DNA from: Chryseobacterium gleum
Lineage (GTDB): Bacteria > Bacteroidota > Bacteroidia > Flavobacteriales_D > Crocinitomicaceae
Direction of reading: 5' to 3'
NCBI GenBank assembly: GCA_945902775.1
Contig: CAMDMY010000001.1
Location: 1 to 64,000 of the forward strand
DNA: 64,000 nt
Within the stretch, counting starts at the first letter, position 1. Each line of letters starts with the position of its first letter. Shown here one piece after another: positions 1-64,000 of this stretch. The notes under the pieces are model-generated. The model was not told the DNA's origin. It searched no databases and was given only the letters and a program-made list of their open reading frames with translations. A program made the position numbers and the translations under genes.

Positions 1-154
1 AGTGATATTGAGAAATACAAAATGTATCTTTATCAGTATTTATTGATATAAATTCTTGATTCATAGAAATAAGCCACTGTTTTATCAATTTACATCCTTC
101 ATTATTGGAATTTGCTACAATTAAAATGTATTTTTTGTTTTTTATAATATTCAT
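1..154 (-). CDS. N-terminal fragment of a candidate ATP-grasp (RiPP/graspetide-type) maturase, cut by the window edge
   Basis: Hand-translated open frame absent from the ORF track: MNIIKNKKYILIVANSNNEGCKLIKQWLISMNQEFISINTDKDTFCISQYH... The pattern (ILI-x-SNSN..-IxxWL-x5-F-xxIN) resembles N-termini of grasp-with-spasm ATP-grasp maturases. Only 51 aa visible. Confidence 0.42.
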   Translation of the reverse strand, partial: MNIIKNKKYILIVANSNNEGCKLIKQWLISMNQEFISINTDKDTFCISQYH

Positions 155-1040
155 AAAGTGGTGTTTTTAATGGTCGAGGTTTAAACCCTCTTTTAAAGAT
201 TAGATGATTCATATTATCAAAATAAGGATCTAAACCTATATTACAACTATTTATAAAAACTAATTCAGGAGACAATGACTGTGAACTATCTACACCAAAA
301 TAGGAATTGTATATCATTCCTGTTTTACAATTTGAACTAACATTAAATCTATCGAAAGCCATTGAAAATGCCAAAGGATCCATTCTTCCTGCCCTAATTT
401 CTGAAATAAATAAATTGTAATTTTTAAATAACCATTCTTTTGATGAATGCAATAAAATAGTCGAGAAAACAGGATGTGCTTGAAAATAACCTCCTGGATA
501 TCCATTCTTTTTGATGTACTTTATGATTTCTACTTGATTTAAGCTATCATTATAGTTCATGTATTTAAATAACATTTTGAAATCTGAATGTGTACTGTCA
601 AAGTCAATTGTTTTTAATTTTTGTCTATATTTTTGATCTCTTGTATGAAGTGTATCATAGAAAATAGTATCTTTTAAAATTGTCCATGAATCATCTTTAG
701 GTAAAGACTCATTGATTTTTAATCTTTCAGTTTTACTCATTCCATTATAAAATGTTGAATCGTTAATAAATGAGAATCTTGCCCCTCCCTTTAACAATAT
801 TTTAATAGATTTTTTTTTATCCCCAATTTCCCATAATGCTCGACTGTATAAATGACTTTCCATTCGGAAAAATTTAAGATTAAAATTTTCAGCTTTTTTA
901 TAATAATAACAAGCTGAATCATAATTTTGTTCATAAAACCAATATGTACCTTCATTTAATACATTTCTGAATGGTATGTAATTTTGAGCAGAATGTTTAA
1001 ATGAAATAAAAACAAAAAATAATATAATAAGGATTTTCAT
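102..1040 (-). CDS. secreted protein with TPR-like N-terminus and DUF6624-like C-terminal region
   Basis: Signal peptide MKILIILFFVFISFKHSAQ; helical YYYKKAENF repeats; 'IIKYIKKNGYPGG...ILLHSS...AGRMDPLAFSMAFDRF' matches the DUF6624 pattern (G-P...HS...G.i.p..a...DR). Confidence 0.55.
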   Translation of the reverse strand: MKILIILFFVFISFKHSAQNYIPFRNVLNEGTYWFYEQNYDSACYYYKKAENFNLKFFRMESHLYSRALWEIGDKKKSIKILLKGGARFSFINDSTFYNGMSKTERLKINESLPKDDSWTILKDTIFYDTLHTRDQKYRQKLKTIDFDSTHSDFKMLFKYMNYNDSLNQVEIIKYIKKNGYPGGYFQAHPVFSTILLHSSKEWLFKNYNLFISEIRAGRMDPLAFSMAFDRFNVSSNCKTGMIYNSYFGVDSSQSLSPELVFINSCNIGLDPYFDNMNHLIFKRGFKPRPLKTPLYEYYKKQKIHFNCSKFQ

Positions 1041-1101
1041 ACTTTAAAGTTAAAATGGAGCGCTTGGTAAACCATGCGCCCCTATAAATATTATGCCTCT
1101 A

Positions 1102-1374
1102 TTAATATCTAGATAGAGTTGAAGATCTTACAGAAATTGTATCTCTCGAAACATATGATTTAATACAAGTATTTATACCATCTATTAACTCAAAATTATA
1201 TGGATTTACTTGTCCATCTCCACCAACTGGCACTTGTAACTCACCTTTTGCAGTCATTAACGCCTCGTCACTACCACCACCGTTAGGTTGAGTAGGTTCA
1301 TATCTATAACCACCTAAAATTTGATCCATTTTAACTTCTCTTGAAGCAAATGCATTTAAACTATTTTTTTTCAT
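1102..1374 (-). CDS. candidate RiPP precursor peptide with double-glycine leader
   Basis: 90 aa: MKKNSLNAFASREVKMDQILGG | YRYEPTQPNGGGSDEAL...; short, polar leader ending in LGG, first gene of a minus-strand cluster. Confidence 0.5.
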   Translation of the reverse strand: MKKNSLNAFASREVKMDQILGGYRYEPTQPNGGGSDEALMTAKGELQVPVGGDGQVNPYNFELIDGINTCIKSYVSRDTISVRSSTLSRY

Positions 1375-1511
1375 AATACAATTATATAAATGCCTACTCT
1401 ACATTTAACTATTTTCCTTAACTTCACAAATGCATTTTCAGCAACCTACAATTTGCTTAGATGCGCACGTCACGAGGCCTCGGTAATCCAGGTTAAGTAC
1501 GTCTTGAAAAG

Positions 1512-1540
1512 GGAAGTGTTACCGCACTTCCTTTTTCTTT
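1512..1540 (+). terminator. Rho-independent terminator-like hairpin (GGAAGTG-TTACCG-CACTTCC-TTTTTC)
   Basis: 7-bp perfect stem followed by a T tract; no plus-strand gene is apparent upstream. Confidence 0.6.
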
Positions 1541-1773
1541 TGAAATGAACTTTTTCAAATCAACGAGCCAAAACTATATTTAATTTTTTGAAAATAACGT
1601 GTATAATTTTACGTGTTTAAGCAGAATTCTGCATAAATGAATAAAAAAAGTAATTTTAAAGAGTTAAAATCTTGATAATCAATATTTTGAAAAAAAAATG
1701 ACTGCAAAATGAAATAAATGTTTAATTTTGCAGTTAAGCATAAACATAAAATAATAACTGGAATTTAACTATA

Positions 1774-1992
1774 ATGAACGAATCACTTATCGACCCCGAA
1801 CAATTAAAAATCGAAAAAATTGAATTTTGTAAGAAATTAAAAGAAAAACGCCTAGCACTAAATTACACCCAAGAATACATGGCAGAACAACTTAATATTT
1901 CTTTGAGAACCTATCAAAAGATGGAGAAAGATTTTGAAGTGGTTAATTTTGAAAGAATTATTTCTTTGATGAAGTTTATGAATTTGAATTAG
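1774..1992 (+). CDS. XRE-family helix-turn-helix regulator
   Basis: 72 aa with HTH_3 pattern KRLALNYTQEYMAEQLNISLRTYQKMEKD. Confidence 0.75.
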   Translation: MNESLIDPEQLKIEKIEFCKKLKEKRLALNYTQEYMAEQLNISLRTYQKMEKDFEVVNFERIISLMKFMNLN

Positions 1993-2039
1993 ATTTAATA
2001 ATTTATACAAAGTTTAAAACCTAAAAAAAAAAAACAATT

Positions 2040-2891
2040 TCACTCAAACACCCAATACGTTTTTTCCTCTCCCATCTTTTCGATTTTTGAGAGGAGTTCT
2101 TTTGGTGTAAAATTGGTGATGGCTTTGAATTGTTTGTTAAAATCAGCTTGATCGTAATAATGATTATATAGTGAGATTTCAGTTAAAGAGCTGAATTGCT
2201 GTTGAGATTGTGTGAAATTGAGTGTATTTCTAAACTTCACCATTTTTTTATACGCTTCAATGGAACATCCAAAATGTTTATTAAACTGACGAAGCAAGGT
2301 TTTAGGATGAATGGCGTATCGTTCGGATAATTCATCCACTTTTATTGTTCCATTACTATCAATTATGTCGTTTAAACAATGTATTAATTCAGGATGCTTA
2401 AATTCAACGTATTTTGATTCGAAAAATTGATCTAATAAGTCTCTTTTTTCTTCTAACGATTCTTTTTTATAGACTTCTAGTAGTGTCTTATTAAATTGAT
2501 TATCGTAGTAATTAAATCGATGCGTTTCTTCATCGTAAATAGTAGAAAGTGCCCCGTTTACAAAGTAGTTTAATCCAGCTGGATGAAAACAAATTCCAAT
2601 TTTATTGAAAACACCATTTAATGTCACTTTTATGTTGCGACTATAATTCATTGTATAAAAAATAGTTAGCTCATTTTCTTCACACGGTGTAACAATCGAA
2701 TTCTCTTTAAAATTGATGGAAGATTTAGTATAAGCTGTTATTCCATGAATGAAATTTGGAAAGAAAACAAATGACTTTTGGAAATTCGGATCGAACGATT
2801 GATGAAAATAATAATAAGAAATATGCTTTCTAATTAGTTCACTTTTGGGTTGTATCGTTAAAAAGGAGTCGGAATTGGTCATTAATTTCAT
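2040..2891 (-). CDS. AraC-family transcriptional regulator (DUF6597-like N-terminus)
   Basis: C-terminal HTH 'LSERYAIHPKTLLRQFNKHFGCSIEAYKKMVKFRN...YYDQADFNKQFKAITNFTPKELL'. Confidence 0.85.
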   Translation of the reverse strand: MKLMTNSDSFLTIQPKSELIRKHISYYYFHQSFDPNFQKSFVFFPNFIHGITAYTKSSINFKENSIVTPCEENELTIFYTMNYSRNIKVTLNGVFNKIGICFHPAGLNYFVNGALSTIYDEETHRFNYYDNQFNKTLLEVYKKESLEEKRDLLDQFFESKYVEFKHPELIHCLNDIIDSNGTIKVDELSERYAIHPKTLLRQFNKHFGCSIEAYKKMVKFRNTLNFTQSQQQFSSLTEISLYNHYYDQADFNKQFKAITNFTPKELLSKIEKMGEEKTYWVFE

Positions 2892-2945
2892 TATAGCTAT
2901 CGATTTTACAAAGATAAATTTATAATTATATTAATCAAACACACG

Positions 2946-4142
2946 TTAATAATTCAAACCAAATGCCCATAATGGAATGACATTCATATAACCATATTCA
3001 ATATCATCTTTTACAATAAATGACTTTCCATCTTTGTCAATTTGAGATTGTTTTTTATTCTTTCCCCCCACTTCAAAAGTAAATTCATTGATTGAAAAAT
3101 CGGCTTTTTTTGAACTGATAACTTCATAGTTCAATCGCATCTGATTAAAGAAAAATGTTTCACGAATATTACCAATATTTGATTTATCCGCTACAAGATT
3201 AAAAATGATATTGGTATTATCTAAATATACTTTATCAATTTTGCCTAATCCTCTTAATCCATTTGTTTCTGTTCTTAATTGCGCTATTAATCCAGCCTTT
3301 TCTATAAATGAAAAATAATCATCGAGTGAATTTCTACTAACACCAATAATTTCGGCAATTTTTGTGAAATTTGGTTTAAATGGAACACTTTCTGCAATAA
3401 TGGAAAGTAGGCGTTTCAATTTTCTACTAGTTCCAACATTTAAATTTGCAAATTGAGGAATATCAATTTCTAAAGTTTGAACGATGATTTGCCCAAGCCT
3501 TAAGTTTAATTCATTTTCTATTCCAAATGGATAATAACCTCTCCTTAAATAATCGTTAAACAAAGGTAAAGGGTGTTTTATTTGATCTAGTTTTATTTCA
3601 TTATGAATGATTTGATCTAGAGAATAAACACCGATATTGTAATTATGAAATAAATTCAAATATTCTCTAAATGATAATCCTTGTAGATTATACATTAAAG
3701 CTCTACGACTTAAATCTGCCGAACCTTTTAATATATCTAAAACCGAAGAACCAGTAAAGATAATTTTTAATGAAGGATAAGAGTCATATATGTTTTTTAG
3801 TTCTCTCGACCAATTTTCATATTTATGAACCTCATCTATTAATAAATATTCACCTCCATTTTTATAAAAAGTATCGGCAACATCTATTAATTTGTTTTCA
3901 CCAAAATACAAGTCATCAGCAGAAACATACAACGCTTTTTTAGTATCAAGATTTTCTTTCACGTATTGAAGAATCAAAGTCGTTTTACCAACTCCTCGTG
4001 GACCAATGACACCAATCATTCTACTTCCCCAAGCAATTTGAGAGTATAAATATCTTTTGAAAGTAAGCGAAGTACTATCTAATAAAATTTCAAATTTCTG
4101 ATAAAGAGCCTCCATAACAATGATTTTTTTACAAATATACAA
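2946..4142 (-). CDS. stand-alone AAA ATPase (AAA_14/DUF4143-like)
   Basis: Walker A GPRGVGKTTLILQY, Walker B YLLIDEVHKYENW, sensor IIFTGSSVLDI. Likely start is the internal Met (MEALYQKF). Confidence 0.85.
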   Translation of the reverse strand: MYICKKIIVMEALYQKFEILLDSTSLTFKRYLYSQIAWGSRMIGVIGPRGVGKTTLILQYVKENLDTKKALYVSADDLYFGENKLIDVADTFYKNGGEYLLIDEVHKYENWSRELKNIYDSYPSLKIIFTGSSVLDILKGSADLSRRALMYNLQGLSFREYLNLFHNYNIGVYSLDQIIHNEIKLDQIKHPLPLFNDYLRRGYYPFGIENELNLRLGQIIVQTLEIDIPQFANLNVGTSRKLKRLLSIIAESVPFKPNFTKIAEIIGVSRNSLDDYFSFIEKAGLIAQLRTETNGLRGLGKIDKVYLDNTNIIFNLVADKSNIGNIRETFFFNQMRLNYEVISSKKADFSINEFTFEVGGKNKKQSQIDKDGKSFIVKDDIEYGYMNVIPLWAFGLNY

Positions 4143-4202
4143 AAAAACGCACTACTAATTTAGCAAATATTAAAATAATCGCACTTTTTGTAGTGCGTTT
4201 TT
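4141..4202. repeat. inverted repeat AAAAACGCACTAC ... GTAGTGCGTTTTT upstream of the AAA ATPase
   Basis: 13-bp perfect arms plus an internal CGCACT half-site at 4180-4185; the same word recurs at 14227-14256. Confidence 0.8.
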
Positions 4203-4513
4203 AAATAAATTGATGTTTGATAATTAATTAAACACTTCAAAAAACTCATAATCAAATAATTATCTAAAATATAAAACTCAGTGTTCCTCAGTGCTAAACT
4301 CTTTAAAACTTCATGATTAAAAAAACATCCCAACAATTTTGTCCAAATAATACAATTTTATAATTCTAGCTATTTGTTTATTTGCACTTTAATTTACTTT
4401 TTTCTTAAAATCTAATACGGAAAACTATAAAATGTAACTAAACATTGAACAAACGTTATTTTAGTCTAAAATCAAAACGCTAAACAGAATATAAACTTTT
4501 AATTACTAAAACT

Positions 4514-5233
4514 ATGAAAAATTTCATCTACACTTTTATATTACTTCACTTTTCAGTTGTAACTTTTGGTCAATCATCCGACACAACGTGTTTAAAATCA
4601 AGATGGTTGTCTGTAAAACCAACGATTCAGAACAAAGATATTTTTCTTCTAGATTCTATTGATAATAGTTTGGATTTAGTCTATATAATTAAAAAACTAG
4701 TGGATCAAAAACAATTAAGAATTTACGATCAGAATGAAGGACCGAATGGGATGAATAATTGGTATTACATCAATTATGAAAAAGAAATCGAAATGAATTT
4801 GAAACAATCACTTAAAAAGGAGGGGAAAGATCCTTATTTTGAAATTGTTTCTGAAGCAATTATTCCCCTAGCAAATAGTGTAGGAGAGGACAGTGTTATC
4901 AAAAATGATGATGGTTCAATGTCATACGTCTTTCCAGAGTCTAAAGTATATGTTTTCCCATCCAAAGAATGTGACGAAATCAGAATCAAAGAAGATCGAG
5001 TTTTCAATAAGGCAACAAAGAAGTATGAATTTATACCTGTTGGCTTAAGTTTTTATTTTAAAGGTGATGAATTTTCAAAAGGAAAAGAGAAATTTTGGGT
5101 TGATTTAAATGAATTATTTAATGTTTTGAACGACAAGAATAAATACCCATGGTATAATGCGATTGTAAATAAAAAATATGTAGGTTTTCAATATAGACAA
5201 GTTTCTTGTTATGATATTGAAATCAAAAAATGA
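4514..5233 (+). CDS. secreted hypothetical protein, possibly GldN-like
   Basis: Signal peptide; 'EIRIKEDRVFNKATKKYEFIPVGLSFY...KFWVDL' weakly recalls the GldN core (RIKEDW.FDK...). Confidence 0.45.
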   Translation: MKNFIYTFILLHFSVVTFGQSSDTTCLKSRWLSVKPTIQNKDIFLLDSIDNSLDLVYIIKKLVDQKQLRIYDQNEGPNGMNNWYYINYEKEIEMNLKQSLKKEGKDPYFEIVSEAIIPLANSVGEDSVIKNDDGSMSYVFPESKVYVFPSKECDEIRIKEDRVFNKATKKYEFIPVGLSFYFKGDEFSKGKEKFWVDLNELFNVLNDKNKYPWYNAIVNKKYVGFQYRQVSCYDIEIKK

Positions 5234-5282
5234 AATTGTTCAAATAATACAATTTATATTTGTCACAATAACTACTTAATTT

Positions 5283-8200
5283 ATGAGAATTTTAATTTTA
5301 TTCACCTTTCTAATTCAAATCGTTTTTGCTCAAGAAATTGATTCTTTAACACCCATTTTTCCAGTTGCGAAAAAGGTTCCTTACTTTTTTGTTACACATG
5401 GTGATTCTGTTGCTCAGCCTTACAATTGGATGAGGGAGAAAAACACACCCGACATTATCAATTATTTGTCTGAAGAGAACACGTATGGTGATGTTCAGAT
5501 GAAATCATCGGCTATTTTACAAAAAAAGATTTTTGAAGAAATGCGTGGCTTGATGAAAGAAAATCATACTTCACGCCCAAGTAAATTAGATAATTATTTC
5601 TACTATTCAAGAAATGAAGAAGGGAAAGAACATGCGATCCAATGTCGTAAAAAAGATAGTTTAACAGCCAAAGAAGAAATCATTTTAGACCCCAATAAAC
5701 AGGCCGAAGAATTTGGGTATTTTCAACTTTCAGGTTTAGATTTATCTGATGACCATACTTTATTAGCTTATTCAGTTAATACAGAAGGTGGAGATTTTGG
5801 TACTTTGTGTGTCAAGAATATCGCTAAAGACAGTGTATTCAAAGACAGAATAACGCAAGTAGGAAGTTTTATTTTATTGAAAGATAATTTAACGATTTAC
5901 TATTTAAAGAAAGACCCAAAAACCAAGTTGGGTAATCAATTGTTTAAACACATTATTGGCACAGATACACTAACCGACCAGTTAATTTTTGAGAGGACAG
6001 AAGGAAGTGGGTATTTAAACATTAGTTTATCTGAAAGTAAACGATTCTTATTTATTTCTACTTCGTTTATGGGCTGGACAGGTGATATTTATGCCATTGA
6101 TTTAGAATCAGATGAAAAAACATTAGTCAAAATTATTACGGGAGAAAAAGGAGTTACTTCTGCCTTAAGTCATTCTAAAGGGGATTATTTTGAATTATTT
6201 ACAAATAAGAATGCTCCAGATTATTTGATTAAAGAAATTGAAATAAAGAATTTAAAAAATGAACGTATTTTAATTCCTGAAGTAAAAGGAGCTAAACTAA
6301 ATTCATACTCTGAAAAAGGAGATTACATGATTGTTGAACGTTTAACAAATGGACTAAATGAACTTTCAATTATCAACAAGAAAACGAAAACGAAAAAAAT
6401 TCTCGAAGGTCAGGAAAAGGTGGGTGTTATTGGTTTGTCAAATGAATTAAAATACGATAGTACATCAATTGAATATTCGTTTACCTCTTTAATCACTCCT
6501 ACAATTATTTTTAAATACAATTTAGAGAAAGACAGTAGCGCAATTATTTGGAGAGATACAGTTCCAAAATATGATCCTCTTTTATTTAAAACGGAACGTG
6601 TTTGGGCTTCTTCAAGAGATGGAAAGAAAATACCGATTGATTTGGTATACAAAAAATCATTGAAACGTGATGGTAAAAATCCACTTTATATAACAGCTTA
6701 TGCTTGTTATGGAATGAACCAAGAGCCGGATTTTAATAAAAGTTTCTTGCCGTATTTGAATCGAAATTTTGTGTGTGCTATTGCGCATCCAAGAGGTGAA
6801 AGTTTATTAGGAAAGTCATGGCACGACGATGGGAAAATGATGAAAAAGCAAAACACAATCAATGACTTTGTGGACTGTACGCAATCGTTGATTGATTCTG
6901 CTTATACGATGCCGAAGAAAATTGTAGCACAAGGTGGAAGTGCCGGTGGATTATTAATGGGAGGTGTAGCCAATGCTAAACCTGAGATATATGGTGCAAT
7001 CATAGCGGATGTCCCTTTTGTGAACACATTAGAAGATATGTTAGATACACTTTGGCCAAATATTAAATACCATTTTGATGAAATCGGAAATCCGTATAAA
7101 AAGAAAGAATATGACTATATAAAATCGTATAGTCCGTTACACAATATTACGCAAAAAGAGTATCCAAATATGTTGGTAACAAATGGTTATAATGATAGTC
7201 GTGTTCCATTTTGGGCTGCTGCACAATACGTTGCTCGTTTAAGAGATATGAAAACGGATACGAATCTACTCTTGTTAAAAACATCGATGGAGGGTGGTCA
7301 CGGAGGTTCATCGGGTAGGTATTCTGGTATCAAAGAAGAAGCTTTTAAAATTGCTTTTGCCATGCAATCAGTTGGTGTAAAGGAAGATTATTTAGCCGTT
7401 TCAGGAAAAGTAGTGGATGTCGATGGAGATGCCATACCTTATGCCAACGTATTCGTTGAAGGAAGTTCAAATGGGACAGTTACCAATTTCGACGGAGATT
7501 TTTATTTAGAAATTAAAGGAGGACAAAAATTAGCCCTTGTCTTTCAAACATTTGGATTTAAAAAACAAGTCCTTCCGATAGGTGCAAAAACGAAGATTAC
7601 AGATATGAAAGTGGTAATGTCTTCTGAATCAAAAGCATTGGAAGAGGTAACAGTTGCAGTAAAAGCTAAAAATAGAGGAAATGAAATTATTCGAAAAGCC
7701 AATGCACAAATGGAGCATTATGATAAAATGTTGGATAATTATTCAGTTGATATTTATATCAAAGGGGTAGAACGTTTTGATTCTGTTCCAAAGAAATTAC
7801 CCGCATTTTTGAAAAAAGCTGAATTACCAGATTCTAACGATATAGGATTAATGTATTTGTCTGAATCGGTTTCAAGGTACAATTATAAACGTCCGGATGA
7901 TTACAAAGAAGAAATGCTCTCCTCAAAAGTAGCAGGTTCAAAACAAGGGATGAGTTGGAACAGAGTAAAAAATCTAGAATATAATTTTTACAAAAATAAT
8001 TTAACCGGATTATCCGAAAAACCATTTATTTCACCTATTGCCGATGGAGGAATCTTATTATATAAATACCATTTAGAATCTAAAATTATTGAAGACGGAA
8101 ACAATGTATATAAAATAAAAGTCACACCAAGAAACAAGGCGGAAGCGGTTTTTGAAGGATATGTTTACATCAACGATAAAACGTGGAGCATTCACAGTGT

Positions 8201-9818
8201 CGATTTATTTGTAACGAAAAGTTCAGGAATTGAATTTTTAGATACGATGTATATTCGTCAAACGTATGGCATTGTGAATGACTCAATTAGTACACCTCGT
8301 TCCACTTCCATTCGTCAGAAATACAAATTTTTCGGTTTCAAAGTAAGTTATTTAGAAGTCGGTTCTTTTTACAATTACCAATTCAACAAAAAATTTCCAA
8401 AACGATTCTTTCAAAAACAAGTCTTTTCAGTAGCTGAAGATGCAGTTAAAAAAGACACTGCTTATTGGAAAGAAAATCGTCCGGTGGTTTTAACAGAGGA
8501 AGAGAGTAAATACTATTCAAAACTAGACACGGTTAAACAATATGATTATTTCAATGATTTTTCAGATTCAACAAGGAAGAAAAGAAATAAAGTGACAATT
8601 GAAAAACTTTTACTGAATGGATATACCTACACGTACAAAAGAAATTCTATAGGTATGGATGGATTAATAGCGAATCCAGGTTACAACACCATTGAAGGAT
8701 TAAAAACAGAATTAAATTTCAATTTCAGGCATAGTATGATTGATTCAGCTAGTTGGTTTCAACGCAATGATTTCTATCTGAACTCTAGTTTGCGTTATGG
8801 ATTTTCATCTAAAAAATTGTATTCCTCACTTTCAGGAGGTAGATACAATAGTTCAGAACAGCGAGGATGGAATGTTGGAGTATACAATTACATCTATCAA
8901 TTCAATGAGTCAAGACCAATTATGGATATTGTCAATGCTGGATATTCCTTATTGATGCGTCAAAATTTCATGAAGTTGTACGAAAAAACCAGTATAGGAT
9001 TTTTGTATTATGATGTGTTAAAATTTGGACCGAAGATTAATTTAAGTATGAGTTATTCGCAAAGAAAAGCGTTGAAGAATAATGAGGATTGGTATTTGCT
9101 TCCGGATATAAAAGATCAAACAACTTCCAATAATCCGTTGATGCCATTATCTGATTCAATTGCATTTAAAACGAATAATGCGTTTTTATTTAAATTCAGT
9201 GGTTCTTACACTTTTGGAGAGCGATTTGAATTGATTCATAATTTCAGAAGAGTAATAGGTTCTCGTTATCCAACTGTTTATTGGAATTTCGAACAAGGGA
9301 TAAAAGCACTTGGTGGAGATGTAGGTTTTGGTCGATATCAAGTTGGAATTGGTAAATCGTTTAAGTTAGGATATTGGGGGAAATCAAATTTAGATATTAT
9401 AGCCGGTGGTTTCATCAATAATTCTAGTATGTACTTTATGGATTACAAACATTTCAATGGAAATCAAACGTTGTTTTTAAAAAATGGAACTGAGAATTGG
9501 GGTGGTAGAAATCAGTTGAATAGTTACAATGCGTTGGATTATTATTCATTCAGTACCAATTCGAATTATATAGAAATTCATTACCAACATCGTTTTTTAG
9601 GATTGTTTTTAACGAAATTTCCATTGCTAAATAAATTACACCTGGAAGAAGTTGCCGGATTTAACGGTGCATATACTTCAGGAAATAGAAATTACCAAGA
9701 AATCTATGTAGGAATTGAAAACATTGCTAAAATGTTTAGAATTGATTTTGTAGCAAATTACAAAGTAAACGATGTAATCAAACCTTTGATTCGAATTGGA
9801 GTCAAAAAGAGAATATAG
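5283..9818 (+). CDS. fusion: S9A prolyl oligopeptidase/oligopeptidase B plus carboxypeptidase-regulatory-like domain plus DUF5686 outer-membrane region
   Basis: Catalytic motifs QGGSAGGLLMGGVAN, NGYNDSRVPFWAA, MEGGHGGSSGRY; then VSGKVVDVDGDAIPYANVFVEGSSNGTVTNFDGDF and a DUF5686-like barrel. Single 1511-aa frame. Confidence 0.8.
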   Translation: MRILILFTFLIQIVFAQEIDSLTPIFPVAKKVPYFFVTHGDSVAQPYNWMREKNTPDIINYLSEENTYGDVQMKSSAILQKKIFEEMRGLMKENHTSRPSKLDNYFYYSRNEEGKEHAIQCRKKDSLTAKEEIILDPNKQAEEFGYFQLSGLDLSDDHTLLAYSVNTEGGDFGTLCVKNIAKDSVFKDRITQVGSFILLKDNLTIYYLKKDPKTKLGNQLFKHIIGTDTLTDQLIFERTEGSGYLNISLSESKRFLFISTSFMGWTGDIYAIDLESDEKTLVKIITGEKGVTSALSHSKGDYFELFTNKNAPDYLIKEIEIKNLKNERILIPEVKGAKLNSYSEKGDYMIVERLTNGLNELSIINKKTKTKKILEGQEKVGVIGLSNELKYDSTSIEYSFTSLITPTIIFKYNLEKDSSAIIWRDTVPKYDPLLFKTERVWASSRDGKKIPIDLVYKKSLKRDGKNPLYITAYACYGMNQEPDFNKSFLPYLNRNFVCAIAHPRGESLLGKSWHDDGKMMKKQNTINDFVDCTQSLIDSAYTMPKKIVAQGGSAGGLLMGGVANAKPEIYGAIIADVPFVNTLEDMLDTLWPNIKYHFDEIGNPYKKKEYDYIKSYSPLHNITQKEYPNMLVTNGYNDSRVPFWAAAQYVARLRDMKTDTNLLLLKTSMEGGHGGSSGRYSGIKEEAFKIAFAMQSVGVKEDYLAVSGKVVDVDGDAIPYANVFVEGSSNGTVTNFDGDFYLEIKGGQKLALVFQTFGFKKQVLPIGAKTKITDMKVVMSSESKALEEVTVAVKAKNRGNEIIRKANAQMEHYDKMLDNYSVDIYIKGVERFDSVPKKLPAFLKKAELPDSNDIGLMYLSESVSRYNYKRPDDYKEEMLSSKVAGSKQGMSWNRVKNLEYNFYKNNLTGLSEKPFISPIADGGILLYKYHLESKIIEDGNNVYKIKVTPRNKAEAVFEGYVYINDKTWSIHSVDLFVTKSSGIEFLDTMYIRQTYGIVNDSISTPRSTSIRQKYKFFGFKVSYLEVGSFYNYQFNKKFPKRFFQKQVFSVAEDAVKKDTAYWKENRPVVLTEEESKYYSKLDTVKQYDYFNDFSDSTRKKRNKVTIEKLLLNGYTYTYKRNSIGMDGLIANPGYNTIEGLKTELNFNFRHSMIDSASWFQRNDFYLNSSLRYGFSSKKLYSSLSGGRYNSSEQRGWNVGVYNYIYQFNESRPIMDIVNAGYSLLMRQNFMKLYEKTSIGFLYYDVLKFGPKINLSMSYSQRKALKNNEDWYLLPDIKDQTTSNNPLMPLSDSIAFKTNNAFLFKFSGSYTFGERFELIHNFRRVIGSRYPTVYWNFEQGIKALGGDVGFGRYQVGIGKSFKLGYWGKSNLDIIAGGFINNSSMYFMDYKHFNGNQTLFLKNGTENWGGRNQLNSYNALDYYSFSTNSNYIEIHYQHRFLGLFLTKFPLLNKLHLEEVAGFNGAYTSGNRNYQEIYVGIENIAKMFRIDFVANYKVNDVIKPLIRIGVKKRI

Positions 9819-9844
9819 CTAATTAAAATGTTAGTGTGTGAATA

Positions 9845-9880
9845 AACGGATTGGTATTAATCAAATAATACCAGTCCGTT
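9845..9880. terminator. bidirectional terminator hairpin between convergent genes, overlapping the end of the SulP CDS
   Basis: AACGGATTGGTATTA-atcaaa-TAATACCAGTCCGTT with one mismatch. Confidence 0.65.
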
Positions 9881-12058
9881 TGTTGTATCATAGAATCCTG
9901 AAACCATCTTCACTTTTCCAGAATCAATCTGTTCTTTTAAGTAAGGACTGTCAGATAAAATTTCAGCGATTGAATTAGTCGTATTCGCTTTAATTACTTT
10001 ATCTAATAAGCTTGGATTTGCTTTTAAAGCTTCGCTATCACAATTACAATCATGAACCGCTTTTGCAATTTTTGAAGTGATGGATGCCACATTTCCATCT
10101 CCTTTATTTCCAATCGCATACGTTACAGCTCCACAATTGGAATGACCAAGAACTACAATAAGTTTTGTTCCAATTTTCTGACATGCAAATTCGATACTTC
10201 CTAAAATCTCTTCATTGATGATATTCCCTGCAATACGAATCGAGATGACATCGCCTAATCCAAGATCAAAAATAATTTCAGGACTTGTTCGAGAATCAAT
10301 GCAAGAAACTACAACCGCAATTGGATTTTGATTATTCGAAGTGGCATTAATCTGTTGACTGTAATACTTTTCAATCAAATCACCTGCTGCAAAACGTTTA
10401 TTACCTTCTTTTAAAATTTCGAGTACATCATCAGCACTTAATTTCTCTTGATCTTCTTTCTCAATTACATTCACAAATTGAACCTGATCTTCAATATGAA
10501 ATATCTCGTTTAATCCGAAGATATTTAAGTTGATATTGTTTTCTACAGCAATTGTATTTTTGAATTTTTTGATTAATTCAATAATATCATCGTCGATATA
10601 ATCGCTGTAACGTGCATCTAGAATTACATTGGAGTCGTTTGGTAATTTCCACAACGCTTTTTTGATGGATGCTTTGTTCAAGAATGACACCTGATTGGGT
10701 AATTCAATTTTGATTGTCTCTTTTACACTTACTCTTTCTTTTTTTATTTTGAAAGGATTTCTGTAATTACTCACCAACAAGAAACCAATACTGATTGTAA
10801 GTCCAATAATAACTCCAATTAAAAGGTCAGTAAATAAAATCGCAATAATGGTAGAAATGAAAGGGATAAATTGCTTCATTCCTTTCTTGTATTTATCAAT
10901 AAAAATGGAGATTTTAGCTAATTTATATCCTGTTAAAATCAGAATGGCTGCAAGAGAAGCTAATGGAATCTGATTCAAAAAGGGACTTAATAATAAGATA
11001 CTTACTAAAAGCAATACACCGTGAAGAATCGTCGACATTTTTGTTTCTGCACCAGCGTGGATGTTTACAGAACCACGAACAATAATAGACGTAACAGGAA
11101 TACCGCCTAAAAGTCCAGAAACCACATTTCCAATTCCCTGCGCTACTAATTCTCTATTAGGCGAAGCGATTCTTTTTTTCGGATCAATGTTTTCTACTGC
11201 TTCAAGATTTAAAAGCGTTTCCAACGACGCAATAGCAGCAAGAGTAATGGCAACAAGCCACACTTGATAATTTCCAATACTTTTAAAATCAGGAAAAGTA
11301 ATGATAGAAGAAATAGAATTAATTTCCGGAATGTGTACTAAGTGATTGATTTCTTCATAGGTCTTTACCCCATTTTTCATAACAAGATGTATTTCATTAT
11401 GAATGTATAAAAAGGGTGTAAAATGGTGGAAAAAAGAATTTAATGCTATCCCCATTAACACAACAAAAAGAGAAGCTGGTATTCTTTTTAACCAACTAAA
11501 TGGAATTTTACTCCAATAAATCATCGTTAACAGTGATAAAGTCGTAACAACGATAGCACCATAAGAGAAGTAATTTAAAATATTGAGTAATTCTGAAAAA
11601 GTATTTTCGTGATCGGCTTGTGCGAAAGAGAAATCTTCTTCAGGAACACCATCATATCCAAAAGCGTGAGGTATTTGCTTTAAAATCAATATGATACCAA
11701 TGGATGCTAATAGCCCTTTTATAACGTTTGTAGGAATGTAATTAGCAATTACCCCGCCTCTTAGAATACCCATAAAATATTGAATAACTCCCGCAATAAC
11801 AAGGGCTAACAAAAACGCTTCAAATGTTCCAAGTTTAGTTATAGCAGAAAGAACAACTGCTGTTAAACCGGCCGCAGGACCACTGACACTTACGTGCGAT
11901 TTGCTGATAAATCCAACAACAATACCCCCAACTACTCCAGAAATAATTCCAGATAAAAGCGGAGCACCACTAGCTAATGCAACCCCTAAACAAAGCGGCA
12001 AAGCGACTAAAAAAACAACAATACTAGCCGGTAAATCTGATTTAATTTTCGAAAACAT
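9857..12058 (-). CDS. SulP-family anion transporter fused to beta-carbonic anhydrase
   Basis: SulP core (SGPAAGLTAVVLSAI; ASLETLLNLEAVENIDPKKR), STAS-like segment, then beta-CA motifs VSCIDSRTSPEIIFD and VVLGHSNCGAV. Confidence 0.92.
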   Translation of the reverse strand: MFSKIKSDLPASIVVFLVALPLCLGVALASGAPLLSGIISGVVGGIVVGFISKSHVSVSGPAAGLTAVVLSAITKLGTFEAFLLALVIAGVIQYFMGILRGGVIANYIPTNVIKGLLASIGIILILKQIPHAFGYDGVPEEDFSFAQADHENTFSELLNILNYFSYGAIVVTTLSLLTMIYWSKIPFSWLKRIPASLFVVLMGIALNSFFHHFTPFLYIHNEIHLVMKNGVKTYEEINHLVHIPEINSISSIITFPDFKSIGNYQVWLVAITLAAIASLETLLNLEAVENIDPKKRIASPNRELVAQGIGNVVSGLLGGIPVTSIIVRGSVNIHAGAETKMSTILHGVLLLVSILLLSPFLNQIPLASLAAILILTGYKLAKISIFIDKYKKGMKQFIPFISTIIAILFTDLLIGVIIGLTISIGFLLVSNYRNPFKIKKERVSVKETIKIELPNQVSFLNKASIKKALWKLPNDSNVILDARYSDYIDDDIIELIKKFKNTIAVENNINLNIFGLNEIFHIEDQVQFVNVIEKEDQEKLSADDVLEILKEGNKRFAAGDLIEKYYSQQINATSNNQNPIAVVVSCIDSRTSPEIIFDLGLGDVISIRIAGNIINEEILGSIEFACQKIGTKLIVVLGHSNCGAVTYAIGNKGDGNVASITSKIAKAVHDCNCDSEALKANPSLLDKVIKANTTNSIAEILSDSPYLKEQIDSGKVKMVSGFYDTTNGLVLFD

Positions 12059-12107
12059 ATTTGTTAATTTTTTGTTAAAAATACAAAATAGAAATTAAGG
12101 AAGATGG

Positions 12108-12215
12108 AATTTGGCGTTATTTTTTGTGGATGAGGTACTAGAATAGCTGAAATTGAAATTAAAAGGATTTATTTTATTTTTGGATGTAAGGAGGGATGAA
12201 GAATAAATTGATTCG
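12108..12215. repeat. ~100-bp direct repeat, copy A (upstream of SulP-CA)
   Basis: The 91-nt core 12125-12215 matches 14645-14735 with 4 mismatches by eye. Confidence 0.9.
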
Positions 12216-12253
12216 TAGTTTTACTGAAGTGAAGCATTATACACATCAATCTT

Positions 12254-13513
12254 TTAAACTTTTATTGTGATTATATCACTTAATCTAGTCGTATATCTTG
12301 GTGAAAGGCGTTCTTGTTTCATTTTCCAAACACGTTTTTGATCTTGTGATGCTAGTTTTATTTTCTGTTGTCCAAAAGAACTATTGATTCGGTCGATAAC
12401 GGTCATTAATTGACGGTGTTTTGGATTACTGTTTTCAAATAAATTGAGTTGAATTTCATCTTCTGGTTTAAAGTCCATTATGATAACGCCTGCTTTTTTG
12501 TATTGATATCCTTTACGAAAAATACGTTGAAATCCTTCGCATGCAAATTGAGCGATTTCAATACTGGAGCTAGTAGGGAAGGGTAATTTTACAACCGTAC
12601 TTCCATTGTATTGTTCCAATTCTGCTCTGTGAGCATTTGTTCTTAAAAACACCATAATGGTCGTGCAGCAGGATTTTTGTTTTCGTAATTTTTCAGCACA
12701 AATAACCGCAAAAGTGGTGATGCGCTCTTGAATTTCATTACTGTTGACTAGGTTTCGTTCGAACGATCGAGTAGTTGCAATATTTTTTCGAGGCTTTATA
12801 TCTTCAAGGTCCAAAGTAGGGAAGCCTTGGAGATCTCGTTTTAGTCTAAATTCTATAATCGAAAGATTTCTTTTTACCCACGAATCGTTTAGTTGAGTAA
12901 AGTCGTAGGCTGTTTTAATTCCTACATCTTTCAAACGTGCTGCGTGTTTTCTTCCGATTCCCCATACATCTTCAATTTGCAGCCATTTAATTGCTTTTAA
13001 ACGTTTTTCTTCAGAATCGATGACATAGGAATTCTTTAATTCCTTGGGATATTTTTTAGCAATTCTATTGGCTACTTTCGCCAATGCTTTAGTGGGAGCG
13101 ATACCTACACAAATTGGAATACCAGTATGCTTTCGAACACGTTGTTGAATTTCAGCACCGTATTTTTCTAAATCAAATAGTTCAAATCCTGTTAGTTTTA
13201 AAAAAGCTTCATCAATGCTGTAAATTTCACATTCGGGACTATACTCTTGTAGAATTGTCATTACACGTGCGCTCATATCACCATACAACGCAAAATTGGC
13301 TGAAAACACATGAATGTTATTTTTAAGAAAAAACGATTCGTATTCAAAAGCCAATGCGCCCATCGGAACACCTAACGCTTTTGCTTCATTACTTCGAGCG
13401 ATTACAGCACCATCGTTATTCGATAATACAACAATTGGTTTTCCGTTTAATTCTGGACGAAACAATCGTTCACACGAAGCGTAAAAATTATTACAATCTA
13501 CTAGGGCGAACAT
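12254..13513 (-). CDS. umuC: Y-family DNA polymerase, Pol V catalytic subunit
   Basis: MFALVDCNNFYASCERLFRP, SNNDGAVIARSNEAKALG, YSIDEAFL; adjacent to umuD. Confidence 0.95.
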   Translation of the reverse strand: MFALVDCNNFYASCERLFRPELNGKPIVVLSNNDGAVIARSNEAKALGVPMGALAFEYESFFLKNNIHVFSANFALYGDMSARVMTILQEYSPECEIYSIDEAFLKLTGFELFDLEKYGAEIQQRVRKHTGIPICVGIAPTKALAKVANRIAKKYPKELKNSYVIDSEEKRLKAIKWLQIEDVWGIGRKHAARLKDVGIKTAYDFTQLNDSWVKRNLSIIEFRLKRDLQGFPTLDLEDIKPRKNIATTRSFERNLVNSNEIQERITTFAVICAEKLRKQKSCCTTIMVFLRTNAHRAELEQYNGSTVVKLPFPTSSSIEIAQFACEGFQRIFRKGYQYKKAGVIIMDFKPEDEIQLNLFENSNPKHRQLMTVIDRINSSFGQQKIKLASQDQKRVWKMKQERLSPRYTTRLSDIITIKV

Positions 13514-13514
13514 T

Positions 13515-13961
13515 TCAAAATGCTTTAATAACGTGTGTTACGATTCCCCAAATTAGAAAATCATTGTCCTCTGTAACTTGAATAGGTTGGAAATCAGTAT
13601 TCGCAGGAATGAGCCAAACACTTCCTTTTTCAACTTTTATTCGTTTTACGGTAAATTCCCCATCTAAATAACAAACCGCAATTTTATCATTTTTAGGTTC
13701 AAGGCTCTTGTCAATCACCAATAAATCGCCATCGAAAATTCCAACATCTTTCATTGAGTGACCTTTAACACGACCATAAAAAGTTGCTGAAGGATGTTTC
13801 ACTAAATGACGATTCATATCAATCGTTAGATCAATAAAGTCCATCGCAGGAGAAGGAAACCCTGCCGAAATACCAGCTGTAACAACGGGAATTTCTAGTT
13901 GTGATGCAGAACAAGCAGAGTAAATATCTAATTGTGATGTAGAATGTAATTGCAACGACAT
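13515..13961 (-). CDS. umuD: S24/LexA-like peptidase UmuD
   Basis: AGFPSPAMDFIDLTIDMNRHLVKHPSATFYGRVKGHSMKDVGIFDGDLLVIDKS...AVCYLDGEFTVKRI. Confidence 0.95.
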   Translation of the reverse strand: MSLQLHSTSQLDIYSACSASQLEIPVVTAGISAGFPSPAMDFIDLTIDMNRHLVKHPSATFYGRVKGHSMKDVGIFDGDLLVIDKSLEPKNDKIAVCYLDGEFTVKRIKVEKGSVWLIPANTDFQPIQVTEDNDFLIWGIVTHVIKAF

Positions 13962-14053
13962 AAATAAAAAGATTATTATTTAGTCAAATATATGATAAAA
14001 AAATAATCATTTCAATTATTTTTTGTATTTTATTGAGTATTCTTTACTTTTGG

Positions 14054-14206
14054 AGAACTCCTTTTTCTGGGATTGGCTATCCGGAAGCATTAAAACATAA
14101 TTTATCAGGATATTGGTCGCGAAGAATAAATTTGGAAGATTGTTTGGTTTATAAAGTTGAAGCGAATAGTCTCTTCTTATTACTTCAATGTAGAAAGCAG
14201 TATTAG
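14054..14206 (+). pseudogene. C-terminal remnant of a YoeB/Txe-family toxin
   Basis: Translation RTPFSGIGYPEALKHNLSGYWSRRINLEDCLVYKVEANSLFLLLQCRKQY* matches the conserved YoeB C-terminus (GKPE.LK..LSG.WSRRI....RLVY.V...). No in-frame upstream ATG or antitoxin. Confidence 0.85.
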
Positions 14207-14226
14207 CAGTAGATTGTAATTATTTA

Positions 14227-14256
14227 TAGTAGTGCGTTTTTTAGTAGTGCGTTTTT
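14227..14256. repeat. perfect tandem duplication of TAGTAGTGCGTTTTT
   Basis: 14227-14241 and 14242-14256 are identical; shares GTAGTGCGTTTTT with 4190-4202. Confidence 0.9.
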
Positions 14257-14402
14257 CATCTCTTAATTCCAGTACTAATTGATTTTTTTAGTAAAAAGGT
14301 GTGCAGGATTGCTAAAATTTAAGGTGTATTTAATCATTTTAAATGAGTTTATGGGGTTGTAAATAGTTTAACTATCTGAAATTTAAAATGTTACTAATTT
14401 TA

Positions 14403-14439
14403 TCATTACGCAAAATGCGTAACGCATTTTGCGTAATGA
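14403..14439. repeat. 37-nt perfect palindrome TCATTACGCAAAATGCGT-A-ACGCATTTTGCGTAATGA
   Basis: 18-bp arms, 1-nt centre, read directly. Confidence 0.95.
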
Positions 14440-14627
14440 AATTAACTATTATTAATGACTAATTATTCTCCAATATGGCATATTAAACCTAGATGATTTA
14501 GGCGAACTTTTATTATACCTTTTAAGTTATTTGTACTTATAATACTAATGTAGGTACTATTATTTAACTCTTTAATATCTACAATAGTAGAAATTTGAAT
14601 TCCATTTTAGGAAATTAATGATAATAG

Positions 14628-14735
14628 ATTTTGGGGTTAATTTTTTATGGATGAGGTACTAGAATATCTAAAATTGAAATTAAAAGGATTTATTTTATTT
14701 TTGGATGTAAGTAGGGATGAAGAATAAATTGATTC
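14628..14735. repeat. ~100-bp direct repeat, copy B
   Basis: 91-nt core 14645-14735 is near-identical to 12125-12215. Confidence 0.9.
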
Positions 14736-14783
14736 GGTGCTTAATGCTACAATTACCAACGCTAAGTAAAATAATTTTTTCAT
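14637..14783 (-). pseudogene. truncated lipoprotein/secreted-protein gene whose frame runs into repeat B
   Basis: MKKLFYLALVIVALST|ESIYSSSLLTSKNKINPF...; start and upstream DNA (ctaagtaaaataa.tttttcattttc.aagattttg) match the start of the 15864-16328 lipoprotein gene. Confidence 0.6.
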
Positions 14784-14820
14784 TTTCTAAGATTTTGATT
14801 CTGACTTTTTATAGAACCTA

Positions 14821-15816
14821 TTAATTTTTAACTATTTTAATTTGAGCATCTTCTTCTGCAATTTTTAAGAAATAGATACCTGCCTCAAAGCTTTCAAGAT
14901 TAAGAAAATAATTAGTTGAAGTAAACATTCCACTCATTTTTTCTTTACCAATATTATCAAATAGCTTAAACGATTTACCTAATTGATCTTGGGTTAGTGT
15001 AATTTTCACTTCTGATGAGGTTGGGTTGGGTGCAAAACTCAATCTACTAGTTTCCTTATTATCTAGACCTGCTATGCAGTTACAGTTTGTAGAGTATTGA
15101 TTAGAACCCAAAGAATAACCATCCCAATCCCAAGTACCTACACTTTCACCTATTTGGCAAAATGATGGATCATCAACTTGAATACATGTTGAATTATTAC
15201 TTTTAATTGTCACTTCTGCCCATTTGTTACATTTTCCGTTATTTAATTTTATACATTTTAAATTATTACTTTCAAGATTTAGTCTTGAGTTTAATTTAAC
15301 ATCATTTATTGAAGATATATCAAATGATGTTAGTGAATAACATCCTTGAACTTCACAGGTTTTACTGATAAAATCAGAAGGGAATTCAATATTTGATAAA
15401 TATGGGGCACCTAAAATCCTAATATAATTCTCACCATGAGGAAGTTTAACAGATTGTAAATAATTACAACCAATAATATCCACTCCTTGAGGTGAATACA
15501 TAGAAGGAGTTAACGTCACGTTACTTAAATCAATATTTACTATTGTTGAACTGTTAAAAGTGATACTTTTTAATTTTTTAAAATCTTGAATACCTGTTAA
15601 ATCTGATACATCTAATCCTATACCAAAATTTAATGAGGTCCAAGCATCTAAACCTGACGTCAGTACATAATTATCATTTACAACACCATTACTAGAAGTA
15701 CTTCCAGACAATGTCTCAATATATTTTTCAAAATTATCATCAGGCACATAAGTGAGTTGTGATATTCCATTTAATGAAATAATAAATGCTAGGAATGTAA
15801 GTGTTAAGTTTTTCAT
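14821..15816 (-). CDS. secreted protein with T9SS type-A sorting domain
   Basis: Signal peptide; C-terminal FAPNPTSSEVKITL...GIYFLKIAEEDAQIKIVKN. Confidence 0.85.
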   Translation of the reverse strand: MKNLTLTFLAFIISLNGISQLTYVPDDNFEKYIETLSGSTSSNGVVNDNYVLTSGLDAWTSLNFGIGLDVSDLTGIQDFKKLKSITFNSSTIVNIDLSNVTLTPSMYSPQGVDIIGCNYLQSVKLPHGENYIRILGAPYLSNIEFPSDFISKTCEVQGCYSLTSFDISSINDVKLNSRLNLESNNLKCIKLNNGKCNKWAEVTIKSNNSTCIQVDDPSFCQIGESVGTWDWDGYSLGSNQYSTNCNCIAGLDNKETSRLSFAPNPTSSEVKITLTQDQLGKSFKLFDNIGKEKMSGMFTSTNYFLNLESFEAGIYFLKIAEEDAQIKIVKN

Positions 15817-15863
15817 TTTCTAAGATTTTGTTTATAACTTTTTTAGTTTCAGTTAATTTTTCT

Positions 15864-16328
15864 TTAGTCAGCTAAAGTAAGCGCCATGCCGTATTGTTGC
15901 CCATTACCCACACCTAAAGCATAGTAGCTTACATAACCATATTTTTTACCATCAGGATACATAATTACTTGAATTTCTGTTTCAGAAGTCTTAAATATAT
16001 ACTGATAAAAATGTGGATATTCATATCTTATGTAACAAGCAATAGTTTCTGACTTATGATTTAAAGGCGCATCAGTTATTAGTTCAAAATGAATACTATC
16101 TCCAGGAACATAAGTTAATTCTATTTTACTATTCTTGTTTTTTAAATCATCATATCCATCATTCAAAGAATAGTTTAAATCAAAATTACTATATGTACTT
16201 GTTACATATTTAATACCCATAGGATAAGTAGTTGGTGTTGTTGGTGTCGCCGCAACAGGTGCTGGATTATTTTTTTGGCAAGAACCTAAAACTAAAATTG
16301 CCACCGCTAAGTAAAATAAATTTTTCAT
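15864..16328 (-). CDS. hypothetical lipoprotein
   Basis: Lipobox MKNLFYLAVAILVLGSC. Confidence 0.7.
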   Translation of the reverse strand: MKNLFYLAVAILVLGSCQKNNPAPVAATPTTPTTYPMGIKYVTSTYSNFDLNYSLNDGYDDLKNKNSKIELTYVPGDSIHFELITDAPLNHKSETIACYIRYEYPHFYQYIFKTSETEIQVIMYPDGKKYGYVSYYALGVGNGQQYGMALTLAD

Positions 16329-16353
16329 TTTCCAAGATTTTGTTAATTACCTT

Positions 16354-18492
16354 CTAATTTTTAATAAATTTTATACAATTGTTCAATTCCCTTACTTTAA
16401 GGATGTATAAACCATTTTTTAAGTTATCACAATTAATAATCTCTTCCTTATTTTTTATACTACCAGTTTTTACAATTTCTCCTATTGGATTTAGTATTAT
16501 GTAGTTTAATTCTTCTTGTAATGCACTTGATGAAATGGTTAAATCATTAAGTACCGGGTTATTTATAATTATTGAATTTTCAAGTTGATTTTCAGATAAT
16601 GAATTTGTTGAATTATTTATCAATAAAATGACAGTATCAGAATATTGAGTAGCATTACAATGCGAATTAATTCGGCAGTAGAAGTATTGATTATTGTTTA
16701 ATAAAGAGACATTAGAAATAACTAATTTGTTAGTATTTGCTCCAGAATATTGTCCTGCATTGGTTATATTTTGAAATCCTGCACCAAAATCAGTTTGCCA
16801 TTGATATGCTGCAGAAGGATCTGTATGGTCTACTATAAATGTTGCATTTGTATTTATAATAGAATTAGTATTAATTGGTTGTATGGTTATATCATCACAA
16901 ACATCTACATTAAAATATGCAGTATCTTTGCATGTATTATTATCTGAAATATAACATACAAAATTATTTAAATTATCATCTTGCGAATAATTTGAATTTA
17001 GTATTGTTAACTGATTAGTCGAGACCCCTTGATAATTTAAACCATTTGTCAATAATGAACCTCCTAAATACCAATTGTATACCAATGGTGAAGTACTATT
17101 CACTGTTATTGGTAATGAACTCACATTATTTCCAGAATTTACTGAAGTGGAATAATTACCATTGGTGAGAATATGAAAATTATCACAGTTGTAATTTGGG
17201 TTAATTTTCACTAACCATAAATCATATAACCCTCCATGAACACCAGAAATATCACCATTGTTTGACCCTCCAGTACCTACAACAATTATATTTCCATCAT
17301 TTGTTTTTTTAATATCTTGCAAACCATCACCACTATAACTTCCGATACATTTTTGCCATAAAATTGTGCCAATACTATTAAGTTTTAAAAGCCAACCATC
17401 ACTAGATCCTCCATGGTTTCCTATAACATCATTATTAGTTGATGATGTTGTTCCTACAACTATATATTCACCATTCACAGTTTGAATAATTTCGGCTACA
17501 AGATCTAAGTTGGAACCACCGTAACATTTTTGCCATTGAAGTAGACCAGTAGAATTTATTTTTACCACCCAAAAATCACCCCCACCCTTATTTAATGTTA
17601 CATCTCCATTATTAGAATATGAATTTCCGACAAAAATATAGCCGCCATCATTTGTTGTGCTGATACCATAACCCTGATCATAGCTTGTGCCTCCATAGCA
17701 TTTTTGCCATATTAAATTACCTATTGATGAAAACTTAATTATCCAAACATCATCAGCACCATTATTACTAGTTACATTGCCATTGAAAGAACCTGTGTAT
17801 CCACATATTATAAAATTCCCATCATTAGTTGCAATAATTTTATTACCCCTATCATTACCGGTTCCTCCAAAAGACTTTTGCCATTGCAAAACACCTATAC
17901 TGTTGACTTTTACTACCCAAATATCAAAATTCCCATGATTACCGGATACATTTCCATTATTTAATTCATTAAATCCTGTAAATATATATCCTCCATCAGA
18001 TGTTTCTAATACGGATGATGCTTCTTCACTACCTGTACTTCCGTAACATTTTTGCCATTGTATAACACCTAAACTGTCAATTTTTATAAGCCAAGAATCA
18101 TAATGTCCACTTGAGGAAGTATGATTATTTGTGACGTTGCCATCATATGACTCTGTATTTCCTGAAATTAAATAACCACCATCAGATGTTTGTATTATAC
18201 AATGTGCATTATCAGAAAGAGACCCCCCAAACGATTTTTGCCATTGTAAAACACCAGTACTGTTAACTTTTACAACCCAAACATCATTATCACCATGATT
18301 ACCAGTAACATCAAAATCTATAGAATTTGAGAAACCTGCAGAAATATATCCGCCATCTGATGTTTGTATTATACTCGCAGCAAAATCATAATTTGTACCG
18401 CCAAATGATTTCTGCCAATCAATAACTGGTAATTGACAAAATATATGTTGACTTAATACTCCTAAAATTAAAATAACTAGTAATTTTTTCAT
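16354..18492 (-). CDS. secreted repeat protein with T9SS-type C-terminus; seven ~58-aa WQK-FGG repeats
   Basis: Repeated unit (I/L)QWQKSFGGxxxDxxxxIIQTSDGGYIxxGxxxSxxGxVTxNHGxxDxWVVKVNSxGVL; C-terminal Por-like tail NGLYILKVRELNNCIKFIKN. Confidence 0.85.
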   Translation of the reverse strand: MKKLLVILILGVLSQHIFCQLPVIDWQKSFGGTNYDFAASIIQTSDGGYISAGFSNSIDFDVTGNHGDNDVWVVKVNSTGVLQWQKSFGGSLSDNAHCIIQTSDGGYLISGNTESYDGNVTNNHTSSSGHYDSWLIKIDSLGVIQWQKCYGSTGSEEASSVLETSDGGYIFTGFNELNNGNVSGNHGNFDIWVVKVNSIGVLQWQKSFGGTGNDRGNKIIATNDGNFIICGYTGSFNGNVTSNNGADDVWIIKFSSIGNLIWQKCYGGTSYDQGYGISTTNDGGYIFVGNSYSNNGDVTLNKGGGDFWVVKINSTGLLQWQKCYGGSNLDLVAEIIQTVNGEYIVVGTTSSTNNDVIGNHGGSSDGWLLKLNSIGTILWQKCIGSYSGDGLQDIKKTNDGNIIVVGTGGSNNGDISGVHGGLYDLWLVKINPNYNCDNFHILTNGNYSTSVNSGNNVSSLPITVNSTSPLVYNWYLGGSLLTNGLNYQGVSTNQLTILNSNYSQDDNLNNFVCYISDNNTCKDTAYFNVDVCDDITIQPINTNSIINTNATFIVDHTDPSAAYQWQTDFGAGFQNITNAGQYSGANTNKLVISNVSLLNNNQYFYCRINSHCNATQYSDTVILLINNSTNSLSENQLENSIIINNPVLNDLTISSSALQEELNYIILNPIGEIVKTGSIKNKEEIINCDNLKNGLYILKVRELNNCIKFIKN

Positions 18493-18624
18493 GAATTATA
18501 ATTTTAGATTACTATTATATAAGATATTATATTTCAACAAGTTAGGTTAAAATTTACTGATGATATTTATCAACCTAGCCCCTAAACAGAAGATGTAAAG
18601 GGGCCTTTAATTTTTTATTCTTTA

Positions 18625-19182
18625 TTAAAATTTAATTGTTGCACCTATATTAAGATAAGATACACCATAACCAATTTCAGCAAATGCTGCAATATTATTA
18701 GTAAAGAAATACCTACTACCAGCAAATGCTTGAATTCCTACAGGGCTACCAAATGAAAAATTAGTTGAAGAACTACTACTTGTATAAGAAAAGTTTCTAT
18801 AAGCTAATCCAGCTCCTGCATAAGGATCAAATTTATCATTTGATAATTTGAAGTGGTATGCACCTCTTACTGCAACTGCCAATTGTGATATATTCATATC
18901 TATTGCGGTACCTATCATATCATAACTTGCTGTGTTTCTTAAATAGTTAACACTAACACCCACACCGATATTATCCGTTATCCCACGTTCAAAATAGACT
19001 CCTAATGGTCCAACTGTTGATGACTTATAGTTTGGTGAACTTGAATAAATCTTCGTCCAATTTGCTCCAATAGCACCTAAACCGTAACTTACAGAGACAT
19101 AGTTATCTCCTTTTGAGAATGTTTTTTGAGAAAAAGAAAGTTGTGATACTATCAAACTTGCTACAAGAATTAATTTTTTCAT
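18625..19182 (-). CDS. outer membrane beta-barrel protein
   Basis: Signal peptide and OMP pattern: YVSVSYGLGAIG, FDPYAGAGLAYRNF, aromatic C-terminus. Confidence 0.75.
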   Translation of the reverse strand: MKKLILVASLIVSQLSFSQKTFSKGDNYVSVSYGLGAIGANWTKIYSSSPNYKSSTVGPLGVYFERGITDNIGVGVSVNYLRNTASYDMIGTAIDMNISQLAVAVRGAYHFKLSNDKFDPYAGAGLAYRNFSYTSSSSSTNFSFGSPVGIQAFAGSRYFFTNNIAAFAEIGYGVSYLNIGATIKF

Positions 19183-19234
19183 GTTTTTTTAAAGGTTAAT
19201 GATTAATTATTAGTTTTTTCACAAATATACAAAA

Positions 19235-19256
19235 AACTAAACATATATGTTTAGTT
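19235..19256. promoter_or_regulatory. 22-nt perfect palindrome AACTAAACATATATGTTTAGTT, candidate operator
   Basis: In the divergent gap between the OMP gene and the XRE regulator, ~30 bp before its likely ATG. Confidence 0.6.
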
Positions 19257-19287
19257 GATAATAAAAATTCATTCTGAATTTGCAGAG

Positions 19288-19527
19288 ATGGAAAAATCTG
19301 CCTTTAATAGAGCAATTGGGAAACAAATTAGAAACACTAGATTAAAGTTAGAGTTAACTCAAGCAGAGCTAGCTGATAAACTTGGTTTAGACTATCAATA
19401 TATTTCAAGGTTGGAGCGGGGGCAGATCTCCCCAACTCTATTTTGGTTATATGATTTTTGCAGTGCACTTGAAATAGATATAGAAGATTTTATCCATGAA
19501 TTGAATGGGTATCTTAAAAGCACCTGA
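19288..19527 (+). CDS. XRE-family HTH regulator (controller-like)
   Basis: RAIGKQIRNTRLKLELTQAELADKLGLDYQYISRLERGQISPTL; ATG at 19288 preferred over the TTG at 19255. Confidence 0.85.
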   Translation: MEKSAFNRAIGKQIRNTRLKLELTQAELADKLGLDYQYISRLERGQISPTLFWLYDFCSALEIDIEDFIHELNGYLKST

Positions 19528-19602
19528 TCAATGATATTGATTAATAAATAGTTAAGCGTAATTTTTGGCTCCCCACAACTTTCGGGTTTGATCCTTTTTT
19601 TG

Positions 19603-19625
19603 GTGGCTGAGGCACTCGAAGCCAC
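19603..19625. repeat. short palindrome GTGGCTgaggcactcgaAGCCAC
   Basis: 6-bp arms; resembles the dispersed TGAGC..TCGAAG palindromes of many bacteria. Confidence 0.6.
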
Positions 19626-19654
19626 AAAAAAAGCAACTTATTTCTAAGTTGCTT
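19624..19654 (-). terminator. Rho-independent terminator of the tRNA gene
   Basis: Minus-strand AAGCAACTTA-GAAA-TAAGTTGCTT-TTTTT. Confidence 0.8.
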
Positions 19655-19677
19655 TTCAAATTTGCCTTATGGCCTTG

Positions 19678-19750
<73 letters not shown>

Positions 19751-19934
19751 CTCTATTCAAATATAGTAATTGCTTACTCTAAGTGCGATGCAAAGATATG
19801 AATTTTTTATTGATAAATCCTAGTAAATTAAAATAAAAATATTTTTTCGTTAAGAAAAGATGACTAGAAGGCATAGAATTACTCAGATAACTTGTTACTT
19901 TTGTCGCAATATTAATTATAGAAGAAAAACACCA

Positions 19935-20726
19935 ATGAAAAATATTATCTCTATCTCGTTCATCTTATTTGTTTTAATTGGTTGTAAATCGAAAAGTGAA
20001 AAATTAGGTGCTGATAATTCTTCAGTTCAATCATTTTCTAAGAACGAAAAACAAGAAAATGAAATAGAAAAGAGAATTGCAGATACTGATTTACAAGAAA
20101 AATTAGCCATTACAAACAGTTTATTTTTCACGAAAGAAGATGGATCTTCATTTGAAGTAAAAGCTTTCTTGGATAAATCGGATGCAGTTTTGAAAGTGGA
20201 ACAAAAATTTGTAAACGGTAAAACAAACGAGTACGGTACAATTTTGTTTTATGTTTTGAATGGAAAAAAATATGCTTCAAAAGAACGTTTCGAAGATAGA
20301 TCGGGAGAGAAACCAACTTTTATTGAACGAGTTTCTTACTATAATGAGAAAGAAAAAGTAACTCAAACAAAAATCAGAAAAGCCTTTTTTGAAGAAGAAT
20401 TAGATGCTCAACCATTCGAAAAAACAGAAGTATACGATTGCTCTATTATGTTAGCAATGAATGCTTTAAATCAGGAAGGTATTTTTGAAACTCGTTTTCA
20501 AGGATTTGTTTTCAACGGAAATACAACGTATGTAACAGTTGGTGAAGCAGGTGAAAACGGCTATATATCAGCACTTTTACTTCAGTACGAAGACGAAACA
20601 ACACGTAAATTGATGAAAAATCAAAAAAAGATGTTGGGTAAAAAATTAGATCTTGGATTTCAAAAAATGGTCGATGATACAGGTTTTGAATTTCAAGTTT
20701 TATTGACTGTGGAAATGGCTAAATAG
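19935..20726 (+). CDS. hypothetical lipoprotein
   Basis: Internal start gives the lipobox MKNIISISFILFVLIGC. Confidence 0.65.
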   Translation: MKNIISISFILFVLIGCKSKSEKLGADNSSVQSFSKNEKQENEIEKRIADTDLQEKLAITNSLFFTKEDGSSFEVKAFLDKSDAVLKVEQKFVNGKTNEYGTILFYVLNGKKYASKERFEDRSGEKPTFIERVSYYNEKEKVTQTKIRKAFFEEELDAQPFEKTEVYDCSIMLAMNALNQEGIFETRFQGFVFNGNTTYVTVGEAGENGYISALLLQYEDETTRKLMKNQKKMLGKKLDLGFQKMVDDTGFEFQVLLTVEMAK

Positions 20727-20886
20727 AAATTTAGGAAGTTTTTTAATTAATTATTTTCACCAACTGTCACCTAATATTTCCATTTATCCTTTTTATTGGG
20801 AAGTAGTATTACTTTTCCTCATTTTTGTTTTTGAATTATTTCAAATTCAATCAATTAATTTGTTATTTATTAAGTTGTAATTACAT

Positions 20887-23859
20887 ATGAAGAATTATTT
20901 AACGTTAGCAATTTCTTTTCTTTTCTTAGGAAATTTATTTAGTCAATCTTATTGGCAACAAGAAGTTAACTACAAAATTGATGTTAAGTTAGATGATAAA
21001 AAGCACGAGTTGGTTGCTTTTGAAGAATTTGAATATATCAATAATTCTCCCCAAAAATTAGATTTTTTAATGATTCATCTTTGGCCAAATGCGTATCAAA
21101 ATGAAAAAACAGCATTGGGTCAACAGTTATGGGAAAAAGGAAATCAACTTCTTAGATTTGGAGCAGACAGTTTAAAAGGTGGAATAAACGGACTTGATTT
21201 TAAAGTGAATGGAGAAAAAGTCGAGTGGAATCTGGATGTTTTAAATACGGATATTTGTAAATTAATTTTAAATAAACCGCTTCTACCGGGCGAAAAAATC
21301 AACGTTTCTACTCCATTCAATGTTAGAATACCATCTGGTGAAATTTCAAGATTAGGACACGTAGGTCAATCGTATCAAATTACACAATGGTATCCAAAAC
21401 CAGCAGTTTACGATAAAAATGGATGGAATGAAATTCCGTATTTAAACCAAGGTGAATTTTATTCTGAATTTGGCTCTTTTGATGTAAGTATTTCATTACC
21501 AAGTAATTATGTTGTTGGTTCAACGGGTGATTTACAAACAGAATCTGAAGTTGTATTTATGAATGAAATGGCAGAAAAGTCCCAAAAGAAATTAAAGGAC
21601 TCAACTTTAGTTGATTCTGCATCAAAAGCGTTATTTCCAGTTTCTTCTTCCGAATTTAAGACGATTCGTTTTATTCAATCCAAAGTACATGATTTTGCTT
21701 GGTTTGCCGATAAACGATTTGAAGTGCTAAAAGGAGAAGTTGAGTTACCTCAATCGAAAAGAAAAGTAACGACTTGGGCATTGTTCACACCTAAAAATGC
21801 ATCTGTATGGGAAAATGCGATTGAATATATTAATGATGGAACGTATTATTATTCACTTTGGAATGGCGATTATCCTTACAACCACGTAACAGCAGTAGAT
21901 GGAACAATAAGTGCTGGAGGCGGTATGGAATATCCAAACGTAACAGTTATAGGAAATACAGGTTCAAAAGAAGATTTAGAAGTAGTTATCGTTCACGAAG
22001 TTGGACACAATTGGTTTTACGGAATTTTAGGTTCGAATGAACGAGTTCATGGTTGGATGGATGAGGGATTGAATACATTAAATGAAGTTCGATATATTCA
22101 AACGAAATATCCTGAGAATACGAGAATGTCAGATCAGATATTAAATGGGAAATTGCATTTTGATCATTTAAGTCACCACGATATGAATGACATTACATTT
22201 AGAACAACTGCAATTTTAGGTGAAGATCAACCAATCGAAACACATTCAGCGGATTTTTCAGATATGAATTATGGTTCAATTATGTATATGAAAACCGGCT
22301 TAGTTATGTTTTATCTGCGCAATTATTTGGGTGAAGATCTATTTGGAAAATGTACTCATGCTTATTTTGAAAAGTGGAAATTTAAACATCCACAGCCTGA
22401 AGATTTAAGAGAAGTGTTTGAAAAAGAATCAGGGAAAGATTTGTCTTGGCTTTTTGAAGATTTAATTAAAACAACCAATCATATTGATTATAAAATTCAG
22501 CATGTAAGGAAAGTAAAAGAGGGAACGGATGTATTGGTTAAAAATGTTGGACAAGTAAACGGGCCAATTAGCGTTTCAGCCTATGAAAAGGGAGTAATCG
22601 TTGACACAAAATGGGCAGAACCAGGAGACGATAAAAGAACAATTCATTTTTCATCTTCTTCTATTGATGAGGTGAGAATAGATCCTTTTAGAAATATTCC
22701 AGAGTTAAATAGAACCAACAATAGTTGGAATAAAAGTCTAATATTCAATAAAAAAGAACCTTTAAAATTTGAGTTTTTGTTTGGAGATCAAGCAACTAAT
22801 AAAACAAATGTCTTTTGGACACCAATGATTGCAGGAAATAGTTATGATAAAATGATGTTAGGTGCAGTTTGTCATAATTACGGAGTGGCATTCAAAAAAA
22901 CACAGTATTTAATCGCTCCATTTTATTCAATCGGACGAAAAAACATTTCAGGAATTGCTGAATGGAGTTACAGTATTTTACCAAAAAGCACCATCAAATT
23001 AGCAAGAGTTGGAGTTTCTGGTAAATCGTTTAAAGATGGAGTAGAAGATCGTTCAGAATTTGTAAATGTTTCACCTTACCTATTTATGAAGTTGGGTAAT
23101 CGAAAAAATGCAAGTCCTTTCACACACAATTTACTCTTCCAGAGTTCGTATACAAATAGATTGAGAAATTCAACTACTTCTGAAGAAATGGGAGGTTTTG
23201 TAAAATATGCGTTCGATTATTCTAAATCGGATTATGTTGTAAATGGGAATGTTAGAACTGATTATATTCAAGGAGTTTCTAATTCAAATCAAATGGGACG
23301 TTTTTCATTGGAAAACACGTATAAGTATAGATACATGAAAAACAAGATGAACCGTTGGATTGAGTTGAGATTGTTTTTCGGTAAAAACTATTTAATGAAT
23401 ACGATAAGTAATTATGATAAAGAAAGATATAGTTTTGCTTTAGCTGGAGCGACGGGTGTTCAAGATATTTTCTACGAAGAATATTTCTTTAACCGAGGCA
23501 ATCAGAGCAATATTACAGAGAATTTCCGAGTTGAAAATATGGGTGGATTTAAAAGTTCAAGTTCGTTTGGAACAACTTCTCAATGGTTGACTTCAGCAAA
23601 TTTATTTTTCCAATTACCTATTAAATTTAACGGATTAGGAGTATTTGCTGATGCAGGAGCTGTAAGTCAAAACGGAACAGTTTATGGCGCTTTCAATACA
23701 GGAATTGGGTTTAGAATTTCGCAGATTTTTGGAATTTATTTCCCCTTGTATCAAAGTGTGAATATGGGTAATCTGTATACTAATTATCAATCTTCCATTC
23801 GATTCTCACTTAAAATGAATATGGTTAACAAAGGAATGAAATTAAAATTTAATTTGTGA
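20887..23859 (+). CDS. M1-family metallopeptidase
   Basis: Zinc motif HEVGHNWFYG(18x)E (MDEGLN) and GGGMEYPNV. Confidence 0.9.
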   Translation: MKNYLTLAISFLFLGNLFSQSYWQQEVNYKIDVKLDDKKHELVAFEEFEYINNSPQKLDFLMIHLWPNAYQNEKTALGQQLWEKGNQLLRFGADSLKGGINGLDFKVNGEKVEWNLDVLNTDICKLILNKPLLPGEKINVSTPFNVRIPSGEISRLGHVGQSYQITQWYPKPAVYDKNGWNEIPYLNQGEFYSEFGSFDVSISLPSNYVVGSTGDLQTESEVVFMNEMAEKSQKKLKDSTLVDSASKALFPVSSSEFKTIRFIQSKVHDFAWFADKRFEVLKGEVELPQSKRKVTTWALFTPKNASVWENAIEYINDGTYYYSLWNGDYPYNHVTAVDGTISAGGGMEYPNVTVIGNTGSKEDLEVVIVHEVGHNWFYGILGSNERVHGWMDEGLNTLNEVRYIQTKYPENTRMSDQILNGKLHFDHLSHHDMNDITFRTTAILGEDQPIETHSADFSDMNYGSIMYMKTGLVMFYLRNYLGEDLFGKCTHAYFEKWKFKHPQPEDLREVFEKESGKDLSWLFEDLIKTTNHIDYKIQHVRKVKEGTDVLVKNVGQVNGPISVSAYEKGVIVDTKWAEPGDDKRTIHFSSSSIDEVRIDPFRNIPELNRTNNSWNKSLIFNKKEPLKFEFLFGDQATNKTNVFWTPMIAGNSYDKMMLGAVCHNYGVAFKKTQYLIAPFYSIGRKNISGIAEWSYSILPKSTIKLARVGVSGKSFKDGVEDRSEFVNVSPYLFMKLGNRKNASPFTHNLLFQSSYTNRLRNSTTSEEMGGFVKYAFDYSKSDYVVNGNVRTDYIQGVSNSNQMGRFSLENTYKYRYMKNKMNRWIELRLFFGKNYLMNTISNYDKERYSFALAGATGVQDIFYEEYFFNRGNQSNITENFRVENMGGFKSSSSFGTTSQWLTSANLFFQLPIKFNGLGVFADAGAVSQNGTVYGAFNTGIGFRISQIFGIYFPLYQSVNMGNLYTNYQSSIRFSLKMNMVNKGMKLKFNL

Positions 23860-23968
23860 TGAAGACGTATTAATTGATTTAGCCACCCACCTTCGAATTT
23901 TGCCTTTAATCATTTTTAACAGTTTTAATTAAAATACTGTGCTTATACTTGTCGCGTAAACATTAAAC

Positions 23969-26725
23969 GTGACTATGAACTTTAAATTTTTCTTCTTGTT
24001 CCTATTTCTAATTACTTTCTTTAGTAAAGGAAATGCGCAAGAGATGAAGATAACCGGGACAGTTTTTGATTCATCTGGAGTTAAGCCACTTTCACAATCC
24101 TTAGTTATGGCAGTGAGGGTAAGAGATTCAATCTTACTCAATTTTACAAGAACGGATAAGAATGGATTTTTTGATTTAAAGAATGTCCCAATTGATACAT
24201 TTTCTTTACAAATACTATCGCCTGGTTTTGATAGAAAGATCTATTATATTTTTGGAAGTCAGACAAATAAAGAGATTTCAATTCCGAAAATCAAACTTTC
24301 GATAGAGTCCAAGGAATTAGAAGATGTAGTGATTTACGCCAATAAAAATCCAATTTATTACAAAGGAGATACATTGGTATATGTTGCTGATTCTTTTAAA
24401 GTTGGAGAGAACGCAGTAGTAGAAGATTTACTAAAAAAATTACCCGGAGTAAAAGTCGATAAGGACGGAGCGATTACTTCTCAAGGAAAGGAAATTACCC
24501 AAGTTTTAGTAGATGGAGATGAATTTTTCGGGAGTGATCCAACGATTGCGACGAAAAATCTAGCGGCAAAAGGAGTAGAATCGGTAAAAGTATATGAAAA
24601 GAAAAGTGAGACAGCTTCTGCAGGTGATGACGCTACCGTTCAAGTAATGGATTTACGTTTAAAGGCAAATGCTAAAAATGGATACTTTGGGAAAATTTCA
24701 GCAGCTTCTGATTTTCAGAATTTTCACGAAGGTGAATTATTACTAAATAAATTTAAAGGAAGTCAAAAAATATCTGTTTTTGCTTTGGGTTCAACTACAC
24801 CAAGAACCAATGTGAGTAGAGCAGATATGAATAAATTCGGTTTGGATAATGGAACATCTGGAGGAGGCCCATTTCAAGGAGGAAATAATAATTCAACCAA
24901 AGCTGCTGGTGTTCCAAGAACATTCTCAAGTGGAGTCTATTACAGTGATAAAATAGGAAAGAAAAAGCAAACAAAAATAGGTTTTAACTATACTTATAAT
25001 AAGTATGAACTAACCTCATCTTCAGCAAGTAGATCAAAATTCACACTACCAACCGATACAAGTTATTATTCAGATGATTCAACTCATTCGGTTGATTTAA
25101 GTGAATCACATAAAATTAATTTCAGTGTATTTTCTCAAATTGACTCTTTAACAACCTTGGAAATAAAGCCAAAAATAAATGTGAGTTCAGGAAGTCTTTC
25201 TACTGCTAATATATCTAATTATCTAAATGAAAATGAAATCCTTTCTAGAAATAGTATCATTCAAAATTCAACTACTTCGACGGGTATTTCGTTAGATAAC
25301 GATGCGACTTTCATTCGGAAATTTATGAAGCCTAAGAGACAGTTTAGTGTTAATTATGATCTATCTACTTCGAAAGGAAATTCAACAGGAACGCTTCAAA
25401 CAAACAATACGTTTATTGCAGTTAATGGCGTAAATGATACGATTCAACAAGAAAAACTAAATACGACGCAAGCACAAACTCATATTGGAACATTCACCTA
25501 TACAGAACCGCTTTTCAAAAAATTGAAATTGGAGTTTGAATATTTACTTGAGTATGGACTTTCATCACAAGATAAAGAAACAAAAGACGGAGTAAACGGT
25601 GTTTATTCAACTATCAATACTGCGCTTACTAATAATTTTGAAAACACAAGAAAACAAAATCGTTTTGGAACAAGTTTGATTTTTGAGTCAAGAACACAAA
25701 CCATTTCAGGAGGATTAAGAGTGAGAAATGTCGATATTGATAATCATAACATTACCACTTCAACAACGATTCATCAAAACATCTCTAATTTCTTACCAAA
25801 GTTTACTTATATGTATAAACCGAGTCTGAGTAAGAAAATCAGTTTCAATTATATTACTAAATCTAGTCAGCCTGCTATCAACGATTTACAGTTGGTTCAA
25901 AACAATACCAATCCGAATAAAATTGTAATCGGTAATCCAGATTTAAAACCGAATTATGAGCATAATTTAAACATCAATCTAAACAGTTGGTCGGCACTTT
26001 CAGGAAGATATGTTTGGGCAGGATTTAATTCTACAGTCACCAATAATGCATTTGCCACTTCGACAATGTATGATCAATACGGAAGAACGATTGCGCAAAC
26101 AGTAAATGTGGATGGAAATGTATCTTCCTCCCTAAATACGAGTGCAGGATTTCCTTTCTTCAATAAACGATTTGAAATTTCACCAGGTGTAAATGCAAGT
26201 TATTCGAAGTACTCAAATTTGGTGAATAGCAATAGAAACACTACGACTAATCAAGCGATTACGACTGAATTAGAGTTTGAGCTAAAGCTAGATTCACTTC
26301 AAATTACATTGGGAGGAAAATATACCTACAACGAACCTAAAAACTCAATCAGTACAATAACAACGAATCCTTATTCTATCAAAGTATATTCAGCTGATGT
26401 AACTTGGACATTGCCTCGCAAATTCAAGATTGTAACAGATGCAACTTATACGATGAATGGACAAAGGGCAAATGGGTATAATATCAATTATTTTGTTTGG
26501 AATGCAGCAGTTAGTAGAACGTTTACGAAGACAGATAATTTAGTTGTTTCAGTAGCAGGAAATGACATCTTAAATCAAAACATTTCAGCTTTGAGAACGG
26601 TCAATGGAAATATTACAACCGATAATCGCACAAAAATTATTTCACGTTATTTTCTTTTAAAGTTGGTGTATAAATTCAACAACAACAAGACCAAAGAAGA
26701 AGACGCAAGAGGCGGATGGCATTAA
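23969..26725 (+). CDS. TonB-dependent receptor-like outer membrane beta-barrel protein
   Basis: Carboxypeptidase-like N-terminus, plug 'VEDLLKKLPGVKVDKDGAITSQGKEITQVLVDGDEFFGSDP', aromatic strands. Confidence 0.85.
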   Translation: MTMNFKFFFLFLFLITFFSKGNAQEMKITGTVFDSSGVKPLSQSLVMAVRVRDSILLNFTRTDKNGFFDLKNVPIDTFSLQILSPGFDRKIYYIFGSQTNKEISIPKIKLSIESKELEDVVIYANKNPIYYKGDTLVYVADSFKVGENAVVEDLLKKLPGVKVDKDGAITSQGKEITQVLVDGDEFFGSDPTIATKNLAAKGVESVKVYEKKSETASAGDDATVQVMDLRLKANAKNGYFGKISAASDFQNFHEGELLLNKFKGSQKISVFALGSTTPRTNVSRADMNKFGLDNGTSGGGPFQGGNNNSTKAAGVPRTFSSGVYYSDKIGKKKQTKIGFNYTYNKYELTSSSASRSKFTLPTDTSYYSDDSTHSVDLSESHKINFSVFSQIDSLTTLEIKPKINVSSGSLSTANISNYLNENEILSRNSIIQNSTTSTGISLDNDATFIRKFMKPKRQFSVNYDLSTSKGNSTGTLQTNNTFIAVNGVNDTIQQEKLNTTQAQTHIGTFTYTEPLFKKLKLEFEYLLEYGLSSQDKETKDGVNGVYSTINTALTNNFENTRKQNRFGTSLIFESRTQTISGGLRVRNVDIDNHNITTSTTIHQNISNFLPKFTYMYKPSLSKKISFNYITKSSQPAINDLQLVQNNTNPNKIVIGNPDLKPNYEHNLNINLNSWSALSGRYVWAGFNSTVTNNAFATSTMYDQYGRTIAQTVNVDGNVSSSLNTSAGFPFFNKRFEISPGVNASYSKYSNLVNSNRNTTTNQAITTELEFELKLDSLQITLGGKYTYNEPKNSISTITTNPYSIKVYSADVTWTLPRKFKIVTDATYTMNGQRANGYNINYFVWNAAVSRTFTKTDNLVVSVAGNDILNQNISALRTVNGNITTDNRTKIISRYFLLKLVYKFNNNKTKEEDARGGWH

Positions 26726-26736
26726 ATTATAGAGAG

Positions 26737-27453
26737 ATGAATAAAATATATTTAATAGGATTTTTTATCTTAAGTTCGTTCGTTGGTTTTTCTCAAATTA
26801 ATGCAGGAAAAATAGTGTTCGAGCGAAGAACAAATCTTGATAAACAAATCATTGACGGAAGAATGAAAAGTCAAGTCAATGAAAACAATAAAATTAGAGT
26901 AGAACTTTTTGATTTATATTTCAATGATACCTGCTCCATATTTAAACCGATCTTATCAGATGAAGCCGATCCGTTGAGTTGGGCTACAAGTAAGAACACC
27001 ATTTTACAAAACTTTAAAACCAATCAAAAAATCTATCAGTTGAGTACAGCCGGTCAGCAAGTTTTTGTGAAAGATGTCAATAAAAGAAGAGACTGGAAAA
27101 TAACAGAAAGTAAACGAAAAATTGCCAATTACGATTGTTACAAAGCCATTTGGCAAAAAAACGATACGACAAGAATCTATGCTTGGTTCTCTTTGGATAT
27201 AGTTCCAACAGTTGGTCCAGAAGGATTTGACGGCTTACCTGGAGCAATATTAGGATTAGCAACAGAAGATGGGGGAATTATTTATTTCGCTAAATCAGTA
27301 GAGATAATTGTCCCGATGCAAGAAATTTTCAAAATAGATACAGGCAAGAAAGATGTTTATTCGATGGAAGAATTGAAAACAAAAATTGAAAAGGACTTTG
27401 GAAATACTTCACGAGGAAAAAGAATGTTTAACGATTTATTTCGGTGGATGTAG
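26737..27453 (+). CDS. GLPGLI family protein
   Basis: 'WFSLDIVPTVGPEGFDGLPGAILGLATEDG'; typical downstream partner of the preceding barrel gene. Confidence 0.85.
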   Translation: MNKIYLIGFFILSSFVGFSQINAGKIVFERRTNLDKQIIDGRMKSQVNENNKIRVELFDLYFNDTCSIFKPILSDEADPLSWATSKNTILQNFKTNQKIYQLSTAGQQVFVKDVNKRRDWKITESKRKIANYDCYKAIWQKNDTTRIYAWFSLDIVPTVGPEGFDGLPGAILGLATEDGGIIYFAKSVEIIVPMQEIFKIDTGKKDVYSMEELKTKIEKDFGNTSRGKRMFNDLFRWM

Positions 27454-27478
27454 ATTAGCTGTTAGTTTTTAGGAATTA

Positions 27479-27867
27479 GTTGTTAGGGATCAACGCCAAA
27501 AGTTGGGGACTAATTTTTTGTATACTTGAACCAAATAGACATGTATTTGCGAAGCACTATTATGAATTTGGTCTTTTTACCGAATTAGCTGTAAATTTTT
27601 CCGTAATCGCGTTTCGCTTTTTCAGCGAAAGAGAGCGTGAAGGAAAGTATTTACGTGCGGTTTCACTTCACTAGCTATGTTTGTTGATTTTATATAACCT
27701 AAATGAAGTGAAAAATTCCTTAGAAAGAACCTTGATTTTTGCTTACTTTTTATCAAGAAAAAGTAAGAGAATGATAATCTAAGTTTGATTAGTAAAGTTA
27801 AATTATTCTTTACAATTGATGTAGAAATGTTTTCAATCCCCAACTTTTGCAATTGATCCGTTGTTAG
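27479..27867. mobile_element. MITE-like non-autonomous element (27487-27859) with 8-bp target duplication GTTGTTAG
   Basis: Ends GGATCAAcgccAAAAGTTGGGGA (27487-) and inverted GGATCAAttgcAAAAGTTGGGGA (-27859); GTTGTTAG on both sides (27479-27486, 27860-27867). No transposase ORF. Confidence 0.8.
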
Positions 27868-27907
27868 GCTGTGTTTAAATTGAGGTTTAAATTAAGGTTG
27901 AGATTAA

Positions 27908-27957
27908 GGATAATTCACATAGAATAAGATTTAAATCCTATTCTATGTGAATTATCC
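27908..27957. terminator. 50-nt palindrome between convergent genes, probable bidirectional terminator
   Basis: GGATAATTCACATAGAATA-aGATTTAAATCc-TATTCTATGTGAATTATCC. Confidence 0.65.
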
Positions 27958-27983
27958 ATTTTGAATTATCCATTTTCAATTAT

Positions 27984-28580
27984 TTATTCGTTTTCCGCAA
28001 CTACAGAAGTAACTTCAGGAATATATTGTTTTAATAACATTTCAATACCACCTTTCAATGTTGCAGTAGAAGAAGGACAACCTGCACAAGAACCTTTTAA
28101 AAGTACTGTTACAACACCATCTTCATAGCTTCTGAAATCGATAGCCCCACCATCACCTTCAACTGCAGGACGAATGTATTCATCTAATAAATCAACGATT
28201 GCTTGGTCAAATTCTGAAGGAGCATATGCTTTTTTAGGCATATCTACTTTTGAGTTTTCAACTGGTTTAGGTTCAGGCATTTTGATTAAAACATCTTTTC
28301 CTTCTGTTAACCATTCTTTTAAGAACTCGCGTAAATCCATTAATACGAAATCCCAGCTCAAAGTTTCCATTTTGGTAATCGTAACAAAATTCGCGCTGAT
28401 AAAAACACCTTTTACAAAAGGGAAGTTAAATAATTCTTCTGCTAGAGGAGAATATCCTTTTGCTTCTGCTTGAGAAAAGAAATTTACAGTTGCATCGATC
28501 AAAATATGTTTGTTAGCAACAAACTTCATACTTGCTGGATTCGGAGTCATCTCCGCATATATAGTAACTGGTACGTTCAT
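27984..28580 (-). CDS. NifU family Fe-S scaffold protein (Nfu-like)
   Basis: Nfu N-terminus (ANKHILIDATVNFFSQAEAKG) and 'LLKGSCAGCPSSTATLKGGIEMLLK'. Confidence 0.92.
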   Translation of the reverse strand: MNVPVTIYAEMTPNPASMKFVANKHILIDATVNFFSQAEAKGYSPLAEELFNFPFVKGVFISANFVTITKMETLSWDFVLMDLREFLKEWLTEGKDVLIKMPEPKPVENSKVDMPKKAYAPSEFDQAIVDLLDEYIRPAVEGDGGAIDFRSYEDGVVTVLLKGSCAGCPSSTATLKGGIEMLLKQYIPEVTSVVAENE

Positions 28581-28720
28581 CGTTTTGTTTTTTTACAAAA
28601 TTACGTTAAACTTTGAATAGTGGTTGTATAAATTACGTTAAATGTTTTAAGGGGCAATAAAATTGTTAAATAAATAGAAACTATAATTTATAGTTATTAT
28701 ATTTGATAAAATTGTTTTAA

Positions 28721-29107
28721 GTGAAAAAAGCTATACTATTGATGTTAATTACATTTTACATTCTGATTATTTCAGGAGTAAGTGTCAATTTACATTTTTG
28801 CTGTGGAAACTTAAAAACAATTTCATTTTCGTCTACTTCAAATGAAAGTTGTTGTAAATCTAAAAAAACAACTAAAGGTTGTTGTCACGATACAACAACT
28901 CTAATAAAAGTCAAAGAAAAACATTTCGCAGGTGATACTATTAAAATAAGATTGGCTCAATTTGATCGTATTGATTTAGTTTTAAATCAACATTTTAATT
29001 CTGCTTTAAATCGTGTTAATGTCGATGAGTTTGTTGTGAATTTTCATTCACCACCCCCCAAATTTAAAACACCTATTTATCTTAAAAACAGAGTCTTTAT
29101 AATTTGA
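28721..29107 (+). CDS. HYC_CC_PP-type small Cys-rich protein
   Basis: LHFCCGNLK...SCCKSKKTTKGCCHDTT...FHSPPPKFK. Confidence 0.75.
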   Translation: MKKAILLMLITFYILIISGVSVNLHFCCGNLKTISFSSTSNESCCKSKKTTKGCCHDTTTLIKVKEKHFAGDTIKIRLAQFDRIDLVLNQHFNSALNRVNVDEFVVNFHSPPPKFKTPIYLKNRVFII

Positions 29108-29168
29108 TTGATAATCGTTCAAAATGGTTATCAAGAACGTATGTTCAATAAAAATTAAATTATAAAAG

Positions 29169-30047
29169 ATGAATAAAATATTATTTTTAAGTATTACTTC
29201 GGTAACGCTTTCAATTTCTGTCCTAGGACAAATTCCAAATTTCAGTTTTGAAAACTGGACAAATAATGGAACGTATTATACTCCTGATAATTGGAGCACT
29301 TTAAACCCTACAACTTCTGCAAATAGCATTTACACTGCAACAAAAGGTACCCCCGGCAATCCAGGTTCGACCTATTTGAAATTAACATCAAAAATGATAA
29401 ATGGAACGGCAGTGAATGGAGTTGCTACTTGTGGAGAGTTAGATCCAATTACTTTAAACCCCATTAAAGGTTTTCCTTTTTCACAACAACCGAAGAGTTT
29501 TTCGGGTAATTATCAATACATGGCAGCCTTTCCAGGGGTTATAAGAGTTTCACTGACTAAATGGAACACTCAACTTAATAAAAGAGATACCGTAGCTTAT
29601 ATAGACCAACAATTATCCGGCATGGAAATGAGTTGGAAAGCTTTTAATTTGGATTTTATTTACACTAATTCAGATGTCCCAGATAGTTGTTTGATTTTGA
29701 TGAAAGCGAGTGGTTTTACTCCTTACAATAGCGATTATTTATGGGTCGACAATCTAAATTTTACTGGAGATGTTGCAGGATTAAACGATATAGAACTAAC
29801 CCCATCTGTTTTTACAATTTTTCCTAATCCAACTGCTAATTTTATTGAAATAAAACTAAATGATTTAAAAACAAGTTCTTCAAAAATTGAACTAGTAGAT
29901 TTAAAAGGAACTACTTTACTTTCCAAAGAAATAGACCCGTTTATTTCCAATCATACAATTGATGTAAGAAGTCTTTCAAAAGGAAATTATATCGTTCGTT
30001 TAATTTCAGATTCTTATTCGGAAGAAAAGAAACTTTGCATAGAATAA
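29169..30047 (+). CDS. secreted protein with T9SS type-A sorting domain
   Basis: PNFSFENWTNNGTYYTPDNWSTLNP; FTIFPNPTANFIEIKL...GNYIVRLISDSYSEEKKLCIE. Confidence 0.85.
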   Translation: MNKILFLSITSVTLSISVLGQIPNFSFENWTNNGTYYTPDNWSTLNPTTSANSIYTATKGTPGNPGSTYLKLTSKMINGTAVNGVATCGELDPITLNPIKGFPFSQQPKSFSGNYQYMAAFPGVIRVSLTKWNTQLNKRDTVAYIDQQLSGMEMSWKAFNLDFIYTNSDVPDSCLILMKASGFTPYNSDYLWVDNLNFTGDVAGLNDIELTPSVFTIFPNPTANFIEIKLNDLKTSSSKIELVDLKGTTLLSKEIDPFISNHTIDVRSLSKGNYIVRLISDSYSEEKKLCIE

Positions 30048-30081
30048 TTCAAGTAGTTACTTATTTCTATATCTAAAAAGT

Positions 30082-31797
30082 ATGAAATCGAAATTGTTTT
30101 ATTGTTTCCTCCTGCTTAACTTTCTAGCAGAAGCACAAACGCAATTATTTGTTCCAGACACCTTAATTGGACCAAATTTCAATTTGAATATGCACAAAGA
30201 TAGCGTGCAGTTTTTTTCGACAGGGCCAATTTCTCAGACCTATGCGTTTAACCAGTACAAATATTTAGGTCCAACTTTGATTTTGGAAAGGGGAAAAGAT
30301 GTTTCAATCAATGTAACGAATCAAATTGATGATACAACTACAGTCCATTGGCACGGAATTCATTTACCGGCAATGTGGGATGGTGGACCTCATACCCCAA
30401 TTTTAAAGGGTGCTTCTTTGAATCCTCGATTTAAAGTTTTGGATCATGCTGCAACCTATTGGTATCATCCGCACATGCACATGAAAACTGCCGAGCAAGC
30501 TATAAAAGGGGCAGCCGGTTTAATCATCGTGCGTGATTCGATTGAGAAAGCTTTAGTTCTTCCAAGAAAATACGGTGTAGATGATTTCCCTGTTATTGTT
30601 CAAAGTCAGGAGTATGATGCAAATAATCAAGCAATGCCTTTGGGAATGCAAGATTCTACACTATTAGTGAATGGAGGAAGAGCTAATCAAGGTTATTCAG
30701 TTTATGTGAATTGTCCTGCTCAAGTTGTTCGTTTTAGAATTTTAAATGCTTCAGGAGAAAGAGCTTTCAATTTTGGATTAAGTGGGAATAAACAGTTCTA
30801 TCAAATTGGAACAGATGGTGGATTATTAAACACACCAAGACAAACAACAAGAGTACGTTTAGCTCCAGGTGAAAGGGCAGAGATTTTAGTGGATTTAAAC
30901 GGATTGAATGGACAAACCTTACATTTATTAAGCTATGCATCCGAGTTTGCTTATGGAATTCAAGGTGGACCAACTATGCCAATGCCTGTTGGAAGTCCTC
31001 CAATGGATAGTCCATTAAATGGTATTGATTTTAATGTATTAACAATTCATGTTGTAGGGCAAACAGCAAATCCAATCTTATCTATTCCTTCAACTCTAGA
31101 AAACAATGTGCCGTATTTAAAAAATGAGGCAAATATTACTAGAACAATTAATATAACTGCTGATAATATGATGGTGATGGACGGACCATTTTATTTCAAT
31201 GATCAGTTATTTGATATGATGCGAATAGATTACGAAATCCCTTTAAATAATATCGAAATTTGGAAATTGGTGAATAAAAACATGGTTGCTCATCCGTTTC
31301 ACATTCACGATGTTCAATTTTATATTATAGAAAGAAATGGGCAGCCGGCTGGTATTGAAGATCAAGGACGAAAAGATGTAGTCTTTATTCCTCCAGGAGA
31401 TTCGGTTCTGTTCATTACTAAATTTGAAGATTTCGCTGACCCAATGATGCCGTATATGTTTCATTGTCACATTTTAATGCATGAAGATGGCGGAATGATG
31501 GGGCAATTTGTTGTAACTGAAAAACAAGTAGGACTTAATTCAAATGATGCTTTAGAAAATCAGTTTGAAGTCTATCCAAATCCAGTTTCTAATACATTTT
31601 ACATAAAGTCTAAAAATAAAAAAGATTTGTCTCCCATTCAAATAAAAGTATATTCAGTTTCAGGAATGAAAATACTTGATTCAGAATTAAATCTGCTGGA
31701 TAATAAAGTCGATGTTTCAAATTGGGAAGCAGGAATATATACAATTGAAATAACTCAAAATCAAATAAATACCCATAAAAAAATTCAGGTAAGATGA
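30082..31797 (+). CDS. multicopper oxidase with T9SS C-terminal sorting domain
   Basis: Cu-site motifs HWHGIHLP, YHPHMHMK, HPFHIHDVQF, FHCHILMHEDGGMMGQF; tail FEVYPNPVSNTFYIKS...GIYTIEITQNQINTHKKIQVR. Confidence 0.93.
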   Translation: MKSKLFYCFLLLNFLAEAQTQLFVPDTLIGPNFNLNMHKDSVQFFSTGPISQTYAFNQYKYLGPTLILERGKDVSINVTNQIDDTTTVHWHGIHLPAMWDGGPHTPILKGASLNPRFKVLDHAATYWYHPHMHMKTAEQAIKGAAGLIIVRDSIEKALVLPRKYGVDDFPVIVQSQEYDANNQAMPLGMQDSTLLVNGGRANQGYSVYVNCPAQVVRFRILNASGERAFNFGLSGNKQFYQIGTDGGLLNTPRQTTRVRLAPGERAEILVDLNGLNGQTLHLLSYASEFAYGIQGGPTMPMPVGSPPMDSPLNGIDFNVLTIHVVGQTANPILSIPSTLENNVPYLKNEANITRTINITADNMMVMDGPFYFNDQLFDMMRIDYEIPLNNIEIWKLVNKNMVAHPFHIHDVQFYIIERNGQPAGIEDQGRKDVVFIPPGDSVLFITKFEDFADPMMPYMFHCHILMHEDGGMMGQFVVTEKQVGLNSNDALENQFEVYPNPVSNTFYIKSKNKKDLSPIQIKVYSVSGMKILDSELNLLDNKVDVSNWEAGIYTIEITQNQINTHKKIQVR

Positions 31798-32171
31798 AAA
31801 ATAAAATGAATAGAATGCTTTTTGGTATATTGTTATTATTTGCTATTTCTTCATGTGTAGATAAAGAAACATCGTTAAAAACAGAAACAAAATTGGAAAA
31901 TGGAATTTCGATTTCTACTTTTAAAGTTTGGGGAAATTGCGAAATGTGTAAAGAAACAATTGAAAGCTCATTAAAAGAAAATGGTATCAAAAAATCAGAC
32001 TGGAATACTGAAACGAAAATGATATCAGTTTCATATGATGCTTCTAAAATCACATTGGATAAAATTCAGAAAAATATTGCTTCTGTTGGATATGATAATG
32101 TAAAATATAAAGGTGATAATGACGCTTATTCCTCATTACACGGTTGTTGTCAATACGAAAGAAAAGAATGA
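31794..32171 (+). CDS. heavy-metal-associated (HMA) domain lipoprotein
   Basis: Lipobox LFAISSC; GNCEMCKETIESSL; C-terminal GCCQ; overlaps the MCO stop by 4 nt. Confidence 0.85.
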   Translation: MKNKMNRMLFGILLLFAISSCVDKETSLKTETKLENGISISTFKVWGNCEMCKETIESSLKENGIKKSDWNTETKMISVSYDASKITLDKIQKNIASVGYDNVKYKGDNDAYSSLHGCCQYERKE

Positions 32172-34414
32172 TGCTTCCTAAACAGATTTCATTTTTAGTA
32201 TGCCTATTTTTCATTTTAGGACTAAATAATTCTGTCTTTTCTCAAATGAAAGGAATTGTTTATGGTTCTAATACGACGAATAAAGAAGTGATTGTTGGAG
32301 CAAGACTAGCTTTTCTTTTTGATAAATCAGTAACTGAAACGGATACAGAAGGTAAATTTGAAGTGATATTACCCAAAAATCTTCCTGACACATTAGTCAT
32401 TTCTGCAATTGGCTATCTATCAGATACTTTAATAGTTAATAAGAAAGATCGATTCATTTCACTTGAAATTATTTTGTATGCTGAAAATGTATTAAATGAA
32501 GTAGTTATAGCGGTTAAACGAGAAACACATTCCATCTCAAGAATGAAAACACTTCAGATTGAAAATTTATCTTCTGGAGAATTACGAAAGGCAGCTTGTT
32601 GTAATTTATCGGAATCGTTTGAGACGAATGCTTCGGTAGATGTTAATATTACGGATGCGATATCAGGAGCTAAAAAAATTCAAATGATGGGGATTGATGG
32701 AGTGTATACTCAAATCCAAATGGAGAACATACCTTATTTACGAGGTTTAGAAAGTTCGTTTGGATTAAACTCAATTCCAGGCACTTGGATTGAATCTATT
32801 CAGATTACGAAAGGTACAGGTAACGTTGTAAATGGGTATGAATCAATGGCTGGATTGGTGAATTTGGAATTGAAAAAGCCATTAGAAATGGAACGTCTTT
32901 TTGTAAACACCTATGTCAATCGATTTGGTAGAGTGGAGACCAATTTAAATGCGGGTCATAAATTAAATGAAAAGTGGAGTACTGGTTGGATGGCTCATTC
33001 ATCAGGTATGTTCGGTGAAATGGATAATAACAAAGATGGGTTCAGAGATATTCCAAAAGGAAATAACAATGCATTTCTAAATCGTTGGAGTTACAGAGGT
33101 AAAAAGTTCGAATCACAATTTGGAGTGAATGCTTATATAGATAATAAATACGGTGGACAAACTGGATTCAATCAAAATAGTAACTCTGACGTTTATGGTG
33201 TTCAAATGAATTCAAAACACATCGATGTATTTGCTAAAACAGGCTTTATTTTTGAAAAAAAGCCGTATACATCGATTGGAGTTGTTTACAATTTTAAGTA
33301 TCAAACAATAGATGCGAAATTCGGGAATCGATTTTTTGTAGGAGAAGAAAAGAGAGGATATGTCAATGCAATTTTTGATGGAATTATAAATAATACAAAT
33401 CATAAAATTAAGACGGGAGTAAGTTTAGTTTATATCGATATGCTACAACATTTGGATTCAAATAAAATGAACCCACTAAAAAATGATCGAATAGAAATCG
33501 TGCCTGGCGTTTTCGGAGAATATACCAATATTGGGATGCGATTGACAAGTGTTTTAGGAGCAAGGGTAGATTATCACAATTTATTTGGTTGGCAGTTTTC
33601 ACCACGATTACACTCAAAATACACCTTAACCGAAACAACAGATTTACGTTTTACTGCAGGAAAGGGTTGGAGAGTTCCTAATTTTATGATGGATAATATT
33701 TCATTATTAGCAACATCAAGAACTTGGTTAGTGACTCAGAAATTACAACCAGAAATGTCATGGAATTTTGGAGGTTCGTTAGTACAAGAATTAAAATTAT
33801 TTACACGTAAAGCATCATTTGTTTTAGATCTGTATCATACTGAATTTACGAATCAACTAGTGATCGATAGAGATTCATTAGTAAATAGTATTGTTTTTAA
33901 AAATTTACAAGGTCGATCATTTTCAAATAGTTTCCAGACAGAGTTTAGTTTCTCTCCTTTGAAAAATTTAGATATACGGTTGGCTTATAAACTTTTAGAT
34001 GTAAGAACCAGATATGGAGGTATTGTACAACAACAAGTAATGCTTCCAAAGCATAGAGCATTTATTAATTTAGCCTATAAAACAAGAAATAAACGATGGG
34101 AATACGATGCAACCTGTTCTGTTTTCGGACAATCAAGATTGCCAATAGCAATTCAAGATGATGGTAGTTTAACAACCAAAAATGTCAGTAATGTTTATCC
34201 GATGATCAATGCACAAATCATTCACATTCACAAAAAATGGGAATTCTATTTAGGAGGAGAAAATTTAGCAAATTACAAGCAAAAAAATCCGATTATAGAT
34301 GCAGCCAATCCTTTTGGTTCAAAATTTGATGCAACAAGAATTTGGGGACCAATTATGGGAATAAATGTATACGCAGGATTTAGATATAGTATTCAACGAA
34401 AAACAATTAAATAA
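32168..34414 (+). CDS. TonB-dependent receptor, probably copper-linked
   Basis: Carboxypeptidase-like domain, ELRKAACCNLSESFETN plug, SIQITKGTGNVVNGYESMAGLVNLELKKP; ATG overlaps the HMA stop. Confidence 0.9.
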   Translation: MMLPKQISFLVCLFFILGLNNSVFSQMKGIVYGSNTTNKEVIVGARLAFLFDKSVTETDTEGKFEVILPKNLPDTLVISAIGYLSDTLIVNKKDRFISLEIILYAENVLNEVVIAVKRETHSISRMKTLQIENLSSGELRKAACCNLSESFETNASVDVNITDAISGAKKIQMMGIDGVYTQIQMENIPYLRGLESSFGLNSIPGTWIESIQITKGTGNVVNGYESMAGLVNLELKKPLEMERLFVNTYVNRFGRVETNLNAGHKLNEKWSTGWMAHSSGMFGEMDNNKDGFRDIPKGNNNAFLNRWSYRGKKFESQFGVNAYIDNKYGGQTGFNQNSNSDVYGVQMNSKHIDVFAKTGFIFEKKPYTSIGVVYNFKYQTIDAKFGNRFFVGEEKRGYVNAIFDGIINNTNHKIKTGVSLVYIDMLQHLDSNKMNPLKNDRIEIVPGVFGEYTNIGMRLTSVLGARVDYHNLFGWQFSPRLHSKYTLTETTDLRFTAGKGWRVPNFMMDNISLLATSRTWLVTQKLQPEMSWNFGGSLVQELKLFTRKASFVLDLYHTEFTNQLVIDRDSLVNSIVFKNLQGRSFSNSFQTEFSFSPLKNLDIRLAYKLLDVRTRYGGIVQQQVMLPKHRAFINLAYKTRNKRWEYDATCSVFGQSRLPIAIQDDGSLTTKNVSNVYPMINAQIIHIHKKWEFYLGGENLANYKQKNPIIDAANPFGSKFDATRIWGPIMGINVYAGFRYSIQRKTIK

Positions 34415-34427
34415 AATATAATCCGTA

Positions 34428-34449
34428 GAGACGTAATTTATTACGTCTC
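34428..34449. repeat. palindrome GAGACGTAAT-TT-ATTACGTCTC
   Basis: 10-bp perfect arms, followed by a tandem 16-mer TTCGTCATCAATTAAT x2 (34462-34493). Confidence 0.85.
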
Positions 34450-34530
34450 CACTATTATTAATTCGTCATCAATTAATTTCGTCATCAATTAATTTAATAC
34501 AATAACAAACAATTTTAAAAAACAAAAACA

Positions 34531-34875
34531 ATGAAAAAGTACCTATTAATTTTAGCAAGCATTTTTACAATGTATTATTCAAACGCACAGGAAGTAGCAA
34601 AGAATAAAAAAACAGAAACAATTGTCATTCAAACCTCTGCATTATGTGAAGATTGCAAAGAAAGAATAGAAGGCGGTTTAAATTACACTAAAGGAGTTGT
34701 GTTTGCAGAATTGAACGACAAAACAAAAAAAGTAACAGTGAAATATAAAACAGAAGCAATTACACCTAAACAAATAAAAGAGAAAATTTCTGAAATTGGT
34801 TACGATGCAGATGAGGTCAAAGCAAGTAAAGCTGGTTTTGATAAACTTCCAGCCTGTTGTCAATCTAAAAAGTAA
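34531..34875 (+). CDS. secreted HMA-domain metal-binding protein
   Basis: ALCEDCKERIEGGLNYTKGVVFAELNDKTKKVTVKY; C-terminal PACCQSKK. Confidence 0.88.
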   Translation: MKKYLLILASIFTMYYSNAQEVAKNKKTETIVIQTSALCEDCKERIEGGLNYTKGVVFAELNDKTKKVTVKYKTEAITPKQIKEKISEIGYDADEVKASKAGFDKLPACCQSKK

Positions 34876-34886
34876 TACTAGATTTT

Positions 34887-34953
34887 AAGATTCAAGACAA
34901 AAGACTTCAAGATTATCTCATCTTAAGTCTTTTGTCTTGAAGTCTTGAATCTT
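34887..34953. terminator. imperfect hairpin between convergent genes, built of TCTTnnG-type short repeats
   Basis: AAGATTCAAGAC..AAAAGACTTCAAGAT / ATCTTAAGTCTTTTGTCTTGAAGTCTTGAATCTT. Confidence 0.6.
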
Positions 34954-34962
34954 TTGGTCTAA

Positions 34963-36234
34963 TTAATCTATAATATCAAACCCAGTATATTTTCTCAAAG
35001 CCTCAGGAATAACAATTCCATCAGGAGTTTGGTGATTTTCCATTAAAGAAGCCACAATTCTAGGTAAAGCTAATGCACTACCGTTTAAAGTATGACATAA
35101 TTGTGTTTTCTTATCATTTGTTTTGAAACGTAATTTCAAACGAGTAGATTGGAACGTATCGAAACGAGAAACAGAACTAACTTCTAACCATTTTTCTTGC
35201 GCTGCTGAATACACTTCAAAATCGTATGTTAAAGCAGAAGCAAAACCTGTATCGCCACCACACAAACGTAAGATTCTGTAATGTAATCCTAATTTTTCAA
35301 GTAACCCTTTCACATGGTCAATCATTTCGTTTAAAGCTTTCTCAGAATTAGAAGGATGCTCAATACGAACGATTTCTACTTTGTCGAATTGGTGTAAACG
35401 GTTCAATCCACGAACATGAGATCCATAAGCTCCAGCTTCACGGCGGAAACAAGGCGTGTATCCTGTCATTTTAATAGAGAACTCTTCAGAAGGTAAAATG
35501 ACATCTCTGTAAATGTTTGTCAATGGAACTTCTGCTGTTGGAATCAAGTATAAATTATCTCTTAAGTCGTGGTACATTTGGCCTTCTTTATCAGGTAATT
35601 GACCTGTACCATAACAACTTGCTTCGTTCACCATGATTGGCGGCGTGTATTCAGTATAACCTGCTTTTTCAGCCTCGTCCAAAAAGAATGCAATCAATGC
35701 GCGTTGTAATTTGGCCCCTTTTCCTTTGTAAACTGGGAAACCGGCACCTGTTATTTTTACCCCTAATTCAAAATCAATAATATCGTATTTTTTACAAATT
35801 TCCCAATGAGGAAGTGGCGTAAAGTCAAATGTTCTTGCGTTTCCAACTTCTAATACATTGACATTGTCTTCCTCGCTTTTACCAGCAGGTACAATTTCAT
35901 TTGGCACGTTTGGTAATTGGTACAATAACTGAAGTATCTCAGTATCATAACCATCCACTTTAGCTTTAAGTATAGTTTCTTTTTCTTTTAAAGTAGCCGT
36001 TTTAGCTTTAGAAACAGTTGCTTCCTCTTGTTTACCTTGTTTAAATAATTCACCAATTTCTTTCGCTAATAGATTCAATTCAGCAGAAATCGACTCTAAT
36101 TCAGTTTTAGAATTTCTCCATTTTTGATCAATTGACAATAATGAATCTACCGTTTCAGTAGCATCAAAATTTCTTTTTTTCAATCCTGCAATTACTGCAT
36201 CTTTCTCATTACGAATACGTTGGATCTCTAACAT
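34963..36234 (-). CDS. serS: serine--tRNA ligase
   Basis: Class II synthetase motifs: PTAEVPLTNIYRD, FRREAGAYG, LNGSALALPRIVASLMENHQ. Confidence 0.97.
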   Translation of the reverse strand: MLEIQRIRNEKDAVIAGLKKRNFDATETVDSLLSIDQKWRNSKTELESISAELNLLAKEIGELFKQGKQEEATVSKAKTATLKEKETILKAKVDGYDTEILQLLYQLPNVPNEIVPAGKSEEDNVNVLEVGNARTFDFTPLPHWEICKKYDIIDFELGVKITGAGFPVYKGKGAKLQRALIAFFLDEAEKAGYTEYTPPIMVNEASCYGTGQLPDKEGQMYHDLRDNLYLIPTAEVPLTNIYRDVILPSEEFSIKMTGYTPCFRREAGAYGSHVRGLNRLHQFDKVEIVRIEHPSNSEKALNEMIDHVKGLLEKLGLHYRILRLCGGDTGFASALTYDFEVYSAAQEKWLEVSSVSRFDTFQSTRLKLRFKTNDKKTQLCHTLNGSALALPRIVASLMENHQTPDGIVIPEALRKYTGFDIID

Positions 36235-36310
36235 TGGTATTTATTTTTTAAGATATGCGAATTTACATTTTTTTAGTGAAAAGTAAGTTATTTTAACTGC
36301 TGAGTTTGTA

Positions 36311-36396
36311 TTTAACCACAGTGTACTCAGAGTTTTTCGCGGAGTATCACAAAGTTTTTTATTGAGATCCCAAACTCCATTAACTCAGTGGTTAAA
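36311..36396. repeat. degenerate palindromic element TTTAACCACAGTGTACTCAGAG...AACTCAGTGGTTAAA
   Basis: 9-bp terminal arms TTTAACCAC/GTGGTTAAA; internal ACTCAGAG-type words. Confidence 0.65.
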
Positions 36397-36456
36397 AAAT
36401 GAGCACAAAAAAAGGGTAAACATTTCTGCTTACCCTTTACTTAATCTCGTATTCAA

Positions 36457-36726
36457 TTATGCTTCAGCAACCTCAAAAGGTACTACTGATACAAATGAAC
36501 GATTTTCTTTTTTCTTACGGAATTCTACTAATCCATCAGTTAAAGCATATAATGTGTGATCTTTTCCAATCCCAACATTTGCTCCAGCATGATGATGTGT
36601 TCCTCTTTGACGAACGATAATGTTACCTGCGATAGCAACTTGTCCTCCAAAGATTTTCACTCCTAATCGTTTGCTTTCAGACTCACGACCATTTTTCGAA
36701 CTACCAACTCCTTTTTTATGTGCCAT
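36457..36726 (-). CDS. rpmA: 50S ribosomal protein L27
   Basis: [29 protein letters not shown]. Confidence 0.98.
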
Positions 36727-36777
36727 TGTGTTTCAATTTAACCCCCAAATCATTTCTTCATTGGAAGTAGTTCAAAT

Positions 36778-37089
36778 TTAAGCTTTAATGTCTGTAATAG
36801 TTATCGCCGTAAAGCTTTGACGGTGACCATTTCTCTTTTTGTAACCTTTACGTCTCTTTTTACGGAAAACGATTACTTTATCACCTTTAACGTGATCATT
36901 TACTTCTGCAGAAACCGAAGCTCCTGATATAGCTGGGGCGCCAACGTTGATTTTGCCACCATTTTCTACTAAAAGAACTCTATCAAAGCTAATTTTTGCT
37001 CCAATATCATCTTTCAAACGGTGTACAAAAATCTTTTGATCTTTTTGCACTTTAAACTGCTGCCCTGCTATCTCTACAATTGCGTACAT
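36778..37089 (-). CDS. rplU: 50S ribosomal protein L21
   Basis: MYAIVEIAGQQFKVQKDQ...VIVFRKKRRKGYKKRNGHRQ. Confidence 0.98.
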   Translation of the reverse strand: MYAIVEIAGQQFKVQKDQKIFVHRLKDDIGAKISFDRVLLVENGGKINVGAPAISGASVSAEVNDHVKGDKVIVFRKKRRKGYKKRNGHRQSFTAITITDIKA

Positions 37090-37228
37090 ATAGCTGTTAT
37101 TAAATTACTAATTAATCCGAAAATCGGAAGACAAAGATATGATTTTTATTTATAAAACAAAGTTGTTAACAATTATTTTTTCATTTTAATCTAACTGTAC
37201 TTTAAAATTCGAAGCGATTAGCTTGTTT

Positions 37229-37244
37229 CCCCCTTCGGAGGGGG
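37229..37244. repeat. hairpin CCCCCT-TCGG-AGGGGG
   Basis: 6-bp GC stem in AT-rich intergenic DNA. Confidence 0.6.
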
Positions 37245-37285
37245 ATCAAGAGGGGAGGATTAATTTTATTTAAAAGTACAGTTCA

Positions 37286-38212
37286 TCAAACTTTCTTCCC
37301 AAACAAAGCTTTCCAATAATTCGCAATAAACACGCCTAATAATACAATAGTCATTGCGCCAATTTGTAATATATTAATATGTTCACCGATCGACATACCT
37401 ATTAATACAGCTACAATCGGAATAAAATAAGTTACACTGCTAGAAAATAAGGTCGAAGAATTGGAGATAAGCTTATTAAAGAGTAAAACAGCAAAGGCGG
37501 TTCCGACAATACTTAAGATGCTAATGAATCCCAATCCCTCCAACGCATGAGGGTTTGATTTAATCGTTTGAATCGTATCTAATTGAATAAGAGCAAATAG
37601 AGATGGGATTAAGACAATGAAAAAGGCCAAAGAAGTAATTTCGATAGCTTTGAATTTCTGAAGCGTGAATTTAATAGTGGTTAAACTGATGGCGTAAAAA
37701 AGTGTTGCTAAAACGACTGCTAAAACTGGTAGTAATGACCCCGAAAGTTGTATGCTTTTGTTGGGTGTGTTTCCAGATAGAATAAGTAAAATGATTCCTA
37801 TTGTACCAATAAAAAGTCCTATTAATTGAATGTAGGTCAGTCGGTTTTTAAAAACAAAGAACCCAATTAACATCGTGAAAATAGGAGTAAAACTGTTCAA
37901 CATTCCTGTGTAACCAGATGAAATTCCTGTTTGAGCATAAGTAAAAAGAAAAGCAGGAAAGAAATTCCCACTAAAACCAACAACACCCAAAAGGATGACT
38001 TCTTTTAAATTTTGGATGTGTTTTAAATTACGAAGAGCAAAAGGCAACAAAACAATTCCTGCAATGGTCATTCTCAAAGCACCAACTTGAGCAGCTGAAA
38101 AGATAGGTTCTGCATCCGATGTAAACATTCCTCGTTTCATCAAGATAAACGAACTTCCCCAAATGGTTGCGAGTATTAAAAGTAACCCCCAGTTTTTAGC
38201 ATCTTTTCCCAT
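37286..38212 (-). CDS. DMT/EamA family transporter
   Basis: Two EamA-like halves, 10 hydrophobic segments; LATIWGSSFILMKRG. Confidence 0.88.
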   Translation of the reverse strand: MGKDAKNWGLLLILATIWGSSFILMKRGMFTSDAEPIFSAAQVGALRMTIAGIVLLPFALRNLKHIQNLKEVILLGVVGFSGNFFPAFLFTYAQTGISSGYTGMLNSFTPIFTMLIGFFVFKNRLTYIQLIGLFIGTIGIILLILSGNTPNKSIQLSGSLLPVLAVVLATLFYAISLTTIKFTLQKFKAIEITSLAFFIVLIPSLFALIQLDTIQTIKSNPHALEGLGFISILSIVGTAFAVLLFNKLISNSSTLFSSSVTYFIPIVAVLIGMSIGEHINILQIGAMTIVLLGVFIANYWKALFGKKV

Positions 38213-38392
38213 GTAGCGAAAATACCAATTATACTTTAAATCGAGACGTTAGATTTTTAGATACTAGACATTAGACTTTGTTCCTCTTAAATATATCCAA
38301 ATTCCCACTTATCTGTCTTTGAGTTTTGATTCATCAAAACGGTCTAACGTCTTTCAGTCTAATATCTAATTTTATCAACATTTTTTCAAAAA

Positions 38393-38409
38393 CTCCCACA
38401 TTTTACCAC
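38393..38409 (-). promoter_or_regulatory. candidate MraZ box (reverse orientation) GTGGTAAAATGTGGGAG
   Basis: Two GTGG(T/G) units at 10-bp spacing on the minus strand; a TATTTTTG word lies at 38415-38422. Confidence 0.5.
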
Positions 38410-38504
38410 AACCTTATTTTTGCTTAAAATCCTTATATATACTAGATTATTTTTCATCTTTTTGAAACCTTTTTATTCGTTATCCGTTAGAACTTATTAA
38501 CAAT

Positions 38505-38547
38505 GTGTTTATTGGTGGTAAAAAGTGGTAGAAAACCATTATTTTTG
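38505..38547 (+). promoter_or_regulatory. candidate MraZ boxes and -7 element upstream of mraZ
   Basis: GTGTTTATTG-GTGGTAAAAA-GTGGTAGAAA at 10-bp period, then TATTTTTG (fits Bacteroidetes TAnnTTTG). Confidence 0.6.
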
Positions 38548-38561
38548 CTCATTATAATGCT

Positions 38562-39023
38562 ATGATAGGACTAGTAGGAGAATTTGAGGTAAAGTTGGAC
38601 GCGAAAGGGCGTTTCTTATTTCCTTCCGGATTACGGAAGCAACTGTCTCCTGCTGCCCAAGAAAATTTCATGTTGAATAAAGGTTTTGAGGATTGTTTAA
38701 CACTTTACCCAATGAATGAATGGGAAAAAATAAGTGCGAAACTTTCTAAAATGAACTTGTTCAAACCTAAAAACAGAATGTTCTACAGACTTTTCCATCA
38801 AGGAGCGAAAAACGTTTCTTTGGATAATGTTGGTAGAATTCATATTCCTGTGACGCACATGGAACGTGTAGGTTTGGAAAAAGACGCAATGATCATTGCT
38901 TACAATGATCGTATTGAAATTTGGGATAAGTCTAAATACTTCGAAATGATCGAAGGAAACATGGCAGATTTCGCTGATTTGGCGGATGAAGTAATGGGTG
39001 ATTTAGATGACAGCGACGAATAA
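38562..39023 (+). CDS. mraZ: transcriptional regulator MraZ
   Basis: GEFEVKLDAKGRFLFPSGLRK; first gene of the dcw cluster. Confidence 0.97.
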   Translation: MIGLVGEFEVKLDAKGRFLFPSGLRKQLSPAAQENFMLNKGFEDCLTLYPMNEWEKISAKLSKMNLFKPKNRMFYRLFHQGAKNVSLDNVGRIHIPVTHMERVGLEKDAMIIAYNDRIEIWDKSKYFEMIEGNMADFADLADEVMGDLDDSDE

Positions 39024-39936
39024 ACAGGAAGAAGAGTACCACGTACCAGTAATGTTGAAAGAATGCCTTGAAGGATTAGAAATTAATCCAGACGGTATCT
39101 ATGTTGACGTAACTTTCGGTGGTGGTGGTCATTCTCGTGAAATTTTCAAACAACTTTCTTCTAAGGGCCGATTAATCGTTTTTGATCAAGATCCTGATGC
39201 ACGTAAAAATGCGTGGGAAGCGGATAATTTCAATTTTGTTGCTTCTAATTTCGCCTTTATTTCTAACCATCTGAAAATGATGGGGTTCCCAAAAGTAGAT
39301 GGTATTTTAGCTGATTTGGGCGTTTCTTCTCATCAGTTTGACGACGGAAATAGAGGGTTTTCTATTCGTTCGAATGATCCATTGGATATGAGAATGAATC
39401 AATCGGGAGATGTTACAGCTAGAACGATTTGTCACGAATATTCAGATCGCGATTTGACAAAGATTTTCCGTGAATTTGGTGAACTTTCAAATGCATATAA
39501 AATTGCTACTACTATCGTAATGGCAAGAGAAAATAAAAAAATCAAAACAACTGGCGATTTAATGACAATCATCGAATCGTGTGCGCCTAAATACAAAGAA
39601 CATAAGTTTTTTGCTCAAGTTTTTCAAGCATTACGCATTGAAGTGAACAGAGAAATGGATGTTTTAGAGCGTTTTTTAAATCAAACAGCGGATGTGTTAG
39701 CACCAGGAGGAAGATTGGTAGTTATGTCTTACCATTCTTTGGAAGATCGTTTGGTGAAAAATTACATGAAACGTGGTTCAATCGAAGGTGAAATTAAAAA
39801 AGATTTTTATGGAAATGTGTTAAAACCTTTTACAGAGGTTATTAGACATCCGATTGCTCCTACTGAAGAGGAAATAGAAAGAAATTCGCGTGCTCGTAGC
39901 GCTAAATTGAGAATAGCAGTTCGAAATGATGGATAA
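39007..39936 (+). CDS. rsmH: 16S rRNA (cytosine1402-N4)-methyltransferase
   Basis: YHVPVMLKECLEGL, DVTFGGGGHSREI, LADLGVSSHQFDDGNRGFS. Confidence 0.97.
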   Translation: MTATNKQEEEYHVPVMLKECLEGLEINPDGIYVDVTFGGGGHSREIFKQLSSKGRLIVFDQDPDARKNAWEADNFNFVASNFAFISNHLKMMGFPKVDGILADLGVSSHQFDDGNRGFSIRSNDPLDMRMNQSGDVTARTICHEYSDRDLTKIFREFGELSNAYKIATTIVMARENKKIKTTGDLMTIIESCAPKYKEHKFFAQVFQALRIEVNREMDVLERFLNQTADVLAPGGRLVVMSYHSLEDRLVKNYMKRGSIEGEIKKDFYGNVLKPFTEVIRHPIAPTEEEIERNSRARSAKLRIAVRNDG

Positions 39937-40348
39937 TGAGTATTTAGACAAGGATGCTGTTCACGAAGAACAAAAAAAGCAAGATCCGAAGAAAACGAAA
40001 AAAACAAAGTCTGCTTCGACTAAAAAGAAACGTCCAAATACGTTGGTGCAGATTTTAAATGGTGACTTCTTAACGAGGGAGTTTGTTTTAAATAATTTGA
40101 ATTTCATCTTTTTCATCATTTTCCTTTTGATCCTTTTAGTTGGGAAAGGATATTATGGGAAACAATTATCGAAAGATGCTGATAAAGCACAAGTAGAATT
40201 GAATGAATTGTCTGCGAATTATGTAGAGACAAAAGCAAAATTAGAAGAAGAAACAAGAAGATATAAGTTAATAGAAAAATTAGGACCAAGAGGATTGACA
40301 GAAACAGTAAATCCAACGAAAGTAATCCGAATTAAGAAAAAAGATTAA
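39926..40348 (+). CDS. FtsL-like division protein
   Basis: Small single-TM protein between rsmH and ftsI. Confidence 0.8.
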   Translation: MMDNEYLDKDAVHEEQKKQDPKKTKKTKSASTKKKRPNTLVQILNGDFLTREFVLNNLNFIFFIIFLLILLVGKGYYGKQLSKDADKAQVELNELSANYVETKAKLEEETRRYKLIEKLGPRGLTETVNPTKVIRIKKKD

Positions 40349-40353
40349 TTGTA

Positions 40354-42459
40354 ATGAAGGAAAAGAAAGGTATATATTTTAGAACAGTTACTGTCTACAT
40401 AGGCTTCGCTGCGCTTTTGGTATACGTACTTATCAAAACATTAACAATTCAAATGGAAGGTAGAACAACAATGCTTTCTGATTCTAAAGAAAAAATCCCG
40501 ACGCGCATAATGAAAAGAATTCCAAGAAGAGGGGAAATTTTAGATGCAAATTATACACCTTTAGTTACTTCTGTTTCTTTCTATGAAATTCACATGGATC
40601 CAACGGTTATCGATCAAAAAATATTCGATGATCAAATCACAGATTTAGCAAATGGTTTATCAAAGGTTCTTCCATCTATGTCCTCTAGAGAATGGGAAAA
40701 TTGGATTAGAAGAGGAAGACAAAGAGGTAATAGATTCTTGAATATTAAGAGTAAAGCAACAAATGAAGAGCGTCGTCAATTAAATGCCTTACCAATCTTC
40801 AAATTAGGAAGAATGAAAGGTGGATTGATTGATACACATGAAACATCTACTCGTAAACGTCCTCACAATGAATTGATGAAGAGAACGTTAGGTTACTTCA
40901 GAGCTGCAGAAGGAAATCAACCTGAATTAAGAGTCGGAATTGAAGGAGCATATAATGAATATTTAGCAGGAGAAGAAGGCGAAGAAATCGAACAAAAAAT
41001 CTCAACTGGTTGGAAAAAAACAGGTCAAATCGTTAAAGATGCCGTTGAAGGTGCAGACGTTGTGACTTCAGTTGATAAAGAAATTCAGGAAGTTGCTCAT
41101 AATGAGTTGTTAAGTCAATTAAAATTACAAGGAGCAAAAAATGGCTGCGTTGTAGTAATGGACGTGAAAACAGGATTCGTTAAAGCAATTGTTAATCTTT
41201 CTTTAGCCAGCGATGGTGGTTATTATGAGAGTTACAATCAAGCCGTTGGAACACGTGAAGTACCAGGTTCTACTTTTAAATTAGCTTCTTTAATGGCTGG
41301 ATTAGAAGATCAAAAGTTTAGTATTTATGATCACGTTTATGGTGCTGAAAAATATACGTTTTATGGTAAATCATTGAACGAAGCACACGGAGCAAATTAC
41401 GGTAAAATTGACATCAAAACAGCTTTTGAATTATCTTCAAATGTTATTTCTAAAGTCATCAATGATGCTTATAAATCTGAACCACAAGCGTTTATTGACC
41501 GTTTGAGATCGTTCGGTTTAAGCGAACCGTTAGGAATTGAATTAGAAGGTGAAGCTAGTCCAACAATGTATGCACCAGGTTCTAAAAGTTGGTCAGGAAT
41601 TTCGTTAGCTTGGATGGCAGTTGGATATGAAGTTCAACAAACTCCCCTACAAACCTTGGCTTTTTACAATGCAGTAGCGAACAATGGTAAAATGGTTCGA
41701 CCACAATTTGTGAAAGAAATCAGAAGAGGTGCTGAAGTTGTTAAAACATTTGAACCATTTGTAATGAATTCAAAAATCTGTTCTGATAAAACATTGAAAG
41801 ATCTTCAAAAATGTTTGGCAGGTGTAATGAAAGAAGGAACAGGAAAACGGTTGACTTCTTCGTTTTTTGATATCGCAGGTAAAACGGGTACAGCTGAAAT
41901 CCAAAACGAAGACATGCATTACGGAAACAAAGGAGAGAAAAAGTATTTAGCTTCTTTCGTAGGTTACTTCCCAGTTAAAAGACCAATTTATTCTTGTATC
42001 GTTTCGATTGCTGCATCAGGAGAAAATATTTATGGCGCTTCTGTATCAGGTACGGTGTTCGCAGCAATTGCTAATAAAGTGTATGCTACTAGTTTGAAAT
42101 ACCACCAAGCAGTAAACGAGAAAAAGGTAAAAGTGAAAGATACACCGGTTTCTAAAGATGGAAATTTACACGATTTGTTAACGGTTTTAAATAAATTGAA
42201 TATTCCTTATTCCGATAAAGTACAAGACGAATGGGTGAACACGACTTCAAATGGAAAAAAAGTAGAATTTTCTAAAAGAAATTCGAATAAAGGAGTTGTT
42301 CCAAATGTAATTGGAATGAGTGCTAAAGATGCCGTTTATCTAATTGAATCCATTGGAATGGAAGTAGATATCAGAGGATACGGGACGGTTGTAAAACAAT
42401 CTTCTCCAACTGGAACTCCAGCGTTTAATGGTGGTTTAATTGAATTAATTCTGAAATAA
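40354..42459 (+). CDS. ftsI: penicillin-binding protein FtsI with C-terminal PASTA domain
   Basis: PGSTFKLASLMAGLE, ELSSNVIS, AGKTGTAEI; C-terminal VPNVIGMSAKDAVYLIESIGM. Confidence 0.95.
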   Translation: MKEKKGIYFRTVTVYIGFAALLVYVLIKTLTIQMEGRTTMLSDSKEKIPTRIMKRIPRRGEILDANYTPLVTSVSFYEIHMDPTVIDQKIFDDQITDLANGLSKVLPSMSSREWENWIRRGRQRGNRFLNIKSKATNEERRQLNALPIFKLGRMKGGLIDTHETSTRKRPHNELMKRTLGYFRAAEGNQPELRVGIEGAYNEYLAGEEGEEIEQKISTGWKKTGQIVKDAVEGADVVTSVDKEIQEVAHNELLSQLKLQGAKNGCVVVMDVKTGFVKAIVNLSLASDGGYYESYNQAVGTREVPGSTFKLASLMAGLEDQKFSIYDHVYGAEKYTFYGKSLNEAHGANYGKIDIKTAFELSSNVISKVINDAYKSEPQAFIDRLRSFGLSEPLGIELEGEASPTMYAPGSKSWSGISLAWMAVGYEVQQTPLQTLAFYNAVANNGKMVRPQFVKEIRRGAEVVKTFEPFVMNSKICSDKTLKDLQKCLAGVMKEGTGKRLTSSFFDIAGKTGTAEIQNEDMHYGNKGEKKYLASFVGYFPVKRPIYSCIVSIAASGENIYGASVSGTVFAAIANKVYATSLKYHQAVNEKKVKVKDTPVSKDGNLHDLLTVLNKLNIPYSDKVQDEWVNTTSNGKKVEFSKRNSNKGVVPNVIGMSAKDAVYLIESIGMEVDIRGYGTVVKQSSPTGTPAFNGGLIELILK

Positions 42460-42461
42460 AA

Positions 42462-43922
42462 ATGAAGACACTGAAGGACATACTTTCTGGCGTTACCGTT
42501 CTTTCTACGAATGGTTCAGTTGACGTGAATGTAAATGCAATCGTTTTTGATTCAAGAAAAGCGACTGAAGGTACTGCATTTGTTGCAATTAAAGGTACAG
42601 CAGTAGATGGTCATTCTTTTATCGATGGTGTAATTGAAAAAGGATGTGCGGTAATTATTGCAGAGCACGAAGTAAAAGTTCCTTCAAATGTAACATTAAT
42701 AGTAACAGATAATTCTTCAAAAGCATTGGCTTTGATGGCGACTAATTTCTATAATCACCCATCTGAAAAATTAAAATTAGTTGGTATTACAGGTACGAAC
42801 GGAAAAACAACAACAACAACTTTGTTATTCAATTTATTTATGAAATTGGGTTACAAAAGTGGTTTACTTTCTACTGTAGTAAATAAAATCGGTTCAAGAG
42901 ATATTCCATCGACACATACAACTCCAGACCCAGTTGCATTGAACGAATTATTGAATGAAATGGTCGAAGAAGGTTGTACTCATTGTTTCATGGAAGTGAG
43001 TTCTCATGCAATTCACCAACACAGAATCAGTGGTTTGTCTTTCGCAGGTGGAGTTTTCACAAATATCACGCACGATCATTTAGATTACCACGCAACATTC
43101 AAAGAATACATTCGTGTGAAAAAATCATTCTTTGATGAATTACCAAGTTCAGCTTTTGCATTGTCGAATGGCGACGATAAAAACGGAATGGTAATGATGC
43201 AAAATACAAAAGCATCGAAACACACTTTTGCGTTAAAATCACCAGCAGACTTTAAAGTAAAAGTTTTGGAAAATCAATTTTCTGGTTTGGTGTTAAACCT
43301 ATGTGGAACAGAAGTTTGGTCGAAATTAATTGGAGATTTCAATGCGTACAATTTAGTTACAGTTTATGCTGTTAGTGAATTATTAGGAGAAGAAAAATTA
43401 GAAATCCTTACAGCTTTAAGTGCTTTAGAATCAGTAGATGGTCGTTTCCAATACACAACTAGTAATGGAGGAATTACTGCAATTGTAGACTATGCGCATA
43501 CTCCAGATGCATTAGAGAATGTATTAAAAACGATTTCTTCAATCCGAACTAGAAATGAAGATGTTTATACTGTAGTTGGTTGTGGTGGAGATAGAGATAA
43601 ATTAAAACGTCCAACAATGGCAGCAATTGCCTGTGAATTAAGCGATAAAGTAATTATCACTTCAGACAATCCTCGTTCAGAAGATCCAAATACAATCATT
43701 GAAGAAATGATGGTTGGAGTTGAAGGTCAACATTTTAAAAAAACGCTTTCAATCGTAGATAGAGAGCAAGCGATAAAAACAGCAGTTTCAATGGCTCAAA
43801 AAGGAGACATCATATTAATTGCTGGGAAAGGACACGAGAAATACCAAGATATCAAAGGAGTAAAACACCACTTCGACGATATGGAATTAGTAACGGAATT
43901 GTTTAATAAACTAGAGAAATAA
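42462..43922 (+). CDS. murE: UDP-MurNAc-tripeptide synthetase
   Basis: [39 protein letters not shown]. Confidence 0.96.
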
Positions 43923-45163
43923 TGTTATACTATTTTTTTAAATACCTTGATTCAATGAATGTCCCAGGAGCTGGACTATTCAACTTTATTTCTTTTAGAG
44001 CTGCTATGGCTTTGATAACATCGTTGATTATCTCTATCTTTTTTGGGAAAAGAATCATCAATTTATTGAGTCGTCAACAAATTGGAGAAACAGTTCGTGA
44101 TTTAGGTTTAACAGGTCAAGTTGAAAAACAAGGAACACCAACAATGGGAGGTCTAATCATCTTAGGTGCGATTTTAATTCCAACATTATTGTTTGCTAAA
44201 TTGCACAACATCTACGTAATTACAATGATAGTTTCTACGATTTGGTTAGGAGCGATTGGATTTTTAGATGATTATATCAAAGTATTCAAAAAGAACAAAG
44301 AAGGTTTAAAAGGTCGTTTCAAAATCATTGGTCAAATTGGAGTAGGAATATTAGTAGGTGGCATTTTATATTTCAGTCAAGATGTACAAGTGCACAAACA
44401 AGTTCCATTGGATTACAAGTTACAAGCGCACGAAAGATTGGTTTCTCATTTACATTCTGACATTACAGAGGATGGACAAACGAAGTGGATCAAAACAGAT
44501 GCGATGACAACTACAATTCCTTTTGTAAAAGGAAACGAGTTTAACTACTCAGATTTAATCGGAGGAAGTTCTTATGGGTGGTTATTGTTTATTCCAGTTG
44601 TAATTCTAATCGTAATATCGGTTTCTAATGGCGCGAATTTAACAGATGGCTTAGACGGTTTAGCAACAGGGACTTCGGCGATTATTGGAATTGCATTAGC
44701 AGTTTTAGCATACGTAAGTTCAAATGTTCATTTTGCTGATTATCTGAATGTTATGTATATTCCTCTAGCGGAAGAAATGGTAATCTTCATAGCTGCCTTT
44801 GTAGGGGCTTGTATCGGATTCTTGTGGTATAATTCGTATCCTGCACAAATCTTTATGGGTGATACAGGAAGTTTGGCATTAGGAGGCATCATCGCAGTTT
44901 TCGCGATTGCTATTCGTAAAGAGTTATTGATTCCAGTATTATGCGGTGTATTCTTAATTGAAAATCTATCAGTAGTAATGCAAGTTACCTATTTCAAAAT
45001 AACAAAAAAGAGATTTGGCGAAGGACGAAGAATTTTTCTAATGGCGCCTTTGCACCACCATTACCAGAAAAAAGGAATTCACGAAGCAAAAATTGTTTCA
45101 AGATTTTGGATTGTAGCCGTATTATTGGCGGTTGTTACAATCGTTACATTAAAATTACGATAA
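43922..45163 (+). CDS. mraY: phospho-MurNAc-pentapeptide-transferase
   Basis: [37 protein letters not shown]. Confidence 0.97.
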
Positions 45164-45172
45164 TTATTTGTA

Positions 45173-45194
45173 GGGACAGGGCACGCCCTGTCCC
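45173..45194. repeat. palindrome GGGACAGGGC-AC-GCCCTGTCCC
   Basis: 10-bp perfect arms. Confidence 0.9.
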
Positions 45195-45207
45195 AAACAA
45201 CAACAAA

Positions 45208-45227
45208 GGATATGGCATACCATATCC
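45208..45227. repeat. palindrome GGATATGG-CATA-CCATATCC
   Basis: 8-bp perfect arms, 14 nt after the previous palindrome. Confidence 0.9.
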
Positions 45228-45245
45228 CAACAACAATAGAATAAA

Positions 45246-46589
45246 ATGAAAAACGAAAACAAACATATTTCAATCCTAGGAGCCGGCGAAAGTGGAGTTG
45301 GCGCTGCGATTCTTGCTAAAAAGCAAGGCTGGAATGTTTTTGTTTCAGATTTCGGAAGCATCAAACAAGAATTCAAAGACGAGTTAGATGCAAATGATTT
45401 GAAGTGGGAAGAAGGGCAACATACAGAATCTGTTATTTTAAATTCAGATTTAGTTATCAAGTCACCTGGAATTCCAGATAAAGCTCCAATCATTAAAAAA
45501 CTGAAAGAAAAAGGAGTCAAAATAATTTCAGAAATTGAATTCGGAGGATATTATTCAAAAGCGAAAACAATCTGTATTACAGGTAGTAACGGTAAAACAA
45601 CTACAACAATGTTGACCTACCACATTTTGCGAAAAGCAGGAATCAATGTAGGATTAGCAGGAAATGTAGGGAAAAGTTTCGCCAAACAAATTGCGACAGA
45701 AGATTTTGAATGGTATGTATTGGAATTAAGTTCATTTCAATTAGATGATATGTTTGAATTTAGAGCAGATATAGCAATGCTTTTGAACATTACACCAGAT
45801 CATTTAGACCGTTACAATTATGAAATGCAAAACTATGTAGATTCTAAATTCAGAATTCTACAAAATCAAACAGAGAACGATTGGTTCATCTACAATTACG
45901 ATGATAAAATCATTCAGGCAGAAATTTCAAAAAGAGAAATTAAAGCCAAAAAAGCACCATTCTCAATGACAGAAGATATGTCAGTTGGAGCTTACACAAA
46001 CGAGGAGCAAATAACAATAAATATAAACGAAAAATTCATTATGTCAATTCACGATTTAGCATTAAAAGGAAAGCACAATTCTCAAAATTCAATGGCTTCA
46101 GCAATTGCAGCAAGAGTTTTAGATATTAGAAGTGCAGTAGTAAGAGAAAGTTTAACAGACTTCGTAAACGTTGAACACCGTTTAGAATTTGTAGCCAAGG
46201 TACATGGAATTGAATTCATTAATGATTCAAAAGCTACAAACATCAATTCAACTTGGTTCGCATTGGAAACAATGGAAAAACCAACTGTTTGGATCGTAGG
46301 TGGTGTTGATAAAGGAAACGATTACACTGAGTTGATGGACTTGGTTAAAAACAAAGTAAAAGCAATCATTTGTTTAGGTTTGGATAACCAAAAAATCATA
46401 GACACTTTTTCTGGAGTTGTTGAAACAATCGTTGAGGCGAAATCAGCAATGGAAGCAGTCGCTTACGGATACCGTTTAGCATCAAAAGACGAAACAGTTT
46501 TGTTATCACCAGCTTGTGCAAGTTTCGATTTATTCGAAAACTATGAGCAAAGAGGAGATATGTTTAAAGAAGCAGTTCGTAGATTGTAA
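45246..46589 (+). CDS. murD: UDP-MurNAc-L-alanine--D-glutamate ligase
   Basis: GSNGKTTTTMLTYHIL, LELSSFQLDD, NDSKATNINST, LLSPACASFDLFENYEQRG. Confidence 0.96.
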   Translation: MKNENKHISILGAGESGVGAAILAKKQGWNVFVSDFGSIKQEFKDELDANDLKWEEGQHTESVILNSDLVIKSPGIPDKAPIIKKLKEKGVKIISEIEFGGYYSKAKTICITGSNGKTTTTMLTYHILRKAGINVGLAGNVGKSFAKQIATEDFEWYVLELSSFQLDDMFEFRADIAMLLNITPDHLDRYNYEMQNYVDSKFRILQNQTENDWFIYNYDDKIIQAEISKREIKAKKAPFSMTEDMSVGAYTNEEQITININEKFIMSIHDLALKGKHNSQNSMASAIAARVLDIRSAVVRESLTDFVNVEHRLEFVAKVHGIEFINDSKATNINSTWFALETMEKPTVWIVGGVDKGNDYTELMDLVKNKVKAIICLGLDNQKIIDTFSGVVETIVEAKSAMEAVAYGYRLASKDETVLLSPACASFDLFENYEQRGDMFKEAVRRL

Positions 46590-46604
46590 TTAAAGTTTAG
46601 AAGC

Positions 46605-47081
46605 ATGGAAAACAAACTAGGCGTTAAGTTAGAAGACCGTTTATTGGTAGCAAGAAACGAGGGTCTTCAAAATATGAAAGAGTCGACATTGCGTCCACAC
46701 GGAAAGTTATGGGGAATGGATGTTTTCTCATGGTATCAACCGAATGTTCATATACTTGCCAATACGCTTCACGCTTTTCCTTTTCCAGTAGTTTGGATTG
46801 GAAATGTGATAGATATTTTTTCTACCATAAAAGAAGATCCAAAAGTTTGTGTTCAATTAAATACAATTATTTCATTTGATGAGCCAAGATTTATTTTGCC
46901 ATCAACTGAATTGACAAAAATTAATAATGTAGCTGGAGTTAATTCAATTGAAGATGCTTTCCGTTTATTAAAATCGTTCAAGAAAAAGAATGCAGTTTTA
47001 TTGTTCTCTGCATCAGGTGAAGATTGGAAAGAAAGCAAGTCAAATTTTGAAGAATTTTTAAGCATACATCAAACTATCTAA
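46605..47081 (+). CDS. uncharacterised 158-aa protein between murD and ftsW
   Basis: Co-directional, abuts ftsW; no family recognised; C-terminal pattern weakly recalls a Mur ligase C-terminus. Confidence 0.7.
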   Translation: MENKLGVKLEDRLLVARNEGLQNMKESTLRPHGKLWGMDVFSWYQPNVHILANTLHAFPFPVVWIGNVIDIFSTIKEDPKVCVQLNTIISFDEPRFILPSTELTKINNVAGVNSIEDAFRLLKSFKKKNAVLLFSASGEDWKESKSNFEEFLSIHQTI

Positions 47082-48293
47082 GTGAAAGAATACTTAAAAT
47101 ATTTAAAAGGAGACCGAGTAATTTGGATCATTACGCTTATCATGTTGGCTTTTTCGTTGGTCAGCGTGTATAGCTTCGTTCCTATTTTGGTTAAGATTGA
47201 AGGTGGAACACCTTTCAAATACCTTTTTAAACATTTGACGTATGTTATTTTAGCATTTATTGCCATGTTTTGGATTCACAAAAAAGATCCAAAATATTTT
47301 TATAAAATTTCAAAGTTTGGTTATTATTTAGCGATCGGATTGTTATTGTTCACCTTCTTTTTCGGAACACGTGTCAATGGTGCAGGTCGATGGATTCGTA
47401 TCCCTTTTATAAGTTTGACATTTCAATCTTCGGATTTTGCAAAACTAGCTTTGATATTAACAGTTTCCCGATTATTAGTAAAAAAGAAAGATCTTTTGGA
47501 TAATTGGAAAGAAGGTTTTTGGCCCTTGATGATTCCCATTTTTGTTATTTGTGGATTGATTGTGAAGGATAATTTTTCAACGGCAGCCATTCTTTTTGTT
47601 ATCTGTATGACGATTCTATTTATAGCGAAAGTTCCAATTACGAAATTAGCTTTGGTAATCGGAGGAGGAATTGTATTACTCGCTTTGCTTATTGGATTAC
47701 ATAAAATTGCCCCTCAATTAGAGTTGCTACCTCGTTATGAAACGTGGGAGAATCGTATCACGAATATGAGTGAGGGGGAAGAGGATATTATGGCGAATGC
47801 GCAAGCCTTGAATGCGCAGTTAGCGATTTACAACGGAGGTATTTTCGGTCAAGGTGTAGGAGATGGAAAGTTGAAAGAATACTTACCTGAAGCATATGCC
47901 GATTTTTACTATTCAAGTTTTGTGGAAGAGTTTGGATCAATCTCCTCTTTTATTTTGGTTTTACTTTATTTGATTTTACTCTATCGAATAATGCAAATCG
48001 GACTAAAATCGGAAAGTTTATTTGAAACTTATGTTTGCTTAGGAATAGGAGTTTTACTTCTAATTCAAGCTTCGGTAAACATGATGGTTTGTACAGGTTC
48101 GTTCCCCGTTACAGGTCAGAATATGCCGCTTCTAGCAATGGGAGGTTCGGCTTTGATTATGACCTGTGTAGAAATTGGAATCGTACAAAGCATTGCTTAT
48201 AAACAAAACAAAGCAAATGGTGACGATTTAGAGGAGCCACAATTAAAAAATAAGAAAGAAGAAACAAATTCATTTGATCATTATGAAAATTGA
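47082..48293 (+). CDS. ftsW: FtsW/RodA/SpoVE family glycosyltransferase
   Basis: GAGRWIRIPFISLTFQSSDFAKLALI, SFVEEFGSISSF, TGQNMPLLAMGGSAL; non-ATG (GTG) start at 47082 or an internal start. Confidence 0.95.
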   Translation: MKEYLKYLKGDRVIWIITLIMLAFSLVSVYSFVPILVKIEGGTPFKYLFKHLTYVILAFIAMFWIHKKDPKYFYKISKFGYYLAIGLLLFTFFFGTRVNGAGRWIRIPFISLTFQSSDFAKLALILTVSRLLVKKKDLLDNWKEGFWPLMIPIFVICGLIVKDNFSTAAILFVICMTILFIAKVPITKLALVIGGGIVLLALLIGLHKIAPQLELLPRYETWENRITNMSEGEEDIMANAQALNAQLAIYNGGIFGQGVGDGKLKEYLPEAYADFYYSSFVEEFGSISSFILVLLYLILLYRIMQIGLKSESLFETYVCLGIGVLLLIQASVNMMVCTGSFPVTGQNMPLLAMGGSALIMTCVEIGIVQSIAYKQNKANGDDLEEPQLKNKKEETNSFDHYEN

Positions 48294-49380
48294 TCGTGTC
48301 ATTATATCTGGAGGAGGAACTGGAGGACATATTTTTCCAGCGATTGCTATTGCAGATGAAATTAAACGTCGCAATCCAAATGCAGAAATTCTTTTTGTAG
48401 GAGCAACAGGAAAGATGGAAATGGAAAAAGTTCCACAAGCAGGTTATAAAATTAAAGGATTAACAATTGTTGGTTTTCAACGAAGATTGACATTGTCTAA
48501 TTTTTTACTTCCTTTTAAAATCATTGCAAGTCTTTGGAATGCAATCAAAATAATTAAGGAATTTAAACCACAAGTTGTTATCGGAGTAGGTGGTTATGCT
48601 TCTGGTCCAACATTACAAGCGGCAACTTTTTTGAAAATTCCAACCTTAATTCAAGAACAAAACTCATTTCCAGGAAAAACAAATAAAATTCTAGCAAATA
48701 AGGTCGCTTCGATTTGTACGGCTTATGAAGGCTTAGAAAGATTTTTTCCGGCAAACAAAATAACGTTAACAGGAAATCCCGTTCGACCAGAAATGGTTCA
48801 AACAGAAGGAAAACGAAATGAAGCGTTTGAATTTTATGAATTGAATCCTGATAAGAAAACAATACTAGTTATTGGAGGAAGTTTAGGAGCTAGAACATTG
48901 AATGAAAGTATCAAATCGCATTTAAAAGAATTACAAGAAAATGACATTCAAGTACTTTGGCAATGTGGTAAAGTATATGTTGATTCATTAACAAAAGAAT
49001 TAGAGGGTACAAATCTGGACGGAATAAAAATGGTTCAGTTTATCGCTCGAATGGATTTAGCATACACTTTAGCTGATGTAATCATTTCAAGAGCAGGAGC
49101 TATTTCTGTTTCAGAATTATGTTTGGTTAAAAAACCAGTGATTTTAGTTCCATCACCAAACGTAGCGGAAGATCATCAAACTAAAAACGCAACGGCTTTG
49201 GTGAATAAAAATGCAGCCATTTTGGTAAAAGATATTGAAGCGAAAGAACGATTAGTAAGCAAAGCAATTGAAGTATTAAATGATATAGAACTTCAAGCAA
49301 CATTGATTTCTGAAATCGAAAAATTAGGAAAACCAGACGCAACTGCTTCGATAGTAAATGAGATAGAAAAAATAATATAG
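48274..49380 (+). CDS. murG: undecaprenyl-PP-MurNAc-pentapeptide GlcNAc transferase
   Basis: ISGGGTGGHIFPAIAIADE, IGGSLGARTLNESI, SRAGAISVSELC. Confidence 0.97.
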   Translation: MIIMKIDRVIISGGGTGGHIFPAIAIADEIKRRNPNAEILFVGATGKMEMEKVPQAGYKIKGLTIVGFQRRLTLSNFLLPFKIIASLWNAIKIIKEFKPQVVIGVGGYASGPTLQAATFLKIPTLIQEQNSFPGKTNKILANKVASICTAYEGLERFFPANKITLTGNPVRPEMVQTEGKRNEAFEFYELNPDKKTILVIGGSLGARTLNESIKSHLKELQENDIQVLWQCGKVYVDSLTKELEGTNLDGIKMVQFIARMDLAYTLADVIISRAGAISVSELCLVKKPVILVPSPNVAEDHQTKNATALVNKNAAILVKDIEAKERLVSKAIEVLNDIELQATLISEIEKLGKPDATASIVNEIEKII

Positions 49381-49382
49381 TA

Positions 49383-49402
49383 AGGACAAGTATCGACTTG
49401 TC
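49383..49402. repeat. palindrome GGACAAGT-ATCG-ACTTGTCC with a partial direct copy CGACTTGTCCCAAC
   Basis: 8-bp perfect arms between murG and murC. Confidence 0.85.
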
Positions 49403-49440
49403 CCAACGAGCGACTTGTCCCAACCTGTAAATGAAAAGCA

Positions 49441-50826
49441 ATGATTAACTTAAAGGATATACAACTTTCAGATTTTAAACGAGCTTACTTTGTAGGTGTC
49501 GGAGGGATTGGAATGTCTGCTTTAGCACGTTATTTTTATTCTCTTGGATGGGAAGTTGCTGGTTATGACAAAACACCATCCGCTTTAACTTCAGCTTTAG
49601 AAAAAGAAGGAATCATCATTCATTTTGAAGATTTAGGGGGTTCAATTCCCCAACAATTCAAAGAGAAAGAATCAACACTTGTTATCTATACACCTGCCAT
49701 TCCGATAACACACAAAGAATTACTTTATTTTCAATCGAATGATTTTAAATTATTTAAGCGTTCGCAAGTTTTAGGATTGTTAACCCATAATTCGAAAGGA
49801 TTGGGAGTCGCAGGAACACACGGTAAAACAACGACAAGTACACTTTTAGCTCATATTTTAAATGAATCATCTGTAAAATGCGATGCTTTTTTAGGTGGGA
49901 TTTCAAGTAATTTTAATTCCAACTTAATCACTTCATCTGAAGCAGAATATACTGTTATTGAGGCAGATGAGTTTGACCGTTCATTTTTACAATTAGCACC
50001 GTTTGCATCCATTATCACATCAACAGATGCGGATCACTTGGATATTTATGGAGATGCTTCAGTTTTATTGGATGGATTTCAACAATATGCTAATTTGACG
50101 AATGAAAATGGATTTCTTTTTATTCGTAAAGGGTTAACTTTAACATCTTCAGCGCCTGTTTATACGTATGGAGTAAACGAAGAATCAGCGGATTATTCAG
50201 CTTATAACTTACGTTTTAATGAAGGTCAGTTTTTGTTTGATGTTAAATTCCCTAGTGGAACTTGGAAAGATGTTGAGTTTGGTCTGCCAGGTATACACAA
50301 TGCTGAAAATGCGTTGGCTTGTATCGGTATGTCTCAAAAATTGGGTTTGACGGAAGAAGAAATTCGTTTCGGTTTAAAAACGTTCAAAGGAGTTAAACGT
50401 CGTTTTGAATATCAAGTGAAATCGACAAATCTTGTTTACATTGATGACTATGCACATCATCCAACAGAAATTAAAGCATTAATTTCATCTGTTCGAATGT
50501 TGTATCCAAATAAAAAAATTACAGGAGTTTTTCAACCCCATTTATTTTCTAGAACAAGGGACTTTTTTGATGGATTTGTAGAAGAACTATCGAAATTGGA
50601 TGAAGTAATTTTATTACCAATTTATCCAGCAAGAGAAGAACCAATAGAAGGAGTGACAAGTGATCGACTTTTAGATGAAATAACAACGAATAAATTATTG
50701 TTAACACCAACCGAAACTTTAGAACATTTAAAATCGGTGAAAGAAGGTGTGATTTTAACAATAGGAGCAGGAGACATCGATAGAATTGTTTCGCCATTAA
50801 AAGATATTGTAACCATTAATAGTTAA
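49441..50826 (+). CDS. murC: UDP-MurNAc--L-alanine ligase
   Basis: GVGGIGMSALARYF, GVAGTHGKTTTSTLL, YIDDYAHHPTEIKA. Confidence 0.96.
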   Translation: MINLKDIQLSDFKRAYFVGVGGIGMSALARYFYSLGWEVAGYDKTPSALTSALEKEGIIIHFEDLGGSIPQQFKEKESTLVIYTPAIPITHKELLYFQSNDFKLFKRSQVLGLLTHNSKGLGVAGTHGKTTTSTLLAHILNESSVKCDAFLGGISSNFNSNLITSSEAEYTVIEADEFDRSFLQLAPFASIITSTDADHLDIYGDASVLLDGFQQYANLTNENGFLFIRKGLTLTSSAPVYTYGVNEESADYSAYNLRFNEGQFLFDVKFPSGTWKDVEFGLPGIHNAENALACIGMSQKLGLTEEEIRFGLKTFKGVKRRFEYQVKSTNLVYIDDYAHHPTEIKALISSVRMLYPNKKITGVFQPHLFSRTRDFFDGFVEELSKLDEVILLPIYPAREEPIEGVTSDRLLDEITTNKLLLTPTETLEHLKSVKEGVILTIGAGDIDRIVSPLKDIVTINS

Positions 50827-50845
50827 AAACAGAGGGTGAATTAGT

Positions 50846-51643
50846 ATGAAAAAATGGTTAAAAATAGCATTATGGGTTGCCTTTTTTGTGACTGTATTCA
50901 TATTGATGTTCAAAGTGAAAGATGCTCAAAATGAAATGGTTATCGATCGACCTCACATTGTTATACATGTAAATGGAGAAAATGCTTTTTTAACAGAAAA
51001 CGAATTATACACACGATTAAAGAGAAAAGGGTTTGTTTATAATGGCCAGATTTACAAGAACTTAAAGGCGAATGATTTAGAAAATTATTTACTTTCAATG
51101 AGTGAAATTAAATCTGCAAAAGTTTTTTCAAAAATTGGTTCAAAGTGGACAATTGAAGTTGAAATAAGAAAACCGATTGCTCGAATTTTTAACAACAGCG
51201 GAGAAACATTTTATCTTGATGAACTCGGATACACGATGGCTCCATCAAATTTGTATACTGCTCGTGTTGTGATAGTTACGGGAGATATTCCAGATAAAAT
51301 GAATTCTGAACCAGTATCAAAAATTATTAACAATGCATTCTTGAAAAGTAATCGAAAACTAGATGATTTGTACCGGATTTCTCATTATGTTTGCAATGAC
51401 CAGTTGTTTCAAGCTCTAATCGGTCAGATTCACCGTAAGAAAAACGGTGATTTTGTACTGATACCACAAGTTGGAGGGCAAAAAATTATCTTTGGATCGG
51501 CTCTCACAGACCAAGAGGTTAGTGAGAAGTTTCGAAAATTAAAGGTGTTTTATAACGAAGCAATTCCGTATGAAGGCTGGAACAAGTATGAAGAGATCAG
51601 CTTGAAATACGACAAACAAATTGTTTGCAAGAAAAAAGAATAG
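50846..51643 (+). CDS. ftsQ: FtsQ-like division protein
   Basis: N-terminal TM, POTRA/FtsQ-like region, located between murC and ftsA. Confidence 0.85.
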   Translation: MKKWLKIALWVAFFVTVFILMFKVKDAQNEMVIDRPHIVIHVNGENAFLTENELYTRLKRKGFVYNGQIYKNLKANDLENYLLSMSEIKSAKVFSKIGSKWTIEVEIRKPIARIFNNSGETFYLDELGYTMAPSNLYTARVVIVTGDIPDKMNSEPVSKIINNAFLKSNRKLDDLYRISHYVCNDQLFQALIGQIHRKKNGDFVLIPQVGGQKIIFGSALTDQEVSEKFRKLKVFYNEAIPYEGWNKYEEISLKYDKQIVCKKKE

Positions 51644-51644
51644 T

Positions 51645-52943
51645 ATGGCTAAAGTGATTGTTGGACTTGATATTGGAACTACTAAGATTGCCTGTTTCGT
51701 TGGTACTAAAAACGAACACGGTAAAATCGAGATTTTATCAATGGGGACGAGTGAGTCTCTAGGGGTAAAACGAGGTATGGTTTCAAACATTGAGCAAACT
51801 GTTCAGTCTATTCAAGCAGCGGTGAAAGAAGCGCAGCAAAGAGTAGAAGGAGAATTAATAATTCGTGTTGTGAATGTTGGTATCGCGGGACAGCATATTA
51901 AAAGTTTGCAACACAGAGGGATTCATACAAGAAATGAAACGGAGGCAGAGTTTTCTCAAAAGGACATCGATGCTTTAATTGAAGATATGTACAAATTGGT
52001 AATGGTTCCTGGAGAGGAAATTATTACTGTTTTGCCACAAGAATACATCGTTGATGGTGAACAAGGGGTGAAAGATCCAATTGGAATGCCAGGTATTCGT
52101 TTAGAAGCTAATTTCCATATTATTACTGGAAATGTTGGAGCTTCTTTGAATATTCACAAATGTGTTCAACGTGCTGGTTTAGAAGTAAAAGATATTATTC
52201 TTGAGCCTATAGCTTCAGCTGATGCTGTTTTATCAGACGAAGAAAAAGAAGCGGGAGTAGTTTTAGTTGACATAGGTGGAGGAACAACTGACGTAGCAAT
52301 TTTCCATGAAGGAATTATTCGTCACACAGCTGTTATTCCATTTGGAGGTAATATTATTACGGAAGACATCAAAGAAGGATGCACAATTATGAAGCGTCAA
52401 GCTGAAATGTTGAAAACGAAATTTGGTTCTGCATTGGCTAGTGAAAGTCAAGAGAATGAAATCGTTTGTATTCCAGGATTAAGAGGTCGTGAGCCAAAAG
52501 AAATTTCTTTGCGCAATCTTGCAAGTATTATTCAAGCAAGAATGGAAGAAATCGTTGAATTGGTTTATTATGAAATTCGTAATTCTGGTTACGAGAAAAA
52601 ATTAATTGGAGGTATTGTTGTAACAGGTGGAGGTTCTCAATTGAAACACGTTACGCAATTATTTGAATATATTTCTGGAATGGATACGAGAATTGGATAT
52701 CCTACAGAGCATTTGGCAAACAGTAATCACATCGAGAACTTGACTAGCCCAATGTATTCAACTGGTATTGGACTTGTATTAAAAGGTTTTGAATCTTTAG
52801 GTAAAGTTCAAATTCCAAAAGTTGTAGAGAATGATTCTACTGTGAAAGGTCACTCTGGAGGAGATAAAAGAGGTTCATTCTTTGACTCAATTATGTCAAA
52901 AGGGAGGATATTTTTCCAAGACCAAGACCAAGAAGGAAATTAA
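51645..52943 (+). CDS. ftsA: cell division protein FtsA
   Basis: MAKVIVGLDIGTTKIACFVG, VLVDIGGGTTDVAIFHEG, VVTGGGSQL; start taken at the internal ATG. Confidence 0.96.
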   Translation: MAKVIVGLDIGTTKIACFVGTKNEHGKIEILSMGTSESLGVKRGMVSNIEQTVQSIQAAVKEAQQRVEGELIIRVVNVGIAGQHIKSLQHRGIHTRNETEAEFSQKDIDALIEDMYKLVMVPGEEIITVLPQEYIVDGEQGVKDPIGMPGIRLEANFHIITGNVGASLNIHKCVQRAGLEVKDIILEPIASADAVLSDEEKEAGVVLVDIGGGTTDVAIFHEGIIRHTAVIPFGGNIITEDIKEGCTIMKRQAEMLKTKFGSALASESQENEIVCIPGLRGREPKEISLRNLASIIQARMEEIVELVYYEIRNSGYEKKLIGGIVVTGGGSQLKHVTQLFEYISGMDTRIGYPTEHLANSNHIENLTSPMYSTGIGLVLKGFESLGKVQIPKVVENDSTVKGHSGGDKRGSFFDSIMSKGRIFFQDQDQEGN

Positions 52944-52972
52944 AATATTAACAGAAACTAAAAAATAAAAAA

Positions 52973-54664
52973 ATGCCATTAGAGTTTGATTTACCAAAAG
53001 ACACATCATCAATTATTAAAGTAATCGGTGTAGGTGGAGGCGGAAGCAATGCAGTTAATCACATGTTCAAGCAAGGAATCAAGGGTGTTGATTTCATCGT
53101 TTGTAACACGGACAGACAAGCATTGGATATTTCTCCAGTTCCATTGAAAGTTCAATTAGGAGCTTCATTAACAGATGGTTGTGGTGCAGGTTCTATTCCT
53201 GAAATTGGTAAAAATTCAGCGATTGAAAACATTGACGAAATTCGTGCTATCTTAAGTACAGGTACTAAAATGGTATTTGTTACTGCTGGTATGGGTGGTG
53301 GAACTGGTACAGGTGCTGCTCCAGTTGTTGCTCAAATCGCAAAAGATATGGGAATTCTTACAGTTGGTATTGTTACTGTTCCTTTTGGTTTCGAAGGACG
53401 TAAACGTCGCCAACAAGCGGAAGAAGGATTAGATGAAATGCGTAAAAATGTTGATACATTATTAGTAATTAACAACGAAAAATTACGTGAGATAAGCGGT
53501 AACCTTTCTATCGGTAATGCATTTTCTCAAGCAGATGACGTTTTAGCAATGGCAGCTAAAGGTATTGCTGAAGTAATTTCTGTTACTGGTAATATCAATG
53601 TCGATTTCAACGATGTTAATACAGTAATGAAAAACAGTGGTGTTGCCATTATGGGTAGCGCATCTGCAGGTGGTGAAAATAGAGCAATTGAAGCAGTTCA
53701 ACATGCATTATCTTCTCCATTATTAAATGATAACGATATCAGCGGTGCTAAATATGTATTATTGAACATCACTTACGGTGAAAACGAAGTATTGATGGAT
53801 GAGATTACAGCTATTACTGACTTTATTCAAGATGAAGCTGGTTCTACTGCTGATGTTATCTGGGGTCATGGTTTTGATGCTAATTTAGGTGAAAAATTAA
53901 GTGTTACAATTATTGCTACTGGTTTTAATTCTGCTCCAATTACTGGATTTGAAAAAGCTCCAGCTCGTATTGTAAGACCTTTAGAAGATGAGCCTAAAAA
54001 CGAAATCGTTCGTCCATTAGAATCTCCAACACAAGTAAATACATGGACTCCTATTTCTGAACAAGTTCAAGCTGAACCGTTTTTGAAAGGAGAAAATCCA
54101 GTAGCTCCAGCCCCAGTTTCTCCTTTTGCAGCAAACCAAGTTGAAATTACTGCTCCAATCTTAAACAATGTTGAGCCAACAGAAACGTTGACTGAACCAT
54201 TTACAAGAATTGAAGAGGTAAGACACCAATTGGAAGAAGAAGTAGTTTCTTCTGTTAAACAAGAAGAATTAAAATTCGAAGATACGGTTACAACTGAATG
54301 GGAAATTGTTACTCCAACTGCTGTAGTTGAAGAAAAACCAGAAGTTATTCGTCACTCTTTAGATGAAGAAGTTTCTGTAAATAGAGTAGTTGAACCATCA
54401 ACAAGAACGGTTTTATCTAACGAAGAACAACAAAGAAGAGCTGCTGATCGTTTGGCTCGTATTCAAGAGTATACTGCAAAATTGAAAAAAGCAGATGGTA
54501 TTTCTGAATTCGAAAAAGAACCAGCTTACGTTCGTCAAAATATTCAATTGGATCACTCAAAATTCAGTTCAGAAAATCGTACAAGTCGTTTCGGTGTTTC
54601 TTCTGATGAGAATGGTACAACGTTAAGAGGTAATAATTCTTTTTTACACGATAACGTAGACTGA
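52973..54664 (+). CDS. ftsZ: cell division protein FtsZ
   Basis: IKVIGVGGGGSNAVNHM, TAGMGGGTGTGAAPVVAQIAK; long acidic C-terminal linker. Confidence 0.98.
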   Translation: MPLEFDLPKDTSSIIKVIGVGGGGSNAVNHMFKQGIKGVDFIVCNTDRQALDISPVPLKVQLGASLTDGCGAGSIPEIGKNSAIENIDEIRAILSTGTKMVFVTAGMGGGTGTGAAPVVAQIAKDMGILTVGIVTVPFGFEGRKRRQQAEEGLDEMRKNVDTLLVINNEKLREISGNLSIGNAFSQADDVLAMAAKGIAEVISVTGNINVDFNDVNTVMKNSGVAIMGSASAGGENRAIEAVQHALSSPLLNDNDISGAKYVLLNITYGENEVLMDEITAITDFIQDEAGSTADVIWGHGFDANLGEKLSVTIIATGFNSAPITGFEKAPARIVRPLEDEPKNEIVRPLESPTQVNTWTPISEQVQAEPFLKGENPVAPAPVSPFAANQVEITAPILNNVEPTETLTEPFTRIEEVRHQLEEEVVSSVKQEELKFEDTVTTEWEIVTPTAVVEEKPEVIRHSLDEEVSVNRVVEPSTRTVLSNEEQQRRAADRLARIQEYTAKLKKADGISEFEKEPAYVRQNIQLDHSKFSSENRTSRFGVSSDENGTTLRGNNSFLHDNVD

Positions 54665-54763
54665 TACTTCGACACTTCGACAAGCTCAGTGGCTCAGTCG
54701 ATCTAATCGATGAGTTAATTTAATACTTCGCAAGCTTATTGATAGTTTGTAAAATATAAAACT

Positions 54764-54800
54764 AAAAGCTAGATATTATAAATTTTAATATCTAGCTTTT
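54764..54800 (+). terminator. terminator-like hairpin downstream of ftsZ
   Basis: AAAAGCTAGATATTA-taaattt-TAATATCTAGCTTTT. Confidence 0.65.
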
Positions 54801-54813
54801 AAATTTAACCAAG

Positions 54814-54848
54814 TCTAATATCTATTGTCTAATTTCTAAAATCTAATA
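54814..54848 (+). repeat. five in-phase heptads TCTAANN ending 2 nt before the yqeY ATG
   Basis: TCTAATA TCTATTG TCTAATT TCTAAAA TCTAATA. Confidence 0.9.
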
Positions 54849-54850
54849 AA

Positions 54851-55297
54851 ATGAGTTTTACTGAAAAAATAAACGCTGATATCAAATCAGCAATGATAGC
54901 GAAAGACAAAGAACGTTTAGCAGCATTGCGTGATATTAAATCTAAATTATTACTAGAGGCAACTTCTGGTTCAGGTGAAGTATCTGAAGAGGCAGCATTA
55001 AAGATAGTAATGAAACTTCACAAACAACGAGTGGAGGCACATGCTATATATGTGGCTCAAAATAGAGAAGATTTGGCAGCTGATGAATTATTTCAGGCGA
55101 AAGTAATGGAAGAATATTTGCCTAAAATGATGAGCGAAGAAGAAGTTAGAGCAGAAGTTTTAGCTGCTATTTCGTCTACTGGAGCAAACGGACCTCAAGA
55201 AATGGGTAAAGTTATGGGAGTTCTTTCTGCTAAATTGGCTGGAAAGGCAGATGGTAAATTGATTTCTAGTTTAGTTAAAGAAGAATTAGCGAAGTAA
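54851..55297 (+). CDS. GatB/YqeY domain-containing protein
   Basis: INADIKSAMIAKDKERLAALRDIKSKLL...EEYLPKMMSEEE. Confidence 0.93.
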   Translation: MSFTEKINADIKSAMIAKDKERLAALRDIKSKLLLEATSGSGEVSEEAALKIVMKLHKQRVEAHAIYVAQNREDLAADELFQAKVMEEYLPKMMSEEEVRAEVLAAISSTGANGPQEMGKVMGVLSAKLAGKADGKLISSLVKEELAK

Positions 55298-55315
55298 TTG
55301 ATAATATATTGAAAT

Positions 55316-55346
55316 AAAATAGAGGCTTATTATAGGCCTCTATTTT
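55316..55346. terminator. bidirectional terminator hairpin
   Basis: AAAATAGAGGC...GCCTCTATTTT between convergent genes. Confidence 0.8.
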
Positions 55347-55348
55347 AT

Positions 55349-56218
55349 TTATATCTTGTTGTAGTTCTTGTACCGAATATCGATGTTCAAATAGTTTCGC
55401 AATAAATTTTTCAGTCGATCTTTCATCCTTATTTTATTATACGAAATATCGTATTCAAATTTCCAGTTTTTATCAGCAATACGTTTTTGCATTACAAGTG
55501 GATGTGTTTCATCAAAAAGCTTTAACTGATCAATTTTAGATTGGTAATCGAATTCAACTGCTTTCACTACATTTTCTTCAACCCATGAATCATCGTGCCA
55601 CATTTTGTGAAAAGATTCTTGTTTCTTTTGCATTACTTCAGGAGCTTTTACCCAGCCATAATGATAGACATAAGCATCAATTTTTTTGATGTTTAATTTT
55701 TGATTTGGCAGTTTTCTAAATCCTTGCGCATCTCTATATGAAAATATATCTTTTCGATTACGAATGATTCTTATTTCGTCTAAATACCAACTTAATGAAC
55801 TGCCAATATAATCATACGATCCATAAAAGTGTTTGTAGTTGAATAGAAGTCCCTCGACTTTTAAATCGCCTTTGTATTTCTGCATTGCAGCCAAAATTAC
55901 TGGATGGTATTTTTCGTGAATTACTTCATCTCCTTGAATGTAAAATGCCCAATCTGAATCTGCTGATATGGCTGCATAAGCTTTGTCTGTTTCGACAGCT
56001 AAAACACGACCTCCTTCTCTCAATGAATCATCCCAAATGGTTTCAATAATTCTTATTTTAGGATCAATGTTTTGAATTAATTCTAATGTATTATCATCAG
56101 AATTACCCACTGCAACCACCACTTCGTCACACAAAGGCAAAATAGATTGAATAGCTTCTACAATTGGGTAATCGTATTTTATTGCATTTCGAATGACTGT
56201 AAATCCACTAACTTTCAT
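55349..56218 (-). CDS. family 2-type glycosyltransferase
   Basis: GFTVIRNAIKYDYPIVEAIQSILPLCDEVVVAVGNSDDNT; DSDWAFYIQGDEVIHE. Confidence 0.85.
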   Translation of the reverse strand: MKVSGFTVIRNAIKYDYPIVEAIQSILPLCDEVVVAVGNSDDNTLELIQNIDPKIRIIETIWDDSLREGGRVLAVETDKAYAAISADSDWAFYIQGDEVIHEKYHPVILAAMQKYKGDLKVEGLLFNYKHFYGSYDYIGSSLSWYLDEIRIIRNRKDIFSYRDAQGFRKLPNQKLNIKKIDAYVYHYGWVKAPEVMQKKQESFHKMWHDDSWVEENVVKAVEFDYQSKIDQLKLFDETHPLVMQKRIADKNWKFEYDISYNKIRMKDRLKNLLRNYLNIDIRYKNYNKI

Positions 56219-56242
56219 AGTACAAAATTAAGATTTATTTCT

Positions 56243-58930
56243 TCAATCTTGCAGAACAATTTTTTTAGAATATAGAATGTTATTTACCTTTATTTGAACG
56301 ATATAAATACCATTTGAAAGTTCGCTATGAAGATTTAGATTAATTATTTCATTTTGATTCTTTAGATTTCTGTTTTCGATTTTTAATGGCTGACCTAAAA
56401 TATTCAAAATAGTAATAGAGGCTTCTTGATTTAATTGGTCTTTAATTTCTATATGTAAATTATCCTTTTTAGAAATCGGGTTAGGATAAACTTGAAAATC
56501 GAATGCCTCCTTATTTTTAAATGATATGGATTGGAGGGGATAACTTATTTGCTTTCCATTTCTATCAATTTGTAATAATCTATAATAAGATAAGCCATCA
56601 TATGGTCTAAAGTCTTCTGTTTCGTAACTTAAAACACCGTTATGATTTCCGGCAGCCTTTATTTTAGATACAAGTTCATAGTCGATACCATCTTTGGTTT
56701 TTTCAATTGTGAAATAATCATTGTTTTTTTCACTGATCGTTTCCCATTTTATCTCAACAACATTTTCTTTTTGAATAATTTTAAAGGAAGTCAATGAAAT
56801 TGGTAAGGATACAAATCCTGTACTTCCAAATGTAAATATGCCAAAATCGGTAAGTGGAATTGTTGTTGAAATTGTGCCTGAATTCGTCCCTGAACATAAA
56901 CCACTAGTTGAAATATTATCTGAATTATTAGCCTTTTCCCAATATGAATTAGTATTATCCCAATAAGCTATTTTTAATTCTGCACAATCTGAGATTGAAC
57001 TTTGAGTTGCATTTTCCCAAAACAACTGTACATTGGCTTGTGTCCCACCGAGTTTATTTAGCGACCAATATTCTTTTTTTGAAACAGAACCCAATGGATT
57101 TATTTCTGGATTATAACTCGAAGTATTAGAGTAAGAGGACCTTGTGTAACTAGCAGTATATGTTTCATTTCCTGTCAAATTTGATATGCCAATTCTTCTC
57201 CATTTTGAATTATTTCCGAGAGGAAATATGAAATCAGTATTTCCAATTTTAGTAAAAGGTCCATCTACATAACTATTTTCCGAACCTGATGTTGAACTTG
57301 CGCTACTATTAAGAGTAATTGAATTGATAGTTGAAGTATATACATTACCATCGGTCAACGTTAAAATTCCGCTAATTATAATTGGACTTAAAAGTGAAAT
57401 TCCTGTGGAACTAGGATTATTTATGGTCCAATTATAAAAGCTAGAAATTGTCGATCCATTTATCGATTGCGCAATTGTTCCATTGAAAGTGACATTTTTA
57501 TTTCTTGCTGTAAAAGTTCCATTATTTGTAAAATTCCCTGTTAATGATAGATTATAATTTGTCAACCCTCCATCAATACTTGTGTCAAAAGAGGTTGAAT
57601 TATTAATCATTAAATCACCAGAAATAAAACAATTCTTAGATAATTTTAATTTTGGATATACACCCCCAACATTAATTGAGTAGAGGGATAAAGATGGAAA
57701 ATAGGAATCACTTTGAATAATAAATCCATCAGGAATATTTAATGTGCTACTATTTCCAAATTGAAAAGTTCCACCCGTTATATTTGTCGAGCATTGAATA
57801 TTTACATCTTTGTTTATTGTGCCATTTTCATTTTGAAAAACAATCGTTCCCCCACTCATCGTAAATGAACTTCCAATAGCTGTAAAATCTAAAGCTGCAG
57901 TTCCACTTCCGTTAATTTCGGATGTCATTAGGGTAATAGTACCTCCACTTTGATTAAAGCTAGTTGTTGAAGTCGCTGGAGTTTTACCTTGAATTCTACT
58001 TATAATAGACAAGTTTCCTCCTTCGATTATTATTTGTGAACCAGTAGCATATTTTAAGCAACTTCCAACGTTTGTTCCGATAGACATATTTCCTTGACTA
58101 ATCTGTAATTTTCCTGTTACATCAAATGAGTCGTTAATTGCAGTAATCGATACATTCGGATTGTTAATCCAAAATCCCGCAGTCGAAACAATCATATTAT
58201 CATAACTATTCCGAATAAAAGGACAACCTGAGTAAACAAATGTTCCACTTAATTTTAATGTCCCGTTTTTAAGTCGATTCGCTACATTAGAAGCAGATTC
58301 TAAAAATCCATCAGGAGCGGAAAAATTAGCCGTTGATATTTCTAGAACATTTGAATTACTTGTGCCTAAATCGAGAGTAATTTCATTAAAGCGTGTTAAT
58401 AAACCCGTTCCAGAAACTGTTTGATTTCCATTTTTATTAAAGGTAATATCACAAACGGTAGTTAAAGTTCCTCTTGATAAATCAAAAGTTCCTTGATTAA
58501 TTATATTACCACTTAAAACAATTGTATTTGTGAAATCACCAACTGCTTGAACAATGAAACTTGCTAGTGAACTATTGATTATCAAATCGTTACTAATTGT
58601 AACCGAACTAACCGCTAATGCATCAAAAGTTAAAACTCCTGTACCTTCTATAGAAATTGTTGAAGCGCTTACATTTCCGTCGATTGAAATGGAATGACCT
58701 GATTGAATACTTATGTACGCTGCAGCGCTAGTAGGAATTAAATCTGCATTTGACCAGTTTAAATTATTCGTCGAAGATTCCCAATTCAATGTAGAACTCC
58801 AGTAACCTGAATTTTTACTTCTGAAATAATCAGTTGAATTCGAGCAGAAAGCTGAAGATGAAACTCCTAGTAAAATAAGCCATATAAAATAGGATAGTTT
58901 TATTCTTGATAAAGGTGATTTTTTAGTCAT
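56243..58930 (-). CDS. large secreted adhesin-like protein with T9SS type-A sorting domain
   Basis: Beta-helix-like ISGGTFQFGNSSTLNI repeats; FQVYPNPISKKDNLHIEI...GIYIVQIKVNNILYSKKIVLQD. Confidence 0.87.
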   Translation of the reverse strand: MTKKSPLSRIKLSYFIWLILLGVSSSAFCSNSTDYFRSKNSGYWSSTLNWESSTNNLNWSNADLIPTSAAAYISIQSGHSISIDGNVSASTISIEGTGVLTFDALAVSSVTISNDLIINSSLASFIVQAVGDFTNTIVLSGNIINQGTFDLSRGTLTTVCDITFNKNGNQTVSGTGLLTRFNEITLDLGTSNSNVLEISTANFSAPDGFLESASNVANRLKNGTLKLSGTFVYSGCPFIRNSYDNMIVSTAGFWINNPNVSITAINDSFDVTGKLQISQGNMSIGTNVGSCLKYATGSQIIIEGGNLSIISRIQGKTPATSTTSFNQSGGTITLMTSEINGSGTAALDFTAIGSSFTMSGGTIVFQNENGTINKDVNIQCSTNITGGTFQFGNSSTLNIPDGFIIQSDSYFPSLSLYSINVGGVYPKLKLSKNCFISGDLMINNSTSFDTSIDGGLTNYNLSLTGNFTNNGTFTARNKNVTFNGTIAQSINGSTISSFYNWTINNPSSTGISLLSPIIISGILTLTDGNVYTSTINSITLNSSASSTSGSENSYVDGPFTKIGNTDFIFPLGNNSKWRRIGISNLTGNETYTASYTRSSYSNTSSYNPEINPLGSVSKKEYWSLNKLGGTQANVQLFWENATQSSISDCAELKIAYWDNTNSYWEKANNSDNISTSGLCSGTNSGTISTTIPLTDFGIFTFGSTGFVSLPISLTSFKIIQKENVVEIKWETISEKNNDYFTIEKTKDGIDYELVSKIKAAGNHNGVLSYETEDFRPYDGLSYYRLLQIDRNGKQISYPLQSISFKNKEAFDFQVYPNPISKKDNLHIEIKDQLNQEASITILNILGQPLKIENRNLKNQNEIINLNLHSELSNGIYIVQIKVNNILYSKKIVLQD

Positions 58931-59117
58931 AGTTATTATTTAATAACCACAAATCGATATTTAATTTTAAAATTTATAAACTAAAGATTTGGTGGTTCAT
59001 TCATCTAATTGTAAGTCAAATGTATATAATATAATTTATCTGTCAAAATTTAGAATAATTATTTCACGTACTTTTTTAAAATGAGTTGTTTATCTTTATC
59101 CTATAATAGTTGAAAGT

Positions 59118-60479
59118 ATGGCAAAAGTTAAATCAGCATTTTTCTGTCAAAATTGTGGACATGAAACACCAAAATGGTTGGGTAAATGTCCTTCTTGTAG
59201 TGAGTGGAATACATTTGTAGAAGAAATCGTAGAAAAGAATACTTCTGAAGTAGTTGCTTTTTCAACATCAAGGAGAAACGCAAAACCTCAAGCCTTACAA
59301 ACAATTGAAAATCAAGAGCATGCTAGAATTATTTTACAAGATAACGAAATCAATCGTGTTTTAGGAGGCGGTTTAGTTCCTGGTTCGTTGATTTTATTCG
59401 GTGGAGAACCTGGAATTGGTAAATCAACGCTGATTTTACAGTTAGCGGTGATGGAAAAAAATATGCGTATTTTGTATGTTTCCGGAGAAGAAAGTGAACA
59501 GCAAATAAAAATGCGTGCCGAACGAATTGGTTTAGAAAATCAAGAATGTTTTATTTTAACAGAAACCAATCTTCAAAATATAATCACTCAGGCCGAAGAA
59601 ATTCAACCTAAATTATTGGTGATTGATTCTATACAAACCATCTATAATTCAAATATTGAAAGTTCTCCTGGAAGTATTTCTCAAGTAAGGGAATGTACAG
59701 CTCAATTGTTACGTTATGCTAAACAAACGGGTGTTCCTGTCTTTTTAATCGGACATATCACAAAAGAAGGTTCGTTAGCTGGACCAAAAGTTTTAGAGCA
59801 TATGGTAGATACGGTCATGCAGTTCGAAGGAGACCGAAATCACGTTTATCGATTATTAAGAACAATTAAAAATCGTTTCGGAAGTACCAATGAATTAGGT
59901 ATTTACGAGATGCTCGGAAACGGTTTACGACAAGTGTCTAATCCTTCTGAAATACTCATCACCAATACAGATTCTACTTTAAGCGGAATTGCAATTGCGG
60001 CAACTTTAGAAGGTAATCGTCCAATTTTAGTTGAGGTTCAAGCATTGGTAAGTACGGCAGCTTATGGAACTCCACAACGTTCATCTACAGGATTTGACGG
60101 GAAACGATTGAATATGCTTTTAGCGGTAATGGAAAAACGTTGTGGTTTTAAATTAGGAGCGAAAGACGTCTTTTTAAATATTGCTGGTGGAATTAAAGTA
60201 GACGATCCTGCGATAGATTTAGCAGTTGTTGCAGCAGTTCTTTCTTCAAATGCAGATATTCCAATGAGCAATACAATTTGTCTATCAGCAGAAGTTGGAC
60301 TTTCTGGTGAAATAAGACCTGTAAACAGAATTGATCAACGAATTCACGAGGCAGAAAAATTAGGTTTTGAAAAAATCATTATTTCGAAACACGCGAAAGG
60401 AATTGAACAAAAGAATTATAAAATTGAGTTGGTTAAATGTGGTAAAATGGATGAAGTTGTTAAAGCTTTGTTTGCTTGA
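59118..60479 (+). CDS. radA: DNA repair protein RadA
   Basis: CQNCGHETPKWLGKCPSCSEWNT, GGEPGIGKSTLILQ, KNRFGSTNELGIYEM. Confidence 0.97.
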   Translation: MAKVKSAFFCQNCGHETPKWLGKCPSCSEWNTFVEEIVEKNTSEVVAFSTSRRNAKPQALQTIENQEHARIILQDNEINRVLGGGLVPGSLILFGGEPGIGKSTLILQLAVMEKNMRILYVSGEESEQQIKMRAERIGLENQECFILTETNLQNIITQAEEIQPKLLVIDSIQTIYNSNIESSPGSISQVRECTAQLLRYAKQTGVPVFLIGHITKEGSLAGPKVLEHMVDTVMQFEGDRNHVYRLLRTIKNRFGSTNELGIYEMLGNGLRQVSNPSEILITNTDSTLSGIAIAATLEGNRPILVEVQALVSTAAYGTPQRSSTGFDGKRLNMLLAVMEKRCGFKLGAKDVFLNIAGGIKVDDPAIDLAVVAAVLSSNADIPMSNTICLSAEVGLSGEIRPVNRIDQRIHEAEKLGFEKIIISKHAKGIEQKNYKIELVKCGKMDEVVKALFA

Positions 60480-60488
60480 TATTTAAAT

Positions 60489-60523
60489 ATAAACCTGATT
60501 CAAAATCTATGAATCAGGTTTAT
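60489..60523. terminator. bidirectional terminator hairpin between radA and dinD
   Basis: ATAAACCTGATTCA...TGAATCAGGTTTAT. Confidence 0.8.
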
Positions 60524-60530
60524 TTAAAAT

Positions 60531-61364
60531 TTAATCTAACTTTTTTATAGTCAATGCTTTTTTCTCGGCTGACACTAATTTTCTTTTGGTTTTCTTTACA
60601 TCTTCACTTGCAGGTAAGTTTTCAGGTTGAATACCCCTGATAATTAACATATTTCTTACAGCATCATTGTTATCTATGTGTTCTTTTTCAATCGGATTTT
60701 GACCTTTTAAATCTTTGTTTTGAACGTTGATTCCTGTCATTTCTGCCGCTAAATCTTTCGCTTTAATACTTATAGTTGGTAAGAAATCAGCTACAGGTCG
60801 TTTTTCAGGTATATTTAATTTCTTTTTAAGATTTTGTGTGCTCATTTTAAAAAGCGCTTGATCACCTTTCGAACGAATAATTGCAAAACCTTTATCGTCC
60901 ACACCTCGTTCGTAAAGTATTCCAGATAATTGTTTTTCAGTTTGACTTAACTTTTCTCTGGCTCTTACTCGTTCATAATCAAGTAAACGTTGCTCCACAA
61001 TTTCAGCTCTTCTTGTTTGAACGGCGAAATACGTTTGAGCAAATGCAATTTCCATTTTTCTGGCGTCGCCATTTTGTGCAATTAAGTAACAAGCGTAACG
61101 TGTAAGGAGGGTGTCATCTATTTGTTTTTCAGCACTTTTAGGCATGGCTATCGTTTTCCTGACGTCAGGAAAATGATAAGGTATTTTTTCACCTGCATTT
61201 TCACAAGCTAACTTCGCTTTTTCAATTACTTTTAAAAAGTTTTCCCATTTGGAGTAGCCTAATAAAACTTGTAATTCTCTAGCGCTCCAACATTCTACAC
61301 CTTCTATTTCTGTAGTTATTTGTTCAAACTTTTGAAATAGGTTTTGAATTTCTTCTGTTTTCAT
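60531..61364 (-). CDS. dinD: DNA damage-inducible protein D
   Basis: BRO-N-like 'WSARELQVLLGYSKWENFLKVIEKAKLACENAG' plus 'RKMEIAFAQTYFAVQTRRAEIVEQRL'. Confidence 0.92.
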   Translation of the reverse strand: MKTEEIQNLFQKFEQITTEIEGVECWSARELQVLLGYSKWENFLKVIEKAKLACENAGEKIPYHFPDVRKTIAMPKSAEKQIDDTLLTRYACYLIAQNGDARKMEIAFAQTYFAVQTRRAEIVEQRLLDYERVRAREKLSQTEKQLSGILYERGVDDKGFAIIRSKGDQALFKMSTQNLKKKLNIPEKRPVADFLPTISIKAKDLAAEMTGINVQNKDLKGQNPIEKEHIDNNDAVRNMLIIRGIQPENLPASEDVKKTKRKLVSAEKKALTIKKLD

Positions 61365-61515
61365 ATTGATTAATTTTTAATCTAATTTACGATTAAAAAT
61401 TAACTACCTATTTAAAGTTTGAAAATTTATTTTGAAAAGTTTCAACATTTTTCATTCCTGAATAAGAATCGCTAGATTTTCCTTATATTTGGTGTTACAA
61501 TTAAAAACACGAAAG

Positions 61516-62910
61516 ATGATTTTAAAAAAAATAAAGAAAATTTCATCCAATCAACCATTAGTGATTGTTGGAGATAAAAAAACGAAGCTTCCTAAAACTG
61601 TTTCAGAAAGTATAACTTCATTTTTTAAAGATTTTTTGAAAGGGGATAAAGAAACAGATTTTTTAAAAACTCCTGAATCTTATTACTTTTTTGTAAAATC
61701 ATCTGATAATAATGAGAAATTAAGAATCGCAGGTTCTGGTGTTCGTTCTCAATTACCAAAAGAGACGGAAGAAGTTACTATAATAGGAGAAACTGAAAAA
61801 TTGATTTATGTCGCAGAAGGATTAGCGATGTCAAATTATCAGTTCTTAAAATATTTTAAAGATGCCGACAAACTTTCTCATAAATTAAATGCGATTAACC
61901 TTCAAGAGGATGTTGAAGATACTTCTATTGAAGATTTAAATAATGTTTTAAAAGCAGTTTTTTGGGCGAGAGATATGGTGAATGAACCCGTTTCTTATTT
62001 GTCTGCTGTTAAATTGAGCGAAGAAATCGAAACGTTAGCTAATGATAGTGAACTTAAAGTAGAGGTTTTGGAAAAAACTAAAATTGAAACTCTTAAAATG
62101 GGTGGACTTTTAGCTGTGAACAAAGGTTCTATTGATCCTCCAACTTTTACGATTATCGAATACAAACCTAAAAAAGCAATCAATAAAAAACCAATTGTTT
62201 TGGTTGGTAAAGGCGTTGTTTATGATACTGGTGGTTTAAGTTTAAAACCTACCAAAGGTTCAATGGATTCTATGAAATGCGATATGGGTGGAGCAGCTTG
62301 TATGTCTGGTGCCATTTATGCTGCAGCTTTAAATAAATTAAATGTTCATGTTATAGCTTTGATTCCTGCTACAGATAATCGTCCGGGTGGAAATGCATAT
62401 GCTCCTGGAGATGTGATTACAATGTATGACGGAACTACAGTTGAGGTTTTAAATACAGATGCAGAAGGTCGAATGATTTTAGCGGACGCTTTAGCATATT
62501 CAAAAAAATACGATCCTGAATTAGTAATTGATGCAGCTACATTAACAGGTTCGGCAGTTGCTGCAATTGGAACGAAAGCCTCTTGTATTATGGGGAATGC
62601 TTCTGAAAAAGTGTTTTCTCAATTAGATAAAGCAGGAAATGAAGAGCACGAAAGAGTTGTTCGTTTACCGTTTTGGGATGAATATTACGAAGAGGTAAAA
62701 TCAAAAGTTGCCGATTTAAAAAACCTAGGTGGACCATACGCAGGTATGATTACAGCAGGAAAATTCTTAGAACATTTCGTAAAAGCTCCTTATGTTCATA
62801 TTGATATTGCTGGACCAGCTTGGTTAGATGCTCCAGAAAATTACAAAGGTCAAGGCGGAACAGGTGTAGGTGTAAGATTGATATACAACTTTTTAAAAAA
62901 TTATAAATAA
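61516..62910 (+). CDS. M17 leucyl aminopeptidase family protein
   Basis: VGKGVVYDTGGLSLKPTKGSMDSMKCDMGGAA, LNTDAEGRMILADAL; start at internal ATG. Confidence 0.95.
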   Translation: MILKKIKKISSNQPLVIVGDKKTKLPKTVSESITSFFKDFLKGDKETDFLKTPESYYFFVKSSDNNEKLRIAGSGVRSQLPKETEEVTIIGETEKLIYVAEGLAMSNYQFLKYFKDADKLSHKLNAINLQEDVEDTSIEDLNNVLKAVFWARDMVNEPVSYLSAVKLSEEIETLANDSELKVEVLEKTKIETLKMGGLLAVNKGSIDPPTFTIIEYKPKKAINKKPIVLVGKGVVYDTGGLSLKPTKGSMDSMKCDMGGAACMSGAIYAAALNKLNVHVIALIPATDNRPGGNAYAPGDVITMYDGTTVEVLNTDAEGRMILADALAYSKKYDPELVIDAATLTGSAVAAIGTKASCIMGNASEKVFSQLDKAGNEEHERVVRLPFWDEYYEEVKSKVADLKNLGGPYAGMITAGKFLEHFVKAPYVHIDIAGPAWLDAPENYKGQGGTGVGVRLIYNFLKNYK

Positions 62911-64000
62911 ATGCCAGAAAAATCAACACATATCGAAAAAGAAGTAGGAAGCGCACACCCAATACGTGTAGGGATTTCTATTGGAGATGTGAATGGTATC
63001 GGACCAGAAGTAATCATAAAAGCTTTAAAGGATAATCGAATTTTATTGGATTGTACACCAATTATTTATGGTTCAACAAAAACACTTTCGTATCATAAAA
63101 AAGCAATTAAAGAATTCGATTTTCAGTATCAGACGTGTAAGACTGCTGACGAAGCTCTAATTAGAAAGGTAAACGTTGTGAATGTTTGGAATGAAGAGAT
63201 TCCTTTCGAATTAGGTAAAGCAACTGAAGCAGGAGGCAAATTTGCATTTTTATCTTTAGAAGCAGCAACAAAAGATTTGGCTGAAGGAAAGATTGATGTT
63301 TTGGTTACGGCGCCAATTTCAAAAGACGCAATGCAAAAATCTGGCTTTCAATTTGCGGGTCACACAGAATATCTAGCGGATAAAGCGGGTATGACTGATG
63401 CTTTAATGATGATGGTAGGTTCTAACATGCGTGTTGCATTAGTTAGTACTCATATTCCATTGAAAGATGTTAGTTCATCTTTAACAAAAGAAACTATTTT
63501 TCAGAAAATTAAAGTATTTGAAAAAAGTTTAAAAGCTGATTTTGGAATTATTCGACCGAAAATTGCTGTTTTTGGAGTAAATCCACATGCAGGAGAAAAT
63601 GGTAAAATGGGAACAGAAGAGCAGGACATTATTCTTCCAGCCATAAATCAAGCTAAAACAGAAGATATTTTAGCATTTGGACCATTTCCAGCAGATGGTT
63701 TCTTTGGTTCTTCAGCAATGAATCATTATGATGGAATTTTAGCAATGTATCACGATCAAGGATTAACAGCTTTTAAAGCACTTTCTTTTGATGATGGGGT
63801 TAATTTTACAGCAGGTCTACCAGTGGTAAGAACATCTCCAGATCATGGAACTGCCTTTGATATAGTAGGACAAGGAATTGCTTCTGAACAATCAATGAGA
63901 AGTGCTATTTATTTAGCTATGGATATTTATCGTAATCAGAAAGCGCGAAAAGAGATGTTTGCAAATCCATTAAAAATTCAACCTGCTGATAAGAAGAGAT
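62911..64000 (+). CDS. pdxA: 4-hydroxythreonine-4-phosphate dehydrogenase, 3' end beyond the window
   Basis: Hand-translated (absent from ORF track): IRVGISIGDVNGIGPEVIIKAL, VTAPISKDAMQKSGFQFAGHTEYLAD, MYHDQGLTAFKAL, RTSPDHGTAFDIVGQG. Confidence 0.95.
   Translation, partial: MPEKSTHIEKEVGSAHPIRVGISIGDVNGIGPEVIIKALKDNRILLDCTPIIYGSTKTLSYHKKAIKEFDFQYQTCKTADEALIRKVNVVNVWNEEIPFELGKATEAGGKFAFLSLEAATKDLAEGKIDVLVTAPISKDAMQKSGFQFAGHTEYLADKAGMTDALMMMVGSNMRVALVSTHIPLKDVSSSLTKETIFQKIKVFEKSLKADFGIIRPKIAVFGVNPHAGENGKMGTEEQDIILPAINQAKTEDILAFGPFPADGFFGSSAMNHYDGILAMYHDQGLTAFKALSFDDGVNFTAGLPVVRTSPDHGTAFDIVGQGIASEQSMRSAIYLAMDIYRNQKARKEMFANPLKIQPADKKR

Follow-up and report, generated by a model that had tools for sequence, protein, structure and literature searches.

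Probable 5' end of a grasp-with-spasm graspetide operon with an exported DUF6624-like protein at a contig end of a Crocinitomicaceae bacterium

Graspetide branch 5 was defined by Makarova et al. 2022 as ATP-grasp loci of Bacteroidetes that encode a SPASM protein and precursors with a GG motif. These loci also encode a family of exported proteins or lipoproteins whose function is not known (cluster 23) and, before the SPASM gene, a small LPL protein (PMC8939145). A SPASM-associated group of graspetides, group 14, was described by Carter et al. 2026, who found DUF6624 to be highly frequent in groups 18, 20, 23 and 42 and did not report this high frequency for group 14 (PMC13097080). Going by its description, cluster 23 probably corresponds to the DUF6624-like family. 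This family is among the commonest in graspetide clusters, and its role is the main point of wider interest here.

The stretch of DNA analyzed, hereafter the window, comprises bases 1-64000 of contig C1 (94,378 bases, in an assembly of 168 contigs), and its base 1 is the end of that contig. The locus at this end is very probably the 5' end of a grasp-with-spasm operon (graspetide branch 5, probable group 14) of a Crocinitomicaceae bacterium, because the genes seen here, for a GG-leader precursor, an exported DUF6624-like protein and the start of an ATP-grasp, match the order and overlap found in the complete operons of relatives. The three minus-strand ORFs named by an earlier sequence-only reading were recovered at the coordinates given there. 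They encode a RiPP precursor of 90 aa (1374-1102), an exported DUF6624-like protein of 312 aa (1040-102) and, running off the contig, the N-terminal 51 aa of a probable ATP-grasp maturase of the grasp-with-spasm type (154-2). Since base 1 is the contig end, the last of these is severed by the assembly, and the locus is indeed cut at its left edge as had been claimed. A divergent XRE-type HTH regulator of 72 aa lies on the plus strand (1774-1992; HTH_3, E 6e-9), and ORFs in similar positions adjoin the operon at the relatives' loci L047 and L055. Promoter and terminator scans gave results at about chance level; Bacteroidota-type TAnnTTTG sites were present without a clear -33 element, and a single sub-threshold Rfam match, inside a coding region, was taken as chance. 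Further along the plus strand of the window, a 1511-aa ORF (5283-9818) combines a Peptidase_S9 prolyl oligopeptidase (28-698) with CarbopepD_reg_2 (706-791) and DUF5686 (802-1478), a fusion that looks unusual.

The precursor consists of a 22-aa leader, MKKNSLNAFASREVKMDQILGG, which ends in LGG (codons 1374-1309), and a core of 68 aa that includes the segment GGGSDEALMTAKGE. A leader of the form MKKN...F...GG and a T/S...DE...T segment are common to this precursor and those of L048, L049, L055 and L047. Searches of the precursor against Pfam and NCBIfam returned no usable family and matched no listed precursor family. The nearest relatives of both the window precursor and the window DUF6624-like protein lie in one place, the first precursor-DUF pair of genome G013.

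The DUF6624-like protein shares 47% identity with its G013 homologue and has a hydrophobic signal peptide followed by an N-terminal helical repeat-like part. Its assignment to DUF6624 holds at the profile-profile level, where a profile based on the window protein aligned with the true DUF6624 profile over 266 columns (hhalign probability 98.5%, E 3e-15), but not by Pfam's own DUF6624 model (PF20329), which found nothing at E values up to 1 and so nothing at the gathering cut-off; NCBIfam offered no usable family. The match covers most of the length, and DQxxR, DSxN, H and DR motifs are common to both. The window protein differs from DUF6624 proper in lying below Pfam detection and in sitting in the slot between precursor and ATP-grasp. 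An AlphaFold2 model built from eight sequences is predicted to be all-helical at low confidence (pLDDT 58.5), and a fold search of the PDB with it yielded nothing at E <= 0.001; its best hits, 14-3-3 helical proteins, had a TM of ~0.2. We therefore claim no fold for this protein. The window genome also encodes a separate, true DUF6624 protein above the Pfam cut-off (G000:C38:16870-17244; L139 4352-5326), and no RiPP genes were seen among its neighbors on contig C38.

Relatives were sought in 200 genomes sampled from the family Crocinitomicaceae, using the DUF protein and the peptide as separate queries. Both searches converged on the same loci (genome and contig G013:C28, G178:C158, G098:C499, G064:C33 and G030:C67). 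The gene order in these relatives is precursor, DUF6624-like protein, ATP-grasp (TIGR04192), small protein, SPASM protein (TIGR04193), C39-peptidase ABC exporter, HlyD and TolC, the G098 contig being too short to reach the exporter genes. The layout that had been proposed for the window, with precursor, DUF6624-like protein, ATP-grasp, SPASM protein and C39 transporter, is thus present at the homologous place in members of the same family. TIGR04193 scored above its cut-off in the relatives' operons and TIGR04192 near or above it; in G178, for instance, the SPASM protein reached 203.6 bits (cut-off 175) and the ATP-grasp 222.6 bits, slightly under the cut-off of 230. The SPASM protein of the relatives had no match to Pfam radical-SAM, so that radical chemistry of this protein is not assured. 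In the pathway expected for systems of this family, the ATP-grasp would link Ser, Thr or Lys side chains to acidic ones in the core, releasing water; the SPASM protein, together with its small partner, would assist or modify the peptide further; and the C39-peptidase ABC transporter would cleave after the GG and export the core with HlyD and TolC.

Compared with branch 5 (grasp-with-spasm, TIGR04192/TIGR04193), the window itself shares the GG-leader precursor, the exported protein of cluster-23 type and the ATP-grasp, while the small protein before the SPASM gene, the SPASM protein, the C39 ABC transporter and HlyD are seen in the relatives, whose operons carry the first three as well. The window differs from branch 5 in being truncated and in having a precursor outside the listed families. 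With group 14 the shared features are the ATP-grasp, the SPASM-domain protein and the peptidase-type transporter; the difference is that no high DUF6624 frequency is reported for that group. Proteins of the window type have diverged beyond the reach of the Pfam model, which may account for this difference. The layout of such loci is already published (PMC8939145; PMC13097080), and the window is a truncated further example.

Small unrelated ORFs could in principle mimic a RiPP locus by chance, the more so as the ATP-grasp piece is merely 51 aa long and its TIGR04192 score falls far under the cut-off (E 0.004 over profile positions 1-39 of 318; 16.5 bits against 230). Leave-out HMMs, built from relatives only with the window excluded, were used to search the complete set of 842 stop-to-stop ORFs in the window. 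The precursor model selected ORF 1374-1102 as its best match (E 7e-10; runner-up E 1.1), bearing out the claim of a 90-aa peptide with an LGG leader. The DUF-like model selected ORF 1040-102 (E 1.5e-71; runner-up E 0.41) and the ATP-grasp model ORF 154-2 (E 8.5e-5; runner-up E 0.44). Three independent models thus pick out exactly these ORFs, ordered as in the relatives, and together with the relatives' gene order and the convergence of the DUF and peptide searches on the same loci they speak strongly against the chance reading, to which we assign a near-negligible probability. As far as sequence comparison goes, the earlier reading of the locus is supported in substance.

The proposal that the 154-2 product resembles the N-terminus of grasp-with-spasm maturases was supported by the HMM searches, weakly with TIGR04192 and more clearly with the leave-out model. 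Over the aligned N-terminus, the product is 35-36% identical to the ATP-grasps of L047 and L055. Its ORF overlaps that of the DUF6624-like protein by 53 nt, and in four relatives the corresponding overlap is 41-95 nt. The rest of the 168-contig assembly contained no remainder of the ATP-grasp and no other such protein by TIGR04192. Within the same assembly, a TIGR04193 (SPASM_w_grasp) search found nothing, an ABC transporter search found no protein that aligned with the query's C39 part, and an HlyD search gave no close match, just a weak one; a plasmid search with the 51-aa piece had no match. With no maturases or exporter elsewhere in the assembly, either the assembly lacks the rest of the operon or the genome does.

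Alternatively, the window might hold only an upstream precursor-DUF cassette with a decayed ATP-grasp stub at its end, in which case a working maturase, if any, would lie further left past another cassette. Such decay has precedents among the relatives. At L124 an upstream cassette carries a frame-shifted ATP-grasp relic (3250-3979) with a C39 fragment after it, and an intact operon lies downstream; L123 carries a short possible ATP-grasp stub; and behind the closest DUF homologue (L047, 47%) comes a 53-aa ORF that resembles only an ATP-grasp start, in a part that overlaps the DUF gene. In the window, however, the frame remains open, and the ATP-grasp similarity (profile 2-38) continues beyond the DUF overlap to the final codons without a change of frame, which makes a decayed stub improbable. 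The window strain likely has an intact ATP-grasp maturase, which we put as likely rather than certain because of the decayed copy at L124 and the possible stub at L123.

Across the sampled family, TIGR04192 was present in 32 of the 200 genomes. A DUF6624-like protein lay directly upstream of the ATP-grasp at 24 of the 54 places examined, and at several of the remaining places another exported protein fills the slot. Other exported-looking proteins between precursor and ATP-grasp were noted at L099 (11409-12299), L102 (7191-7934) and L109 (6800-7543); judged by eye, one resembles an SGNH hydrolase and others resemble proteins of GLPGLI type. The fetched stretches of seven DUF-like loci (L051-L054, L056, L057 and L062; L051-L053 being Brumimicrobium contigs) contained no ATP-grasp gene, and their DUF6624-like genes are possibly orphan immunity genes. 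AAA_14/DUF4143 ATPase genes were also seen near DUF6624-like genes, by Pfam in the window (2946-4142, minus strand), L047 (12771-13787) and L052 (2393-3607), and in L053 (11856-13070) by the likeness of its start to that of L052; this proximity is possibly due merely to the commonness of such ATPases.

Several observations bear on what the DUF6624-like protein does. G013, G064 and G047 each have two precursor-DUF pairs ahead of a single full ATP-grasp gene, and such pairs duplicate as units. Core peptides were tracked better by the DUF6624-like protein than by the ATP-grasp: with ATP-grasp distance controlled, core distance correlated with DUF distance over 10 dissimilar loci (partial r 0.65, permutation p 0.0006), a result to be read with the small sample in mind and with the tendency of such partial Mantel tests to overstate significance. 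By a simple heuristic test of hydrophobicity, the N-terminus is hydrophobic and of export type in almost all upstream proteins whose start is complete, and some of these proteins have lipoprotein cysteine motifs.

For DUF6624 in other groups of graspetides, Carter et al. propose a new class of peptide-tailoring enzyme. Its high frequency in graspetide clusters (PMC13097080, PMC8939145) and the conserved residues in alignments, e.g. His and Asp/Arg, would fit such a role. Against it, signal-peptide-like N-termini and some lipoprotein cysteines (PMC8939145) place the protein outside the cytoplasm, where leader-dependent enzymes act, and different exported proteins occupy the same slot in some operons; we consider a tailoring enzyme rather unlikely. 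Because of the correlation between core and DUF protein, and because export signals disfavor a cytoplasmic enzyme, we tentatively propose, with somewhat less than even confidence, that the DUF6624-like protein is an extracytoplasmic partner specific to its own peptide and not a cytoplasmic tailoring enzyme. Of the roles open to such a partner, we infer immunity to be the most likely, a receptor or carrier being less likely. It is possible, though less likely than not, that the protein is a dedicated immunity or receptor protein of its own graspetide, and that precursor-DUF pairs act as exchangeable, bacteriocin-immunity-like cassettes that have a single set of maturases and a single exporter in common.

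The window locus alone changes little, as it is a truncated case of a published operon type. Export, pairwise duplication and the core correlation favor an extracytoplasmic, peptide-specific role of the DUF6624-like protein over the biosynthetic-enzyme role proposed in the literature. If true, the immunity or receptor reading would give the DUF6624-type proteins of graspetide clusters a function.

Follow-up and report, generated by a model that had tools for sequence, protein, structure and literature searches.

The intergenic region considered here belongs to a window of 64,000 nucleotides, by which we mean the whole stretch of DNA that was analysed, taken from a 3.09-Mb Flavobacteriales assembly made up of 168 contigs (G000). 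The region separates two converging genes, a Porph_ging/GLPGLI-type gene (26716-27453, + strand) and an Nfu/NifU gene (27984-28580, - strand), and it contains a 373-bp transposon of this freshwater Flavobacteriales bacterium that carries no coding gene (27487-27859; Table 1). The inverted ends of the element are 23 nt long and complementary at 20 of 23 positions (87%). Both sides carry the end sequence GGATCAA-n4-AAAAGTTGGGGA, and the 8-bp sequence GTTGTTAG directly adjoins each of them. Inside the element, there is no transposase ORF and no ORF of at least 80 amino acids. Just outside it, still between the converging genes, stands a 25-bp, 96% palindromic hairpin (GGATAATTCACATAGAATAAGATTT and its complement, 27908-27957), the placement of which is terminator-like.

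Table 1. Features of the element and of its target site (window positions).
Feature	Position	Strand	Basis
Left target duplication copy GTTGTTAG	27479-27486		Read directly; occurs once in each empty site (G006, G007)
Left terminal inverted repeat GGATCAACGCCAAAAGTTGGGGA	27487-27509		End type also follows the ISAon1 transposase C-terminus in G013 and in G034
Structured core; copies lacking the ends occur elsewhere in the genus	27570-27767	+ (inferred)	Conservation profile, covariation, strand asymmetry of mismatches
Closing stem, 5' strand GGTCTTTTTACCGAATT	27570-27586	+	Helix 3; pairs with 27714-27731
Long inner stem, 5' strand GTAAATTTTTCC	27591-27602	+	Helix 5; pairs with 27642-27654
Hairpin TTTCGCTTTTTCAGCGAAA (TTTCGCT-TTTTC-AGCGAAA of the sequence-only reading)	27612-27630	+	Helix 7
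Long inner stem, 3' strand GGAAAGTATTTAC	27642-27654	+	Helix 5
Hairpin TTTCACTTCA...TGAAGTGAAA, loop variable in length and sequence	27661-27713	+	Helix 4; C-G to U-A in 16 of 35 copies
Closing stem, 3' strand AATTCCTTAGAAAGAACC	27714-27731	+	Helix 3
3' hairpin CTTACTTTTT-ATCAAG-AAAAAGTAAG, preceded by CTTGAT	27731-27767	+	Helix 1 covaries
Right terminal inverted repeat TCCCCAACTTTTGCAATTGATCC	27837-27859		Inverted-repeat comparison
Right target duplication copy GTTGTTAG	27860-27867		Read directly; single in the empty sites

Insertion and copy family

Orthologous intergenic regions were located in the genus via an Nfu protein search and then read. In G006, the Nfu/GLPGLI region is uninterrupted and its sequence, GATTAGCTGTTAGTTTTTAGGAATTAGTTGTTAGGCTGTGTTTAA, corresponds to the flanks of the window without the element, with one GTTGTTAG. 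The orthologous site of G007, slightly diverged, is uninterrupted as well and also has a single GTTGTTAG. The element was inserted at this place and 8 bp of the target were duplicated; the comparison with empty sites of relatives had been set beforehand as the refutation test of this claim.

The element is not alone in its genome. A search with its sequence gives 41 matches, corresponding to about 40 copies, and a core 18-mer, with at most two mismatches, occurs 38 times; both counts derive from sequence searches. Within the genus, mostly in four congeneric genomes, 72 copies were scanned, and 12 of them have both ends and matching flanks, with an 8/8 duplication in 7 cases and a 7/8 duplication in 5. 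The duplications differ from copy to copy. The exact ones, in the strand read, are CTAACAAC (window copy), GTTAATTT, ATTATATT, GGTTTTGT, CCCTTCTC, AAATTCAG, and GAATTTCC, and random pairing of left and right flanks yields no match. With terminal inverted repeats, a duplication accompanied by an empty site, many copies and no transposase gene, the element is a member of the MITE kind. The sequence-only reading, which had described inverted ends, an 8-bp target duplication and the absence of a transposase ORF, and which had called for a genome search for further copies, is borne out on these points by the sequence itself, the empty sites and the independent copies.

Beyond this genome, an exact core 20-mer compared with GTDB genomes is found in three other MAGs of the genus (CANFRV, CANCQX, and CAMDAO records, the last being labelled Chryseobacterium gleum), and one similar copy occurs in a MAG labelled Chitinophaga pinensis. 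Matches of the 20-mer in Bacteroidales and Sporosarcina show no similarity beyond the 20-mer. Carriage by phages or plasmids is rejected, since no phage match was obtained and the plasmid matches are short ones to the 3' hairpin region, in two plasmids. In G003 and G001, several core copies are clustered (L123, L124, L125, L127), and what separates them includes a second repeat, GTAGAAACCGAATC(C/T)(C/T), and its complement.

Ends and candidate mobiliser

An 8-bp duplication and GG ends are compatible with IS1595, and an IS1595-like mobiliser had been guessed from the sequence. However, a search for PF12762 in the 12 genomes of the genus detects no IS1595 transposase, and the IS1595 loci seen in other genera lack ends of this kind. 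Such ends instead flank ISAon1/ISL3 transposases. Mobilisation by an IS1595-family transposase is therefore rejected, and we regard it as highly improbable.

In the congeneric genomes G003 and G007, matches to PF01610 (ISL3) cover the last 37 transposase codons, at contig ends. Immediately after these fragments comes the end GGATCAAGTCGAATTGTTGTGGGGAGC, or a closely related version of it, nearly identical to an alternative end type of the MITE family, GGATCAAGTCATATTGTTGTGGGGAGC (L003, L026). In G013 and G034, from other genera, the C-terminus of the transposase is followed by GGATCAAGACCAAAAGTTGGGGACTA or a close variant, that is, the end type of the window element, and shared ends are also present in an almost full copy in G017. 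NCBIfam identifies these transposases as members of the ISAon1 family (NF049917), with an E value of 4e-112 for the longest. In addition, an ISAon1-like IS of 1417 bp in a Parabacteroides merdae plasmid has ends that match at 20 of 22 positions (GGCTCACCCGATAAATCAGGGG) and is surrounded by an exact 8-bp duplication, GTTTTATA.

Thus, the end plan and the duplication length of the element agree with those of ISAon1. The ISAon1/ISL3 IS of Bacteroidota (NF049917, PF01610) share with it the plan GG-A/C-TCA-n-GGGG and the 8-bp duplication, and one MITE end type is almost identical in sequence to the end found beside the ISAon1 transposase of congeneric genomes. In contrast, these IS are about 1.4 kb long with a transposase, whereas the MITE has 373 bp, no transposase, and an inside that is not IS-derived. 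It is because the ends are common to the MITE and to ISAon1 IS in congeneric and related genomes that ISAon1 is proposed as the enzyme. Neither NF049917 nor PF01610 has a match in the window's own assembly, which is fragmented. Hence, an ISAon1-type (ISL3-related) transposase probably moves the element in trans, and in this genome the family may no longer be able to move. The expectation of an autonomous IS with the same termini holds for congeneric and other genomes, where ISAon1 transposases have them, and not for G000, where none was found.

Structured core

The element is modular, with a conserved core between variable arms. In the - strand read, element positions 101-280 are alignable in 82-100% of 62 other copies, a value that is 67% just beyond, whereas the outer arms and the ends are alignable in 7-31% of them. 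The core amounts to 165-200 nt. About 20 copies consist of the core without recognisable ends; they begin near TCTCTTAC and stop near GAAAGACC-A/G-AATT.

A seven-helix model of the core leaves 97.5% of cells paired across 35 core copies, and 14 of its 56 pairs show changes of both partners. Shuffles give a mean of 3.4 covarying pairs and none of 500 reaches 14. Slid versions of the structure give 0-2, a comparison in which the model is favoured, having been drawn from the tested sequences themselves. RNAalifold, unaided, returns most of the same helices and also 14 covarying pairs. For the whole element, the folding z against shuffles is -5.1 on the + strand and -7.9 on the - strand, values that are due in part to the terminal repeats. 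The mismatches are distributed asymmetrically between strands: read on the - strand, there are 32 A-C vs. 2 G-T cells (16 vs. 2 positions, p 0.001), and the former are G-U on the + strand, which points to a folded + strand transcript. In the copies without ends, 15 compensated changes and 11 G-U changes are counted, with 5 other broken pairs, and 11% of unpaired positions are changed; such a pattern is expected if a + strand transcript has been under selection. Most likely, the core either functions as a folded transcript of this kind or descends from one. A structured transcript had also been suggested in the sequence-only reading on the basis of two internal hairpins; both are present (27612-27630 and 27742-27767), and the predicted fold finds support in the covariation and in the strand-biased mismatches.

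The 3' end of the core has the organisation CTTGAT-TTTTG-CTTACTTTTT-ATCAAG-AAAAAGTAAG, in which the loop is complementary to the upstream CTTGAT. This complementarity is invariant across the alignment, and the contact could possibly be a pseudoknot or an alternative pairing. A strict CTTACTTTTN{5,9}AAAAGTAAGCAAAAA hairpin pattern has one match in 395 other Bacteroidota genomes (G164:C2:692393-692430), with a loop that is not complementary to the tail. A phylum-wide hairpin is therefore rejected, the 3' hairpin having just weak relatives at the level of the order. Hairpins whose loop is complementary to a tail close by, like that of the core but with other stem sequences, were noticed in other genera or families of the order (L065, L066, L067, L068, L071, L075); in L067/L068, the CTTGAT/ATCAAG pair is apparently replaced by GGCC or GACC with GGCC. 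Recurrent places in the core hairpins also carry small inserts, some 20-45 nt long (such as GAGAAAGTACTACTTTCGAAGACAAGCGGTAGCGCCGGT), in both orientations (L229, L009, L010, L146, L164, L169, L175, L203, L217). Of two orthologous copies, L229 (G000:C140) has such an insert and L209 (G007:C20) is a plain hairpin.

Could the pairing be explained without a functional RNA? It may matter as DNA, if single-stranded or extruded DNA forms a hairpin while it is being transposed or replicated, or it may be kept by template-switch correction of quasi-palindromes. The core copies are mobile DNA, and when the - strand is read alone, both-side changes far exceed intermediates (48 vs. 2 cells), as such processes would have it. 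However, the excess of G-U on the + strand would not be predicted by a symmetric DNA process, unless one strand were exposed, and we hold this explanation possible but rather unlikely. That the core is a degenerate protein-coding sequence is far less credible still: one frame is open over the core in a few copies, but the copies differ by indels, and none of the six frames is free of stops in more than 2 of 35 copies. A coding sequence open across the 35 copies is thus rejected.

Known RNA families are rejected too, as Rfam has no credible match in the element. The whole window gives just one tRNA at the gathering score, and most low-E matches involve eukaryotic microRNA models and fall on the palindrome that lies outside the element. 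As for a RAYT/REP origin, Y1_Tnp is present in four genus members that have no core match, and Y1 genes also exist where the core occurs, so no RAYT link appears. The Y1 genes that were read are flanked by other repeats, and this origin is likewise rejected. At one locus (L360; G007:C191, 1-1100), a RAYT gene (Y1 transposase, 190 aa) with flanking CGCTCCGCTGGATTTGCAATCCTGCGG-type repeats is itself located within a core copy.

Origin of the core and comparison with known systems

Taken together, we favour, with a probability of about 0.72, an ISAon1-mobilised MITE that carries a structured, probably RNA-level core module. A transposase of the ISAon1 type would act in trans by recognising the GGATCAA-n4-AAAAGTTGGGGA ends, and its 8-bp staggered cut would produce the 8-bp target duplication. 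The 165-200-nt core, with its branched fold, would be a separate module between these ends. Its pairing would be kept after insertion, also in copies without recognisable ends, and it would act as, or stem from, a folded + strand transcript. The identity of the enzyme, the RNA product and any function are what we infer from the patterns described above.

The copies without ends may be either old insertions reduced to the core or a separate lineage, given that they lack ends and that most of those of G000 and G007 form one clade with long branches (support 93/83). To the first possibility, that they are old MITEs with decayed or deleted arms and that the core has no life of its own, we give even odds. 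The long branches favour it, as do the traces of outer sequence that some of these copies keep and the case of L225: set against the G006 empty site, this locus has an insert that exceeds the core in length and has AGTTATAAAC on either side, which argues in this one case for an old insertion that lost its outer parts. However, in L019, L027, and L228, the core lies 4-16 nt from a neighbour's stop codon, on one or both sides, and the copies without ends keep their pairing even though the arms are gone. One intergenic region has a copy without ends in G000, a MITE in G001/G003, and a different short hairpin sequence in G006/G007. More tentatively, and with less than even chances, the core may be an undescribed structured-RNA class (or RNA-like mobile unit) of Flavobacteriales that persists and spreads alone and was captured as cargo by ISAon1-mobilised MITEs, its fold being kept by selection after insertion and acting possibly at gene 3' ends.

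The placement of the copies bears on such a role. Where both neighbours were called, 12 of 23 copies lie between converging genes, vs. 5 of 46 gene pairs in the window (p 0.0006), the calls being simple ORFs and the background this single window. Such a bias would be expected if insertions upstream of genes are selected against, and a role at transcript ends would also account for it. Since the copies are mainly between converging genes, our working guess, held with low confidence, is that the core insulates or stabilises transcripts at gene 3' ends.

MITEs are usually regarded as empty shells between inverted ends. In the ISAon1-associated family, it is the centre that is conserved and the ends that vary, and old copies have compensatory changes of their own. 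ERIC and REP/BIME sequences are intergenic imperfect palindromes, and the core copies without ends, which are intergenic imperfect palindromes of about 165 nt present in tens per genome, resemble them. Unlike these, the core has no Rfam match and no RAYT link, and it is also carried inside an element that has terminal repeats and duplications. Among bacterial MITEs, RUP of Streptococcus pneumoniae and QMITE2 of Coxiella burnetii (review PMC10969869) are like the present element in being short, AT-rich, and intergenic, with terminal inverted repeats, target duplications and a foldable transcript, here a predicted one. The present element differs from them in that its core is better conserved than its ends, covaries with a preference for one strand, and also exists in copies whose ends cannot be recognised. 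No paper on ISAon1 or ISL3-family MITEs was found in the literature searched, and ISL3 is absent from a review of prokaryotic MITEs. The present element adds a MITE family to the ISAon1/ISL3 group. If the core is expressed, transposition, with ISAon1 as the candidate mobiliser, would supply the genome with tens of copies of a structured RNA. Finally, even if the MITE kind itself is known, the new aspect is an ISAon1-associated MITE whose structured core outlasts its ends in conservation.
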